Below, piece after piece: positions 1 to 64,000 of a DNA stretch of 64,000 nucleotides. This DNA comes from Kondoa malvinella. Taxonomy: Eukaryota > Basidiomycota > Agaricostilbomycetes > Agaricostilbales > Kondoaceae. Within the stretch, counting starts at the first letter, position 1. Each line of letters opens with the position of its first letter. The translations under genes were made by a program, and so were the position numbers. The stretch is from the NCBI GenBank assembly GCA_039545315.1, contig BCIM01000001.1, positions 420,805-484,804 on the forward strand, written 5' to 3'. The notes below the pieces were generated by a model. It was given only the letters and a program-made list of their open reading frames with translations. It ran no database searches and was not told where the DNA came from.

Positions 1-951
1 TCTTCAGCTACACATCACCCTTCTTACCATCTCAATCATACGGCATGTACCCATAGACTTTCACCAACCAATTCTCAACAGCAAATAATCGTTCAACGCC
101 TGTACAGCATATAGAACATTGTCTCTCGAGTCTGAAGAGGAGCAGGGTGTACTCCAGATAACAGATACTCGCACGGCATCAACGCAGAGTGCGGCAGACC
201 ATTGTGTCTTCCTCGGAAGATTGGATTTTCGGTCTTAGCACGGGTCACTGGGAGCATAGCATATACATGTACTTCAATTAGCATTATCTTGTCTCTTTAG
301 AAAGTCATAGGCGCTCGCAAAGACTTGCCACAGAGACCTTCGAAGGCGGCAGGCCAACAAAGGTTCGAAGCCGTCTTCTTTTTCAAGTCGAGCTGTGTCA
401 TACCTTTTCTTCCCTGTCTGGTGTATACCGCGACTGGCAAGCGCTGCAATCATCAAGCGCTGCAGCATTGCATCCTTTCGCCGGATTGGGATACCAGATC
501 TACTTAGCGCAATTGCAAGACACGGGCCTCTCAAGCATATTCTGGAGAAGCGGCACAAGCAGCTGTGCATCTCGCAAGCTCTTCAGTCGGTCACCAGTCT
601 GTAGGCGCCTCTCTGGCCAGCTGCTGTATTATCCCCAAACAAGCCGAAACCTGGCAATCAAGCCCAACAGCACTGCATTGGCAGAGCAGACCGCGCGCTG
701 CTTCAAGCTTCATATATCTGGTCGCTACTCGCACACAACAACGTCGACTACTCAGCGGAATTAGCCATATTGAACTCCGCTGCGCACAATTTCAAGGAAA
801 CGCCGGCATCCTGTTTGAAGGCTTATCTGCGCCTTGTCAAAACCTGATCCTCAGTCATACGGCTATCAAAACGGCTTCTTCTCTGACTGACGACGCGTAC
901 AAAGGCGGGACATCACGGTCTTGCATTGTCTTTGGGAATTGCATCTAGCAC
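1..951. other. 5' flank of the LisH gene, no gene called
   Basis: I see no convincing gene here. Both strands hold open stretches of up to about 127 codons, but none shows a recognisable domain or splice-linked continuation. The part nearest 952 is most simply the promoter and leader of the downstream LisH-domain gene. A minus-strand stretch near 280-480 has an arginine-rich start that could pass for a mitochondrial presequence, but nothing else supports it. Confidence 0.4.
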
Positions 952-3900
952 ATGTTTTCCTACCAGCAGCAGCCCGGTAGCGTAGCTCCTCCGATGGCCG
1001 CAACGCAATCCATGCCAGCTCAAGACTTTAATGTACAACACAATACTGGATTCCCAAACTTTTCGACGGCAGCGACGCCCAGGTCAAGCGCACCTTTGAA
1101 CGGCGTGCAGCATCAAACCAGCATGGCTCAGAGAATGAGTGGTCCTTCACATTCCGTCAGTCAAGCTATGAACGCGTCTTCACCATTCGCCATGGCAGAT
1201 GGCAGCGAGAGCATATATCAACCTCAGCATCAAGATCTTCCCGGTATGCCTGATCCGCACGCCTCTTCCCAGTCAAGTCGTCACGGTGGTTTGCGGGTCG
1301 ATACACAGATGATGAACGGCGCGGCAAGGTCTCATTCTCAGCCTGGCTTGCCGACGCAGCCGCCTTCAGCTACAATGAATCGTAACTTCAGCTTCAACAC
1401 TCCTACCCTTTCTGGACCATTGCATATGCCTAATGTAGCGAGTCATATGGAAGTCCCTCAGCTAGAAGAAGATCTCTCGTCGCATGTCAATCGCGTCAAC
1501 GTGCCGCAGCCAGTGACGAGCGAAGTCCGACGATCTTTTCACGCTTCTTTATACGCCTATCTGTATCAAACCGGCTTCACGAATGCTGCCAGAGCTTTCT
1601 TCGAACAAGCACCAGACACTCCTGTTCATCCCACCAGCCCACCACCAGGCTCTGCATCTTTCAATATGAAGACCTTTTCTGCAGCAGCGAATGCAGGCAA
1701 TGAGGGACAGGAGCAGGATCTCAATTCACCCAAAAGCCCTAATAGCGCAAATGGCAAGGTGGGAGATGGCGATGACAACATGGGTCGGCAGAGGTCGGGA
1801 GATGGTCGAAACAATACTGCAAACCCAGACAACAACTCCAGCTCAGCCAGCTCTATCGGCTCTACTTCGAGCATCACCTTCAAAACGGACACAATCCGTT
1901 CCGATACCACGCCACCAGCTGCCTTTTCGCCTTCGCATACAGGAGATGCCCAGCCTACTGGTGAAGCACAAGCGAAGCAGAAGACCTCTGATCAATCTGC
2001 AAAACCCCTTCCTCATCCGCTGCTGACTCCGGCTTGCGATATCTGGCAATGGTGGCTAGTGATGACCGATATTCGCCTAGCTCAACAGAACACCGAAGCA
2101 GCTCGCGCCAGTCAAGGTGCACGCAACTTTCTGGCTTCAAAGACAATGCCAGGTCAAAACAGGGTAATTGTCGATTACAGAGCTGCTTCGTTCTGGTTGA
2201 CTGAAACATTGCATAGCAGCCGCTTGTGCCTCTGAACAGCTTCCCTCAACCCCCACACAACGCAAACCAGTCAGAAGGTTTCCCTCAGGCGAATGACCCG
2301 TACTTGAGCGCGCAGCAAGCCGCTCAAAGCGCTCGCCAGTTTGGCCAGCCCGTGAATCAGCCAGGTCATCCTCAGCACATGCAGAATGGCATGGATCAGA
2401 ACGCCTTGCTTGGCCCTGCAGCAGCTCAACAGGCTAGCCTGCGCAATCAAGCTCTGGCCAATAACAACCAAAGGAGAATGGCATCTTCGTGAGTCCAATT
2501 CAAAAGTTGTACGACATAGTCTTAACAGCTTTACAGTCCGCAAGCTATGCATAGCACCTTTCCTGGCCGACCTGCTCAACCGTCGCAACCTCAACCCGTG
2601 GGAATGAGCCCGCATCAGCATCAAATGGCTCAACCCTTCCAGAATCCACAACTCTCGCAGCAGCAACAACAGCAGCAAGCCACGCGTCAAAAGTAAGTCT
2701 TTGAGCGTATCACAGTAGTATGAGGCTGAGGAAATACCATAGCCAACAAAGGCAGGCTGAATTGGCTCAGGCTCAGGCGCAGATGCAAGCTCAAGGCCAC
2801 CTTTCCCGTCCAGCTTCAGCCTCAGGCAATCACGGGGCTATTCAACCGCCTCAGCGGCAACCGTCAAGAGCTGGTCAACATAATGCTGGAAGCCCTCATC
2901 CTTTTCCAGAAATGCCTCATAGCTCCCAAGGCAGCAGTCCAGTCAACACTATGGGATCACCTATGAAGAGACAAAGACGGTTGACAGCGGGAGCCCCTGC
3001 AGAACAGCAGCAGTATATTGGCGGCTCGCCCGGTCCGAATCAGCCTTTCCAGCTGCCTTCTGGCATGGACCCAGCTCAAGCACAACAACACCACCAGCAG
3101 CAGCAGCAAGCTTTCTATCAGGTGAGTACGTAATGCTATCCAGCTTCCTCATGCTCAAGCGCGATTTCTACAGCAACAGCAGATGCAGGCTCAAGGCGGA
3201 CCGCCGGGCATGTCAGCCCAGCAAGCTGCTATGCAAAGAGCGCGCGCCGAGCAGCAAGGTCGTCCAGGCATCCCTCAGCATCCTGGTCAAGCACTCAATG
3301 GCGAGCAGCATGATAACATGATGATGTATCAGCAACATCAAATGCAGCAGCAACAACAGAAGCAGCAAATACAAGCTCAGCAGCAGGCTATGCTTCGGGC
3401 GCAGTCTAATTCAAGTCCTATGATGCCGAACAGCATGCCTCAAGGACGACCAGGTTCGCCTGGCATGCACATGCAACAGATCGGCCCGCATGGTGAGTGA
3501 AAGCTCGGCGAATACTTGAATGATATCTGATGCGCTTTATAGGTCGCATGGTATCAGGACCGCCTGAATCTCGCGAGGTCACGTATCCTGAAGGTTATAT
3601 GCCGCCTCCTTCCAGTCTGCCTAACGGTCAACCGGCTGTTCGACGATTCGCTCCTCAGCCGAATGGTACATCCAACCCAGCTGGTCCCTCTCAAGCATAT
3701 CCAAGTGCTCCAACGCCGAAAGGCGATTCTCCTCTTCTCGGTCCAGTCCAAATTGGGACGCCTCGAACGCCTCAGATTAATGGGAATGGCACGCCGAATG
3801 CTAATCAACGAGGATCCAGGAAGCGGACAGCCGATGGGATTGCTGCAAAGGAAGGCGGTGCCAAAGTAAGTCTATTGAAGATCTGTCAGTTACTTGACTC

Positions 3901-4324
3901 ATGCATGTCCTAAAGAACCAGCGCTTGTCCACGAGTCCAAAAGGCGGCAAAGAACGTAACCAAAGTCCAAAAGGCAAAACGGCCAAGGTTGACCAAGCGG
4001 AAGATGCTGGTCCAACAGCTGCGGAGCACAACAACATGCACTTTGAAGGCCGTGCCGGAGTCGGGCATCCGATGCCAATCGGCCCTCTGGAGGTAGGTCC
4101 CTTCTCATCACGTACTGTCTTATGCTGACTTTCCCGTCCTTCAGCCGCAAAACGCACCATTCTCGACAGACTTTTTCGGGTCCGAAATGTCGTTCCCTAC
4201 TTTCGAGGTGCCAACGAATGGCGATGACATATTCGATGTGAGGCCTTCCCTTTCAGCATGCTTTCTTGCATCTCATACAACCTCGCAGATGTTTATCGAA
4301 ACTGACACCAATATGCCTGCGTAG
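952..4324 (+). CDS. LisH-domain glutamine-rich transcriptional regulator (Flo8/SSDP-like)
   Basis: Nine exons join to about 988 residues: 952-2163, 2217-2488, 2537-2692, 2743-3121, 3174-3492, 3543-3865, 3916-4092, 4145-4237 and 4289-4324. All phases close. A LisH dimerisation motif lies at about residues 187-222 (SEVRRSFHASLYAYLYQTGF, then AARAFFEQAP). A short conserved Trp-rich segment, DIWQWWLVMTDIRLAQ, follows at about 362-380. The rest is low-complexity Gln/Pro/Ser with several polyQ runs, including 2659-2678 and 3098-3110. A basic stretch near the end of exon 6 (RGSRKR) and lysine-rich exon 7 could be a nuclear signal. LisH plus long polyQ is the architecture of fungal Flo8/Som1 regulators and animal SSDP proteins, so a nuclear co-regulator role is inferred. 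The first ATG of the LisH frame was chosen as start; upstream non-coding exons are possible. Confidence 0.8.
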
Positions 4325-4749
4325 AATCTCGTTTCTCGTTCAAGCTCTTTCTCTCTTCCAAAAGTCGTTCCTGGCATTCAGGCATTCTCATCTGTACTGT
4401 TGAGCAGTATCGGGCATAAAAGTATCTATCATCGGTCGTGGGTTGTAGCAGGTGTTCTTCTCTCTTTCTTTATCTGAGCGACGCATATGTTGGGTTATTA
4501 GGGTTCTGTTAACCGATGTCATTTGTTCGTCGCGGTATCAGTAGGCGCCGCTGGGGGCAAGCTCTTTTTATATTCTTGTAATCTATTTGAACCAATGTAG
4601 ACGTTTCTTTCACGGCCAGTATCAACGACATTTGGATCTTGTATTAAATGCACTGGAGTAACAACACCCCTTTGGTAACCTTACTGACAATGCTTATTGA
4701 CTTCTATGAGAATAGACTGGAGAAACGAGAATAGTGTCCTTGTGCTTGC
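4325..4749. other. Convergent 3' flanks
   Basis: This 425-base gap lies between the stop of the LisH gene on + and the stop of the secreted-protein gene on -. It is T-rich on + and should hold the two 3' untranslated regions. I see no gene, repeat or structured RNA in it. Confidence 0.6.
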
Positions 4750-5690
4750 TTAGAGGAAAGCGAAAGCTGCAGTTGCGAAACCGGTCAAGCTGATCATAAC
4801 CATAGCTGGGTTGATGATACTGGCTCCGGAAGGCGCAAACACATTTGGCGCCCGAGTTTGCGATCTATTTGAAGGATTAGGCCAAGAATACACATAGAAC
4901 TGTATTGAAACGAACGGGAAGAAGGTCGGGGTAGTCGACTCTGTGTTGCTCGGTGCGCCCTCGCCCTCATTGGCTGCTCCTTCGCCAACTGCTATCACAC
5001 TGCTGGCGGCTGCCGATGACGATGTAGCGGCTGATGTTATTGTGTTGCTAGTCATGCTGGTAGTCGAGACCACCGCTGAAGTAGACGAAGCGGCATCCAG
5101 AGTCGCCGTTGCGATCGGTGCCAGGGACTGCTGGAAGTACGAATAGACGTTCGCTGCTGGATTTGCGTAATTGCAGTATGCCTGTTTTCCTTCGTAAGAT
5201 GGAAGGAAACAGACATCTTTAAATAGCTTACGTTGTTCAAATCAAGCGCACAGCTCATTGTGCCTCCATCGGCCTGCTCAGCCTGCCATACTCCTGCGTT
5301 GGCGACTGCCGTGAACCCTGTGACATAATATTCGATCAAAACTACGTCTTCGGCGCGCTTAAGATTCGCCTACCTGGGACAGCTGGGTCCGCATAGGCGC
5401 CAATGATCTGTTGTATTCGTCAGAACATGTTTCCACTTGACTGTGTTTGGGCCATACAGTCGTTTCAGCGCCTCCTAAAGCTGCCGCACCACCTTGAATC
5501 GACAGAGATAAAGCGCCAGCATCCACGTAGGTCTGAGGAATGAACAACGGGACTAGGATAGGGCAAAGACCCGTAGATCAGCCAAGAAGTTGCGTCTAAC
5601 GAGACTTAGAGATTTACCTTCTTCTTGTGCAGCGACGCTCGCAAACAGCGCGCTCAAAGCTAAAAGACTCAATTTCTGCTGCGTGTGCAT
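4750..5690 (-). CDS. Small secreted protein with GPI-type C-terminus
   Basis: The ATG at 5690 opens a clear signal peptide (MHTQQKLSLLALSALFASVA, cleavage likely after AAQ). About four introns separate short exons that join to segments such as FIPQTYVDAGALSLSIQGGA, then IIGAYADPAVPGFTAVANAG, then GGTMSCALDLNNAYCNYANP. A Ser/Thr/Ala-rich stretch follows. The last ~20 residues are hydrophobic (NPAMVMISLTGFATAAFAFL) behind SGAS, a plausible omega site, so a GPI-anchored cell-wall or plasma-membrane protein is inferred. Two cysteines flank the conserved-looking core. I do not recognise the family. The intron set near 5340-5600 was chosen because it keeps one frame and uses GT/AG ends; exact ends there are less certain than the two termini. 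Confidence 0.6.
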
Positions 5691-6183
5691 TCTTTTATCG
5701 AGTCGAGTTGGAAGTTGGGAGCCAAGCCTTCGACGCATGTTTTTTCGCGGTGCTCGGAGCCATGCCTGGTTTCGGCCTGCAATCCTTTGTGTATGCGTCT
5801 ACCAGCTTGCCATCACTGTTATCACTGCTTGATCTGCTTGAAATCTTCTCCTCCTTCGCTGCCAGATCGTGGCAGCATGACGTCTCGTCCGGATGCCGCA
5901 GCGCGACGGTGTTATCTTCAATACTTAAACTATACTGTGCTCTGCTTTGCTTGTCGTCCTTCTTTCCTGTTGCTCCATTACCTCGGTGACCGCAAACTCC
6001 AGCTGCATGACTCTCAGCGATTGTATCCGTTGAACTGCTCTTACCCCTTTACTCAATTCCCTTGATCTGCATCCGGTCTCATCAACACGGCGCTGTCTCT
6101 TCTAGCTGTTTCACGGCGAGATTAATCTACAGATTGTCTGCCAGTTTGCATTTACAACTCTAGATGCGGCTACAATATACAGA
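5691..6183. other. Promoter region of the secreted-protein gene
   Basis: Nearly 500 bases between the start of the secreted-protein gene and the stop of the C2H2 gene, both on -. The + strand is C/T-rich (so - is purine-rich). Open stretches here show no domain. I see no gene. Confidence 0.5.
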
Positions 6184-7582
6184 TCAATTTCTCTTGCGCC
6201 ATCTGCCGCTCAGTGGGGCAAATTGCTCGCTCTCGATTTCTTCATAATCCTTGTGCATGGTTTTCATATGGGTTCGTTTCTATACATGAAAGATCTCAGA
6301 TGGCTACAATTGGCCCAGACCGGTTCGGATGAAACGCCTACCTGGTCCATTCTAACCGCAGGCCAACCTTTCTTGACGCCCTCGTTGCGTTCACATTCAG
6401 GATCATCGCAGTACACTTGCTCGCCTTCGCTGTGAAAGGTTGCAAAATGTTTGTTCATCTGAGAATGGAATTCAGGCTTTCGCTGGAAATTGACCAATAG
6501 TCGAGGAGGCTCACATCATATTTACGCGCGAATGGCTTGCCGCATTCTGGATCGGTGCAAATGAATGGCTTAGCGGCGCTGCCAGAGGCCGGACGCTTCA
6601 CAATGCCTAATGGCTTGGCTGGTCCCGCTGAGGTTTCAGCTGGGTGAGCTCTGTCGGGCTGCTGTGTCGGTCGGAAAGGTCGCATCAGCCCTGTCGACAT
6701 GCTTGGGCCTTTCCTGGAAATAACTGTCGTTCTTGAAGGGTTGCTAGAGGGTTGGCCGAGACGAGCGGAATCATTTGCCTGAGCAGGTGAGCAGCGCAAA
6801 GGATTGGGCGAGTCACGTACTGGTCGGCGTGTTGGAGCAGGTCCAGCGGCGATTGCCAGGGTGGCAAGAGCATCGAGGCCCGCAAGGCCAGTCTGTCGCG
6901 ATTGTCAGCTATTGAATGGGACAAGTCGTCATAATCAACTCACTTCAGGAGCTCTCGGAACGAATGAAGACGCATCAGCAAGCCTAGAAAGCGGCTGTAC
7001 GTATGTAAGTAAACCACAACATCGATTATGCGACGTTACCAACCCCGTTATCCACGGTCGGAGGCGCCCGATTATCGTGATTGTGATCCTGGTGGTCTTT
7101 CAAATGCTGTAAACGGACACGATGAGCTGCTGGAGCCACGAGGGCCACCAGTGTTTTCGAAACTGACCTGCTCCACGACCTCGCTACCAAACAAACCTTT
7201 GCAGTAAGGGCAGCGAAAGACCTTCGGCGCAGGCGAAACAAGATGACCACCCTGGCCAATAGGGTGTTGCTGCTATTTCAATCTCATTAGCCGAGTGCCA
7301 GCCGGAAAGAGTCATCCTTACAAGATGTTCAGGCTGGTTGTGGGTTGCGACAATGGCAGGGTTCTGAGTACCAGTCTCCAGCCAGGTTCAGTATTGGTCC
7401 AGCATCAATATGAAGAACCGAATGCCTACTTGAGGTCGCTGTTGTTGCCGCCTAGAGAGATTCAACGCTCTCTGCATCATTGATCAGAATCAGCCTTCCA
7501 GCGATGGTCTCTGTTGCTGAGAACGTACCGCGCCAGGGCTAGCCGAAGCGGCACGAGGCTGGACTTCAGATAGAGTAGACAT
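6184..7582 (-). CDS. C2H2 zinc-finger protein
   Basis: Several short exons on - join to a protein with at least two zinc-finger units. One is split by an intron: RCPYCKGLFGSEVVEQ ends one exon and HLKDHQDHNHD begins the next, together a C2H2 finger. Another lies near the C-terminus: ICTDPECGKPFARKYD joins across a 34-base intron to RKPEFHSQMNKHFATFH. A further cysteine pair (CDDPEC) and His pairs (THMKTMH) follow, and the protein ends GRWRKRN at the TGA of 6186-6184. The ATG at 7582 (MSTLSEVQPRAA) was chosen as start; exons between 7370 and 7530 are uncertain. A nucleic-acid-binding role is inferred from the fingers alone. I cannot assign an orthologue. Confidence 0.65.
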
Positions 7583-7863
7583 ATCCGACAACGCTCAGAA
7601 AGAGAGATTGAATGACGGTATGAAAGAAGCCGGCAATCGTCAAAAACAACCATCGGCAGGAAGCACAAAGGGGTCTCCGGGCGTGGCTGAAGTATAGTAG
7701 GCGACAAGAAGCCCCGGAGGCAGCCAGGCCAAGAGAGAGCAGAACAGCCGAAATCATGCCTAGTCCAAGATCAAGGGAGTAGGAAAGGCTAAGGGAGCGC
7801 AAGCGCCGACGCATGCAGTGGTACCCACACGCAGCATCGCTATACCCAAAGACTATACAAGGC

Positions 7864-9110
7864 TCACTGGAGCGACTTGCGATGCAAACTTGGAAAGACT
7901 TCATTCCGGGTCCGCACGACTTTTGTTGACTCTGTGGGTGTTGAGAATGTTAGGAGCGGTAAAGCCAAGTCAGGAAGTACTGACTGCAAAGCATGCTCGA
8001 AAAACCCTTCCAAAGAGGTTTTGCCAGCTTCTACCCATTGATCTTCCGACAAATCTACAGAGCCTTGGTATAGCTCGTCTTCGAATTTGTGATCCTTGAC
8101 CTCCCCAAGACCGCGCATATGGCTGAGTATCGCTTGATGAAAATGCCATCTGAGCAATACATCGGACGGGCGATCATTTTCGTCTGCTTCATATCGTGAA
8201 AGCCGATCGCTAATTTGACCAATCTGAAGTCCGGCGGTCGTCGCTGTTTGTTCTGCCACGAGCGAGAAGGGTACGATTCGGTAATTGTCCTGCAGCAGAA
8301 GGTGAGCTTTTGAGATGCTGCATCAATATGGGCTGCCCACTTCAACATCGAACGCAAAGTGAAACGAATCGAAAAGAGTATGAACATGAGATGCGAGTGT
8401 GATACCGTTCTCCAGCGTATCAAGCGCTTCCTGCAAGCGAAGGGAAGAACTTTGCAAAGCCGAATTCTCTAATTGCGCCATCTGCTCCAGGGACAGATGT
8501 ATCAGCTCGTGATTGCCACGAGGTACACTTGCTCACAACTTGAGGCAACGTCACAGGCACTATGTGAGAGGCATGGAGTCCAATGAAGTCAAAGGTCGCC
8601 ATGCCAGTAGCTACACAGCACGCGTCTCTGATCTTGATACTTTGACTCCATGGTAGCCGCTAGTAGCTAGGATGAGCACACGAACTGGCTGCACGAGATA
8701 GACAAACGCGGGGCGTAGTGCTTGGCGTGAGTGAGCGAAAATGGCTTTGTGTGGTAGAAAGCGTGACCGGGCAAGTTGACAGCTGAGAAGATGCTACGTA
8801 ATACTCGCCCAATGGTAAAGGTGCAGATGAGCTTGCGGCAAGACATGATTGAGAGTCACGGTTGACGAGACACCAATCGTCTGGCAGTGCAGATGTGTCA
8901 AAGCACAGTTGCAAAGCCGAGTAAAACTTCGCCTGCGTCCAGAGTTCCTTGCATTGCCATAGACCTGATGGGATTGCGCGTCAACAGCAATCGTTTGACG
9001 AGCCAGAGCAATCAAAGCACACCAGCGACGACTGAAGGAGGGGATGTGGTGTAATCGTAGACAGTCACGTTACGTGGCAGACTGCGCAGTATTCCAGGTC
9101 GAGCAGTCAT
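7864..9110 (-). CDS. Fungal HNH_2-type nuclease-domain protein, possibly damaged
   Basis: Starting at the ATG of 9110 (MTARPGILRSLPRNVTVYD), spliced segments give the hallmarks of the fungal HNH_2 family. CCVATG supplies the C-x-x-TG start of the fold. LHASHIVPVTLPQ is the AHIIP-like first His motif. ENGITLASHVHTLFDSF is the N...H...FD motif. DNYRIVPFSL closes the fold. The C-terminal exon (7864-8259) continues with LLRWHFHQAILSHMRG. In family terms this is a predicted metal-dependent nuclease fold of unknown substrate. An in-frame TGA at 8335-8333 interrupts the run from the FD motif to the YRI motif. It could be removed by a 45-base intron, but that intron would delete the conserved strand after FD. 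Another required intron near 8520 is only about 31 bases. The gene may be decaying. Confidence 0.6.
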
Positions 9111-9513
9111 TCTTAGCACTCCTTGAAGTTCTCGATTCTACATAGACTCTGTCGATGTGAGAGGACAAGAGTCTTCGAGCAGGCTCGTCACAAGCCCTCC
9201 GCTGACTCCGTGTGTAATTGCTATGCGAAGAGCGGCCAAGGCCAGCAGCCTGAGGAATTTGAAGCGATTACACACGCGTCACGGTGCAAACAAGACAGAT
9301 ACTGAGAACTTGGCTATCGTTGAGCAAGAGACGTCTCAAACTTTGAGCGAACGAGACCATCACGACATCATGCGAAAGCCAAGCTGCAGGTAGGCGTATC
9401 TATGAAGCAGATTGGAAGTCCATGCCAAAGCGTAGACTGCCCTACTTCCGCAGCAATGACAGAGAGTACAATCCAAATCTTGCATTGCAACCCGCTTACA
9501 TCGATGAACCTTC
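9111..9513. other. Promoter region of the HNH_2 gene
   Basis: About 400 bases between the HNH_2 gene start and the eIF3m stop, both on -. Short open stretches on + have no domain. Nothing else recognised. Confidence 0.5.
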
Positions 9514-10890
9514 TCAAGCGCCAACCTCGACCTCTTTCTCCCCAGTCACGTTCCTCAACGAGCTCATCACTCCATCCAAACCTTTCCTAGCAGCCAACAA
9601 TTTCCCTTGAATGACTTTCCATTGCTCTAATTTCTTTTCCTTGTCTGAATTCGGTAGGGAAGCTTCCAAGCTTGCATAGGCCGAAGAAAGGACAGAAATG
9701 CTTTTACTGGGTTGATGAAGGCGTGCTTGGATGAGTTTAGCTTTGATTGCTATAGAACAAAAACATTTAACAAAGTTCAAAGATCAGAGGAAAGGAAACG
9801 AACCATCAATAACGACAACTTCTACGTCTTCTTCCTCTGCGCCTGCACCCGTCGCACCAGATACTTCGCTGTACGAAACCTTCTTCCCTACTTGAGCGGA
9901 AAGCAATTTCGCTAATGCAAGTGAAGTCCTTTTGCTGTTCAACACGGTTTCGTTGACAGTTGGTAATCCGCTCTCTTCCAATCCAGATGCATCAGACGAG
10001 TTTGAAAAGAGGTAAGAGACGAGTTTCTGTTCCGGCAGGGTGGGTAAGGATTGAGGGAAAGTGAAAACGGTAGGTTGGTTCAGCGCTAATCTGACATGGA
10101 TGCGTTGTAGCTTTTGTGCAGTAGCCGAGTCTGATTTAGACGAGTAGACGGAAGAAGGGTTAAAGTAAGCTTGGAGGACGGAATAGGCTGCTGCGTTGTT
10201 TTCAGCTTCGAGCAGCGAAGCGATGATGCGTTCCATGTATTGTTCTGCATCGGTGACTGGTAGATCCCAATGAGCGAATGTAGATGGTAAGCTTGGCAGC
10301 GAGTCGAGGTGAGTGATGGCGAAATCAGGCGAAGAGATGAGTTTGGAAATGAGTTGCTGCCTGACTGATTGAGGTGAAGCTGGAGTGATGAAATGGAGAG
10401 CGGGTGAGAGGGTTGATGGGTTGTTGACTGATGCGATGAGGGTGCTCAAAAGGGCAGAGAGCTTTTCTGATGCCGGATCCGAATAGACTGAATGTAGGGT
10501 TGCCAGGTACAGGTTAACAAACTCCAATTGAGCTGTTGCGCATTTCGTCAGAGGATCATCAGACACGATAGAAAGCAGAGACTGACTGTTTTGCTGCAGA
10601 GCATTCACGGCGTTCGCCTGACTTTTCAACAAGCCGTCAATCTTGGCTAGAACAGCTTCCTGCCCTTGCTCGGGTGTGCCGTCTTGGGCGGATCTAGCTA
10701 CTTGATTGTATTCTTCAATGAAAGCTGGTCTGGCCGAGTCTGAGCTGCATACAGCTGGAGAAAGCGATAATAGTTGAGCGAGGTTGGCAATTTGCCTTTC
10801 AAAGGGATCCAACAAGATGGCGACTGCGCCGCCTGGCATGGCCTGCGTGTAAGAAGTGTCAAACACGGATTGCGACTGCGTTGAAGTCAT
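9514..10890 (-). CDS. Translation initiation factor eIF3 subunit M (PCI domain)
   Basis: Two exons (9804-10890 and 9514-9749) join in phase to about 440 residues, the usual eIF3m length. The protein is helical throughout. The C-terminal third fits a PCI domain, ending in the winged-helix signature that spans the splice site: EVVVIDAIKAKLIQARLHQP. This block, with a following KLEQWKVIQGKLLAARKGL helix, matches the eIF3m end, where a VI-AI-KLI-ARL-Q pattern precedes a Trp-containing helix. eIF3m is part of the eIF3 scaffold that recruits the 40S ribosome and binds eIF3f directly. Its start codon lies 67 bases from the divergent eIF3f start. The ATG at 10890 (MTSTQSQSVFD) was chosen because the frame upstream has no ATG. 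Another PCI protein (CSN7, Rpn) is less likely. Confidence 0.8.
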
Positions 10891-10957
10891 TCTGAGGTGG
10901 TTGCTGCTATAGTTCAAAAATTCTGCAGTTGCAATTGCCTTTTGTCCGCATTATACC
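10891..10957. promoter_or_regulatory. Shared divergent promoter of eIF3m and eIF3f
   Basis: Only 67 bases separate the two start codons, so both 5' leaders and the core promoters must lie here or overlap coding DNA. The segment is AT-rich with a TATA-like element (CATTATACC) near the eIF3f side. Co-expression is inferred from geometry and function. Confidence 0.6.
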
Positions 10958-12139
10958 ATGTCGCTGTTCCCTTCAAGCAGTGCGAGCAGCAGCACAGGGA
11001 CTGCTTATAACCCTACAGTCAACTTGACGGCTATTCCTCTGGCTTCAATTTTGGATCACCATCTCAGGCGACCTCAAGAGCAGGACAGAGTATTTGGCAC
11101 GCTCTTGGGCTTCAGGTCTCCTTCATCAAACAAAGTCACTGTTACGGCTACTTTGGGCCTTCCATATGGCTTGACCGCGTCAAACGACCTCAAGATTGAC
11201 TTTGAAGACTTGGAAAATGAGAAAACCATGCTTTTATTGTCGAAAGCGCTCTCGCTCGGCTCAGCAGCGCAAGGCACTTCATCAACTCCCTTGCTTTCAT
11301 CCACTTCAACCGCTGCTCTGCCAGATGGAACAGCGACTTCAGCTCAAGACGTTTCCGTCGTAGGCTGGTACACGACTAACCCAAACCTCAACTCGTACAC
11401 TCCTCTCATTCACGACCGATACACTTCTCGAACACAAGGAGCGGCCATTCACCTTACCCTCGATGTCGAAACTCTACAAGCCAAAACTTACGTCGCTGCT
11501 TCCGGCATGGGCTCACAGCCTAGGAATGCCCTCTTTGTTCCAGTCAAGAACCATTTCGAAGCTTTGACCGAGTCTGAACGACCTGCTCGTATGTCCCTTC
11601 TTCCCTCGTTAGACCCATGCTAAACCCTTGCCCAGTCGATTTATTACTAAACCAATCGAAATCTCCTCTCACTCCAGCGACACCACTAGCGACCTTCTCT
11701 TCTCTCCTCTCAACACTCTCCAAAATGCTAGACACTGTTCTCGCTCATGTGGAAACCATACTCTCCACTGGCGACTTGTCAAAAGCTGATCCGGATCTCG
11801 CCAATTTCCTCTTGGACACTTTGGGCAACGTCGTTTTGCCTTCTATACCGACCAAGGATGGTGAAAATGGCTGGGAGGGAGAAATGGAGAGTCATTTGGC
11901 GGTTCGTTCTTTCCCCTTTTTCAAGTCAGAAGAAATGTTGATTTGTGTGGATAGGATGTGATGATGTTGAGCTACTTGAGCAACTTGGCGAAATACCAAA
12001 TGGATCTATCGGGTTCGTCATGTCGGTCTCTAAAGCGCTATCTGTGCTGACAGGGCTCCACAACCGTCCAGCACGTCTGGCTCTTCTGCCAGACCACAAG
12101 CAGAACCAGCAGGATTACGGTTTCGCACAGCAATCTTGA
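10958..12139 (+). CDS. Translation initiation factor eIF3 subunit F (MPN domain)
   Basis: Four exons (10958-11588, 11636-11901, 11955-12012, 12054-12139) give 346 residues with all phases closing. The N-terminal half is an MPN domain: ILDHHLRRPQEQDRVFGTLL is the typical strand-helix start, and VVGWYTTNPNLNSYTPLIH is the core. The catalytic JAMM His-x-His-Asp set is absent: the GW-x(n) loop reads GWYTTN, as expected for the structural MPN- eIF3f rather than the deubiquitinase-like MPN+ proteins. After a linker, LLSTLSKMLDTVLAHVE and DVMMLSYLSNLAKYQMDLS form the C-terminal helices used in the eIF3 helical bundle. eIF3f stabilises eIF3 together with eIF3m and eIF3h. The divergent neighbour is eIF3m. 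Confidence 0.85.
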
Positions 12140-12624
12140 GGTGTTGGCAGTGTATGAGTAGATCGGAAGCAAAGAGGGATAAGCAGTATGCATTTCGGAT
12201 GATTTGTGTTGCGGCTTGATGTCAGCTGATGACGGGCGTTTCTATTCTTTATTTCTGTCCTATCATCCCTTTGGCCCTGTTCTGTGCATCAGATCTATCC
12301 TTCCCCCACTTGTCAAACTTTAGAGCCATGCTTCTATGTTGACCTTTGGTTCTCTAGTCGTTGACTCCTGCTCTTCTGTTAACCAAACTCGTCTTTTCCT
12401 CGCGTCGCTCTTCTGCATTGTACCATCTCGTCGCGTCGTCGAATTCTGATTCCATCCATCATGCATTCCATCTGCTTGTTTTCTTCGTTCAATTTACTAC
12501 TTATTGTGGTAACACGTACGCGTTCGCGACCAACGCTTCTCAGTCCTCAGACCGCTGTCTCTACAATCTCAAAACAAATGCTACCTCTTAAGACCTCGGT
12601 TGAAGCCTGTCTCATACACCAAAC
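12140..12624. other. Promoter/leader of the small membrane-protein gene
   Basis: About 485 bases, strongly pyrimidine-rich on + (for example 12395-12520). It sits after the eIF3f stop and before the ATG at 12625. An open stretch at 12361-12591 is explained by the pyrimidine bias and has no domain. Confidence 0.5.
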
Positions 12625-13135
12625 ATGACATACCACCTAGGCGTACTGCAATTCCCTTCACTGGCCAATGAAATCAGTAAAAGCTCCCTCTATCGCTATG
12701 ATGACGCGTCCTGAACTTTAAAGCAGTCTTTATAGTAGTCTTTGCACTACTCGCTTTCTTCCTGGTCATCCTGCTAGTTTACCTATACATGCGTAGACGA
12801 AAGCGCGTTCCTGTACCTAGTATCAGCGTCGAGCCTTCCAGTCCGGCAGCGTAAGTTTCCGTTGCACTGATCAACTTTCAGAGCTGATCTTGTCGAGTCT
12901 CAGTAAAGAATGGGAAGAAGACTTGTCAACAGAGGAAGGAGAGACCTCTATATTGTATTACGATAAGAAGAAGAGGGCTGTCGCTGTGAAAGCTGTCAAG
13001 GAGGAAAGTATACTGGAACAAATGGAAAGAGAAGCTCGGGAGGAGAGGGACAAAAAGGAAGAAGAAGCGGCCGCGAAGAAGCGGAAGAAGCAGTCGAGCT
13101 TGCTGATGCTTGTTGCTGTGGCTGGGATGGTATAG
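12625..13135 (+). CDS. Small single-pass membrane protein with lysine/glutamate-rich tail
   Basis: Three exons join to about 116 residues. Exon 1 starts at the ATG of 12625 (MTYHLGVLQFPSLANEI). The first splice joins directly into a transmembrane helix, IFIVVFALLAFFLVILLVYL, followed by the basic stop-transfer YMRRRKR. The second intron (53 bases, ending just after GTCTCAG) restores the frame into KEWEEDLSTEEGETSILYYD. The rest is a charged, probably coiled tail (ILEQMEREAREERDKKEEE, then KKRKK). The membrane helix followed by arginines suggests an N-out/C-in topology. I do not recognise the family. The intron ends are GT/AG and the phases agree, which argues that it is a real gene. Confidence 0.6.
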
Positions 13136-13188
13136 ACATGGATTTTTGGGGGATATAATACAATTGGAATGCTAATACATGTCGTTGT

Positions 13189-13960
13189 CTAATCTTCACC
13201 TTCCATCTTGAATGACGGTTCTTCTATTTGCGGTTTCTGATCTTTGCCTGTCCCGGCGAACGCTATAATTAGAGCCAAACGCCTCAGAAAACAGCGAAAA
13301 CGGACCATTAACGCGGAACCCAACACCAACAACATCCCCACTCGTTAGTCCTACTTTAGATACAGCTTTATCCTCTTCCAAGCTGATCCAGTTTCCACTT
13401 CCACTCTCTCGATACAGACTGAAATCGTCGATCTCGTTGACAGATTTGAGTAATTCAACAGACGAAGAACCGGATAAGATTTCATCTTCGGATGTAGCTA
13501 GTAGTCGACTGAAGGCGGATAGAAGAAGGGACTTGATTTCGCTCAAAGGTGTCTTGGTCGAATCTGGGATGTTGAGCACGACTGTTGCTGCAGGATGAGA
13601 AGCATGAGTTCTTTGATCCACCTAATGAGATACGACCGAGAAGATGGACTGAACGAGGAGACATAGACCCTTGCTTTGCGGGAAGAGAGCAGGTGAGTGC
13701 AAACAGATATGACAACAGTACGCCCAGCCGTGCAGGGAAACGCAGGCGCAGAAAAGGGACAGATCCAATCGCAGACGTCCTCTTAGGATATCATGGTGCA
13801 CGAAGAGGGCACAGAGGAGAAGAAGGAGAGCGAGCCATGACATACATCGAGCAAACTTGAAGCGTAAAAAGAATTGATCCACAGCCGCTACAGCTTTTGG
13901 AGGCTGCGTTAAAACACTCTTAGCGTACGTCTACGCATACAGAGCTCCTCGCCGTACCAT
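13189..13960 (-). CDS. Ubiquitin-like-fold protein, unknown function
   Basis: The predicted coding part of exon 1 is only the ATG at 13960-13958. A 54-base intron follows, then exon 2 (13846-13903) with PPKAVAAVDQFFLRFKFAR. The next segment that keeps phase begins at 13587 (TVVLNIPDSTKTPLSEIKSL), giving a strand-turn-strand-helix start typical of ubiquitin-like folds. Later strands read LYRESGSGNWISLEEDKAV and GDVVGVGFR. A short last intron leads to the end KMEGED at 13189. Length is about 135 residues. The 258-base gap between exons 2 and 3 may hide another exon, so the middle is uncertain. Function is not assigned. The start faces the Myb-protein gene start 78 bases away. Confidence 0.5.
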
Positions 13961-14038
13961 CTTGTCGAACTTGCGACCTTCACCTGCTTTCAAGGCAAGG
14001 CTTGCTTCTCAACTTCGACTTGGCCTGTCCTGTCTGCA

Positions 14039-16391
14039 ATGAGCAAACGTAAATCACAAGACAATATACGATCCACACCTCCAAGCGAACGAAAGCGGAA
14101 AGAAGTGGACGACGCTGCTGCTCACAAAGATAAAAAGCAGAAAATAGCCAGAGTGCGTCAACTGCAAACACAGCTATGGTTGCTTGGTATTGACTCAGTC
14201 ATGATAGGACGAAGGGCCATCTGCTGTTATCCCTTTGCCTGTCCTCCCGCCTGTGCCCACTGCGGATACCAGCAAAGCGCCCGTAGTCGAGGATCCGATA
14301 ACACCAGCACAGAAGCCTCCTCGCAAGAAGAAAGCTCAGGCTAAAGATGATGCTGTCCCAATCAAGAAGACCAAGTCGAGCACTTCGAAGAAAGCGCCAG
14401 ATGCTGTCAAGGATGTTCCCGCTGTGAAAGAGAAAGCATCCAGCAAGAGCAAACCTCGCAAGCCAGCAGCTGCAGTACCTGCGCCTGTGGTCAGCGTTGA
14501 CGACGTGCCTATGAAGGAAGATGCTCCCATTCAGCCTGAAAAGGCCAAGAAATCAAAGTCCAAGAAGTCTAGCACGAACAAGACTACAAGCGCGAATGCG
14601 GATGTCGACATGGATGTGCCACCTCTTGTTACTGTACCTCCTGCTCCTGTTCAAGACGAATCTCCTCCCGCTCAAGAGAAAGAGGATGAGGCAGTTCAGA
14701 AGCCTAAAGCTAAGAAATCCAAGAAGAAAGCCGCTGAACCTGTTGCTGTCGATGTAGATGAAGAGCCTCAGACCGTACCAAAGAAGGTCAGCAAGTCCAA
14801 GAAGAAGAAGGCTCCTCCTCCCGAAGAAGTGCCCATTCCTGCTGTCATTGTTCCTTCTGTCGAACCATCTGCTCCAACTGCTCCGGAGCAAGCAAAACCG
14901 TCATCCAAGAAGCCTACCAAGAAACCAGTCGAATCCGCTGCTATCCCTTTACCGACTGCTGGTCGTCCCGCTATCGTCAGCAAACCGCCTGTCTTTGCTA
15001 TGCCAATCAATAAGAGCAACAAGGCCGATAAAGCAAAAGGCAAGAAAGCTGCATCCAGCAAAAAGTCCGCTTCAGCGCCAATAGCCAGTACCTCTGCCAC
15101 TTCTGGTTTCACTCAAGAACGTCCAATCTTTTACAACGATCAATGGTACACTCCTCAAGAACTTCTTGCTTCCGTTTGGAACCCGCAAAAGATCATTGCT
15201 AAGTACCCAGAATTAATCAAGACCAAGAAAGGCGGCTATACGACTCGTGAAACCATGATGCTCCGTTTAGCAGTTGAAAAGTACGAAAAGGAGAATAAGC
15301 TCACTCGGGATCAACTGGTTCAAGAGATCGTCCTCAGCAAGACGAAGGGGGTACCTAAAGAGCATGAGGAGTTTTGGAAAACCATGGCGAATGCTGTTCC
15401 TGGTCGAATGCTCAGTTCAGTTTTCCATTGCATGAGACGAAACTACGACCCGAATGCGCATAAAGGTCTATGGACTGAAGAAGAGGATGAGCAATTGAAA
15501 GATGCCGTCGGGTTGTTGGGTGAGAAATGGAATAAGATCGCAGAGGAAGTGGGAAGGACTCAAATGGATGTCAAAGATAGGTGGGTGAATCATTTGAGGG
15601 TCAAGATGGAGGGTAGGAAGGGATCTGGGGCTTGGACGGCTGAGGAGGAGAGGAATTTATGCAAGGCGGTCAAGAAGATTACCAAGACGAGAGGAAAGTA
15701 CGAGGATTGTTTGCGATGGACTGAGATCTCAAAGAAGCTGGGCACAAGGAGTCGTCAGCAGTGCTCCACTCATTGGTGCGTTTGTTGGTTACATGCAGGA
15801 GAAGTGTTAATAGATTGTGCAGGAACAATGTGCTGCTCCCGAAAGTCAAAGCTGCGGATGGTCAGACGCATGGCTGGAACATTGGTCATGATGGCGTGTT
15901 TATCAAAAAGTGGGCTTACTGCTGCTAACATGCCCATTCGCTGATACTTGCGCAGGCTCAAGGAATTGAAGGACCAATTTGTTGAAGCAGATCAGATCGA
16001 CTTTCGGAAAGTCACTGCGCCTGAACTATCGCTTTTCGGACCCGAACACATGCAACGTCGCTTCCGCAGCCTCACCACGAAAGCTCGCAAGGCCGACGTA
16101 ATCGATATTGGCGAATTGATTGACTCGCTCAAAGCACCCACAGGCACAAGAGAGATGCATATCGTCGATCACGAGATTGATGAAGCAAATATGGTCATTC
16201 CGGATATCGAGACGCTCAAGTCTGCTGCTTTCTTCAAGGCCCCACGTAAGCAGCCAACCACACCGACCGCATTCAAGAGCAAAGAATACATCGATACCGA
16301 GGATGAAGAGGATGATGAGCCTACACCTGTCAAGAGTGCGGCGCCAAAACCACAAGAAGCGGGCGAGAGCGAGAGTGCCAGCGAGGAATAG
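14039..16391 (+). CDS. Reb1/TTF1-like Myb-domain DNA-binding protein
   Basis: Exon 1 (14039-14150) encodes a basic start (MSKRKSQDNIRS, later KKQKIAR). Exon 2 begins at 14208. Two short introns near 15780 and 15930 interrupt the Myb region. Roughly residues 60-300 are a Lys/Pro/Ala/Ser-rich disordered arm. Next comes PIFYNDQWYTPQELLASVW. Then the Myb/SANT repeats: GLWTEEEDEQLKDAVGLLGE with KWNKIAEEVGRTQMDVKDRW, and AWTAEEERNLCKAVKKITKT with RWTEISKKLGTRSRQQC. Their spacing and the helical domain before them match fungal Reb1 and animal TTF1. Those proteins bind rDNA terminators and other GC-rich sites, act in Pol I termination and block replication forks. A nuclear/nucleolar role is inferred. 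The end is acidic. It converges on the aminotransferase gene with 43 bases between stops. Confidence 0.8.
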
Positions 16392-16434
16392 CTACCAGTG
16401 AAGTATAATACAGACAATGCATAGTACAAGTAAT

Positions 16435-18765
16435 CTAAACATCGAAGAAAGCCCTAATCTCTTTGCCAATCGTGTTCACACCAGCTTGCATCTGCTCATA
16501 GGTCGCCGACGAGAACGACATTCTAAAGTAGCCGTCCCCATTCTCGGCGAACAGCAAAGTCTCCTCAGGTGGCTTTCCGACAGTGGTAGCATCGAACATG
16601 GTGCCAGGAGCGACCAGAACCTTTGCTTCTGCCAGCTTCTCCCAAAGCGACATGATCAACCATGATGAAGATTTGCTCGGATAGTGAGGATGGTTTGACA
16701 GGTGAATGCGAAGCCATACTAGATTCCCAGTCAGAATACGATTTCAGCCAGTAAAATCCGACTCACGGAACATGCCACCTTGAGCAGGCACAAAGGAGAA
16801 GAGGACTGGCTTTTCCTTCTCGTCTGACATGCTGTATCTCGATGACCATTTCTCGCTGAATGCAGACCGCTTGCTGGCAGCCCTGAATTCGATCACGCCA
16901 GTATCGGTCTGTCTTGAATCGAGCGCAACCCCTTCCTGAGCAAGGAAAAGATCAATAAAATCGTTCCTTCTAGCGCGGTATTGCGATTTCAAGCCTAACA
17001 AGTAATCAATTGGTGTTTACTTTCTAGAGAAAGCGAAATACCCTTTAACCAGCGAAGGTAGCCAGGCATCTTCCACTCGTCCGCCAAAAGCTTGCCCACT
17101 AGAGCCTGAGCAAATCCGGAAGCGCCTTGTGTAGAGGTCTCATGTGCTTCTTGTAGTTTAGCGATGAACAATGGGCAGGCAGTACAGAAACCGAGTCGTG
17201 ATCCAGGGCAGATGGTTTCTGAGTACCATATCAGCATCATCTCGGTTATTTTGCAAGGAAAGCGTACTGCTGAAGGTATCAATGCGGAAGACACGACCCT
17301 CACGGTCGAATTTGAGGTAAGATGGGACGAGCGAATCGATAAAGTGTTTGTCTGATTCTTCTTTTGTGACTTTGCTGGTCTCGCGTTTGTGAGGCAGGAC
17401 GTATTCACCAGCTAAATTAAGTCAGCCCCAATCTCCGCAAGATGAGGAGCGCATCACCTTGTAGGAAGAAGTACGGGTCATCTGTGCGGAAACCTCAGCT
17501 TGGATCGCACGAAATGACATTAAGCTCACCTTCAGCGATAATGACGTCGTACTTGCAGCAAATCTCATAGATTGCCTTTTTGCGTTCGGCAGTCATCGTC
17601 TAGTTGCCAAGTTAGTACCAACGATGACCAAGCTGTGTAGAAAGCTCACAGCTCCAGTAGGGTTCTACGTAAAGTGATCAGATCGGAATTCAGTACCTCG
17701 ACTGAGAAGGCTCACCTGACAGACAGGTACAGTGTACAAGAGTTTGGGTCTGCGCATACCATTGTGCTCTTCCGGCTTCCAGTTTGCTAGAATCTCTTCC
17801 ATGCCAGATGCAGTCACTGAGTGATGTCTGCGTCAGAACGCAAAGTATTGTAGCAGATCAGGTGCGTACTTCCTCCACCATCCATTGGGCACGGAACAGG
17901 TCTGAAGCCATGTGGCCAAGCAGTGGAAATCTGCAACATACAACTGAGACCAAGTACATGCTTGTATAAGATGACTCACAGCTGAAGGGTAGGTGTAAGC
18001 CTCGACAAGGATACCATCGCCTGGCTCGAGAAGCATTTCGGCGATTTTGCCCTGTAGGTCACTCCTCATCATCCGTAATCTCAGGAGACTACATGACAAG
18101 GTGACCTACCCAAGCATCAGTCGAGCCAGCATTAAGGATAGTTGCCCAGTCTGCATAGCCAGGCTGATACACCTTCTCGACGAAATCGTGGATAAAGTTA
18201 GCAAGACCGTTCAATCCTGTCGCTCTGCCATATTGCAACGCAGTAGCCAAATCAATGCTCGTAGGCGTCTTTGATTCAGCGTATTTTGGAATAGTCATAG
18301 TCTTGGTAGGCGTCTTCGATGAAGCACCGAGCAATCGCCATAACCAGGTGAATGAGCCTTCGGTCGTTTCTTCGTGTGTCTCTTGATCTGTTCGATAGGC
18401 CGTAGGAAGGTAGCCTTCTGCTGAGATGGACTCGAAGGGAAAGATAGCTGGCGAGGGGATACCACCAGCGACTGCAGATATGCATGTTTAGTCAGCGGCT
18501 ATTTCAAGAAATCGACTTTGAAGGGCTCAGAGCGTACGACTAATCATGCTGGGATCTAGAAAATATTTGTATAACCCCTGTAGAGAGCATTAAAGAGCTT
18601 CCTGAGGCTGCGATGGGCTGTACTCACCTTGAGCGGCGACGGAAGTCTGGCATTTGACAGAGCGGACAGATGGTGACTAGCATCAATAGCATCAGCGTGT
18701 ATGCTGTTATCGAAGCACTATAGAGACCTGTGATCCAACGCATCTGGCAATTCTGACTTGGACAT
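16435..18765 (-). CDS. Aromatic amino acid / 2-aminoadipate aminotransferase (Aro8-like)
   Basis: Many short exons on - join to a fold-type I PLP aminotransferase. Start at the ATG of 18765 (MSKSELPDALDHSHHLSAL after splicing a 49-base intron). Then SMISLAGGIPSPAIFPFESI carries the conserved LAGG-P start. LQYGRATGLNGLANFIHDFV is the QYG substrate-loop block. EPGDGILVEAYTYPSAV is the cofactor-domain ExxTYP motif. IDTFSKTICPGSRLGF, split by an intron, holds the PLP-binding lysine and the phosphate-binding Arg. The C-terminal domain ends GYFRMSFSSATYEQMQAG. This is the Aro8/Aro9/KAT II pattern: transamination of Tyr/Phe/Trp or 2-aminoadipate with 2-oxoglutarate. The substrate cannot be told from sequence. 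Its start is 48 bases from FOL1. Confidence 0.8.
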
Positions 18766-18813
18766 CCTTGTGCGGTGTTGACGGTTTGGCGATAAGCTGT
18801 CGACAAACGGCGA
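18766..18813. promoter_or_regulatory. Divergent promoter, aminotransferase / FOL1
   Basis: 48 bases separate the aminotransferase start from the upstream FOL1 ATG at 18814. A second FOL1 ATG at 18856 would widen the gap to 90. Each gene's promoter probably overlaps the other's leader. Confidence 0.5.
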
Positions 18814-21011
18814 ATGCTGTATACCCTCGGCCGCAGATACCTCACACAAAAGGCAATGGACACTATTCGTGTGCCTGCGATACCGCTGACCGTCGACTTG
18901 CCTGGCTATGCGTGGTCGAAAGAAAAGTCAAAGCAGCCCATCCTCGTTACTGCAACCATCCAGACGAATGTAGCCCTGCCTGGAGCTACAGATGACCTAG
19001 AACATACTGTCTCGTATAGCGATCTGCCCAAAGTCTTTGAGAAGGTCGCTACGAAAGCTTGGGAACTGCCTCCGCTCGCAAAACATCTGCACAGCCTGGT
19101 GGATGAACTATGCAAGACCAGTGCTCCTAAAGGCTATTCTGTTGGTATTCGAATCGAACAGCCGAAAGCATTGCTGCATGCAGTCAACGCAGGCATAGAA
19201 ATCGCCGACAAGGCTCCACAGGTCTTTATCGATCAGATACATATCACAACGATCATTGGCGTGCGAGAACATGAAAGAAAAGCAGAGCAAGTCGTTCTCG
19301 TTGATGTACGAGCTACTCCAAGCAAATCATGGAATTGGCAAATGCAGCCTGTTGAACAAGCCGTGATTGATGTGTGTTTCCCTCGTTGAGCGTCCTAGAA
19401 TTGTTTGTGATACCCTTCTCTTTTGCTAGCATATCAAATCCCATCATCCTCTTCTGATCGAAACCATGCTTCAATCATTAGCCAACAATCTGCTGAATCG
19501 ATTCCCCTTTGAGCAAATATCGCTGAGCCTAGCTAAGCCTGCCGCTTCTCGATTCGGTGGAGCTCCTCAAGTGACTGTTACTCGCTCTCGATCTTCTCAT
19601 AGCCCTTTACCTCCTCTGCCATTTGCGACACCTCGACCTTTTCACAAGGTTGCGTATATCGCTTTCGGAAGCAATCTGGGAGACAAGCTGGCCAACATAA
19701 ATAGAGCACTAGATCTATTGCATTCTACTTCATCCGATTGTCAAGTCATTGAGACTAGCTTCCTGTACGATAGCAAGCCCATGTACCTGGAAGCACAGGA
19801 TAATTTCCTTAACGGTGTTGTCAAGGTTGGCTTTTACGCTCTCGACCTGGTCTATCACACTGATATATCGAACGTAGATCACCACTTCACTCACTCCGGA
19901 ACAGCTACTACGGAATCTGAAGCGCATCGAAAAAGATCTAGGCCGAAACAAGACCATCGATAACGGTCCACGAGAAATCGATCTAGACATTATTCTCTAC
20001 GACAATCTGCAGCTCTCTTCCACTACACCTGACCTCATCATCCCTCATCGCAGAATGCACGAACGCGAATTCGTTCTCCGTCCTCTAGCAGATCTAGCAC
20101 CCAACCTCATCCTGCCTCACCTACAAGCTACTCCAGCACAACTTCTATCCCGCTTTCAATACTCATCAGAACTCAACCTCGTCCCCCCTTCACCTTTGAC
20201 CCGCAACTCAACGACCATAATGGGCATAATCAACCTCACACCCGATTCGTTCGCCTCTTCCCCTTCTACACTCTCTTCCGCTCTCGAACTCGCTCAAAAA
20301 CATATGAAAGAAGGAGCCAAAGTACTAGATATAGGCGGAATGTCTACCCGACCTGGTGCAGCGGATGTATCGCCTGAGGAAGAGAAAGGTCGAGTTCTGC
20401 CATTCTTGCGGGAATTGAGAGGGACAGAATGGGGTAAAGAAGTTATAGTAAGCGTAGATACGTTCAGAGCGGAAGTAGCGGAAGCTGCGTTGGAAGCGGG
20501 CGCGAATTGGATCAATGATGTGCATGCTGGGACTGATGAAGGGATGTTTGAGCTTGCGAGGAGGACGGGCGTGCCGATTGTGCTGATGCATTCCAGAGGC
20601 GAAGCGGGGTCGAACAATGAGTATGCGGGAGATGTGGTTGATATATCACAGAGGGAGCTCGGTGAGAGGGTGGAAGCGGCATTACAGGCTGGCGTCAAGA
20701 GGTGGCAGATCATTGTTGATCCCGGTATTGGTTTCGCGAAAGACGCGAAGAGCAATTGGGAGCTGATCCGGCGGCTCGATGAATGGCGGAATGGCGGGAA
20801 GCTAGCTGGCTATCCTGTCCTCTTTGGACCCTCAAGGAAGCGCTTCCTGGGCACTCTGCTCGACCAGTCTGATCCTGCCGAGCGAGATGGCGCCACAGCA
20901 GCAACATTGGTCGAAGCGATAAGAGCTGGTTGCGAGGTTGTTCGGGTGCATGATATCAGATCGGCTAATGATGCTGTGAAAGTCGCGGACGTCATGTACA
21001 AGGGTCGGTAA
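18814..21011 (+). CDS. FOL1: Trifunctional folate synthesis protein (DHNA aldolase, HPPK, DHPS)
   Basis: Three enzyme domains follow each other in one frame set. The N-terminal part is a tandem dihydroneopterin aldolase domain (DQIHITTIIGVREHERKAEQ is the second repeat's strand with its Gly-Val-x-x-x-Glu). The middle is HPPK: VAYIAFGSNLGDKLANINRA and, after an intron, NGPREIDLDIILYD with the Asp pair that binds magnesium. The end is dihydropteroate synthase: MGIINLTPDSFA, VLDIGGMSTRPGA, IVSVDTFRAEVAEAAL, WINDVHAG and LFGPSRKRFLG. It makes 7,8-dihydropteroate from dihydroneopterin and pABA, as in yeast Fol1, and DHPS is the sulfonamide target. Introns lie near 19373-19450 and 19826-19880. MDTIRVPAIP at 18856 is an alternative start. 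The stop is 6 bases from the convergent TMEM53-like stop. Confidence 0.93.
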
Positions 21012-21017
21012 TTGCAT

Positions 21018-22015
21018 TTACATAGTCCCTGACCACAGATCAGAGATGCTTTTCCAGTAGCGCTTAGGATCTGAGCGCATGTGAGCCACGCTATCAAACG
21101 GATCAGCATCACACTCTATCATGGCGAGAAGAGCATACTGTGGGGTGGAGTACAGTTCAGCCACAACCTTTCCTTTTAGCTGCTTTCTAGCCTTGGCCAT
21201 TTCTCCTTCGACCGTTTCGAAGCTGATCAACTCGTCCTCCTTGCTGTATATATATAGCCTATCCGCATTCACAGGAAAAGTCTCGGAGCTCAACAAGCTC
21301 CTGCGCATCTTTGTCGTTGGATCTTCTATTCGTAAGACTGTGCTATACGTTTTCATGAAGTAGAAGAAGGCAGTAAAGAGGAAATAGAGCGGATAGCGAA
21401 CGAAAGCGCTTGATCTGTCGAAAGGTATTGTAAATGCTCGTAGATAGCTCGAAAACGTAGCGGCGCCAGGGCAAGAGTCAAACACGATTGCTTTTGCTTT
21501 GATAGCTGGTGAAGAAGGGTTGACTTGCGGCATAGATCGAGCTAGAGAAATGGCTTGGAGGCAGCCGCCGTTCGACATGACTGCAGAAGTCAGCGCAGGG
21601 CGTTTCAACAAATGAGCAGACTAACTATGACAGAAGATCTTCGCATCTGGGCCCTGATGCTCCTGCAAGATCTTGGCAGCAGGCGATAGGTCTGCGCTCT
21701 TCCAAAGCCAATTGGACGGGAAGGACCGCACGAGCAGGATATTGCTGCCTGGGTAGAGCTGTTGATAGCCGGAAATGTATTTGCCTACTTGAGCTGTTAC
21801 AAGCCTTCAGTTCTCTAATATGGCTTGTCAGACAACCGCTCACGCAGAGTAGCGCCCATCCAACCGAAGACAGCAACGAGAGACGGGTCAGATGAAGCAT
21901 TGGGTTGACCTGAAGCCCGACGGAAGAGAATATCTTGTGTGACTGTGTATCAGATCAGCATGGCGACTCTGCTGTTCAAGCTGCTGTCCTGACTTTCTTG
22001 TAGCTCTGACGACAT
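21018..22015 (-). CDS. TMEM53/DUF829 family alpha/beta-hydrolase-like protein
   Basis: About four exons. Start at the ATG of 22015 (MSSELQE) spliced to NILFRRASGQPNASSDPSLV, then AVFGWMGATLR, then KYISGYQQLYPGSNILLVRS. The last exon has VMSNGGCLQAISLA (Ser-x-Gly-Gly in place of a nucleophile elbow), AIVFDSCPGAATFSSYLRAF, and LYIYSKEDELISFETVE, the family's Asp-containing loop. A hydrophobic stretch lies in between (FVRYPLYFLFTAFFYFMK). This order is that of DUF829 (TMEM53, fungal PaxU-like) proteins, linked in animals to the nuclear envelope; the enzymatic activity is unknown. Converges on FOL1 with almost no gap. A repeat copy begins 127 bases upstream of the start. Confidence 0.75.
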
Positions 22016-22142
22016 GTTGCTGCTAGACGCGAGACTGGGCAGGTGTCTTGTTTGGCCGAAAATCTTTGCTCGAGCAAGCATACACAATATGAATACAGTG
22101 CAGCTGTGGTCCGCTGAAAAAGGCTTCCAAGAGTTGACGAGG

Positions 22143-23282
22143 CGACGTTCGAAAGCAACTTGTCAACATCTCTTGACGCGAACAGTCATGCGCTTTTGAG
22201 CAAGCCGTACTACAAGAACGAGATCGTACGAGATGGTCTACAGCGTTGGCTAGTCAGCTGAAGCCTCGACGAGCACCGTTATTGTCAATCATGCGAAAGT
22301 CGCTGTCAATATAAGATATCTCTCATCTGGCCTTCTAAAGCTCGCGGAACAGCAAGGCCCTTCTCTTGACATGCTCGTCAGTCTCTATGATCGATTACAA
22401 GACCTCTCGAGCTTTATTGGCCGAGCTAGTCATCGACAATCTTCGGGACGACTAGACATCGACTAAATGTCGACTAAAACGCTCGTCGACTGAATATCAT
22501 TCACCTCACTCGCTAAAGACTTCTGGATAGCAACATCCTCCTAGTGTACTCCTCAGCAATGCCTATGCCAAGTCTCGCTTGGCCACGAGCTGATCTGAGC
22601 GACCTCGTGTCGAAACTCGGAAAACTACCATTGCGCCCAACTTTTGATTTCAACCCTTTGTTTCAACACCCTTACTTTCGACCCTTATTTTGTTACCGAC
22701 TCAAATCCCTTACCTGGAGCTTCGAAAATAGCAAGGCTGTCGTCCAGAGATGTATAGCAGTACCTACTGCACTGCTCGACATTGTCAGATGCAATTGCGA
22801 AGAGTCGATGCGACGCATTTTGTCCATATTGCTCTGAAGCGCTCTCATCAATATGGCTCAAATCGCGCAGGGAATCCGTGTAACAAGAAGAGAAATATCT
22901 GAGGCACTCGTTGATACTTGCACTGGCCGCCGAACCGCAAACACTCGTTTATGTCAGACTGAATGACTTCAGACAAATCTTGGTCGACTAGTCTTAGCGT
23001 CTTCGCGCTGACGTCGATAACAGCATTAATGGGACCTCTTCATGTGCCATGGTCAGGCTTGCTCTACCTCGCGAGATCTTCAGCAAGCAGACGCCAAACA
23101 TGATCCCAAACCAATTGAAGACGCTTTCCAACGATGTTCTTCTGTCCTCCCAAGCCGCCCAAATAGCAAGAGCGTTGCCAGAATTCATATCAGAAGCTAC
23201 ATGTTGCATTACAAGTGCATTGGACTCTATTCTCGAAACTTTATGTTAAAGAATCTTCTAAAAAATGTGCTCCGAGCACATT
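22143..23282 (+). repeat. Dispersed repeat copy A (~1.14 kb), inverted partner of copy B
   Basis: This segment matches the reverse complement of 46636-47778 over its whole length, at about 90% by eye with small indels. The left edge is near GACGTTCGAAAGCAAC. The right edge falls at a 19-base palindrome, AATGTGCTCCGAGCACATT (23264-23282). Inside, 22447-22492 holds several TCGACT/GACTA units in a row. At 22559-22837 an open frame starts MPMPSLAWPRADLSDL and is preserved in part in copy B. Another, at 23100-23249, reads SSQAAQIARALPEFISEA. These look like remains of a once-coding element. No terminal inverted repeats, target duplication, reverse transcriptase or transposase motif was found, so the class is unknown. 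Confidence 0.8.
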
Positions 23283-23656
23283 CAGTGAGGGAAACATCAA
23301 GTGCCGGATCCATCTGTCCATCGTGCCTCTGATGAAACGAAACAGGAATAATCCTCTGGCTGTGTTAAACCGAGTCACGTCTATGCTAGGCTCCTTGTCC
23401 TGATTTTGAATCTATAGAACGAAATGAAAATGTGCTATTCCTATGCATTACTGGCCAGTCCGGAGCAAGAGCAACGTTGCATCATCATTCTCCTGCTCGC
23501 CGTCTCCTGCATCATTCATCGTGCTTCTTTGCGACCTTCAATCCTTTTAAGTGTTCAATAACAGCTTTGCGCCAAGCCAAGTCAGCCTTAGGCTAGATCA
23601 AGGATACCATCAAAGACCTCTGATACATCGTTCCCTCCTCCATTCTAGCGCTGCCA
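23283..23656. other. Flank of repeat A
   Basis: 374 bases between the repeat edge and the stop of the 74-residue gene. Matching sequence does not continue in the flank of copy B. No gene seen. Confidence 0.5.
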
Positions 23657-24092
23657 TCACTTTGTCGACTTCTGAGCTTCTTGCGCTCTGTCTATTGCAT
23701 TCTTGAATTTGGCTTCTGCTTCAAGCATAGCTGGTGGCTCTCCACTGGGCTCGGTAGGCATCACCTAGGGCGTGAACATGAGCGAACCGATGTCGCTACT
23801 GAAGAGGCTGCAGACTTACTGGTTCAGCGCTGCAAAGGGCATGTCAGGTAAGCTTGTGATCGAAGCGAATAAATTACTCTGGAGCGATTGCTTGTCTAAT
23901 GAGAGGGTCGAATACCCAAATGCCAGCTGTTGAGCATGTAATCAGAGATTGAGTCAGCTTCTACATCAATCTCCTCACTGTAGACGCCTGTGATGTCGAT
24001 AGACTGTCAGGACCCACTACAGGTTAGGTGTAGGACCACTGACCAACGCCAGCAGCTAGCAATGGCGGTATAGCCTTCTGAAATGCACTCAT
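23657..24092 (-). CDS. 74-residue single-pass membrane protein encoded with two micro-exons
   Basis: Five exons on -: 24044-24092 (49), 23979-23987 (9), 23878-23926 (49), 23820-23829 (10) and 23657-23764 (108). All splice ends are GT/AG and the phases sum to 225 bases, 74 residues plus stop. The protein starts MSAFQKAIPPLLAAGVGVYT, continues GIWVFDPLIRQAIAPDAE and ends EAKFKNAIDRAQEAQKSTK. The first ~30 residues form one short hydrophobic helix with a glycine run, followed by a Pro-rich turn and a charged amphipathic C-terminal helix. Size and shape resemble small inner-mitochondrial-membrane subunits, but I do not recognise the family and mitochondrial location is a guess. Its start lies 42 bases from COG8's start. 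Confidence 0.65.
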
Positions 24093-24134
24093 GGTCGTCG
24101 AATCGAGCAAAGATGACCCTGACACGAAGCGACG
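24093..24134. promoter_or_regulatory. Divergent promoter, micro-exon gene / COG8
   Basis: 42 bases between opposite start codons. One of the tightest head-to-head gaps in the window. No clear TATA box. Core elements must overlap the coding regions or act from both sides. Confidence 0.5.
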
Positions 24135-25970
24135 ATGAACTATCTGAGCGACTTGTTGGATCTACCCGCTGAACAGCTCGACATAGCGGAAGACTACCTT
24201 TCTGACCTCCGAAGCTGTTCTCTTGATGAGATTCAACGCGAGCCTACCGACTTGAGCGCCAAACTGAACTCGCTCAATCAAGAACTGGCCAACCTCTGCT
24301 TTCGCTCGTACAACTCTTTGATCCTCTCACACAGCTCGTACCTGTCTGTCTCTTCCTCCTTTTCGAGTCTAGACACTGGACTCGACCAATTTCTAGCGAC
24401 ATCGCAAGAGTTAGCTACAACATGTCGCTCCTTTGAAGGTTTTCTCAGCGCAGACCTCAACCCTACGCGTTCAAAGCTGTCTGATGCGCTGCTTCATGTG
24501 GACAGCGTAGGCGAAGTGTTGGATCTCCCTAGGCTGGTCAGAGCATGTGTCGTGAATGGAAATTGGCCGGAAGCGCTGGATCTAGGTAAACGCGTCAATC
24601 AGCTTCTAGCACTATGTACTGGCGAATCAAGCTCTCGCGTCATGCATCGCGTCCGGTTTCAAGTCGCTCTAGAGTTAATCGACCTCAAGCTTCGAATCTT
24701 GCAGAGTTTACGGGATAAGTCACTAAAACTACCCGGAGCTGTTCGTGGAATCAACTTGTTACGGCGATTAGAAGAGCCAGCTTTCGAATTGACGCGCTCT
24801 GCCGATTTTTCGCCTTTGACAGAAGAAGAACTGCAACTAGTCTTCCTTGCAAGTCGTTGGGATTGCCTCAAATCACAGCTTGAAAGCTTTGCTGTTCTCG
24901 CTCGTGGTACGCATAATACTGCGGCAGAAGCTTCGGACGAGCGAGTCAAGTACATCAAACGTTGGGTTGAAGTTTGGCGAGAATTGGTTGGCGATGCGGT
25001 AAACATGTACAGCGAGAGCTTTCTGGGTGGGAACACCAAGCTGGACGATGCGCAACTCAGCAAGAGTCGAGAATTCCTGCTTGCTTTCCTACATCATGCT
25101 CTGGATGAATTGCTCAAGATGCTCAATATCAACATTCCCGCTGTGCAGACTGTCTCATCCCTTTCGACATTGCTCACGCAATTAGCGTACTGTGCGGCCG
25201 CTTTTGCACGATTCGGCTTCGACTTTCGAATACCAGTAGCAGCTATAATGGAAGCTCGAATAGAAACGATCGTAGTGGACAAATGGAAACAAGGCCTGAC
25301 CAACTTTCTCGCCGAACTATCACCTCCTCTACCCAGCTCAGCTCGATCTCCTCTGACACCACAACGAAGTTCTATCAAAGTTCTCGAATCCCTCTTGCTG
25401 GCTCCAGACTCGTTGTCCAAAATCGCACTCATCGCGCCCAACTACCAACCCTCTGAACAAGCTCCTGCTGCTGCTACTCATCAACCAGCTCAACAATTGA
25501 CCCTTTCTCCACCACTAGCGAGATTCCTCAATGCCATCGCTTCAGCACTCAACGAACTTCGCTTGTTACCCGCGACTCGACTCTATCCAGTATTGCAAAC
25601 CACTCTCGATGATGTTCTTTCCAAAGCGACAGAAAGCTTCTTGGCCTTGATAGAGATCCACAAACCGGAGCTTGTAGAGAAAGAAGAGGAAGAGCCGCTC
25701 GATCGAGAAAAGAGACTCAAAGAAGAGAGCGAGAGTCGGATGGTGTGTGTTGTGGCTGTTGGTTTGATGGGGAGGAGTGTTTTGCCCTTCTGTGAGCAAG
25801 GTTTGAGGGTTGGCGTGTTTGGTGAATTGGGTCAAGCGGAGAGTGAGGTTGTCAAGGCTTGTAGGGCACGATGTGAGGGTGTGCTGGGTTCTTTGATTGG
25901 CGAGAAGAAGGAGCCTGGGACGGAAGATGAGGCGCAAGCGAAAGTGGACGATTCAGCAGCGGAGGCTTAG
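24135..25970 (+). CDS. COG8: Conserved oligomeric Golgi complex subunit 8 (Dor1 family)
   Basis: A single uninterrupted exon of 611 residues, unusual here. Residues 1-190 form a coiled N-terminal arm (LNSLNQELANLCFRSYNSLI, SSFSSLDTGLDQFLATSQEL) typical of tethering-complex subunits. The Dor1 block is at about 195-260: GAVRGINLLRRLEE, then LTEEELQLVFLASRWDCLKS, matching the family's P-GA-R-I-LRR...LR-x-FL-x-R-D-W. VKYIKRWVEVWRELVGDAVN and later helices complete the middle. The C-terminus is Glu-rich and variable. COG8 joins the two lobes of the COG complex, which tethers retrograde vesicles at the Golgi. The first ATG agrees with the family start. The stop is 35 bases from the convergent ABC gene stop. 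Confidence 0.85.
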   Translation: MNYLSDLLDLPAEQLDIAEDYLSDLRSCSLDEIQREPTDLSAKLNSLNQELANLCFRSYNSLILSHSSYLSVSSSFSSLDTGLDQFLATSQELATTCRSFEGFLSADLNPTRSKLSDALLHVDSVGEVLDLPRLVRACVVNGNWPEALDLGKRVNQLLALCTGESSSRVMHRVRFQVALELIDLKLRILQSLRDKSLKLPGAVRGINLLRRLEEPAFELTRSADFSPLTEEELQLVFLASRWDCLKSQLESFAVLARGTHNTAAEASDERVKYIKRWVEVWRELVGDAVNMYSESFLGGNTKLDDAQLSKSREFLLAFLHHALDELLKMLNINIPAVQTVSSLSTLLTQLAYCAAAFARFGFDFRIPVAAIMEARIETIVVDKWKQGLTNFLAELSPPLPSSARSPLTPQRSSIKVLESLLLAPDSLSKIALIAPNYQPSEQAPAAATHQPAQQLTLSPPLARFLNAIASALNELRLLPATRLYPVLQTTLDDVLSKATESFLALIEIHKPELVEKEEEEPLDREKRLKEESESRMVCVVAVGLMGRSVLPFCEQGLRVGVFGELGQAESEVVKACRARCEGVLGSLIGEKKEPGTEDEAQAKVDDSAAEA

Positions 25971-26005
25971 GTACGTTGTCCCACTTCACAGCTCACTTGA
26001 CTTGT

Positions 26006-27668
26006 TCAAGCTGACTTTTCCACTACCGAACCAGACTCTAAAGCCAACGTCTTGGTGACGCTTGATGGCACCTCGTCATCATAGTGCGATACCTGAAACT
26101 GGTCAGTCCTCGCCCTTCCAAGGCCAGAGCAAAGGCTTACGAAAATGACAGCTTGCCTCTCATCTAGTTCCTCGTCGATGAAAGTACGACATCGCTCAAC
26201 CATCTGTCCGGCCATGCCCGCGAATGCCTCGTCCAAGATCAAGAGCTTTGGCTTCTTCACCAAGGCCCTCAAGAAGAGCACCAAACTCTGATCACCCGCT
26301 GATAATTCCGCAAAGGGTGTGTCGAGCCATTCTTTGGTTAGGTGGAATTTGTCTGCCAAGGTAGTAAGCTGTCGAGAGCGCTCTGGTGTAATCTTGCGGT
26401 ATGAAAAGATGCTGGCGTAACCAGTAGCAATGGCTTCTCGGGCAGTAAGGGCTTGCGGACCATGTCTGCGAGGGAAAGCATTATAGATCTCAGGACTTGT
26501 ATGACCAGTTCGCTCTTGCAACTTGACTGTGGCTAAAGTTGCTCGAGGTTTACCAAAGAGCGTTACTGATTCGGAGAATGATCTGGGATGATCTCCCGTG
26601 AGTAGACTGAGAATGGTACTTTTGCCAGAGCCTAAGGGACAGTCGCTGAGAACAGTGTGAAAAGGTGATAGCATTGCAAAGTACCGTTTGGACCCTTTAG
26701 ACGCCATTTCTCGCCCTCTTTGATCACCCAGTCGACATTCTGAAGAATCGGTGTTCGACCAACAATAGAGACATCCTTTAGTTCAACCAAAGGTTGAGGA
26801 TCGACTGGACCGCCTAGCTTGACCTTAGATGGATGCGCTGTGCTGGCGAGGGGCAAATCTGTGGCACCTTCTCTTGGTCCAACATAGCGAATCTTTATTT
26901 GCCCTGACTCTTCAGCTAGCTGTATGAGGTGTGTGATGAAAGATGGTATGCCATCCTGTAACCTTAGAGAGAGGACGACGGCCGGTGAAGCTTGTTGATG
27001 CAGTTGGGTGAGCTGACGCGACAGGACTTCTCGGCTATGCACATCAAGACCAGCTACTCAACAGTCAGCAGGACTTGTACAGATAGACGACTGGACTGAC
27101 TAAAAGGCTCTTCCAGCACGAGCAGCTCTGATTTTTCCAACAATGCTCGGACTACTCTTGCCCTTCTTGTTTGGCCGTTCGATAGAGCGACAAGAGGCAT
27201 TGGCAGCAGGTGAGACATTTCAAAGCGCGAGGCAAAGTCATGGATCGTCTCAGTATTCGAAGGCAGTCCAGCAGCTTGTAGGTATTCTTGTAGGTGTTCA
27301 AACAGGGTAAGCCGGTCTTCCTCTCTCAGTCCACCGTATCTCGAAGTGTAATCTGTGAATTCTCCAGAGACAGAGGGACCTCGAGCTTCTAGTCTCGTCT
27401 TGAAAGCAACGCGCTGGATCACCTGGTCAAGTAGATAACCTTCTCTGCCTTCCAGGAAGGGCCAGCGTCTGCCTTCTATTGGACTAGATCTTGCTCGTCC
27501 AAGTAAAGTAGAAGAGAGAAAGGTGTTGGCTGACGGTCCAGTGACAGCCCAGATAGTCTTTGGGTCAGCGTGTAGATCCCAGTTCAAGGCGTTTGCGTAG
27601 ATAGGCTGCTTGCTCGACCCAAAGGAGTAGAACAAGGCATTGCGGGCGGAGAATAGATGCTTGTACAT
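26006..27668 (-). CDS. Double-ATPase ABC protein (ModF / yeast YDR061W-like)
   Basis: Two nucleotide-binding domains without membrane segments. The first has a degenerate P-loop (WAVTGPSANTFLSSTL), the signature LSNGQTRRARVVRALL and a Walker B ending LLVLEEPFTGLD, restored by a splice at about 27100-27055. The second has GSGKSTILSLLTGDHPRSFS, split by a short intron just before it, signature LSAGDQSLVLFLRAL and Walker B LLILDEAFAGM. Two half-sites, one with altered Walker A, fit the soluble ModF/YDR061W group, whose role is unknown. ATP hydrolysis in one site is likely. The ATG at 27668 (MYKHLFSARNALFYSFG, possibly a mitochondrial presequence) was chosen; the same frame stays open further upstream without an ATG, so a 5' exon is possible. 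Confidence 0.75.
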
Positions 27669-27759
27669 CTTGTATTTGGACCTTTGCAGCAGCAGTGAAT
27701 CAGGCACTTCCGGCCTATCTTGATTCCAATTTTTGCAGAGAGCCTGTTTCGGCAGGACG
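27669..27759. promoter_or_regulatory. Divergent promoter, ABC ATPase / Mdm1-like gene
   Basis: 91 bases between opposite start codons. No obvious TATA box. The minus frame stays open across much of it, so the ABC gene's leader or an extra exon may overlap. Confidence 0.4.
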
Positions 27760-30700
27760 ATGACCAGTCGGACTCAGCAGCTGATTGCAGCTGCAGTCAT
27801 AGGATTGTCTGTGCTGCAATATTTCAGATTGCTCTTCACTTCGTTGGCCGTATGCGTTTTAGCAATGTGAGCAATTAAATTTGGGCAAAGCATGTCATAG
27901 GGTCTGACCTGGCGCACCCTACAGTGGCCTGTCGCTACATCCTGGCTTTCGAACGTTGGTAGATGAACTACTTGGGAGCAAGACTATCGAAGGGCCAACA
28001 GTCTCTTCGCACAAGCAGCGAGTTCACCAAGAAGTCAAGCAGATATTCCTCGGTCCTTCAGAGATTACACAGCTCGCTGTTCCTCAAGCAATAGAGCAGC
28101 CTCTCGATGTCTTGCTCAATCTCATCATCCGAGATTTTATCGACGCTTGGTACAGTCAGAATGTATCGCTTGGTGACCGGCGCTTCCCAGCACAGGCACG
28201 CTCGATACGTAGGTCATTCCACATGTACCGAGAGTACTGCTGAAAAATAACTAACAGTGAACGGTGTCGTCAACGCTTTGAACGTCAGAATACAAGCTTT
28301 GGATGCAAGGGAAGCAGGCATCTACCTTATTCATTCTCTATCGAATGCTCTCGTGTCCGATATCAAGAGACAGAAGACTGCTGGAGAAAGCAAGGATGGA
28401 CAGCAGCAACGGGATCAAGAGATGATTTCAAAGCTACGAGCTGTGTCTGAAGAGCTGTTACTTGTCTCGACTCCTCCAGCAGCTTCTTCCGCCCCAGCCT
28501 TCATCGCACTCATGACGGAAGTCCTGACATTGCAACTCTGGAAGACCATTACTTCGCTTGACGCCGATTTCGTCAACCTCACCATTCTCGGTCGAACCAA
28601 TCACATTTCGACCACTACACCTAAAACCATCAGAAGACGCTCTTTTGGTCCCTTGGTCGATCTAGCCTCTTCACCGAAACCTACGCAAACTTCTTTCCGT
28701 ATTGATCCTCTACCTAGCCCATTGTCACCCGCTTCAATCACTTCTAGTCATTCTGAAGCCGGACCTCCAGATATGCGTCAGGCCATCGATATCTTCACTA
28801 AGGGACCATCGGAGGTGACTGCCAACCTGTTACAGCAAATTGAACTCTACCTTGCCGAACATCCCCGTCAAACGATTGAATCTCACCAGACACCAAGTGT
28901 GAGAATCTTGCAGATGGTCCTCACTGGGCAGAATGAGGAGCTCGCGGATCGTTTCCAGGCAAGTTCTGTTCTTCCGTCTCATCAGAAAGCCGCCTGACTT
29001 TGATACAGGATCACATTGACACTCTCGATTCCGACAGACGAGTACAAGGACATGCTCTCATGCGGTCTTATGGCCAGATCGAATCATTCAAGAAGGTCAT
29101 CGAGATGCATCCGCCAGCGAACGAAGCCAGCATGAAGCAAGATTCTATTGCCGTACTTGCAAGGATATGTCAATCGCTCTATACCGCAGACATGGGCACA
29201 GACGAGGAGTTACAGCAAGTATTGGCATCAACTCTTGTCGCGCTTGCCAGTCCCAAGCCGAAATCTTCTGGTCTGGATCTGCTGCAAAAGTGGATCGCTA
29301 CCACGCTCGAAGAAGACTTCTTTCACCCTTTCATGGACAGCAGACAGAGTCGATCGACTACTCCAGCCCGAAGTCGAAGTGTCACTCCGGCAAGATCCCC
29401 TCGTAGTCTTTCGCCAGAACGTCCCGTTACCGCGCTATCTTCCGCAAGTCTCAGCTCGTTAGCCAACAGCACAATGTCCAGCAACTTCCAGGCTAGTAGT
29501 CCTCGAGCATCAACGTCAAGTAGCCGATCAGATGTATCGGCAGCATCTACAGCACAACTAGAAGTCACAGTGACGGATCTGAGCGAACCCTCGGCATACG
29601 ATGACAAGCAACATGTCAGATCAAAACGTGATTTGCTCTACCTCATCGCTGTTGAGACTGTTGATGGCACCCCAAGCTATATCCTGCAGAGAAGTCACAA
29701 CGAAATTGAAAGGATGGACGTCTCTTTGCCTAGCAGTTCAAGCAGCCTGACAAAGCCAACATTACCTACTGTCGCAGCGAAAACAAGCACGGAAATCACA
29801 AAAGGTCTCGAAATCTATCTGGCGGCCATCTTGTCCAACCCGAAACTCTTTCAAGCCAAAGCCGCAACAGATTTTTTCAAGCGAGAAAGGGCGAATTCAG
29901 CAGGTTCTGCAAATCCTTCAGCGCCAGCAACGCCTAAAGTTGACTTTGTTGATCGGGACTTGGATGAGCTGGCAGAGAAGGTGGTCAACAAAGTAGAAGG
30001 AGCTATCAAAGGGTTTGCAAAGACTGGCAAGCTGGCGAGTAAAGGCCTGTCAAGTTTTGGATCGATGCTCTCCGACTTTAGTCTGCTTTCGCCGGAATTG
30101 ACCAGTCCAGCTGTCAGTCGGCCACCAAGCGTAGCGCCTAGAAGCAGAAGAGGCTCCGAACATCTCACGGCGTCAGGAATGAATTCGGCAGCTAGCAGTC
30201 GTCGGCCTTCTGTTTCGTCGATCGCTGTCAGCACAACATCTGCAGATTCAGAGAAGCCTTCAAGCAGCCAGCTCGCGGCCAGCTTGAACGCTCTGCCGCC
30301 CAGTCAGTCGGAGCCTGCTCTGTCTCGCAAGTCTTCTTCTGTAGCGCCGCTGAACCTCGATCTCGATACACCAATGCCCACCAAGACTGAAGACCCCTTT
30401 TCTGCACCACCTTCCGTTTTCGCACCAGATGACGATCACATCAGTGATATACCGAACCAGAAAGAAGCGGCCACAGCGCCAATTGCGGCTCGCCCACCTC
30501 TACTAAGCAAAGCGGTAGATACAGAGATTACGCCCACCGACTTTGAACACTTGATCAACTCCATGTTGAGCGTGTTGAACAGCGCGTACCAACTGACTGA
30601 TGGTCAATGGAGTTTGAAGCGTGGTATACTGAAAGTGGTTCGTTTCCTCTTTGGACGCGCCTGCATGGAGACTGACCAAATGCATAGATTGAGACTGTCC

Positions 30701-31106
30701 TGCGAACGAGCTATCAAGGACCGATCAAGATTGCATTCTCTCAATTGTGCGCGACAGCGGATGCGGAGAGCATAGGGAAGAAGATCGAAGAGTTGCAGGA
30801 AAGCTTTTGGCCTGATGGAGTGTGGCATAGCACCGTGCGACCGATGGAAGTGAGAAGCGCTGAGGAAAAGGAAGAGACACGCAAGCAGGCAAGGGAAGTG
30901 TTTATTGCTCAAGCTCCTGAAGGGCTCAAGATTGCTCTTGGTGCTAATTGTGAGTTCTCTCTTTATCTTTATCTTCGGCTCATGCTAATGGATTGACAGC
31001 AACTGCTGAGGCTTTTGGTCGTATACACGATGCTTTACAAGGCGAAGGGAACCGACTGCTGGTGTACACGGCGCTTATCGATGGCCTCCGATTGATATTG
31101 TTGTGA
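27760..31106 (+). CDS. Sorting nexin with PXA, PX-like and nexin-C domains (Mdm1/Snx13-14-25-like)
   Basis: Exon 1 at 27760 encodes a membrane anchor (QLIAAAVIGLSVLQYFRLLF). A GTGAGC donor splices it in phase into the PXA domain: AIEQPLDVLLNLIIRDFIDA with WYSQ, then VNALNVRIQALDAREAGIYL. Downstream QAIDIFTKGPSEVTANLLQQ and DHIDTLDSDRRVQGHALMRS resemble the helical region between PXA and PX. A weak PX domain lies around 29620-29880 (LLYLIAVETVDG, then LEIYLAAILSNPKLFQAKA). A long Ser/Pro-rich linker precedes the nexin-C domain (ILKVIETVLRTSYQGPIKIA, ending GLRLILL). Such proteins sit in the ER and tether it to vacuole or lipid droplets. The intron at 28959-29008 uses a GC donor. No canonical RGS domain was recognised. 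Confidence 0.8.
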
Positions 31107-31350
31107 ATGCGCTGCCGGTCTAATTGTCATTGCCCGGTCTGAGTCTCGGAGGTGGCTTTACTGTTTAAGCGAGTCCCATGGATTTTTTGATATGTATGGA
31201 GCACCGGTGCCTCGCTTGTGAAAGGCGATCGTGCAGTTGTACTCTTCTATTCTACAGTCTAGCACAGACCTTTTCGCCTTTTCGTCCCCGCATTAGTAAT
31301 CGGGAAGTCGACCTTCAAACACGGACAGCTTTATACCACCAAATTGGGAC

Positions 31351-34300
31351 ATGTCGTCTTGGAATCCAGGCGGCGATATAGACTTGCGTGGCTCTGCGCC
31401 AGCTGCGTCTACAAGCAAAGCTACAAAAAAGAAATCGAAAGCTGCACAAGACAAAGCAGACAAAGAGGAAGTCAAGCGGCGTTCGTCGAAAGGTGAGGCT
31501 GGCGTGCACTGCGGGCGCGAGAGGGCAGCAGGCTCATACTGACGTGTTCCATTCAGCTTGTGACCAGTGTCGGAAAGCCAGTAAGCTGCTTGCTGAAACT
31601 GCCGCCTTGGGTCTGACCAATCTCCTCGCTCAGAATGCAAATGCACTCTACATCCAGATGGTGAAGGCAATCTAGTCGGGCCCTGCGACAATTGGTATGT
31701 GCCCATCGAAGGAGAAGACCGCTCATGCTCATGCGCGTCATGCAGTACTACAACCAGTCAAGAATGCACATTTCGTACCAACTCGAGAAAGCGGTGAGAT
31801 TCCCTTGCGTGGCCCGTTGGTATTCGTTCTGATGTAGACTTCATTCTCACAGAGGTCGTAAGTCGTTCCCTAGGCGTGGTAGAAAGCACGGTCTGAACAC
31901 CGCCTTTGTGCCTTTGCAGCTCCAAAGGGCTATATTGAAGCTGTCGAGTCGCGCTTGCATCGCATGGAAGCTCTACTAGGCGGTCTACTCACCAATGATG
32001 ATCCCAGAGCTCAGGCTCTCCTTTCAGAGTAAGCGGGACGATAAGCGGATATTTCCGCAGACTCTCATGTCTCGCCTTCTAGACTGATTGGAGATGAAGA
32101 AACCCGCGAATTCTTTGCTCGAGACATCAAAGCAGCAGCCGCAATTGGCATTGACGGGAAAGCGCGCCGATCTTGGGCCCAACCTGGTGCACCCGTAGAT
32201 GGCGACAAGTCACCATCTTCCATGTCGCCAGATGACTTGTATGGCGATGCTGTTGGTCCACTTGGTCAACAACAGGCGATCAACAGTCTCGCGGACGACA
32301 TTACCTTGTCTACTGCGGAACATGTTTTCAGTCATGACGACGTAGACCCACTCCTGCTTGGCGGCTCTCTTGACTCTGCACCTACACGAAGAAAGAGAAG
32401 ACAGACGACCGGCGGCGAGACGGAAAGACCAGATCTGGCGCGAACACCAACTTCACTCTTTGCTGTTCAGCGTCAACAGCAATCCATCGGACCTGATGGC
32501 ACCTCTTCTGGTCCCTTTTCATCGACTATAAACCATACTGGCTTTGCTGGTTCTGGTATGAGCACTACAGGCGAGGCTCTAACAGAACTTTCGGATGTCG
32601 TCGGCCAGCTCAGCTTGAACGAGCATTCAGAAATACGCTATCACGGTCGTTCAAGTGGGCTATACCTCATCAGCGATTCGCAGCGGTATCAGAATTTCTT
32701 TTGGCAATTCCCCAAGGCTGGTATATGGCCTTCGATCACACCAAGCGAGAAACCGATACCTTCCCAGGAAGAGATGCTGCGTCCCGCTGGCATTCATGAT
32801 ATCCTACCAGATAAGGCGACACAGACAAAGTTGCTGGATGCGTATTGGGCTTTCGTTCATCCTCATTTCCCGGTCCTCTTCAGACCACTTTTCAACATAC
32901 AACTTGGCAAGACTCAACCCGGTTCTTTACCTGCATTTGGCAGCTCGACAGACCAAGTACCTGCGTTCCTGCTACTTACTGTATATGCGTTATCCGCTCG
33001 ATACCTCGAATGTGATAAGGAACGCGTTCAAGGAGTGTATTGGTCAGCTGGGGACGAGTTTGTTGATGCGGCGAAAAGATTGCTCTCGCAAGACGATTAC
33101 GGCTCGAGCCATCTCTCCACGGTGCAAGGTCTGCTTCTGTTGGCTTATCGGGAAGTCGGTATTGGTAAAATGGCTCAGAGTTGGTCGTAAGTGGATCAAC
33201 TTAATGAGGTTTTTTCCTCTGACAGATGTGATTCGCTTACAGGCTCGTCGGCATGGCTATTCGTATGGCGCAAGATATGGGTCTCTTCCGAGACGTCGAT
33301 CGCTGGTGTATGCCCGTCGCGCGCTTCTCGCATGAAGAGAAGCAAAGTCGAAAGAGAGCTTGGTGGGGATGTGTGAACCTCGACAAATACATATCAGCAT
33401 GTAAGCGCAGCTGGGCATTTGTCGGCGCGTAGCTGATGTTCTCTACGCGTGTGCTTACAGATATTGGTCGACCAATGGCAATTTTTGAGCGTGATTGGGA
33501 CACACAACTACCATCAGAAGATGAGCCAGACGAACACGATCAGTGGAGACCTGTGCGACTGGACGGTACAGACTACAATCAATTGCCTCAGTCTCTTGCA
33601 TCATCAAATTCGTCTCGACTCGCCTCAGCCGGTATGCCTAGCACCAAGACCTACGCCATCTCGACCTTCAACCGCTCGTCTGAGCTGTCAGTCCACATGA
33701 GTCGTATAATCTCACATCTCTACGCTATTCGTGTTCGAGTGCTTGGACAATCAAGCGAAACGCTGCTCTCTCATTTGGATCAAGGTCTAGCTAAATTCTA
33801 CCTTGATCTACCACCGCATCTACGCTACTCGGTCAACAGCAAGGTCCCCCCACCGCCTCATATCTTGGTACTGCACTGTCAATTCTTTTGTGCCCTGATA
33901 TTGCTGCATCGACCCTTGTGAGTGTACTCGGTTTTGCCGAGATGGTAGCTGATCGAGTTATATAGCATTCCGAACAAGCAAGATTCAGTATCCTCGACTG
34001 CTCTGCCTAGTCACTCGATTGCAACTACAGCGGCTAATGCTATAGCAAAGTAAGTCTCATCTCATATCGCAATGATTCGAGGCTGATCAGGGTGTAGCAT
34101 CGCGACGGTGTACAGCAAGACTTATGGACTAGAACAAGCTGTTCCATTCATGGTCTACTACGTCTTTTCTGCAGCCATCATGTGCGTCTACAATACCCGC
34201 TGGCCGGGCGAAGCAAAGACGGCGCAAGTCAGTCTGGCTAAGTGTATGAAGGCTCTCAAGGAGATGGAGGTCATTTGGGGCAGCGCAGCAAGGCAGAGGG

Positions 34301-35085
34301 AGCTACTGGTCGGTCTGGTTGACTTGGCAGAGGCAGAGCAAGAGATTGCGCAAGAAGGTCAGCCTGGTAGCAAGACCCGGAACAAGCGGAATGCAGACAC
34401 CCAGAATGACGACGAAATGGATAACCTACCTCCTCAGTTGGACTTTTCAATGGCTCACTCGCCGCCTTTCGATGTTTCAACGGAAGGTCGAGAAATCAGG
34501 AGAATGTCTTCAACAATCCGGCAGCCCAATTCCAATTCAAGAGAACCTGAATCCGGCAGTATGCCTTTCGATCCTATTCGCCATCTCTCTACCTCGATGC
34601 CAGCTACGACGTTTAACTTTTCAGCTCCTTCGTCGGCTGTTACCATACCGGGTACTTCAAATCATCATCAAGCCTCGCAACATCAACCGGGCGAACCTCA
34701 GCTATCCAATTCAATGTTCAATGATCTGCTCACTTCTTTCCTTGGTAACGCGGCTGCGGCGCCAATGGGCGGATTCAGCAACAGTCAATTCGAAGGTCAT
34801 ATCCACGCCGGTCAATTTGGTATGACCTCGCCTCCTCCCAATTCGACCAACGAACCCTACCCTGGCATGCGCAGCGTCGGTAATAGCCCGCCGCCTTGGA
34901 TGATGTCGAATTGGATCCAATCTCCGCCTAATGAACCTAACGAACCGATGAACCTGCTTTCAGCTGCAGCTTTGGGCGATCACGATCCAAGTCAAGTACA
35001 CAGTATGCAACATACGAGCGACTTTATCGATCAGCTCAAGGTTCTCAGTCCTGGCTCATCTGCGCTTTCGTTGAGTCCAAAGTGA
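31351..35085 (+). CDS. Zn2Cys6 transcription factor with fungal-specific TF domain
   Basis: The DNA-binding domain is assembled from six small exons: 31351-31492, 31557-31580, 31634-31694, 31746-31793, 31853-31857 and the exon from 31920. Joined they give ACDQCRKAKCKC, then GPCDNCTTTSQECTF, a full C-x2-C-x6-C ... C-x2-C-x6-C cluster. After it comes RKRGPPKGYIEAVESRLHR, the typical linker and coiled-coil start. The 5-base exon supplies the middle of RGP. The large middle homology region follows: LLDAYWAFVHPHFPVLFRP, LLTVYALSARYLE, and AIRMAQDMGLFRDVDRW. The C-terminal 250 residues are Asn/Ser/Pro-rich, perhaps an activation domain. It is a nuclear regulator of unknown targets. RGPPKGYIE is shared with sugar- and morphogenesis-linked fungal factors, but no orthologue is claimed. 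Confidence 0.85.
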
Positions 35086-35221
35086 AGACATTGACTGGGA
35101 ACTTGAGGGAATAAATGTACTATTAGATTGTAATGCGGACGTTCAGCTACGGTGCTTATCGCGACGTGTTCATGAGCTGTCATTGCCACCATTTCACCGG
35201 GTCGCGAAAAGTTCCATCACT

Positions 35222-35229
35222 TTCTTGAA
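35222..35229 (+). promoter_or_regulatory. Heat-shock-element-like site upstream of BiP
   Basis: TTCTTGAA is a tail-to-tail pair of HSE units, 60 bases before the BiP start. A further GAA...TTC pair (CGAAAAGTTCC) lies about 14-20 bases upstream. A GACGTG core near 35162 could be a stress or UPR-type element. These are motif matches only. Confidence 0.4.
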
Positions 35230-35289
35230 GTCGCTTGACCCTCTTCTCTCTCAACGAACGAGCTGGTACTCACGAGTTGAACCTTTATC

Positions 35290-36435
35290 ATGGCTCGCAC
35301 AAACCTGTCAAGGAACCTCTTTGGCGCTCTAGCCGTGCTTTTGCTCGCGCTTTGCTTTATTGGCTCGTCACCTGTGAAGGCAGACGAGACCGAATCCTAT
35401 GGCACTGTGCGTTGTCATTACTACTTTATTGAGATGCGGCTGATGATTTGCGCTCGCGATAGGTTATCGGAAGTGCGTTTCTTGCATTCAAGTGACACGT
35501 CAAAGCATTCCGCTCATGCACTCTTTGCCATGTCTTAGTTGATTTGGGCACAACATACTCTTGTGTTGCGTAAGTATAATGAGCCTAATGAACCAAGGCG
35601 AGCGCTAATGCAGGGAATCCAGAGTACAAAAGAAGGGTGTCGTCGAAATCTTGACCAACGACCAGGGAAATCGTATCACTCCTTCGTATGTTGCTTCCTA
35701 TTATGCGCATGACTCTGCTTATGTTGCTTCAGCTACGTTGGCTTCACAAAAGAAGAACGTCTAGTCGGAGACGCAGCCAAGAACCAGGCTGCCCAGAACC
35801 CCGAGAACACTATCGTGCGTTGGATTTACACTTCGTCATGGTCAGATGTTGATAGCCCAATGATCTTAGTTTGATGCCAAACGTCTTTTGGGTCGCAACT
35901 TCAACGATGCGGATGTTCAGCGTGACATGTAAGGTTCCCTGCATCTTGAGCTGGACTCTCAACTGATGCAATGCCAATCACAGCAAACATTACCCCTTCA
36001 CCGTCAAGTCAAAGTCCAACAAGCCAATCATCACTGTTCAGCACAACGGCGTTAACAAGGATTTGACCGCCGAGGAAGTCTCAGCTATGGTTCTTGTCAA
36101 GATGAAGGAGACTGCTGAATCGTACTTGAACGAGAAGGTCACCCACGCCGTCGTCACGTATGTATACTCTTGAGCATGATCATAAGATGCTGAAGAGATC
36201 CGTGCAGCGTCCCAGCTTACTTCAACGACGCTCAGCGTCAAGCAACAAAGGACGCAGGTGTCATCGCTGGTCTTAACGTTCTCCGTATTGTCAACGAGCC
36301 TACCGCCGCAGCTATCGCCTACGGTCTTGACCGAAAGCACAGCGAAGGAGAACGCCAGATCATCGTCTACGACTTGGGAGGAGGAACTTTCGATGTCTCG
36401 CTTCTTTCTATTGAAGACGGCGTTTTCGAAGTTCT

Positions 36436-36468
<33 letters not shown>

Positions 36469-37962
36469 AGACTTTGACAACCGTGTCATTGACCACTTTG
36501 TCAAGGTCTGGAAGAGAAAGAACGATGGCGAGGACATTACTACCAATCTTCGTACTATGGGCAAACTCAAGCGTGAAGTCGAACGTGCCAAGAGAGCTCT
36601 TTCGTCTCAAGCTTCCGTCAGACTCGACATTGAATCTTTCTTCAACGGCAAAGACCTTGCTGAGACATTGACTCGTGCCAAATTCGAAGTAAGCTACGCA
36701 TTTAGTCGCTGTTGGACATGACTAAGGATACCATCTCTCGCAGGAACTCAACATTGATCTCTTCCGAAAGACCATGCGCCCTGTTGAACAGGTGCTCAAG
36801 GACGCCAAAGTCAAGAAGGAAGCCGTTGATGACATTGTCCTCGTTGGTGGTTCTACTCGTATTCCCAAGGTTCAAGAGCTTCTCAAGGAATTCTTTGGCG
36901 GCAAAGAGCTCGCCAAAGGAATCAACCCAGATGAAGTAAGCTTTTCAAGCTGGCCCGGCAACACAATACTAACGGAAGCTCATTACGCAGGCCGTGGCTT
37001 ACGGCGCTGCTGTTCAAGCTGGTATTCTTTCTGGTGAAGCCATGGGCGACGACGTTGTCCTCTTGGATGTCTGCCCTTTGACTCTCGGTATCGAGACCAC
37101 CGGTGGTGTCTTCACTGTAGGTGATCTGTCTTCCAGCACTTTCTGTCGCTTATCGTACTGCAGAAAATCATTCCTCGCAACACCGCTATTCCTACCAAGA
37201 AGAGCCAAATCTTCTCGACTGCGGCTGACAACCAGCCTACTGTCTTGATTCAAGTATACGAAGGTGAAAGATCAATGACAAAGGACAACAATCATCTCGG
37301 GCAATTCGAACTGTGAGTTCATTCCGGTATACTACAACCTTTGCTGATTGTATGTGTAGTACCGGCATTCCACCTGCACCTCGCGGCGCTCCTCAGATTG
37401 AAGTTACTTTCGAAATTGATGCCAAGTAAGCATTGCGGTGCAGACACATTTATAAACGTTTACATCTCTACAGCGGTATCATGAAGATTGCAGCTGCCGA
37501 CAAGGGTACAGGAAAGTCCAACTCTGTCACGATCACCAACGACTCGAACCGTCTCAAGCCTGAAGAGGTTGAGCGCATGTTGAGAGAGGCCGAAGAATAC
37601 GCAGCTCAGGACGAAGAGATCCGCAAGAAGGTCGAATCAGGAAACGCCTTCGAGTCATTCCTATCTGGTCTCAAGTCTCAGGTCAACGATAACGAGGGTC
37701 TTGGAGGAAAGCTCGATTCAGATGACAAGAAGACCATTTTGGCCGAGATCAAGAAAGGTCAAGATTGGCTCGAGGATGAAGGAAAGACTGCTACTCCTGA
37801 AGATATTGACGAGAAGCGCGAGGAGATTCAGGCCGTTATCAGCCCCATCACCGCCAAGGTATGTACTTTGTGATTCCATTTTGGTCCTAGGTGCTGATTT
37901 ATAAGTAGATCTACTCACAAGGCGGAGGTGACGAAGAACCAAGACCGCGTGATGAGCTCTAG
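35290..37962 (+). CDS. KAR2: ER-lumenal Hsp70 chaperone BiP
   Basis: Exon 1 (35290-35406) holds a signal peptide ([18 protein letters not shown]). Exon 2 is only 10 bases (35463-35472) and joins to give [15 protein letters not shown], the phosphate-1 loop of the Hsp70 ATPase. More than ten further short introns interrupt the gene. Other ATPase signatures: [46 protein letters not shown]. The substrate domain follows from [19 protein letters not shown], and the lid from [14 protein letters not shown]. The protein ends RDEL, an ER-retrieval tetrapeptide of the HDEL/KDEL class. BiP folds and translocates secretory proteins, senses ER stress and supports ERAD. ADP/ATP and client-binding residues appear intact. 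Expect induction by heat and unfolded-protein stress. Confidence 0.95.
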
Positions 37963-38605
37963 ACATCGACAACAAGGGCTTGTAGAAGTGCTGCTCAATG
38001 AAAGAAAATTATGCCGTCCATCGTCCCTGCCTTTCCTTTCCTTCAATCTCTTTCGCTTTTAGTGCCCGCTTACTGCCAAACTGTCTACATCTGCCTGTCT
38101 CTTTGGCTATCTTATATCTGTCCTTCGTCTGGCTTTCCAAAGCTCTTCACGGGCGGCGCGAGTGCGGGTATTTTCGAAGTGATCAGTGGGGCAGACCGGG
38201 CGGTGACTTGCTGGCGCGACCCTGAATTACTGTCTCTAGGCCATCACTCCGCCCAAACATGGGCAAATCGCCTTCCGCTGCCGCAAGTGAAAGAAGCTAT
38301 CATAAGCATATTAAATACTTTTAGCACAGCAACCGTCTGTCTCAAACACACATACTGCCAAGCTAGCTACACGCGTTTCGTGATAGTGATAGTCATCGTG
38401 ATTGACCCGCAGCACCGGAACTTGAAGGCTATTAGAGTTCGACCATCTAGATATATTGATCAAAGAAAAGCACTTGTGTCACCTGCAGGAAATGTGTGAC
38501 TGCTCTCTGTAGGTCCTGGCGCGTCTATCAGCTTTTACGAACGCGATAGCTAAAATAGGTCAAATTTTGGGCGCTCAGAATAATCTAAAGTCAAGGCCAA
38601 ACAAT
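37963..38605. other. BiP 3' flank and promoter of the next gene
   Basis: 643 bases without a supported gene. The first part should be the BiP 3' untranslated region. The second half has AT-rich stretches and short GATAGT/GTGATA runs near 38380-38400. No repeat or RNA gene recognised. Confidence 0.5.
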
Positions 38606-41600
38606 ATGCAAGCTCAAGCGGCTCCAGATGCTCGGGACACGCATCAATTGTCTACCGAGCAGCTCTACGAGAAGCTTCAGGGCGAAGCGGATGATTCACG
38701 CGTATCGACTGGCAATCCTGCAACAAATGGTGCGGACATGAGGCATCGGCAACAAGTCGAGGGCACCAGTCATCCAAGCAGACACAGCTTGGATCAGCAC
38801 AATCTCGATGGACAGGAAGAAATGTCTGATTTTGAAGAGCATTCCCGCTCAAAGCCCGTCCAGTCTATGGAGCAACATCGGTCCTCTCCATATCATCCTG
38901 GGCTCGCAGGCCGCTCACACAGTGGCTTTGCCAACAGCACATCTCCATCATCCATCTTTGCTAGCAGTCAAGTCGCATCTCGGCCAAGCACATCAACTCT
39001 CTATCCTGCAACCCAAAACCCTAATGGGCCTTCGAAACACCTCATAACTGTTCTCCCACCTGCTGTAATACCTCACGATCCTCCACATCCGAGAACAAGT
39101 CCCTTCGCCTCGGGTTATGGTCCTCCACAGAATTTCAAGTCAGCACAAATTCTTTTCGTGGTACCTGAGCTTTGCTGATACAAAACCTTACCAGACGAGG
39201 AGTTCTCGTACCTCTATATCCTACTCTCGCTGGCCAACTGGCAGCTATAGCTCGCGAATATGGCCTTCCTTCGACAGGTGAGGCTTGCAGATTCGTAATT
39301 GAACAGGAATGATACTGACAGTCTCGTACCCGTGCACAGGCGGCATCGTTCTTTACCTACTCGAGACCTCGAACGCAATGATTACCAATGGCATGAGCGA
39401 AGCGTTTGTTGGCGGACCCCGGATCTCCGAAGAGGCGTGGGCTCTGCTGTGGGCTCGACTATTCCAAGCAGAAGCTATGGATGCTGCCTTTAACGAGTCT
39501 CTTCTGGCCGATAGTCAAAGGACAGAGCAAGAATATTACGAAGAAGACATTCCACCAGTGCCTGCAATCCCTCGCGGTCACCAAAATCGGCAGCAAAAGC
39601 ATGCGCAATATTCCGAGGAAGATGCTGCGCCATTATCAGCGCCTCTATCAGACGACTCTTCACCTGAAGGTACAGACTCTGCATATTCAGTCCAGGCAGA
39701 CGGGTACAATGCCCCTCCTTTCAATGCATCTGCAAAATTCAGAAGAGACCAGAGACAGTCAAGATCAGCTTCTCCTTCCTTAGGGCCGAATACTCAGCGG
39801 CCGCCATCAGCCAGCTCAAATCGCTTCATTCCCCGACCGTCTTCTCAATATTCTGGCAGCTCGAGTCCGAATCTGCGAAACCTTGATCGTTCCCAAATGC
39901 GCAACCCTCGATGGACTTCCGGCATGTCTAACAGTCACTCTTTCTCAGCCCGACCCAGCACTTCGCACTCCAACCACAGCGCCGGCTTTGGTCAGCGTCA
40001 GTCTTTGCTCGGGGAAGGTCCTAGCTATTCGTCTTCGGTCATCGTGGGCAAGGTGGAATTCGACATCGATCGAAGGCGAGGCGGGAGCAGATGGTTTGAT
40101 ACATATATGGATCAAGCTGCTCAAGGGCCAGGGACACCGGCGTCTGCCAGCAAGCGTTTCGTGCAAGCGAACGAATCGGTCGACTTTGGTCATGGCCAGC
40201 CTCGGGATTCGCTCCTGTCGAAAGAATACAATCTCTCCAGAGATCATTTGTCGCGCCCTTCGATAGATGCATCTGGTCGTCAAGAGCTCTTCCTACCTAC
40301 TATGCTCCGCACTCGAACCAATAACGCTTCAGATTTATCGCTCGACTCTGCTTCGGGCGAATCATCTGTACGAGAACGACGAATCTCAGAAGAAAGCGAA
40401 CAACGGACTGCTATTCTTCCACCAGAGCCAGTGGTGGTAACTCAGACAAGCAGCGATGAGACTGTACCAGTAAAAGAGAGCGTACCGGATGCCGATGCTC
40501 TGTCTGACAGTAGCCGACATTCATCGGCTTCTGTCACAAGCCGTCGGCGGTCAGCCTCTCCGGATAGCGGCATGTCTAGCAAAGCTGCCAGCGATTCGGA
40601 TCCGACTGGCAACATCGGGTATGCACTTTTGCAAGGCGATGCAGAGGAAGCGCAGCAGGTCGATCAAGAAGCGGAACTCGCCTCAAGCGATGACGAATCT
40701 CAGAAGTCCACAGCTCAAATCGCTCAATCAGCAGATTTCTCTTCGAGTATGGCCGGCAAAGATCCTCTGAGCGACGTGTTTGGATCCGACGAAAGGGCTT
40801 GGTCAACAATGAAGAACAGCTCGGAAACCGAGACAGCAGGACTAGGCATACTTGGCTCTGCACCACTTCCATCAATTTCTCACCAGGATGAACCTCAAGA
40901 GCAGGACGATATTCAAGAAGTCCAACAAATGCTGGAAGAAAGACATCTCGGAGGCAATCAGCAGCAGCAGGTCCCTCAGCTGTCGTCGCCAATCTCTTTG
41001 GACGTCGCTACAATGGAACAGACCCCGGCTACCGGCAGCGACTTCATGGCAGCGCTGAACACTGGCTCTCCTCCCGTCACGACACCAAGTGAAGAGACTG
41101 ATGATCCGATGGGCATTATGATCACTAGGCAATCGCCGACGGATGCAGCCAGCTCAAGAGCTCAGTCAATGATGCGCTCGTCATCGAATCATTCTCTTTC
41201 CTCCTTCACTTCCCCTCCGGTCGATCTTTCGCAGGCGTACGAGTTGTCGGAAGAGACGATACCTGAAGCCGAAGAAGCAGTAGACTACAGTCAGGTCAGA
41301 AGTCAAGCGGAATCATCCGGCATGATAGCGCGACTACAGAACAATCACCCAGGCTATGTCGAAGATAGCCCTGGCGGTGCTTCAAGACGGTCCAGTATCG
41401 ACATGCATAATGACCTTGATGACCTTGAGCGTGCTTTGGCCGAATTGTCTCCTAGAGGCAAGAAACCAGGCTCGATGTCACCCTCCTTCTCAAATCGATC
41501 TTCGCCTTTTGGCACACCCACTTCGAGTGCCCGCCCGCTGCGCATGTACGATCGTCGACATAACAATCGAACCCACGCCCCGGAGCATCCAGGCGTAGCG

Positions 41601-42848
41601 CTCGTCGCTGATATACCTGGCTACAATCAGTCACCAACAGAATCGCCAGTCACTTCATCTGGCCAAGAAGCAGCTCAAAGCCAGGCGGCCTCGCAGGGAG
41701 AGCTACCGTCTCTAGTCACCGATGAGAGTAGTGCACTTAGCACAACTTTTCAAGCTGCCCCTCAACAGGCTTCAGAAACACAAGATCCGGCCTCGCTAGC
41801 CGCACTCTCCTTTTCGCCTCCTCGCTCATCCTCGCTGGCATCGAAGAATCGCTCAGTACCTTCCGCGATGCAGGCCTTGGTCCCTCTACCGCCCTTTCAG
41901 AATGATCAAACCAGCCGCACCCAAGCAGCGAACGATGAGATCGCATCGGCAGCGGAACAAGAGGAAGATCAGTCTCAGCCTCAGTTCCGGAGTGAGCACG
42001 AAGACGACAGTGTGCGGCCGACATCACCAGGACACTTAGCTCCAGTAGAAAACACTGCATTGGCTTATCTGACTAGCGATCCGACTGCTCTCTCCCCGCC
42101 TAGCGACACCGCTTCATCATCGTCTAAAAGGTCACCCAAATCGCCAAAAGGTCTCAACTTTGGCGGTTTACGAATTGCCAAACCCTGGTCAGATCGATCA
42201 GCTGACAAGAACAACACCGCGAATCTCTCTTCATCACAAGGACAGGCCCTTCCCTTAGCCGCTAGCGTTCGGGGTGACGACGATGGCGGACAGAAATCGC
42301 CAGGCAGCTTTTCCAAATTCAAGTTCTGGCAGCGTCAGGATTCTTTCGAAACACCTCAAGCCCACGAAGGTACATGTCTATCTCATCCGAAGTTTGGCCT
42401 GAGCTGACCTCTTTCAGCAGCACCTCCTCGCCCTCCTCCAGTGCCCGAGCGCCTAGAGCCTGATGGTCGAAGATCATCAGAGTCTTTCCAAAGTCACAAC
42501 AGTCCATCTCTACCTCCGGAAACGAGTCCAGCCGAGAGCAATTTTTCGCAGAACAGCTACAATTCAGGCAATGCTTATCTCTACACGAACCCGCAAAGCC
42601 TGCACCCAGATTACAATGATACAGAAGAGCAGTACAAGAACATTCCTGATGCTCGTTCGCCCTCACCTCGAGAGAACAGGCGGTATGGGTTCACGTCGAA
42701 TCCTACCAGTCCAGTCCTGGATGAATCCGAGAGGTCGGACGATGAGCAGCGCAGGACAGCAGCTCAGCGATTTTACGACTCTGACCGATCGTCAATACTT
42801 TCGCAGGAGGAGGTCAAGCCAGAAAGGAAAGAGTCGGCTGTGGTATGA
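38606..42848 (+). CDS. Large disordered fungal protein with conserved N-terminal module
   Basis: Four exons: 38606-39138, 39195-39287, 39340-42369, and from 42418 or 42421 to 42848, about 1360 residues. The start is the ATG at 38606 (MQAQAAPDARDTHQL). The only ordered part is around residues 170-260: KRGVLVPLYPTLAGQLAAIA, REYGLPSTGGIVLYLLE, and GPRISEEAWALLWARLF. This module is familiar from uncharacterised fungal proteins. The remainder is Ser/Pro/Gln/Glu-rich with clusters such as RRSSI and SPRSP that would suit phosphorylation. The last exon has a proline-rich APPRPPPVPE site that could bind SH3 domains. No enzyme motif is visible. The last splice acceptor is a CAGCAG tandem. Function unknown; a scaffold at membrane or cytoskeleton is only a guess. 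Confidence 0.7.
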
Positions 42849-42923
42849 TGTACGGGCAGAAGTAGAGTCAAGACACTTGTAGACAAGCTTAGACATGACA
42901 AGACCAGGCTTGATGCCATCCTC

Positions 42924-43749
42924 TTATTGATTGTTCTCCATTTGCTTTCCTCGCTCTACTATACAAGCCTGCAATTGCTTCCAGCATTCGCGTAAAAGCG
43001 GTCCGCATTGCCCATTGTCCTCGTTATACTCTACTGCTTGTAGATCCGTTCGATTGAGAGGTGAGAGCACATGAGCTGCCACAGCTGCTGGAGTGCGAGA
43101 TGCAGGTCGGCCAATGCCTACGCCAAAGCGTTCAATGTTCTTTGTCTTGAGGACTTTCGCAATATCTTCAAGGCCGCGATGACCTTTCAGCGAACCAGTC
43201 TGTCGATACCGAGAGGTGTTTCGTGCTATTTCTAATTCGTCGTGCAAGACGAACAGCAACTTTGAGCGGTGTGCTTCAATTGACGTCGGTGATATTTTCA
43301 GATAATGTGACACTGCTTTCTGTACCGGTCCTCCGCTGACGTTCATAAGGGCCTGTATTTTATTCAGTCAAAGCTGAAAGCATGGATAGACAGGTTTCAG
43401 CACCTTTGGCTTGAAGAAATGGATATCGCATGGGAGAGCAGAGGAAGACGCGAACTGGACAGTCGCATCCCAGCCGTTGAGAGCCTTGTTGTAGGAGAAT
43501 GAAGCAGCTCCTTTAGCGCCTGCTTCGGCTCGAGCTTTCAAGTGAAGGTTCTCGAGCAGCACTTGACCATCTGTTGAATCGAATAAGAGACAGACGCAAC
43601 GACAGACAGACAGAAGCAAGTACAAGAGTGCAGAGAAGATGGAAGAGGCCAATTCTGAAAGCAGAGCGAGTTTTTTCAGAAGTATAGAGGGGCTTTGAAG
43701 GGCCGATGCATACGCCTAGTCCTACTACCAAAGCTGTCACCTTGGCCAT
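42924..43749 (-). CDS. Peptidyl-tRNA hydrolase (Pth1 family)
   Basis: Four exons on -. The ATG at 43749 starts MAKVTALVVGLG. A short exon (31 bases) then gives NWPLPSSLHSYGQVLLENL. This keeps the family's GLGN start; the usual T-R-H-N-x-G is replaced by SLHSYG, with the catalytic His present. Then ATVQFASSSALPCDIHFFKP, ALMNVSGGPVQKAVSHYL with the substrate-binding MN-SG, LFVLHDELE with the catalytic Asp region, and GSLKGHRGLEDIAKVLKTKN. It ends in a helical tail (QACIVERGKQMENNQ). The enzyme frees tRNA from peptidyl-tRNA dropped from ribosomes, often in mitochondria. The Asn that follows GLG is correct after splicing. Its start faces the GT90 gene 160 bases away. Confidence 0.85.
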
Positions 43750-43909
43750 CTCATCGTCTCCTTGCGGCTTACTTGTGACTGTTCGGCTACAGAAGGCAAA
43801 CCTTGTCCCAAGGCAATTGCTTGAAGAGTCTTAGTGATCGACAGCAGCGAATCCCTACCTGCAGCGTCGTGCCGTTGATCTGTGCAAAGCCGCGAAGCAT
43901 GCACCGAAG

Positions 43910-46403
43910 ATGCTCAGAATGCTCTCTTCGCGCAGAGCGATAACCTGTTTCGTGCTTCTATTTCTGTGTATCCTCTTTACCTTGCAATCCTCAAGTGTCA
44001 GTGCGCCTGCTGTAGCTTCTGTGCCTGAGCAAATCAAACAGCAAATTCAAGCTTATCTTCCAAAGTATACTGTCATTGAAGAGGAGCTCGACGAACCCTT
44101 ATTCGATCAATTGCCGGAAGCGGATCAAACGCATCAAGCAGTCAAAGAAGAAGCTATTCTGCCAGGGCATCGACTAGGAGAAGCAGAAGGGAAACCTTTT
44201 GTCAAGCAGCCTGTATGGGATCTCACGCGTAAGGATGGTAGACTGCTCGTACCAGACTTTGAAGATCAAGCTATCAAACATCCTATCCCAGACTTGATGC
44301 GACATGCAAAGAAGCAATGGCTAGATCTACAAGACAAGCAATCGAAAACCTTTGCTCAAACGGTAGCGCAATACACTCGCCGAACAGGTCGCAAACCGCC
44401 CAAAGGCTTTGATGCCTGGTATGCCTTTGCAAGAGCCAACAAAGCTCGTCTTATCGACGAATTCGATCTGGTCGACTATTCCCTTAAACCTTTCTATGCT
44501 TTCAGCCCTACCTCTTTCCGAAATCGAGTCGAATACGTTTCGAATTGGCATGTCACTAGCTGGGCTTTCGGTATCCGTCAAGTGAGCGGTAGGCAGGAGT
44601 ACTATGGAGAAGCGAAAGATATGCCTCGCGCGAACGATTTCTATAAACTGTTGAAGCGGTTCAAACATGTTTTAGTGCGTCTTTTGCTCTATTACATTAT
44701 AACTTGCCGATCCGCAATACAGCCTGATTTCACATCATATCATACCGCACACGATGGACCGCATATCTGGCGAAGTGCGGAAGAAAGAGAAAGGCTGCTC
44801 AAATTGGTGCAAGCTGGTGAATGTCAGCTCTTTGCCTTGCGCCAGGTAAACTTGCTCATAATCATTTCAGTCGATCCCCAAGCCGAAGAGGAGCCTCTAT
44901 ACGAATCGCATGCGCAGACGCCTCGTCAGTACATCTTTAACTTTGTTACCCAAAGCTGAGGATTCCTAGCAATCGGTCCAATGCCACAAACATGTCCACT
45001 CGATAGCCCGATGCGAGACGAAGGCTTCATTTACGGTGTTGCGTCAAAAGAGTGGAAAGGCACTGAAATGTCAGATTTACCTGGAGGCACATCAGCGACA
45101 TTCGTTAGAGATGCGGTATCGTATCTGGACGTCTGTCAGAATCGTGAGCTAGCTTTCTTGGACTTGTGAAAGAAAGACTGATGATGTTTCAGCTCAATTT
45201 AGGCATGCTCATTCCGCTAGTGAGCTCTGACAACATTATTCTTCATTTACGCCTCATTTTATCTACTTGTCTGGTAGCTAGTTGGACGTAAGTACCAGCC
45301 GAAAGGAATCGAAATAGCTAATAGAACCGTCCTGCAGCTTTCCGTTACCTGTGCGCTCCATCTCTTGTCCGAATTCACGCTAAATTCTCGACAACAGGGT
45401 CCCTTTCTGCCTATATTCAGTCCTGGCGTACTAGCAAGCTTTGGCGATATCAGATCCATCATTACAGAGCAGTGGGAAGACAACATACCTGAAGATCGAC
45501 CTTTCTCTGAGCGAACGGATTCTCGATTGGTCTGGCGCGGTCAGACCAGCGGTCCACAGTACTGGTCCACGCAATGGCCATGGAAGTCAAGTCACAGAGC
45601 TCGGCTGCATCTGCTAGCTCAAGAAGAGGAAGGTTCTCGAGAAATCATTTTAGCTGATCCGGAGAAAGAGGATGTAATGCAAAAGGTTGAGATCCCTAAC
45701 AAGGTACTCAATGCTGCATTCCTTGACGTGGGAATGATCGGTCCTGGTGCGTACAGTAGTATTTTACCAGAGAGCAGGCTAAACTCTTTACAGCTGTCCA
45801 ATGCGATATAGCAGACGGAACATGTGACGAGATGGAGAAAGTCTTTCATGGCTACAAGCCGCGCATGTCACAAGACGTCAGCCGCAACTATCGCTTTGAG
45901 CTTGATGTGGATGGCAATAGCTGGTCCGGCCGGTTCAGAAGGTTGATGCTGTCTTCTGTGCTTGTGCTCAAAGCGACCGTATTTCGCGAATACTGGAGCG
46001 ATTCTGCAATCCCATGGCTACACTATGTGCCGGTCTCTGTCGATTACAGTGATCTGTGGAATATACTTTCTTTCTTCCGTGGTGGTCTCTATGGTGTGTC
46101 AAGCAATATCTTGTCACCGCCGAGATGTGCTGATCACAAGGTACAGGAGAGAACGCGCATCTTGATTCAGCAGAAGAGATCGCCCAAGCTGGACAGGACT
46201 TTGCCAAAACATGTCTGAGGTACGTCTGCATTACATACATGCCCATGCCTGACTAGTAGACCAGATATGAGGATATGGAGATCTACATGTTCCGCCTGTA
46301 CATCGAATACTGCAGACTGTACGCAGAAGATCGAGAAGAGGCTACTTTTGCTGGCGATGTTACTCAAGAGCCGAAATGGGAAGACTTTGTTCCACTGTCT
46401 TAG
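43910..46403 (+). CDS. GT90 / CAP10-family glycosyltransferase
   Basis: A type II membrane protein: after MLRMLSSRRA comes the signal anchor ITCFVLLFLCILFTLQSSS. The lumenal domain follows in several exons. LMRHAKKQWLDLQDKQSKTF and GRKPPKGFDAWYAFARANKA are the usual N-terminal CAP10 block. RLVWRGQTSGPQYWSTQWPW carries the WRG motif. RFELDVDGNSWSGRFRRLML and PWLHYVPVSVDYSDLWNIL are the strongest GT90 signatures (DVDGNxWSxRFRRL). In Cryptococcus this family includes the beta-1,2-xylosyltransferase Cxt1 and capsule gene CAP10, which act in the Golgi on capsule and glycolipid sugars. Substrate here is inferred only by family. The gene ends VPLS at 46403. Repeat copy B begins 233 bases downstream. 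Confidence 0.85.
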
Positions 46404-46635
46404 AGATGTTAAGGGATATATGTAGAGGACAAGTATGTGATTACGGGTTTGTTGGAGCAAGTGACATACAGCAGACTATCGCTTTTGTACGCCAAAGAGA
46501 AAAGGCGGTTTGATCGGACCTCTTCGATACTCGATTGTGGACAGATGACACAGCTATAGCAGCTGGATGGCCTCGACTCCGACTAGACATGATATGGCAA
46601 CAGAAGTGTACACTTGGAAATTCTGCCGCCACCTC

Positions 46636-47778
46636 AATGTGCTCTGAGCACATTTTTCAAAGGATTGTTTGACATCGAGTTGCAAGAAAAGAGTCCGGTG
46701 CGTTTGTAATTCAGTATGTAGCTTCTGATACAAATTATAACAACGCTCTTGCTATTTGAGCGGCATCGAAGGACACAATAACATCGTTGGGAAGCGTCTT
46801 CAAGGTTCGAGATCATGTTTGGCGCCTACTTGCTGAAGCTTTTGCAAGACAGGACAAGCCTGATCATAGCGCATGAAGAGATTCGATTGTTGCTGTTATC
46901 GATGTCAGCTCGAAGACGCTAAGACTGTTCGACCAAGATTTGTCTAAAGTCATTCAATCTGACAAACGAAGTATTTGCGATTCGGCGGTCAGTGCAAGTA
47001 CAAAAGAGGGCCTCAGATAGTTCTCTTCATATTTCAGGTGTTCCCTCCGCGATTTGAGCCATATTGATGAGAGCACTTCTGAGCAATATGGACAAAATGT
47101 GTCGCAGCGACTCTTCGCAATTCGATCTGAAAGTCTCGAGCAGTGCAGTAGGTACTGCTATACATCTCTGGACGAGAGCCTTGCTATTTTCGAAGCTTCA
47201 GGTAAGGGATTTGAGTCGGTAACAAAATAAGGGTCGAAAGTAAGGGTGTTGAAACAAAGGGTTGAAATCAAAAGTTGGGCGCAATGGTAGTTTTCCGAGT
47301 TTCGACATGAGGTCGCTCAGATCAGCTCGTAGCCAAGCGAGACTTGACATAGGCATTGCTGAGGAGTACACTAGGAGGATGTTGCTATTCAGAAGTCTTT
47401 AGCGAGCGAGGTGAATGATATTCAGTCGACAAGCGTTTTAGTCAATATTTAGTCGATGTCTAGTCGGCCCGAAAATTGTCGATGACTAGCTCGGCCAATA
47501 AAGCTCGAGAGGTCTTGTAATCAATCATAGAGACTGTCGAGCATGTCAAGAGAAGGGCCTTGCTGTTCCGCGAGCTTTAGAAGGCCAGATGAGAGATATC
47601 TTGTATTGACAGTGACTTTCGCATGATTGACAATAACGGTGCTCGTCGAAGCTTCAGCTGACTAGCCAACGCTGCAGGGCACTTCGTTACGACGTCGTTC
47701 TTGTAGTATATGGATTGCTCAGAAGCGCATGACTGTTCGCGTCAAGAAGAGATGTTGACAAGTTGCTCTCAAACGTCC
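46636..47778 (-). repeat. Dispersed repeat copy B (~1.14 kb), inverted partner of copy A
   Basis: The reverse complement matches 22143-23282 end to end. The palindromic edge reads AATGTGCTCTGAGCACATT at 46636-46654, one base different in the centre. The other edge is near 47778. Compared with A, the frame that starts MPMSSLAWLRADLSDL carries a TGA where A has TGG (after RLKSLT), while A has a TGA where B reads on (LLRSALINMAQIAE). Each copy is therefore broken at a different point. A further indel of three bases (an extra TCT) lies near the outer edge. Both copies look non-functional as coding units. Confidence 0.8.
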
Positions 47779-47885
47779 TTTGGCCCGTCGGCTAAACTGA
47801 CACCTCTGAGCAAAGCTTCAAGCAGCAGCCGGGTTTTCTCAGATCTGCTCAAGCCAAATTCCTGCTGGACGAGGACCGGCGCGTC

Positions 47886-49758
47886 ATGAGCACATCTGGC
47901 ATCTCGCTGTCATTTGGCGCGAACGTTGCTTGGATTGCATGCTGTGCCTTCTATTACGGATACAACATCTCTGCTCTCAACGCGTTACAAGGGAGCATCA
48001 CTTGCTCAGATGGTCAAGCTCAAGCTGGTCTTCTGCCTGAATGCGTGCCCATGACTGTGACTTCTGCTGTTCACTGGCCTCTCGAATGCATCTGAACGAC
48101 TTGCTTAGACCTATGCTTTTGGCTCCCTGACTGCAACCTTCAACATCGTGAGGAAGTTGTCGCTAGCAACAGCTTCGGCTCGCTCATCTTCGCATCTGCG
48201 ACTGGCTTAGGGCGGACTTGCTGGATCGCTCATAGCCTCTTCCGTCGCAGACAGACATGGGCGTAAGGCAGCGCTCAGACTTGTGTCTGCTCTCTTGCTC
48301 GGCGGCAGCGCTCTAATGGGAATAGGGAGGAATCTCGCTGTGTTGGTGCTCGGTCGGTATGTCGATATCTTACTACCCTCTAGGTGTACTTAGAAGTATG
48401 CAGATTCTTGATAGGTATAGGCTGTGGACTGGCAACCGTAGTCGTTCCAATTTTTTTGGCTGAAGTATCTCCGCCGCACCTACGCGATCGCATTGGGAGC
48501 TTGAACCAACTTGGGATTGTTATCGGAATCTTCTGCAGCATTGCGCTGGGCTTGCCCTTTGCTCGGCCTACAAGTGAGCGATCGGTTCTGCCCTGGTTCT
48601 TTACCATGACTGATGTCGAGGTAGTCTGGAGAGCGGTGTGAGCTATTGACCAGACTGTTGGGTTACTTGACCGACAGACGGCGACTTTAGGTTCTTGTGC
48701 GTGCAGTTCACTCGATCGAGACTCGTTGTAACAGGTACAACAGCATCTCTGCTGTACTAGCTATCCTGCACCTCGCCGTTTCCAGCACAACGGTAGAGTC
48801 CCCAGCTTGGGCAGCCTCCCAGAACAGCAAGCTGCCTGCCGTGAGACAAGAAGAGGAAGGCTTATTGCCCACGGACGCCTCTGAGCCAGCACCTACTACA
48901 CCCAAACAGCCTTTATCCCTCAAAGAGGCTTTCCAATCTGACGAACCTGCGGTCAAACATGGTCTGCGTGTAGTGATGGTAGCAATGATGCTTCAGCAGG
49001 TGCGCGATCCCCCTTCGTGACGAGCGGCAAGAATGCTGACTCTCTGCCAGGCGAGCGGTATCAACGCAGCCTTCTACTTCTCTACTACTATCTTTCAGAC
49101 AATCCTGCCGCCTGAATCTGCCAGATATATATCCCTCATGCTGGCAGGCATCAACGTCCTTTTTGTAGGCCTGCTCTTGTGACCTTTACTATCTGGCTGA
49201 TCTGCCACAAACAGACCCTTGCGCCGACCATCTTGCTTGCTGTAAGCTCCCATTCGATACAACTTCAGCACGAGAATTGACTTTGGCACAGCGCTTTGGC
49301 AAACGGAAGCTTCTCTCGCTCTCCTGCTTTGGTATCATCGCTTCTTCAGCTGTTCTCGGATTTGCAATCAATACCCAGGCCACGACACTAGCAAGCTTTG
49401 CCATTGTATCTTTTGTGATATCCTTCAGTATAGGTGAGTTGCTCGACAACAATGTTCTACTCTTCTGATGTCGAGAAGGACTTGGACCCATCCCTTTCAT
49501 CCTGATCTCTGAAGCTGTTCCTCCGCATGCGACTTCTGCCGCTGGATCGCTGGGCTTGTCATTAAATTGGTCGGTCGCCTTCTTGGTCGCCTTTTTGTTT
49601 TTGCCTCTTCGGTCAGTGACTCCCTGCTTTCTTTGGCCACGTCTGACTGTAAGCATAGAGACGCGCTTGCTTCAACGGTGGGAGGAGAAGGATCGGTCTT
49701 CTTCGTGTTTGCGCTGGTCGCATCTATCTTAACCATCTACTTGTTGCGGATTCTGTGA
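47886..49758 (+). CDS. MFS sugar-transporter-like protein (yeast YBR241C/VPS73-like)
   Basis: About eight short exons join to a 12-helix major facilitator of the sugar porter type. MSTSGISLSFGANVAWIACC and AFYYGYNISALNAL form helix 1 (the family's GYNIG position). SLTATFNIGGLAGSLIASSV with ADRHGRKAAL is the helix 2-3 loop motif. GRNLAVLVLGR and GIGCGLATVVVPIFLAEVSP with PHLRDRIGSLNQLGIVIG carry the PxxxAE and R-G motifs. ESPAW is the loop after helix 6. Then SGINAAFYFSTTIFQ, the RFGKRK loop, GPIPFILISEAVPPHATSAA, and a last helix ending TIYLLRIL. Transport of a hexose or vacuolar location is inferred from family. Intron positions are by frame and motif; the exon near 48650-48720 is the least certain. 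Repeat copy B ends 107 bases before the start. Confidence 0.75.
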
Positions 49759-49904
49759 GCAGGAGCACTTTGTATGTATTTATTAGGGCTTTCGGTACGA
49801 ACGAACATCATTATGCTTTGACCGTACAACATTATGCTACGATGCAATCTAAACCAAGCATCTTCCTGGTCTATAAACACCCATACGTGAGCCGATTCTA
49901 TGAT

Positions 49905-52094
49905 CTAGACGGTGGTCTCTGCTGCGCCATTTGCTTTGACTTCCGCAAGTCCATTGCTTTCCGCCGCATCAGTCTTAGCTTGCGGCTCTGCTGAGGCAGT
50001 TGGTGCAGGTGGTGCTTCGACCAAGGAGACAGAAAGCAGAGCACAATGTTGTCCACCACTACACCTTAACAGTCAGCGCAATTTGAAGTAAAAATGCCAT
50101 GCTTACGCTGAAGCTTTGAGGATTCTATTTGCCTTGGTGACGGTGTTGACTATCCGCGTAGGCGTTTCGATCTCATCCTCTGCTAAACAAATGAGAGACC
50201 GGTCGCTCATCGTTTCAATTCGGCTCACCGCCTCCTTGACCAAGCTGGTCATTGATTCCGAGTCCCCAAGAGTATACATGACCTCTAGCCGAAATGGCGA
50301 GGTTATTTCTGCTCCCCAAATCAGCACGGTGATACTGCACATTCATTACAACTGACCTTGTACCTGCCGCGATTTGTACTATCTTAGCAGGTCCAGCTTC
50401 AAGACCACGCTCAGGGTCTGCTTCTTCATCAGGGAACTTGATGGACGCAGGAGTGTTGATGAGCGGCTGTGGCACGTCGACACGACTTCCAGCTATCTCC
50501 CCGGCCTTGACAGCTGCATCTTCGTCTGACATGTCCTCATATTCACCTTCTCCTTTCTTGCGCAGTTCAGCAATCTCCGCTTGTACTTGAACCAACATTG
50601 CGTCTAGAGCAGCTTTCCCTTCTGAATGAGCTTTCTTGGCTGCGACAACGAGTTCATGATCATCTCCCAGACCTATCTGCGAGCTATCGTTTCGGCCACA
50701 GCCAGAGACTGAACCGTCGTTGAAGAGGAAGATGGAGTGATGCTCGCCGCCACTATAGAGACTCGTAAGATAGCACAGGGACTCAAACAAAGAGAACGTA
50801 CGCGACTTGAACGACAGTCTTGCCATCATTGTTATTTGGGTGAAGCGCTTTCACTTCACGAGGGTTGGTGATAATATCTTCAAATGTGCCGTCCTTGTTC
50901 GTTAGACCGCATCTGTTCATCGTCAACACAAATACATCTACAAAAGCGGATTCGCTCACTGGCCAAAGCTATTCAAACCCCAAGCATACACGGACCCATC
51001 TTTGTCCACCGCGAAAGAGTGGAAAGCACCAGCCCCGACATGGACTGCGTTCCTGAGAGCAAGCTTGTCCGGTAAAAGACCATTCGCTATTCTTCTTGCA
51101 AGGATCTTTCGGCCAAGCTGACTTTGCTGTCCACTACCCCAGACCCAGATATGACCATCAGTGTCGAGTGCAAGGACGTGATTCTGGCCGACTGCAGCTT
51201 CGGTGAAGTGGACGTTGCGTAGATTATCTGGTGTCATTGGGTTGAATTCGACTTCTGGAGAGCCGACTTTGCCATCAAAGCCAATGCGGCCTTCGTTGCC
51301 CTATAGAGACTGAATCAATGGCATTCTCAGCCAGGACAGGCATCATTGCAACCTACCCTGAAGCTTCCCCAGACCTTCAGATCACCGTTCTCTGATATCG
51401 CGACCGAAACAGAGTCACCAGCATATACTTTTGCAGCCTTGAAGTCTTCTTTTTTGAGACCTTGTACCAGACCAGGATACATTTCCAACTCTTCCTGATC
51501 CTGACCTTCTACTCCCAAGGTGATTCTACCAAGCGCTCCAGAGTCATTGATGCCGTAAGACCAAACTTTTCCTTCTGTATCGACGGCGAGCGTATGCAAT
51601 CCACCGCAGTCTACATCGCTGATACCACCGTTCGGACCCAATTTACCCTCTTCCGCTAGCTCGTTGAAGGCAGCATGAATGCGAGGTCGCTTGATGGAAG
51701 CGAGCACATCTGGTCCTAGACCGAACTGCCCAAATTCGCCCGTGCCGAAGGTGAGTAGAGCAGGAGCATTGTTCGAAGGTGGCCGAAGATCAAAGGTGAA
51801 AGCGGAAGTAGGGTAAGGAGATAGTTTGGCAAAAGGGTTGATGCCTACTCGAGGTGCTTTCACTGCTTTGGCGCGAGGTTTGGCTTTCGCAGCTGAAGGC
51901 TCAGTGCTGACGGATCGTCTAGCTCGTTTAGCAGGTCGCTTCTCTTCTTCTGACTCTTGAGCGGGTTTTGGGACTGCAGAGATTCGTCGCGAAGTGCGTC
52001 GCTCAATGCTTGCATCAGGAGCAGCTGCCATATGCCATGTATTAGTGACCTTGTCTGCTATAGCTAGTGCTTCGAGCTCACCTCGTTTCACCAT
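49905..52094 (-). CDS. RCC1-family Ran guanine nucleotide exchange factor (Prp20/Srm1)
   Basis: Start MVKR at 52094, spliced to AAPDASIERRTSRRISAVP. A basic tail with KRPAKRARRS suits a nuclear signal and DNA contact. Seven-bladed RCC1 repeats follow: LLTFGTGEFGQFGLGPDVL, DCGGLHTLAVDTEGKVWSYG with INDSGALG, VSVAISENGDLKVWGSFR, AAVGQNHVLALDTDGHIWVW, GAGAFHSFAVDKDGSVYAWG with LNSFGQ, and NLAISARGHVYSWGLGINDQ. An acidic insert (EYEDMSDEDAA) sits in one blade. It loads Ran with GTP on chromatin and so sets nuclear transport direction and spindle assembly. The end, AEVKANGAAETTV, is a low-complexity tail. Several 50-60 base introns interrupt it. Confidence 0.88.
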
Positions 52095-52234
52095 GTTGTT
52101 TGGCCGTCGTCAGAAAAAGACCGAAATCAAAACATGCAGCAAGGTGCGGCTCAAGGAGGATGAGAAATACGAAGCAAATGCAACTAAAGCACACTATCTA
52201 CAAGACGACAATAACGAATATGCTTTCTTCACCA

Positions 52235-54926
52235 TCACGACTCTTCGTCCGGCTCTTGTTTGGCCATCCACGGCGAAGAGAAAAGATTCGAGCGACCAGC
52301 CAACATGGCCATTGGCGTCGCAAAGAGGTTGGTACCTTCATAATTGTCATACATGGAGGACTGCTGCGGGACCAGACCGAGAGACTTGCTAAAGTCTGGA
52401 TGAGCAGGTGAAGACAAGAGATACTGTCCAGGCGAAGAGGGAGGGCCTGGAATGCCTGAGAGAAGCATCAGCATAGGCAACGAACCACAAACAGATTTAC
52501 TCACCTGCAAGGGAAGACTGCGCAGGAGTAGCCATTCCTCTCAACTTGCTAAACAATTCCGCTCCATCCAGCTCCGGCGAGTTCCCATTCAGATAAGTAG
52601 ATCTCTCAGCCGACTGATCCACCTGGTCCACATCAAACAGGTCCTTCGCATTACCCCTCATTGGCGTATCGAAATGGGAAGCGGGTGGAGGTGAAGACAG
52701 AACATGCGCCAACATTCTCGCTCGTTTCGCTGGTCGATCGTCTTCTTCCTCTATAATCGTCGTATCTCCACTCGTGTCAAAGCTACCGTCGTCGATTACT
52801 TCTGCCCTCTTGCGAGTCATAGGCTTCTCTGGCGAATTAGGTGCAGAAGAGCTACCAGTCTTCAATGCCAATAACTGTAAAGCAGCTTCCTCCTGATGAC
52901 CTGAAACGACACGGGTTGGCGCAGGACGACGAGCTTGAGCAGCGAGGAAGCGACGAGCGTCATTGTCTGCTGAGCTGCCTTCCAGAATTTCTCGTATAGC
53001 ATGCTGAGCGGCAGTGTCTGCATCTTGATTGAACGCAATAGCTGGTGCGGGCGGAGCAGAAGTAGGACGCAGAGGTACATGTTGAACATTGAGAGAAGGA
53101 CCGGCTGAATAGCTGACTGGCAGTGAGCTGTGGAAGTAGTCGTAGGAATTGACGGCTGGTTGCGAAGACGACTGGTGATGATCCGAATGCACAGCTGTCT
53201 GAGCGGTGAAGGCATCGTAGTGATGCTCTTGCGGCTGGAAATGATAGGCACGGTTGCTTGTAAGCTGATCTAGAGTTGGCAAGGGCGCTAATTCGCTCGG
53301 CGGGAAAGGATGAGCGGAAGGCTTAGTACTAAAGACTGGACCAGGGAATTGCATCCATGGCGCTTGCGCTTGCGCTTGCGCTTGCGCTTGTGGCTGCCAA
53401 TGTTGCTGTTGCGGATGCGAGGTAAAATAGGAGACTGGCGGTGGGACATTCGCGCGATCTGGTGCAGGCATGGAAGCACTTCGTATCATTGGAGGAGGTG
53501 CAAGAGATTGGACTTGAGGTGCTGGCCACGACTGGGCTAGTAGATCCTGACTGCTTGATGTCGATCTAGCAGCTTCGAGCAGAATAGAGGGCGAATGAGC
53601 TGGAAGAAAAGGCGATACCGAGCGTTGACGGTTTGAGCCGCCAGACTTGTTGGAAGACACGCTGGTCGAACGCGACATGCTTCGACTCGGTCCAGCTTCA
53701 GGCGGCATCAACAAGCTGGCATCTGTTGCTGAATGCGCAGACCCTTCATCCGCCTCTGCTTCTTCCTTGACTTTCTTGCCTTTCTTTTCAGCTCTCGCTT
53801 TCCTTGCCCACCTTCGCTTCGCCTCTAGTGTTCTTTCGCGTCGTTCATCATCGTTTTGTGGTCGATCAGTCACTATCAAAGAAACCGTCAGAAAGTTTGG
53901 TAGAAGGAACCCTACTACTGACCATTGTCCCAGCGCGTCTTACGAGGCTGAAGCGCTAAAGGAATCTCGTGCTTATCCTGCAAATGCCTTCGCCAAATCG
54001 ATCGAGCATGTTTACCGCTGTACTTCTTGTCGCAATACGGACAAGGAAAGGTGAGCTTGTTGGTGACTGGATCGGTGATGGGTTCCGGCTGAATCTCGTT
54101 GACTGTTTTTGGCAAATCTTCGGTCAAGGCTGGATCTACCTGATCATTGTTTGCAGAAGTGCTTGAGTCTTGCAGATTGTTACTGGACGGATGCTCGGAT
54201 ACAGATGGATCTGTTGCGTTGGCTCGATACTGGCTCGCAGGTAATGTTGATGTCGAAGCCAGCGGTAGGGTGCTTTGAGCATGGGAGAGTCGTGCTGGCG
54301 AGCGACTGCTGGAAGAACCGAGCGAACCAGCTGCTATTGGCCAAGATTGTGAGGCGAAGAACGGAAAGTTGAATGGTTGTGTAGCGGCGAGGTAATTGTA
54401 TGCAGCGGGTTCCAGCAACGGATGGCAATTCATCATCGATTATTCGGTGAGGCAAATGCAGCGGTTGATTATATCGTGTAGGCGGAAAGAGCGTGTTGTT
54501 GGCGCAGAATAACGGTATTGCGAACAGAGCCATCAAGCGAAACAAAACATGGGTGCAGATGACGGTACCGTTGAAATGACAATACAAACAGATCGGCATG
54601 ACAGGCCAAGACGATAAAGCGTGTAGAGATACATAGAAAGAAGCAGAGAAGGTAGAGAGAGAAGGTAAATGAGAGGAAGCGCAAGTCAGCAATTGACAAG
54701 TTCAGATGCATGAAATGGACTGACGGGTCACTGAGGCTTTGCCTTTGCCTTTGGCTGATGTCGTCTTCTTCCCCTTGCTGCTCGAGACCTTCTGGCTTGC
54801 TTCAGAAGCTGTAGGAGACTCTTCATGCAATGTCGAACTTGTGTCAACAACACCATTGCCAGAACTGTGACTGTCTTCTGGAGCTGCTGCCTGGGCCAGT
54901 CTGCCTCTAGCCTTGGCTGCTGCCAT
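52235..54926 (-). CDS. C2H2 transcription factor with an AG-free 391-base intron
   Basis: Predicted exons on -: from 54926 (MAAAKARGRLAQAAAPEDSH, a Lys/Ser-rich arm) to 54725; a 391-base intron 54334-54724; then GSLGSSSSRSPARLSHAQS to the finger FPCPYCDKKYSGKHARSIWR with RHLQDKH, which is C-x2-C ... H-x4-H; then TDRPQNDDERRERTLEAKRR with WARKARAEKKGKKVKEE, a basic DNA-contact or nuclear-signal helix. The rest is Pro/Gln/Ser-rich and ends SPWMAKQEPDEES. The predicted junction is in frame with either half of a TAGCAG acceptor. An alternative start inside the intron (MMNCHPLLEPAAYN, 54436) has an open frame into the same exon, so two isoforms are possible. The function is nuclear regulation by inference only. 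Confidence 0.6.
53361..53390. repeat. Hexanucleotide repeat (CGCTTG) x5
   Basis: Five copies of CGCTTG within the C2H2 gene. Read on - they encode alternating Ala-Gln. A likely length-variable microsatellite. Confidence 0.8.
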
Positions 54927-55037
54927 TCTGCTGTAATCTGGCAAGAACAGGGTCCTGGTCCGAGGAAGACTTCAATCGCATACAAGTCGAATCTACAAAA
55001 TCCATTTGTACTGCGGTTATATACTTTTCATTTTCAT

Positions 55038-56766
55038 CTATACTCCGCTGTTTGAGGACCATTCCGCGTCCAGATCAACCTTTTGCATGTTCAGAGTGTG
55101 GTCGTGTGTTTCGTCAGAGCAATGCGGGTTGAAATCGTCAGCTTGTGCACCGCAAATCTCTGCTTCCTGCTTGTAGTGACGCTGCAACGCTTCAGCGCGC
55201 TTGAATGGACGCCCGCAAGTATCGCAGCGGAACTTGACTACGTTCGAGTGAAGGTCGTTGTGTCTTTTGAGATCATCTAAGAAATCATCATCAGCCAAAA
55301 ATCAAAATATCGCTTCTGATCACTTACGAGCTCGAGCGAAAGCTTTACCGCAACCCGGGAAGGTGCAAGCGTAGGGCCTCTCTCCGTTGTGGGCCCTTAT
55401 ATGTCCGCGTAGGTTGTAGGCGCGCGTAAAAGTTTCGTTGCAGAAGGGGCAGGCGAATTTCGCTTCAGCTCCAGGCTTGCGACGTGCGATAGCAGCTTGT
55501 TTAGTAGCGGAAGCTAGTAAAGGCATCAGTATCGCGTCTGAACAAAGCTCGAAGCAAACTCACTGGTTTGGCTGTTCCAGTGCAGTGGCTCAGCAGCTAC
55601 ATTCATAGTAGCACGTCGTCCGGTAGTGTGAGTGCGAGTAGCAGGCTGAGAAGGAGGGTAAGAGGATCGGCGACGCTCTTCATGCTCTGCAGCTCGAGCT
55701 GATCTGGTCTGCGGGAGTTCAGGCTCGGAGGTGCCGATGGAATGCTGGTCAGCATATTCATAGTGCGCAAAGACTGGCTGAGAATCGTAAGTAGGCTGCC
55801 AGCGCGGATCAGCGACAAGCTGCAGAGAAAAAACGCGCAGGCTTACATCATAGTAGCCGAATTGAGGAAGACCGTGCCAGTGACGAGGACCACTTGCCGT
55901 AGCTGTATAGCCGTCGAGGGGCGATGGAAGAGGTGCTTCTTGCATAGAGGGGATTTGCATGCCTGGAACAATCATGTTTGGGTTGACGCTGCTATGGAAG
56001 AAAGATGGGCGGTCCATGTGAGAGCCGACAGAGCGCGAGAAGTCGATCTGAGCAGGGTTCTTCCAGTAAGAAGGCGCTTGCTAAAGCAATGTCAGTCATC
56101 ATTCTGACCAGTTCAAAGAAGACATACTGGAGTTGGATCCATATCTACTAGAGTCTGACCGCCCAGGAAGTGATCAAAGTCCGAGTTGGTAGAAGATGCA
56201 TCGCTACCGTCGCCAATGCGCATTGCCGATGCTTGGAATTCGGGAACAGAAGTAGCAGGGCTCATCATGCTGCCAGTGACTGGAAGAGACCAAGAGCTTT
56301 CGACAGAGCTGGTGTCGGAACAATCGCCAATGGAGCGACTGCGTTGACGGTGGAAGTCCATCTTGCTGAACATGTCAGGAAAGCCTTGGAGAGGTTGGCT
56401 TGCTTCTGGTCCCATGAGAGGGGATTCGATGGGTGAGAAATCGGAAGAACGAGCGCCGGAGCTTTCGCTGTCGCTGTCGTATGCCTGATAGCCGCGATAG
56501 TGAAGCTGGAGAGCCAACGCATCATTGACTGAGCTGGGAGTAGCGTCGTGTCCGTTGACGGAAGCTTCGATTTGAGCAAGAGTTTCGGCAGCGTTGCTAT
56601 GAGGAGTTGCGCTGCTGTTGGTCCAGATGGGTGGGAGAATGGCGTGAGAGGGAAAGTTCCGAGGCGCCTTCTGATCCATAGAGTTGGCTCGAGAGTTTGG
56701 AGGAGATTGAGCACGCTCAGAACCGTCTTGAAGAGAAGACGCGGCGGATTGAGAGATCGAAGTCAT
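55038..56766 (-). CDS. Crz1-like C2H2 transcription factor
   Basis: Start at the ATG of 56766 (MTSISQSAASSLQ). About 400 residues of Ser/Pro-rich regulatory sequence follow, with SP and PxI-like segments (PLPSPLDGY, SPIESP). Three C-terminal fingers are spread over two exons: FACPFCNETFTRAYNLRGHI with RAHNGERPYACTFPGCGKAF, ARA spliced to DLKRHNDLHS, and FRCDTCGRPFKRAEALQRHY with KQEAEIC. The order NLRGHIRAH, RHNDLH, and ALQRHYKxE is that of Crz1/Prz1, the calcineurin-activated factor for calcium and stress responses. The acidic end is short. A calcineurin docking site (PxIxIT) was looked for and not clearly found. The next gene upstream on - starts 111 bases after the stop. Confidence 0.75.
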
Positions 56767-57313
56767 TTGTCAGCCGACAGATCTGGTTGAAGAAGAGAAG
56801 GAGCGCAATATCTGAATTTGTAGTGTTGGCAGACAAAGACGTATTTGGCGGTGCTCGTCAAGATGTAAGGCGTTTGCGGAGGACTTTTGTGATTAAGATG
56901 AATGAAGACGCAAAAATGCTGTGCATTTTACACCGCATTTTTAGCCCGCGGTCGAACGAAAAGAAGACAGCCAAAAACGAGGCTGGCCGGTCTCTGCGAC
57001 GTGCTATGGGTAGCCCTGGAGCATTTCGATACTGTACATACGAGCCGCAAACTGAAAACATTGGAGCAAAGAAGCATCTTCAGGCAGTGCAAACTGTTCA
57101 GATAGAAGAACGCCAAAAGCAGTGCAAGTCCTTTGGAAGTGGTCACGTTGCTGGGCAGTGCAAAGCGGTAGACCGTGCATTATCGTTGAGGCGCACGTTC
57201 AAGAAGCGGTCCAGGAGTTCGACAGAATGCAGTTGCGAGGCAGAGCAGAATGCTGGACGGATGGATGCGGCATGTTTTGATGATGACATGAATAAATAGG
57301 ACTGCTGAGGCAT
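56767..57313. other. Promoter region of the Crz1-like gene
   Basis: About 550 bases between the Crz1-like start and the stop of the LAM-like gene. The + strand is open for 200 codons (56697-57299) but starts inside the Crz1-like coding region, has no ATG at its edge and no domain. I read it as promoter and 3' flank. Confidence 0.5.
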
Positions 57314-59487
57314 TTACAAGGTGCGACCGATCTCGCGGAATCTGTCAACAATCTCTTCGAGTCGTTCAAGTCGAGCCAGTGCAGAGGCATCGAGTTTGTT
57401 GACTGCTGCAGTAGCTACAGGCGCCTTTGCTAGCTTGACGAATGCCACAATGTTCGTTATGAGTAAGATGAGAGCGAAAACAGTCACGAGGAGTAGAGCA
57501 GGCTGGTTTGGAATATCGAGGAGTCCATCGAAAACTTGCTGCACAAATGATTCCTCTTCTTTGCCTTGCTGATCGAGCTCCGGTTGTTCGTCTAGCTCGT
57601 CATCGGCTTCTTCATCGATGTTCTCCCCGCTCTTGAATTGCGCAGCATGTGCTTTGATATGTGCTCTTACATCATGCGCAAGGTCTTTGTGATATTGTCT
57701 CTGGCCCTAGGAGTATATCATCTCAGCGTTGAGAAAAGAAGTGGATGAGAGAGCGCACATCGATAGAAGCTTTTGTGATGACTCCTTTGAGCATGCTTCT
57801 TCCGCTCCAGTTTACGTCAGTCGTAACCAGCAAGACGCATCCTCCTTTCTGACCACCAGCCCAGTAGCAAGAGGTCTTCAAAGGTCGATCAGACTCGAAC
57901 GCTCATCACCAAGATGAGATCTTACTTTTGTTGTGATTTCGAACGCGTCACCACTTGGCACATCAGGCGTCTTTGTTGTAGTAAGCATTTCCCTGTGAGC
58001 CTATAAGTCATCGGATCTTCCAGGAGTGTCTGGCCAGCTCACAAGTAAGTCTCCGGGTCAGAATGTTGCTCCTCTTCAGAGATGTAGCATTTCGTCTCTT
58101 TAGGACCGACAGAGCCAGACAGAGGCTGTAGGGTCAAAAATGTCCTAAGCTTGATTCACATGCAGAACGCATTCTTTGCCTACCTTGACATAGGAGAATG
58201 ATCGCTTGAGCGGTTCGCCCTCCCAAGGTTTAAGGTCAAGATCTGTAGATACACGTGCCAATTTAGCACACTGTCGTGCAAACAGGCAATAGACCTTACC
58301 TCTAAGCTTCATAGTCTCCTTCGCAAATTTCTTGAAAAACTCTTCATCTTTGAATATGAGCTCGAACGCCTTCTGCGGCGAAGTAGGTAGTCTGATATCA
58401 AGCACGGTTTCCTGTGACTTTCATCAGGACCGTATCACTGATAAGCAATTTGCCTACTTTGAGCCGCTTGCTACCAGGCTGAGTAGCAGGGTGTGTCTTT
58501 ACGTCGCCTCGGGACATGTCGCTTTTCACATCTTCCGCTGTGCTTTCGGCATGAGGGCTACCTAATGCTGCAGCGTCTCGCTGTTGAGTCATGAAAGCAG
58601 CATAGGCCTAGATAGCACAATTGAGTCGATACTCAGACTGGTAGTGAGAATGCGTACTTCCGGATTGATGGCCCGCCAAAGATCGGAGATAAGGTCGTGT
58701 GTCGCATCTCGGGTATTGAGTGTAGCAAAGGTATACTTTGAGACAGATTAGAGCGGAAACTGGAGGGCACAGAGGAATGCTTACGCTCGCATCGCTTGTG
58801 TCGATAGTCAGGCCATTTGGTATTATCTTTGCCGTCATCTTCTTGCGTACACTATAGCTGTGCATTAGACGATTCCCGCAAATGTCTAGACGTTGGCTGA
58901 CCCAGTGATATCTTTGATTTGAAAGCAAACATGCCGTTTCAAGCCCATGATACCGCTGCCGAACGCAATATGCCGCTGCGACACATACAGGTGCCCTTGG
59001 ATGAGCAGCAAGTTTTCGCTTAGCGCGCAAGAGTAGTCGGTAATGAGCTGTTCTTCCGGGTCCATCTCGTCGTGGAAATGATCTCGCCTTGAAAGAGCAT
59101 CAGATGACACAGCAGATTGACTCGCTAGAGAACACACCATTTGTTGATTCGCTTGACCTCAGTGGCCGTGCCGACGGATGCCATAGAAGCAGAACCAGAC
59201 ACGGTGCTCGAAACGCTCGGCGCTCTCTTCTTCAACGAATAATTCGCTCGAGTCGGCGTAATAACACTGCCAGCGCTGTTTGGCATAGCGATGGGAGAAG
59301 TAGCCATAGGGTCTCTTGGATGGTCCATTGGCGTCACAGCACCCTCGGTATTCATTTCGTACTCTTTCGCTACGGCCTGAGCCTCTGAGAGACCGTCGGC
59401 CCGTGTAGACACGTCGTTGGTCGCTGGACCCGTGTGAACCTTCTTGTCCTTGTCAAACTTCTCCTTGATCTCGTCCAGGAGCTTCAT
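57314..59487 (-). CDS. LAM/GRAMD1-type GRAM-VASt membrane lipid carrier
   Basis: Several exons on -. The N-terminal part starts at the ATG of 59487 (MKLLDEIKEKFDKDKKVHTG), though an upstream exon is possible. The GRAM domain begins EEQLITDYSCALSENLLLIQ with GHLYVSQRHIAFGSGIMG. The VASt domain includes IRLPTSPQKAFELIFKDEEF and LKPWEGEPLKRSFSYVKVG. The C-terminus has one membrane helix, ALLLVTVFALILLITNIVAF, followed by a coiled end (LARLERLEEIVDRFREI). This is the order of yeast Lam/Ltc and animal Aster proteins, ER-anchored carriers that move sterol between ER and plasma membrane or vacuole at contact sites. Sterol as cargo is inferred from family. Exon ends in the VASt region were not all resolved. 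Confidence 0.75.
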
Positions 59488-59677
59488 GCAGCTACGATGC
59501 TCGGGGTATAGAACTGGGCAGAAGTGGAAGAACTGTAGCTCTTGAGCAGATACTATGGTCAAGAAGCAACCCCCGCGAACTCAATAAAGGCGCAAAGTCC
59601 GAGGTACGTCATGCTCTCGTATGCCAATTTACAATTCTGAATGTACATAGAATACACGGATAGCAGCACACCAACGC

Positions 59678-62319
59678 TTAGATCACAGACCGATGTAACA
59701 CCACGCTTCCAGACGAACCACCTCTTGACTCCCAAGAGGTCGAAAGCATTTCCGGACGCAACGGATGCCAAGAGACGTCTCTGACAGTCGTACCAGACGA
59801 GTAATGTGGGTTCGGAGTAGGTTGAGCAGTGGTCGTGCTGCGAGGTGCCAGGAATGGGTCAACAGTGATGGGCTTGACATCCCTTCGGTCCAAGACATTG
59901 ACGACTTGACCATCCAGACCCCAGATCTATTCGCCTGTTAGTGACATAAGGACGGCGTAGTGCAGCACATACATGTATTCGACCATCTGAAGAACCGGAA
60001 TAGATGTAACCTATTTAAGCTTCAGTGCCTGCAACTGGATATCAGGGCAGGTAGACACTGACGTTGGCCGGTAGAAGAAGCAGGAGAGAAGTGACAGCGG
60101 ATCAAAGTCTGCAGGACGGCATGTCCAGTGAAGGTGCTGACGGAAACATCGTTCGGATGTTTGACGTGGCCTAAATAACGGGATCAGCTATCTTCTGTAC
60201 TGCTGTAAAGGATTGACTCACGAGGTTTGCGGTAAAGCGGACCACGATAATCGAAGCCCGGCACTGCGCATTCGTCAGCCTCTCTCTTACCTCTACCTGT
60301 CAGACTTACCACCAGCGTTCCTCGGACGCAACTCTTGCGCAGCCTATACGCTCGTAAGCACAGGATCATCTACCCTTAGGCAAGATTCACCTCTGCACTG
60401 TACAACTTTCTCAAATCCCACAACTTTGCAGTCTGATCCTTGCCGTTCGAAACAACATAGCGGTTATCACCCTTGGGTGAAACGAATGTGATTCCTTCCG
60501 TATGACCGACCAGTACACCTAGAACTCTATGTCAGCGAAAATGATCAAAGTGAGGCAGGCACAAACCAGAAGGAGTTTGACCACGCATTGAACGTCGATC
60601 CCAGATTTTGATCAACGAATCATCTGAACCAGAGACTAAGACGTTCGAGGACACTTCATCCGCGAAACAGACCGCACTACATCCCTATAAGACGTCTTCT
60701 ATCAAAGAGGAAGGGAAAACGCACTTGACATCATCATTATGCGCTGGAACGCGTAAAGTAGTCTGTTGTCGTTCTATATCGTAAAGGAAGATACTGCCGT
60801 GATTGGCACCGGCGACAATCTCTTTCGCGTCTGCTGAGAATCGGATTGACCAGATCTGTGCCTTCACGTCAGCTAGAATACTGGCGATAGGAAAGGAGCA
60901 TACACCGAAATCGCCTCGGGAACCAGAAGCGAAGTTGAGCTGCGTATGTTCTGAAGCATCTCCTCCTATCCCTTCCAGCGTATCGCCTTCTCTTGTTTTG
61001 ACATGATTGACTACCGGTCCAATCCTACCCAAACCAATTAGCTCCAATTCGTCTAGATAGAGGAAAACGCACGTAGAATAGATCAAAGCATCATTGTTCG
61101 GGGACAAATTGCCATCTGTGATAGTCCATCTAGACCTCGCATCATGCGCTTGAACGCTCTTGATCAACTTCAAACTGCTCTTATCTTCGCTATATTCACC
61201 GCCGTATCTACCATAAGAGCGATGTGGCATGCCTCTGTTTGGTGTGGAGGTAATGTTGTCACTGTCTGCGATTCCTTTTCGGATGCTGGTGGAAGGCGAT
61301 TGGGTCGTGTCGTAGATTCGAATGCGAAAGTCTTGTGCGCAGGCTGAACAACACGATTAGATGAGTCTAACGGGAGAGAGCGCGAGCTGACTGTAATAGA
61401 AGGAACCATCTATATATAGTTGTCAATAACTTGAAGTGAAATCTGTACAAAAAGTCATACCTTTGGAATACTGGCCACAGTAGATATTGGCATCGTAGCG
61501 ACATACTTCAGCTCCAACAGAATTAGGTAAACAGATCTATTCCAATTGCATCAACAGCGATAACCTGTGACTGGCTCAAAAAACTCACCTGACCAAGGTC
61601 TTGCCTCGCAGGAGGTCTCCACTTTCCTTCTCTCTTCCTAAGGATATCATTCACATTGGTGCTCAAACTCGACAAAGCTCTTCTGCCCTCCATCAACTTC
61701 CTCGGCGTTTTCCCAAACTCGCCGCCGCGCTCCAGCAACAACCCTTCAGGTCTCGGCTCCGTCACGACATGGAAGAAAGGTTCCCTGTTACCTCCAGTTC
61801 TGCGTCTTGGACCCCAATCTTCATCCTCTTCATCATCATCATCGTCTGCGCCAGGTAAGTCTGCGCGACCACCTAAATGACGTTGCAGCAATGCACGCAA
61901 ACCAGGTGCACGTCGCAAGAGCGTAGCAGAGAGTGGGATCGTGTTTTCGCCTTCTACTAGATAGACGCGGCCGTTTGAAGCTGTACAGTGTGGCGCGATC
62001 AGTATGCGGGGTTGGTGCTCATATATCGAAAGAGACATACGATCCATTACAATACGTATCGGGTCGTCGCCTGTACAGCAATATCAGCTGATCGAACTAT
62101 TACACAAGGGAGAGATAGCGGACCAGTGGGAGCGCCTGCGTCTGCCGTAGGTTCCAGCTCTTCTTCCTCATCATCAGGATCGAGAAAGTCGCCAGCGGCC
62201 TCTTCCTCCTCTGCCATAGCTTCCAGGACTTCCATAGCATCAACTTCATCATCTGTTGCGCTGGGTAGGAAGTCCCCATCCTCGCTATCTGTAGTCCATT
62301 CGCCTGGCATCGACGACAT
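59678..62319 (-). CDS. DCAF11/WDR23-like WD40 protein
   Basis: Start MSSMPGEWTTDSEDGDFLPS at 62319 opens an acidic arm (AEEEEAAGD, DDEEEEL). Then a conserved region before the propeller, RMSLSIYEHQPRILIAPHCT. WD40 blades follow over many exons: SVQAHDARSRWTITDGNLSP, AQIWSIRFSADAKEIVAGAN with HGSIFLYDIERQ, VPAHNDDV, further blades near 60400-60650, and the end TTVRDVSWHPLRPEMLSTSW, the family's typical last blade. DCAF11 is a substrate receptor of CUL4-DDB1 ubiquitin ligases; in animals it controls Nrf2/SKN-1 turnover. The same job in this fungus is inferred. The start lies 110 bases from the FAM32A start. Confidence 0.8.
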
Positions 62320-62429
62320 ATCTTGCAATCACACGAAGGGTATTGACTTGCTGTGCTCGAGGTATAATTGAGCGAGATCGTCGCCGAGAACAAGAGGTGA
62401 TAAGGGCGATTGCCAAATGACACATCTAC
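62320..62429. promoter_or_regulatory. Divergent promoter, DCAF11 / FAM32A
   Basis: 110 bases between opposite start codons. If FAM32A starts at its second ATG (62475) the gap is 155. No clear TATA box. Confidence 0.45.
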
Positions 62430-63088
62430 ATGCCGAAGTCCGGCTCCGCTGTTGACCTCGAACGGCCAGCTGTTATGGCTCCGCTCAAGCTCAAAGGCGA
62501 CAAAGCCAAAAAGTATGCCCTTTACTTGCGTTACACGGACAATTCGCTCACTTCAGCTGCGACAGGAAAAAGAAGTCAAGCTCGTCAACGAAATTACACG
62601 ACGAGGATGATTTGCAGGGTCATCAAGTCGCTTCTGGCAGCACTAGCAGGACTAGAGAGGGAAGTGGGACGCCTGTGAGAACTACAGAGGACACCCAGGC
62701 TGAAATGGACGAGGGCAAGACGGATGCTGAGAAAAGGTTCTTTGCTGTTCAGCGAAAGAGGGTCAGCCCTTCAACTCTGACTTTTGGCCAGCAACTGATA
62801 GAGCGTATAGCTGGCAGAGAAGGCTGCGAAAGGCGCAAAATTGTCTCACAAGGTAGTACTAGATAGCCTCTCATCCATTGGACTACAGCTCTGACACGAA
62901 GACGACAGGACCGCGTGGCTCAGTTCAATGAGAAGCTAGAGTCACTTTCAGAGCATCAGTACGTGTCCTTCTTCCCTTGCCGAGATTTGGCTCAATGTCG
63001 TTATCTAGCGATATCCCAAAGGTGTACAAGGTCGCGGTTGAAGCTGTCCTATCAGCTGACAGATCTGTCTTAGGTTGGGCCTGGATAA
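62430..63088 (+). CDS. FAM32A homologue
   Basis: Five exons. The second ATG at 62475 gives MAPLKLKGDKAKK, matching the family's LKLKG start. A GTATGC intron then joins to KKKSSSSTKLHDEDDLQGH. Later, TDAEKRFFAVQRKR joins across a 50-base intron to LAEKAAKGAKLSHKDRVAQF, then NEKLESLSEHHDIPKV and the end GPG. KDRVAQFNEKLESLSEHHDI and PKV is the conserved end of FAM32A, a short basic nuclear protein that acts as a late splicing factor, inserting its C-terminus near the spliceosome active site and favouring particular 3' sites. The final residues differ (usual end WTK-like). The last intron is 49 bases, so the stop-bearing exon is 15 bases. Confidence 0.75.
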
Positions 63089-63634
63089 TTGCCGGTGGTC
63101 TACATTCGATATATGGACGGCTCGCGGATTTTGGGTCATAGTGAGTTCATGTAGTATGGCCAAGACTCTAGCTGATCTTTGAGCGCAGTGGTTTCCTTGC
63201 ATTGTATTACTGTTGCTACTCACACGTCCCTTTCGCTGCGCGTGGCATAAAGGCAACTCTTTCCTATACCTCAACATCACCTTTTCTCTCTGTCCCCACC
63301 AGAGAATTTGAATCAGCCCTATAGGCGGTGAAATCACCGACTAGCCATACCAGCTTATCTATTCTTTAAACCCTACTCTCGCCAATGTTGCAGATCTGAT
63401 TGGAACCCTTTACTCAACGACTCGATAGCGATCTTGCGAGTGCTCCAAGAGGTTTGAGTATCGCGGAGACGCAAGGATATCCATGCTTGAGATGCAAGGA
63501 AGGAAGGAATCTGCTGCACTCGAAATTAAGGTTTGGTTCTTATTACAGAAGACAACTTAACACTTACGATGCGCTCATCTGCCTGCTCTGTCTACCAACA
63601 CGAAACATCCTCGCAATCTCATCCAGAGTCTCAT
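63089..63634. other. Convergent 3' flanks
   Basis: About 550 bases between FAM32A and the PSMG3-like gene. A minus-strand open segment at 63564-63640 (LVDETLDEIARMFRVGRQSR) could be a further exon of the PSMG3-like gene through a 42-base intron, but homology to the family's end supports the nearer stop. No RNA gene or repeat seen. Confidence 0.45.
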
Positions 63635-64000
63635 CTACAAGCACCCAACAACCAATCCAATACACTCTGCAAAGCATTCGCGATCATTCTGCATCCCGCC
63701 CGACTCTTTCAATCCCAGACCGAGCACCACAGACTTTGCATTCACAATACTAGCTATCTGAGCTGCATACAAGGAGTGTAGATCTGCCATAGCTTCGTTT
63801 TTGGCGCTTCCCATTAAAGTCGATACTCGAGCTGTTTGATCAGGTACAGGTAAATCTAGGCCATTCAAGGTATGTCGACGGAAAGGTAGCGTTGAAGGCG
63901 AGGATTGAATGTCGTAAAGAGCTCCGACTTTGCCATTGAGCTGCGTAATGAGAATGAAGACTCGGTCGCTGTAGTGTTGGACTAAGATCTCGGTGTGCTG
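63635..64000 (-). CDS. Proteasome assembly chaperone 3-like protein (partial)
   Basis: The 5' end lies beyond the window. The visible part reads ILVQHYSDRVFILITQLNGK with VGALYDIQ, then LPVPDQTARVSTLMGSAKNE, then ADLHSLYAAQIASIVNAK with SVVLGLGLKE, ending at 63635. The pattern of a beta strand with IT-Q-GK-G, a linker with T-R-V-LMG, a helix, and a buried VLGLGLK strand fits PSMG3/Irc25, which helps assemble the proteasome alpha ring. Short and diverged family, so moderate confidence. Confidence 0.6.
   Translation of the reverse strand, partial: QHTEILVQHYSDRVFILITQLNGKVGALYDIQSSPSTLPFRRHTLNGLDLPVPDQTARVSTLMGSAKNEAMADLHSLYAAQIASIVNAKSVVLGLGLKESGGMQNDRECFAECIGLVVGCL

Follow-up and report, generated by a model that had tools for sequence, protein, structure and literature searches.

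The window analysed here is a stretch of 64,000 nucleotides from Kondoa malvinella. On its minus strand lies a gene predicted to encode a protein with a C2H2-like zinc finger in three exons, the first of which is separated from the second by a putative intron of 391 bases (Table 1). Further upstream on the same strand, at 55038-56769 (minus), are frames resembling another C2H2 zinc-finger gene; their last stop lies only 111 bases before the putative start codon, ATG 54926.

Table 1. Features of the predicted zinc-finger gene, in window coordinates
Feature	Position	Strand	Remarks
Putative exon 1	54725..54926	-	ATG 54926-54924; 67 codons plus 1 base
5' splice site GTCAGT	54719..54724	-	Same hexamer as the donor of the homology-supported intron 2
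Putative intron 1	54334..54724	-	391 bases
Distal branch point motif CTGAC	54685..54689	-	Predicted branch A at 54686
Pyrimidine tract	54636..54685	-	88% C+T, directly downstream of branch A
AG exclusion zone	54336..54719	-	384 bases without AG
Acceptor TAG, first AG past the zone	54334..54336	-	In frame with exon 1 (C plus CA gives Pro)
NAGNAG tandem acceptor (TAGCAG), second half	54331..54333	-	Candidate, from sequence only
Rival proximal branch motif CTCAC	54349..54353	-	A (54350) 16 bases from intron end
Rival start codon ATG	54434..54436	-	Within putative intron 1; its frame continues into exon 2; ORF 54439-53915
Exon 2, C2H2-like finger	53923..54333	-	Finger below Pfam cut-offs
Intron 2	53873..53922	-	50 bases, GTCAGT...CTGAC...TAG; ordinary comparator
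Exon 3 to stop	52497..53872	-	Gene model

Coding evidence

Half of the conserved finger region is encoded in exon 2. Eight protein homologues were found, among them proteins of Ceraceosorus bombacis, C. guamensis, Parajaminaea phylloscopi and Puccinia striiformis, in a search that scored only the 7997 candidates sharing the most words with the query. Their BLASTP alignments lie around the finger, span 11-28% of the query length and fall outside the intron 1 junction. Splicing of intron 2 joins TRWDN to VTDRPQ, and the product is colinear with TRWDxDANRPK of the homologues; intron 2 is thus supported by homology. One homologue, P0008 (jgi source), contains unmatched sequence where intron 2 of the present gene lies, as if that intron had been read through in the gene call; the position of the intron may thus be conserved.

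Codon use in exon 1 is coding-like. In the frame needed, exon 1 scores 0.121 under a codon model trained on 38 long frames, for which the median of 201-base coding windows is 0.093, the 95th percentile of random sequence 0.094 and the 99th percentile of wrong frames 0.080. One reverse-strand frame of exon 1 scores 0.095. By hexamers, exon 1 (0.062) is similar to 54436-54336 (0.064), the segment of the putative intron that follows the rival start codon; the codon score of this segment, 0.067, is ambiguous and falls between coding and random values. The remainder of the putative intron, 54724-54437, has a negative coding score in all three sense frames, and coding ancestry of the intron as a whole was rejected on these scores. 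Left unspliced, the frame of exon 1 runs into a stop 7 codons past the donor.

The AG-free zone

From 54719 down to 54336 the minus strand contains no AG over 384 bases, which is to say that the plus strand contains no CT. The first-pass annotation had described this void as reaching to an acceptor at 54335-54334, and had read the first AG beyond it as in frame with the upstream exon, the split codon giving Pro; both observations are borne out. Its expectation of about 20 or more AGs lies between two baselines: the contig rate predicts approximately 27 (0.0716 per base over 200 kb of the same contig), and the zone's own composition predicts 11.0. None of 200,000 composition shuffles of the zone lacked AG. 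GA (10 observed, 11.0 expected) and CT (42 observed, 41.6 expected) are present on the minus strand at normal levels, so the loss of AG is specific to this one dinucleotide and to one strand.

The AG-to-AG gap at the zone measures 386 bases; the next longest in the window, both strands considered, is 186. We extended the comparison to both strands of 313,996 bases, comprising the window and 250 kb of the same genome (1.6% of 19.1 Mb). This sample holds 22 gaps of at least 120 bases, headed by that of the zone and followed by one of 193. When the sample was cut into 384-base windows at steps of 32 (n = 19,578, of which 24 overlap the zone), the minimum among the 19,554 clear of the zone was 7 AGs, reached by two windows, and 18 had fewer than 10. 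The 39 real windows away from the zone that matched its composition had a mean of 12.5 AGs and a minimum of 7. Among the 22 long gaps, the zone alone combines a GTNNG[TCA] donor with a CTRAY motif at the usual spacing, donors having been sought from 5 bases upstream of the start of each AG-free run to about 59 bases downstream of it.

Two other features of the sample may be recorded here. The second-longest AG-free run, that of the 193-base gap, lies past the end of the window (minus strand, 77428-77620 in window-joined coordinates). A CTGAC stands near its start and a GTAAGA immediately precedes the run, but the distance from GTAAGA to the A of CTGAC, only about 15 bases, is not the usual spacing. 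Within the window, an inverted repeat of 718 bases (22228-22945 and 46970-47687, 94% complementary, arms 24,024 bases apart) has in both of its arms a stretch of about 120 bases free of AG.

Several other origins of the zone were considered and rejected. Antisense coding is ruled out as the cause of the plus-strand CT void, since no plus-strand stop-to-stop frame of at least 60 amino acids overlaps 54373-54758. A repeat or transposon origin was discarded because the whole intron matches only itself in the 19.1-Mb genome (E up to 10, in a search that passes over simple repeats and very common words). Within the window, no known RNA family matched at gathering score and no tRNA was found. Twin (nested) and recursive introns are defined by an internal acceptor AG; the putative intron has no internal AG past its donor, which rules them out.

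Intron grammar and branch motifs

By joining open frames we obtained a heuristic, sequence-based set of 108 introns, which probably includes false introns. Their median length is 55.5 bases, with quartiles of 48 and 74. Counted from the donor, the branch A has a median index of 37 (quartiles 34-42), and a median of 14.5 bases separates it from the intron end; for most fungi, a published survey gives about 13-25 bases as the typical value of the latter distance (PMC2483917). GTGAGT is the commonest donor of the set (17 introns) and GTCAGT, the hexamer at the start of putative intron 1, the second (10). The intron ends in AAG or GAG in 38 of the 108 cases, and in 70 of the 108 the chosen acceptor is the first AG past the branch, counted from about 6 bases on.

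Counted per donor, CTGAC and CTGAT are about three- to fourfold more frequent than at three sets of control sites. CTCAC is enriched about twofold, with 26 matches against 12-16 in the three controls, which have more sites; CTGAC follows donors 72 times. In 103 introns defined by such motifs, the stretch from donor to branch motif contains 159 AGs where 144 would be expected by composition. AG is not avoided there, so a stretch that does avoid it suggests a position past the branch point. From branch to end these ordinary introns average 54% pyrimidine.

Putative intron 1 contains a single CTRAY, the CTGAC at 54689-54685. Its A stands at index 38 from the donor, a standard spacing for this genome, and 352 bases before the last intron base. 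Among 320 pairs of GTNNGT and CTRAY, the present one included, the first AG at 6 or more bases past the branch A lies at a median distance of 13. The present pair has the largest value, 352, and the next is 84, while the maximum over 298 control pairs at non-GT sites was 132. Pyrimidines make up 88% of the 50 bases that begin at +1 of the branch A, a proportion matched by 49 of 627,796 overlapping 50-base windows, the tract's own windows included. Of the 10.2 AGs that local composition would predict downstream of the distal branch A, all of them missing, 10.0 belong beyond the first 50 bases and 8.7 beyond the first 100. The locus thus displays three sequence features of a distant-branch-point (AGEZ) intron, with a 384-base zone between predicted splice ends, a branch consensus near the 5' end and an adjoining pyrimidine tract. 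Counting against distal branching is the CTCAC near the acceptor, whose A, at 16 bases, has the position expected of an ordinary branch point.

These results agree with the first-pass annotation in placing the best CTGAC near the donor, about 350 bases from the acceptor, and in its contrast with other introns of 45-65 bases, the neighbouring intron 2 having 50. Its reading of the void as the exclusion zone of a distant branch point gains support from the standard donor-branch spacing, from the tract that abuts the motif, and from the fact that ordinary intron bodies show no such loss of AG.

The zone is weakly structured. Of 100 dinucleotide shuffles, 98 fold at least equally well (z +1.7), and the effective end-to-end distance, counted from 8 bases past the branch A, is 51, against 27 +/- 10 in 60 shuffles. 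With folding weaker than in shuffles and a longer effective distance, hairpin bridging of the yeast type is not seen, and a structure-bridged acceptor was ruled out on these values. Searches of the genome gave family matches to the second-step factors Slu7 and Prp18 and to U2 snRNA, as well as to Cactin, Tls1 and Sde2, which help branch-distant splicing in Schizosaccharomyces pombe; Sde2 passes the cut-off of its family, but with a weak match (E 1.5e-5). Together these matches permit the model of a distant branch point without proving it.

Interpretation and comparison with known systems

We consider it probable, at roughly two chances in three, that the segment 54724-54334 is removed as a U2-type spliceosomal intron by way of a distant branch point. 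U1 would bind GTCAGT and U2 would bind CTGAC 38 bases downstream, as in an ordinary 50-base intron, the U2 step being aided by the unusually strong pyrimidine tract immediately after the motif. With no AG at the usual distance, the second step would take the first AG available, 352 bases on, at 54335-54334 or at its NAGNAG partner. Any new AG arising inside the zone would capture the acceptor and cause a frameshift, a stop or an altered protein, and AGs would consequently be purged. Such an intron could have originated by an acceptor ratchet, in which each loss of an AG moves the acceptor to the next AG downstream and leaves an AG-free wake. A slow second step might, as a guess, provide a control point for the zinc-finger gene. 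A linear search for the first AG, rather than folding, is the simplest reading of how the gap would be spanned. Whether the locus represents, in full, a vertebrate-style distant-branch-point intron in a short-intron fungus, with a linear search over about 350 weakly structured bases, is in our judgement evenly balanced.

The gene may alternatively start at ATG 54436, with its promoter in the zone. The tract would then be a CT-rich promoter element, exon 1 would be separate from the gene and the AG void would be unrelated to splicing. CT-rich tracts are frequent in fungal promoters, and the ATG is in frame and open into exon 2; the segment that it opens has an intermediate codon score and hexamers much like those of exon 1, and the gap to the upstream frame becomes 601 bases, less cramped than 111. 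We regard this start as unlikely, however, since it leaves the zero count of AG unexplained: every one of the windows clear of the zone holds at least 7, whatever promoters were sampled among them. It also takes no account of an exon 1 that is coding-like by codons and whose donor is a common one in the phase required, and exon 2, with 32 AGs in 411 bases, is unlike 54436-54336. Promoter and intron might both exist, with a long isoform made by way of the distant branch point and a short one from 54436. This arrangement would fit the intermediate coding signal of 54436-54336 as well as the AG void, but an internal transcription start is without positive evidence, and we think it very unlikely. 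That the AG-free run arose by chance in a pyrimidine-rich stretch is hardly credible; composition does remove more than half of the deficit (from about 27 to 11), but none of the shuffles lacks AG, and the composition-matched real windows all have at least 7.

A further reading accepts the intron and places its branch point at the proximal CTCAC (A 54350), the distal CTGAC being a bystander. The proximal motif lies at an ordinary distance from the acceptor, belongs to a class enriched about twofold over control sites, and would respect the 30-base limit observed in an S. pombe reporter (PMC9508853). On the other hand, branching there would leave the AG void without a cause, as introns here show no shortage of AG ahead of their branch motifs, and the strongest pyrimidine tract adjoins the distal motif instead. 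CTCAC is also the weaker motif, in matches as in enrichment. This reading seems to us quite unlikely. The S. pombe limit is nonetheless the strongest argument against distal branching, and there are three ways out of it: either this fungus differs, or the intron is inefficiently spliced and its retention serves as a control, or the proximal motif is used.

If the distant-branch-point intron is spliced as predicted, a fungal spliceosome can reach across 352 bases from the branch point to its 3' splice site with little help from folding, in contrast to the short limit measured by the S. pombe reporter. The gene would then offer a natural single-gene substrate for asking whether first-AG scanning, U2AF or Sde2, Cactin and Tls1 set that limit, and would suggest an independent origin of the vertebrate layout. 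Known from vertebrates, this layout appears here far outside the normal range of K. malvinella introns. That it may be new for fungi is suggested by keyword searches of the literature only: among the titles listed, in part, on AG exclusion zones and branch-point spacing, no fungal zone of such length was found.

Fungal precedents involve much shorter distances. In S. cerevisiae, hairpins between branch and acceptor are described as able to lower the effective distance (PMC12350175); unlike such structured segments, the stretch in K. malvinella is weakly structured. In an S. pombe tho5 reporter, branch-acceptor spacings of at least 30 bases led to poor splicing even in the wild type, whereas Sde2 helps the natural intron 2 of rap1 to be spliced at a spacing of 39; by the same account about 40 of about 5250 S. 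pombe introns have a spacing of at least 30, and RNA folding can help (PMC9508853). The intron described here resembles those branch-distant introns, which depend on Sde2, Cay1 and Tls1, in being fungal and in having its predicted 3' splice site beyond normal reach, and all three helper families were matched in the genome. It differs in that its predicted spacing of 352 bases is about ten times the 30-39 bases reported there, with less folding than in shuffles.

The closest likenesses are to vertebrate introns. The intron upstream of human PTB exon 11 is reported to have a 381-base AG exclusion zone, with UACUGAC predicted as the branch point at -351, and mutation of that branch point abolished exon inclusion in a reporter (PMC1431707). 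The corresponding values here are a 384-base zone and a CTGAC whose A lies 352 bases before the last intron base, although the human case was tested by mutation and the fungal intron is known from its sequence alone. In OGDH intron 4a of vertebrates, a dBP/megaPPT intron, the arrangement is described as enforcing mutually exclusive exons, with branch points below a proposed steric limit (PMC7969005). In K. malvinella, by contrast, 38 bases is a normal donor-branch spacing and no sign of an alternative exon was seen at the locus. In other respects the resemblance is close: the human OGDH branch adenines lie 25-41 bases from the 5' splice site and are followed by large pyrimidine tracts and an extended AG exclusion zone, whose canonical size in a fish is given as about 280 bases (PMC7969005), while in the fungal intron the predicted branch A lies 38 bases from the donor and is followed by a 50-mer of 88% pyrimidine and the 384-base zone.
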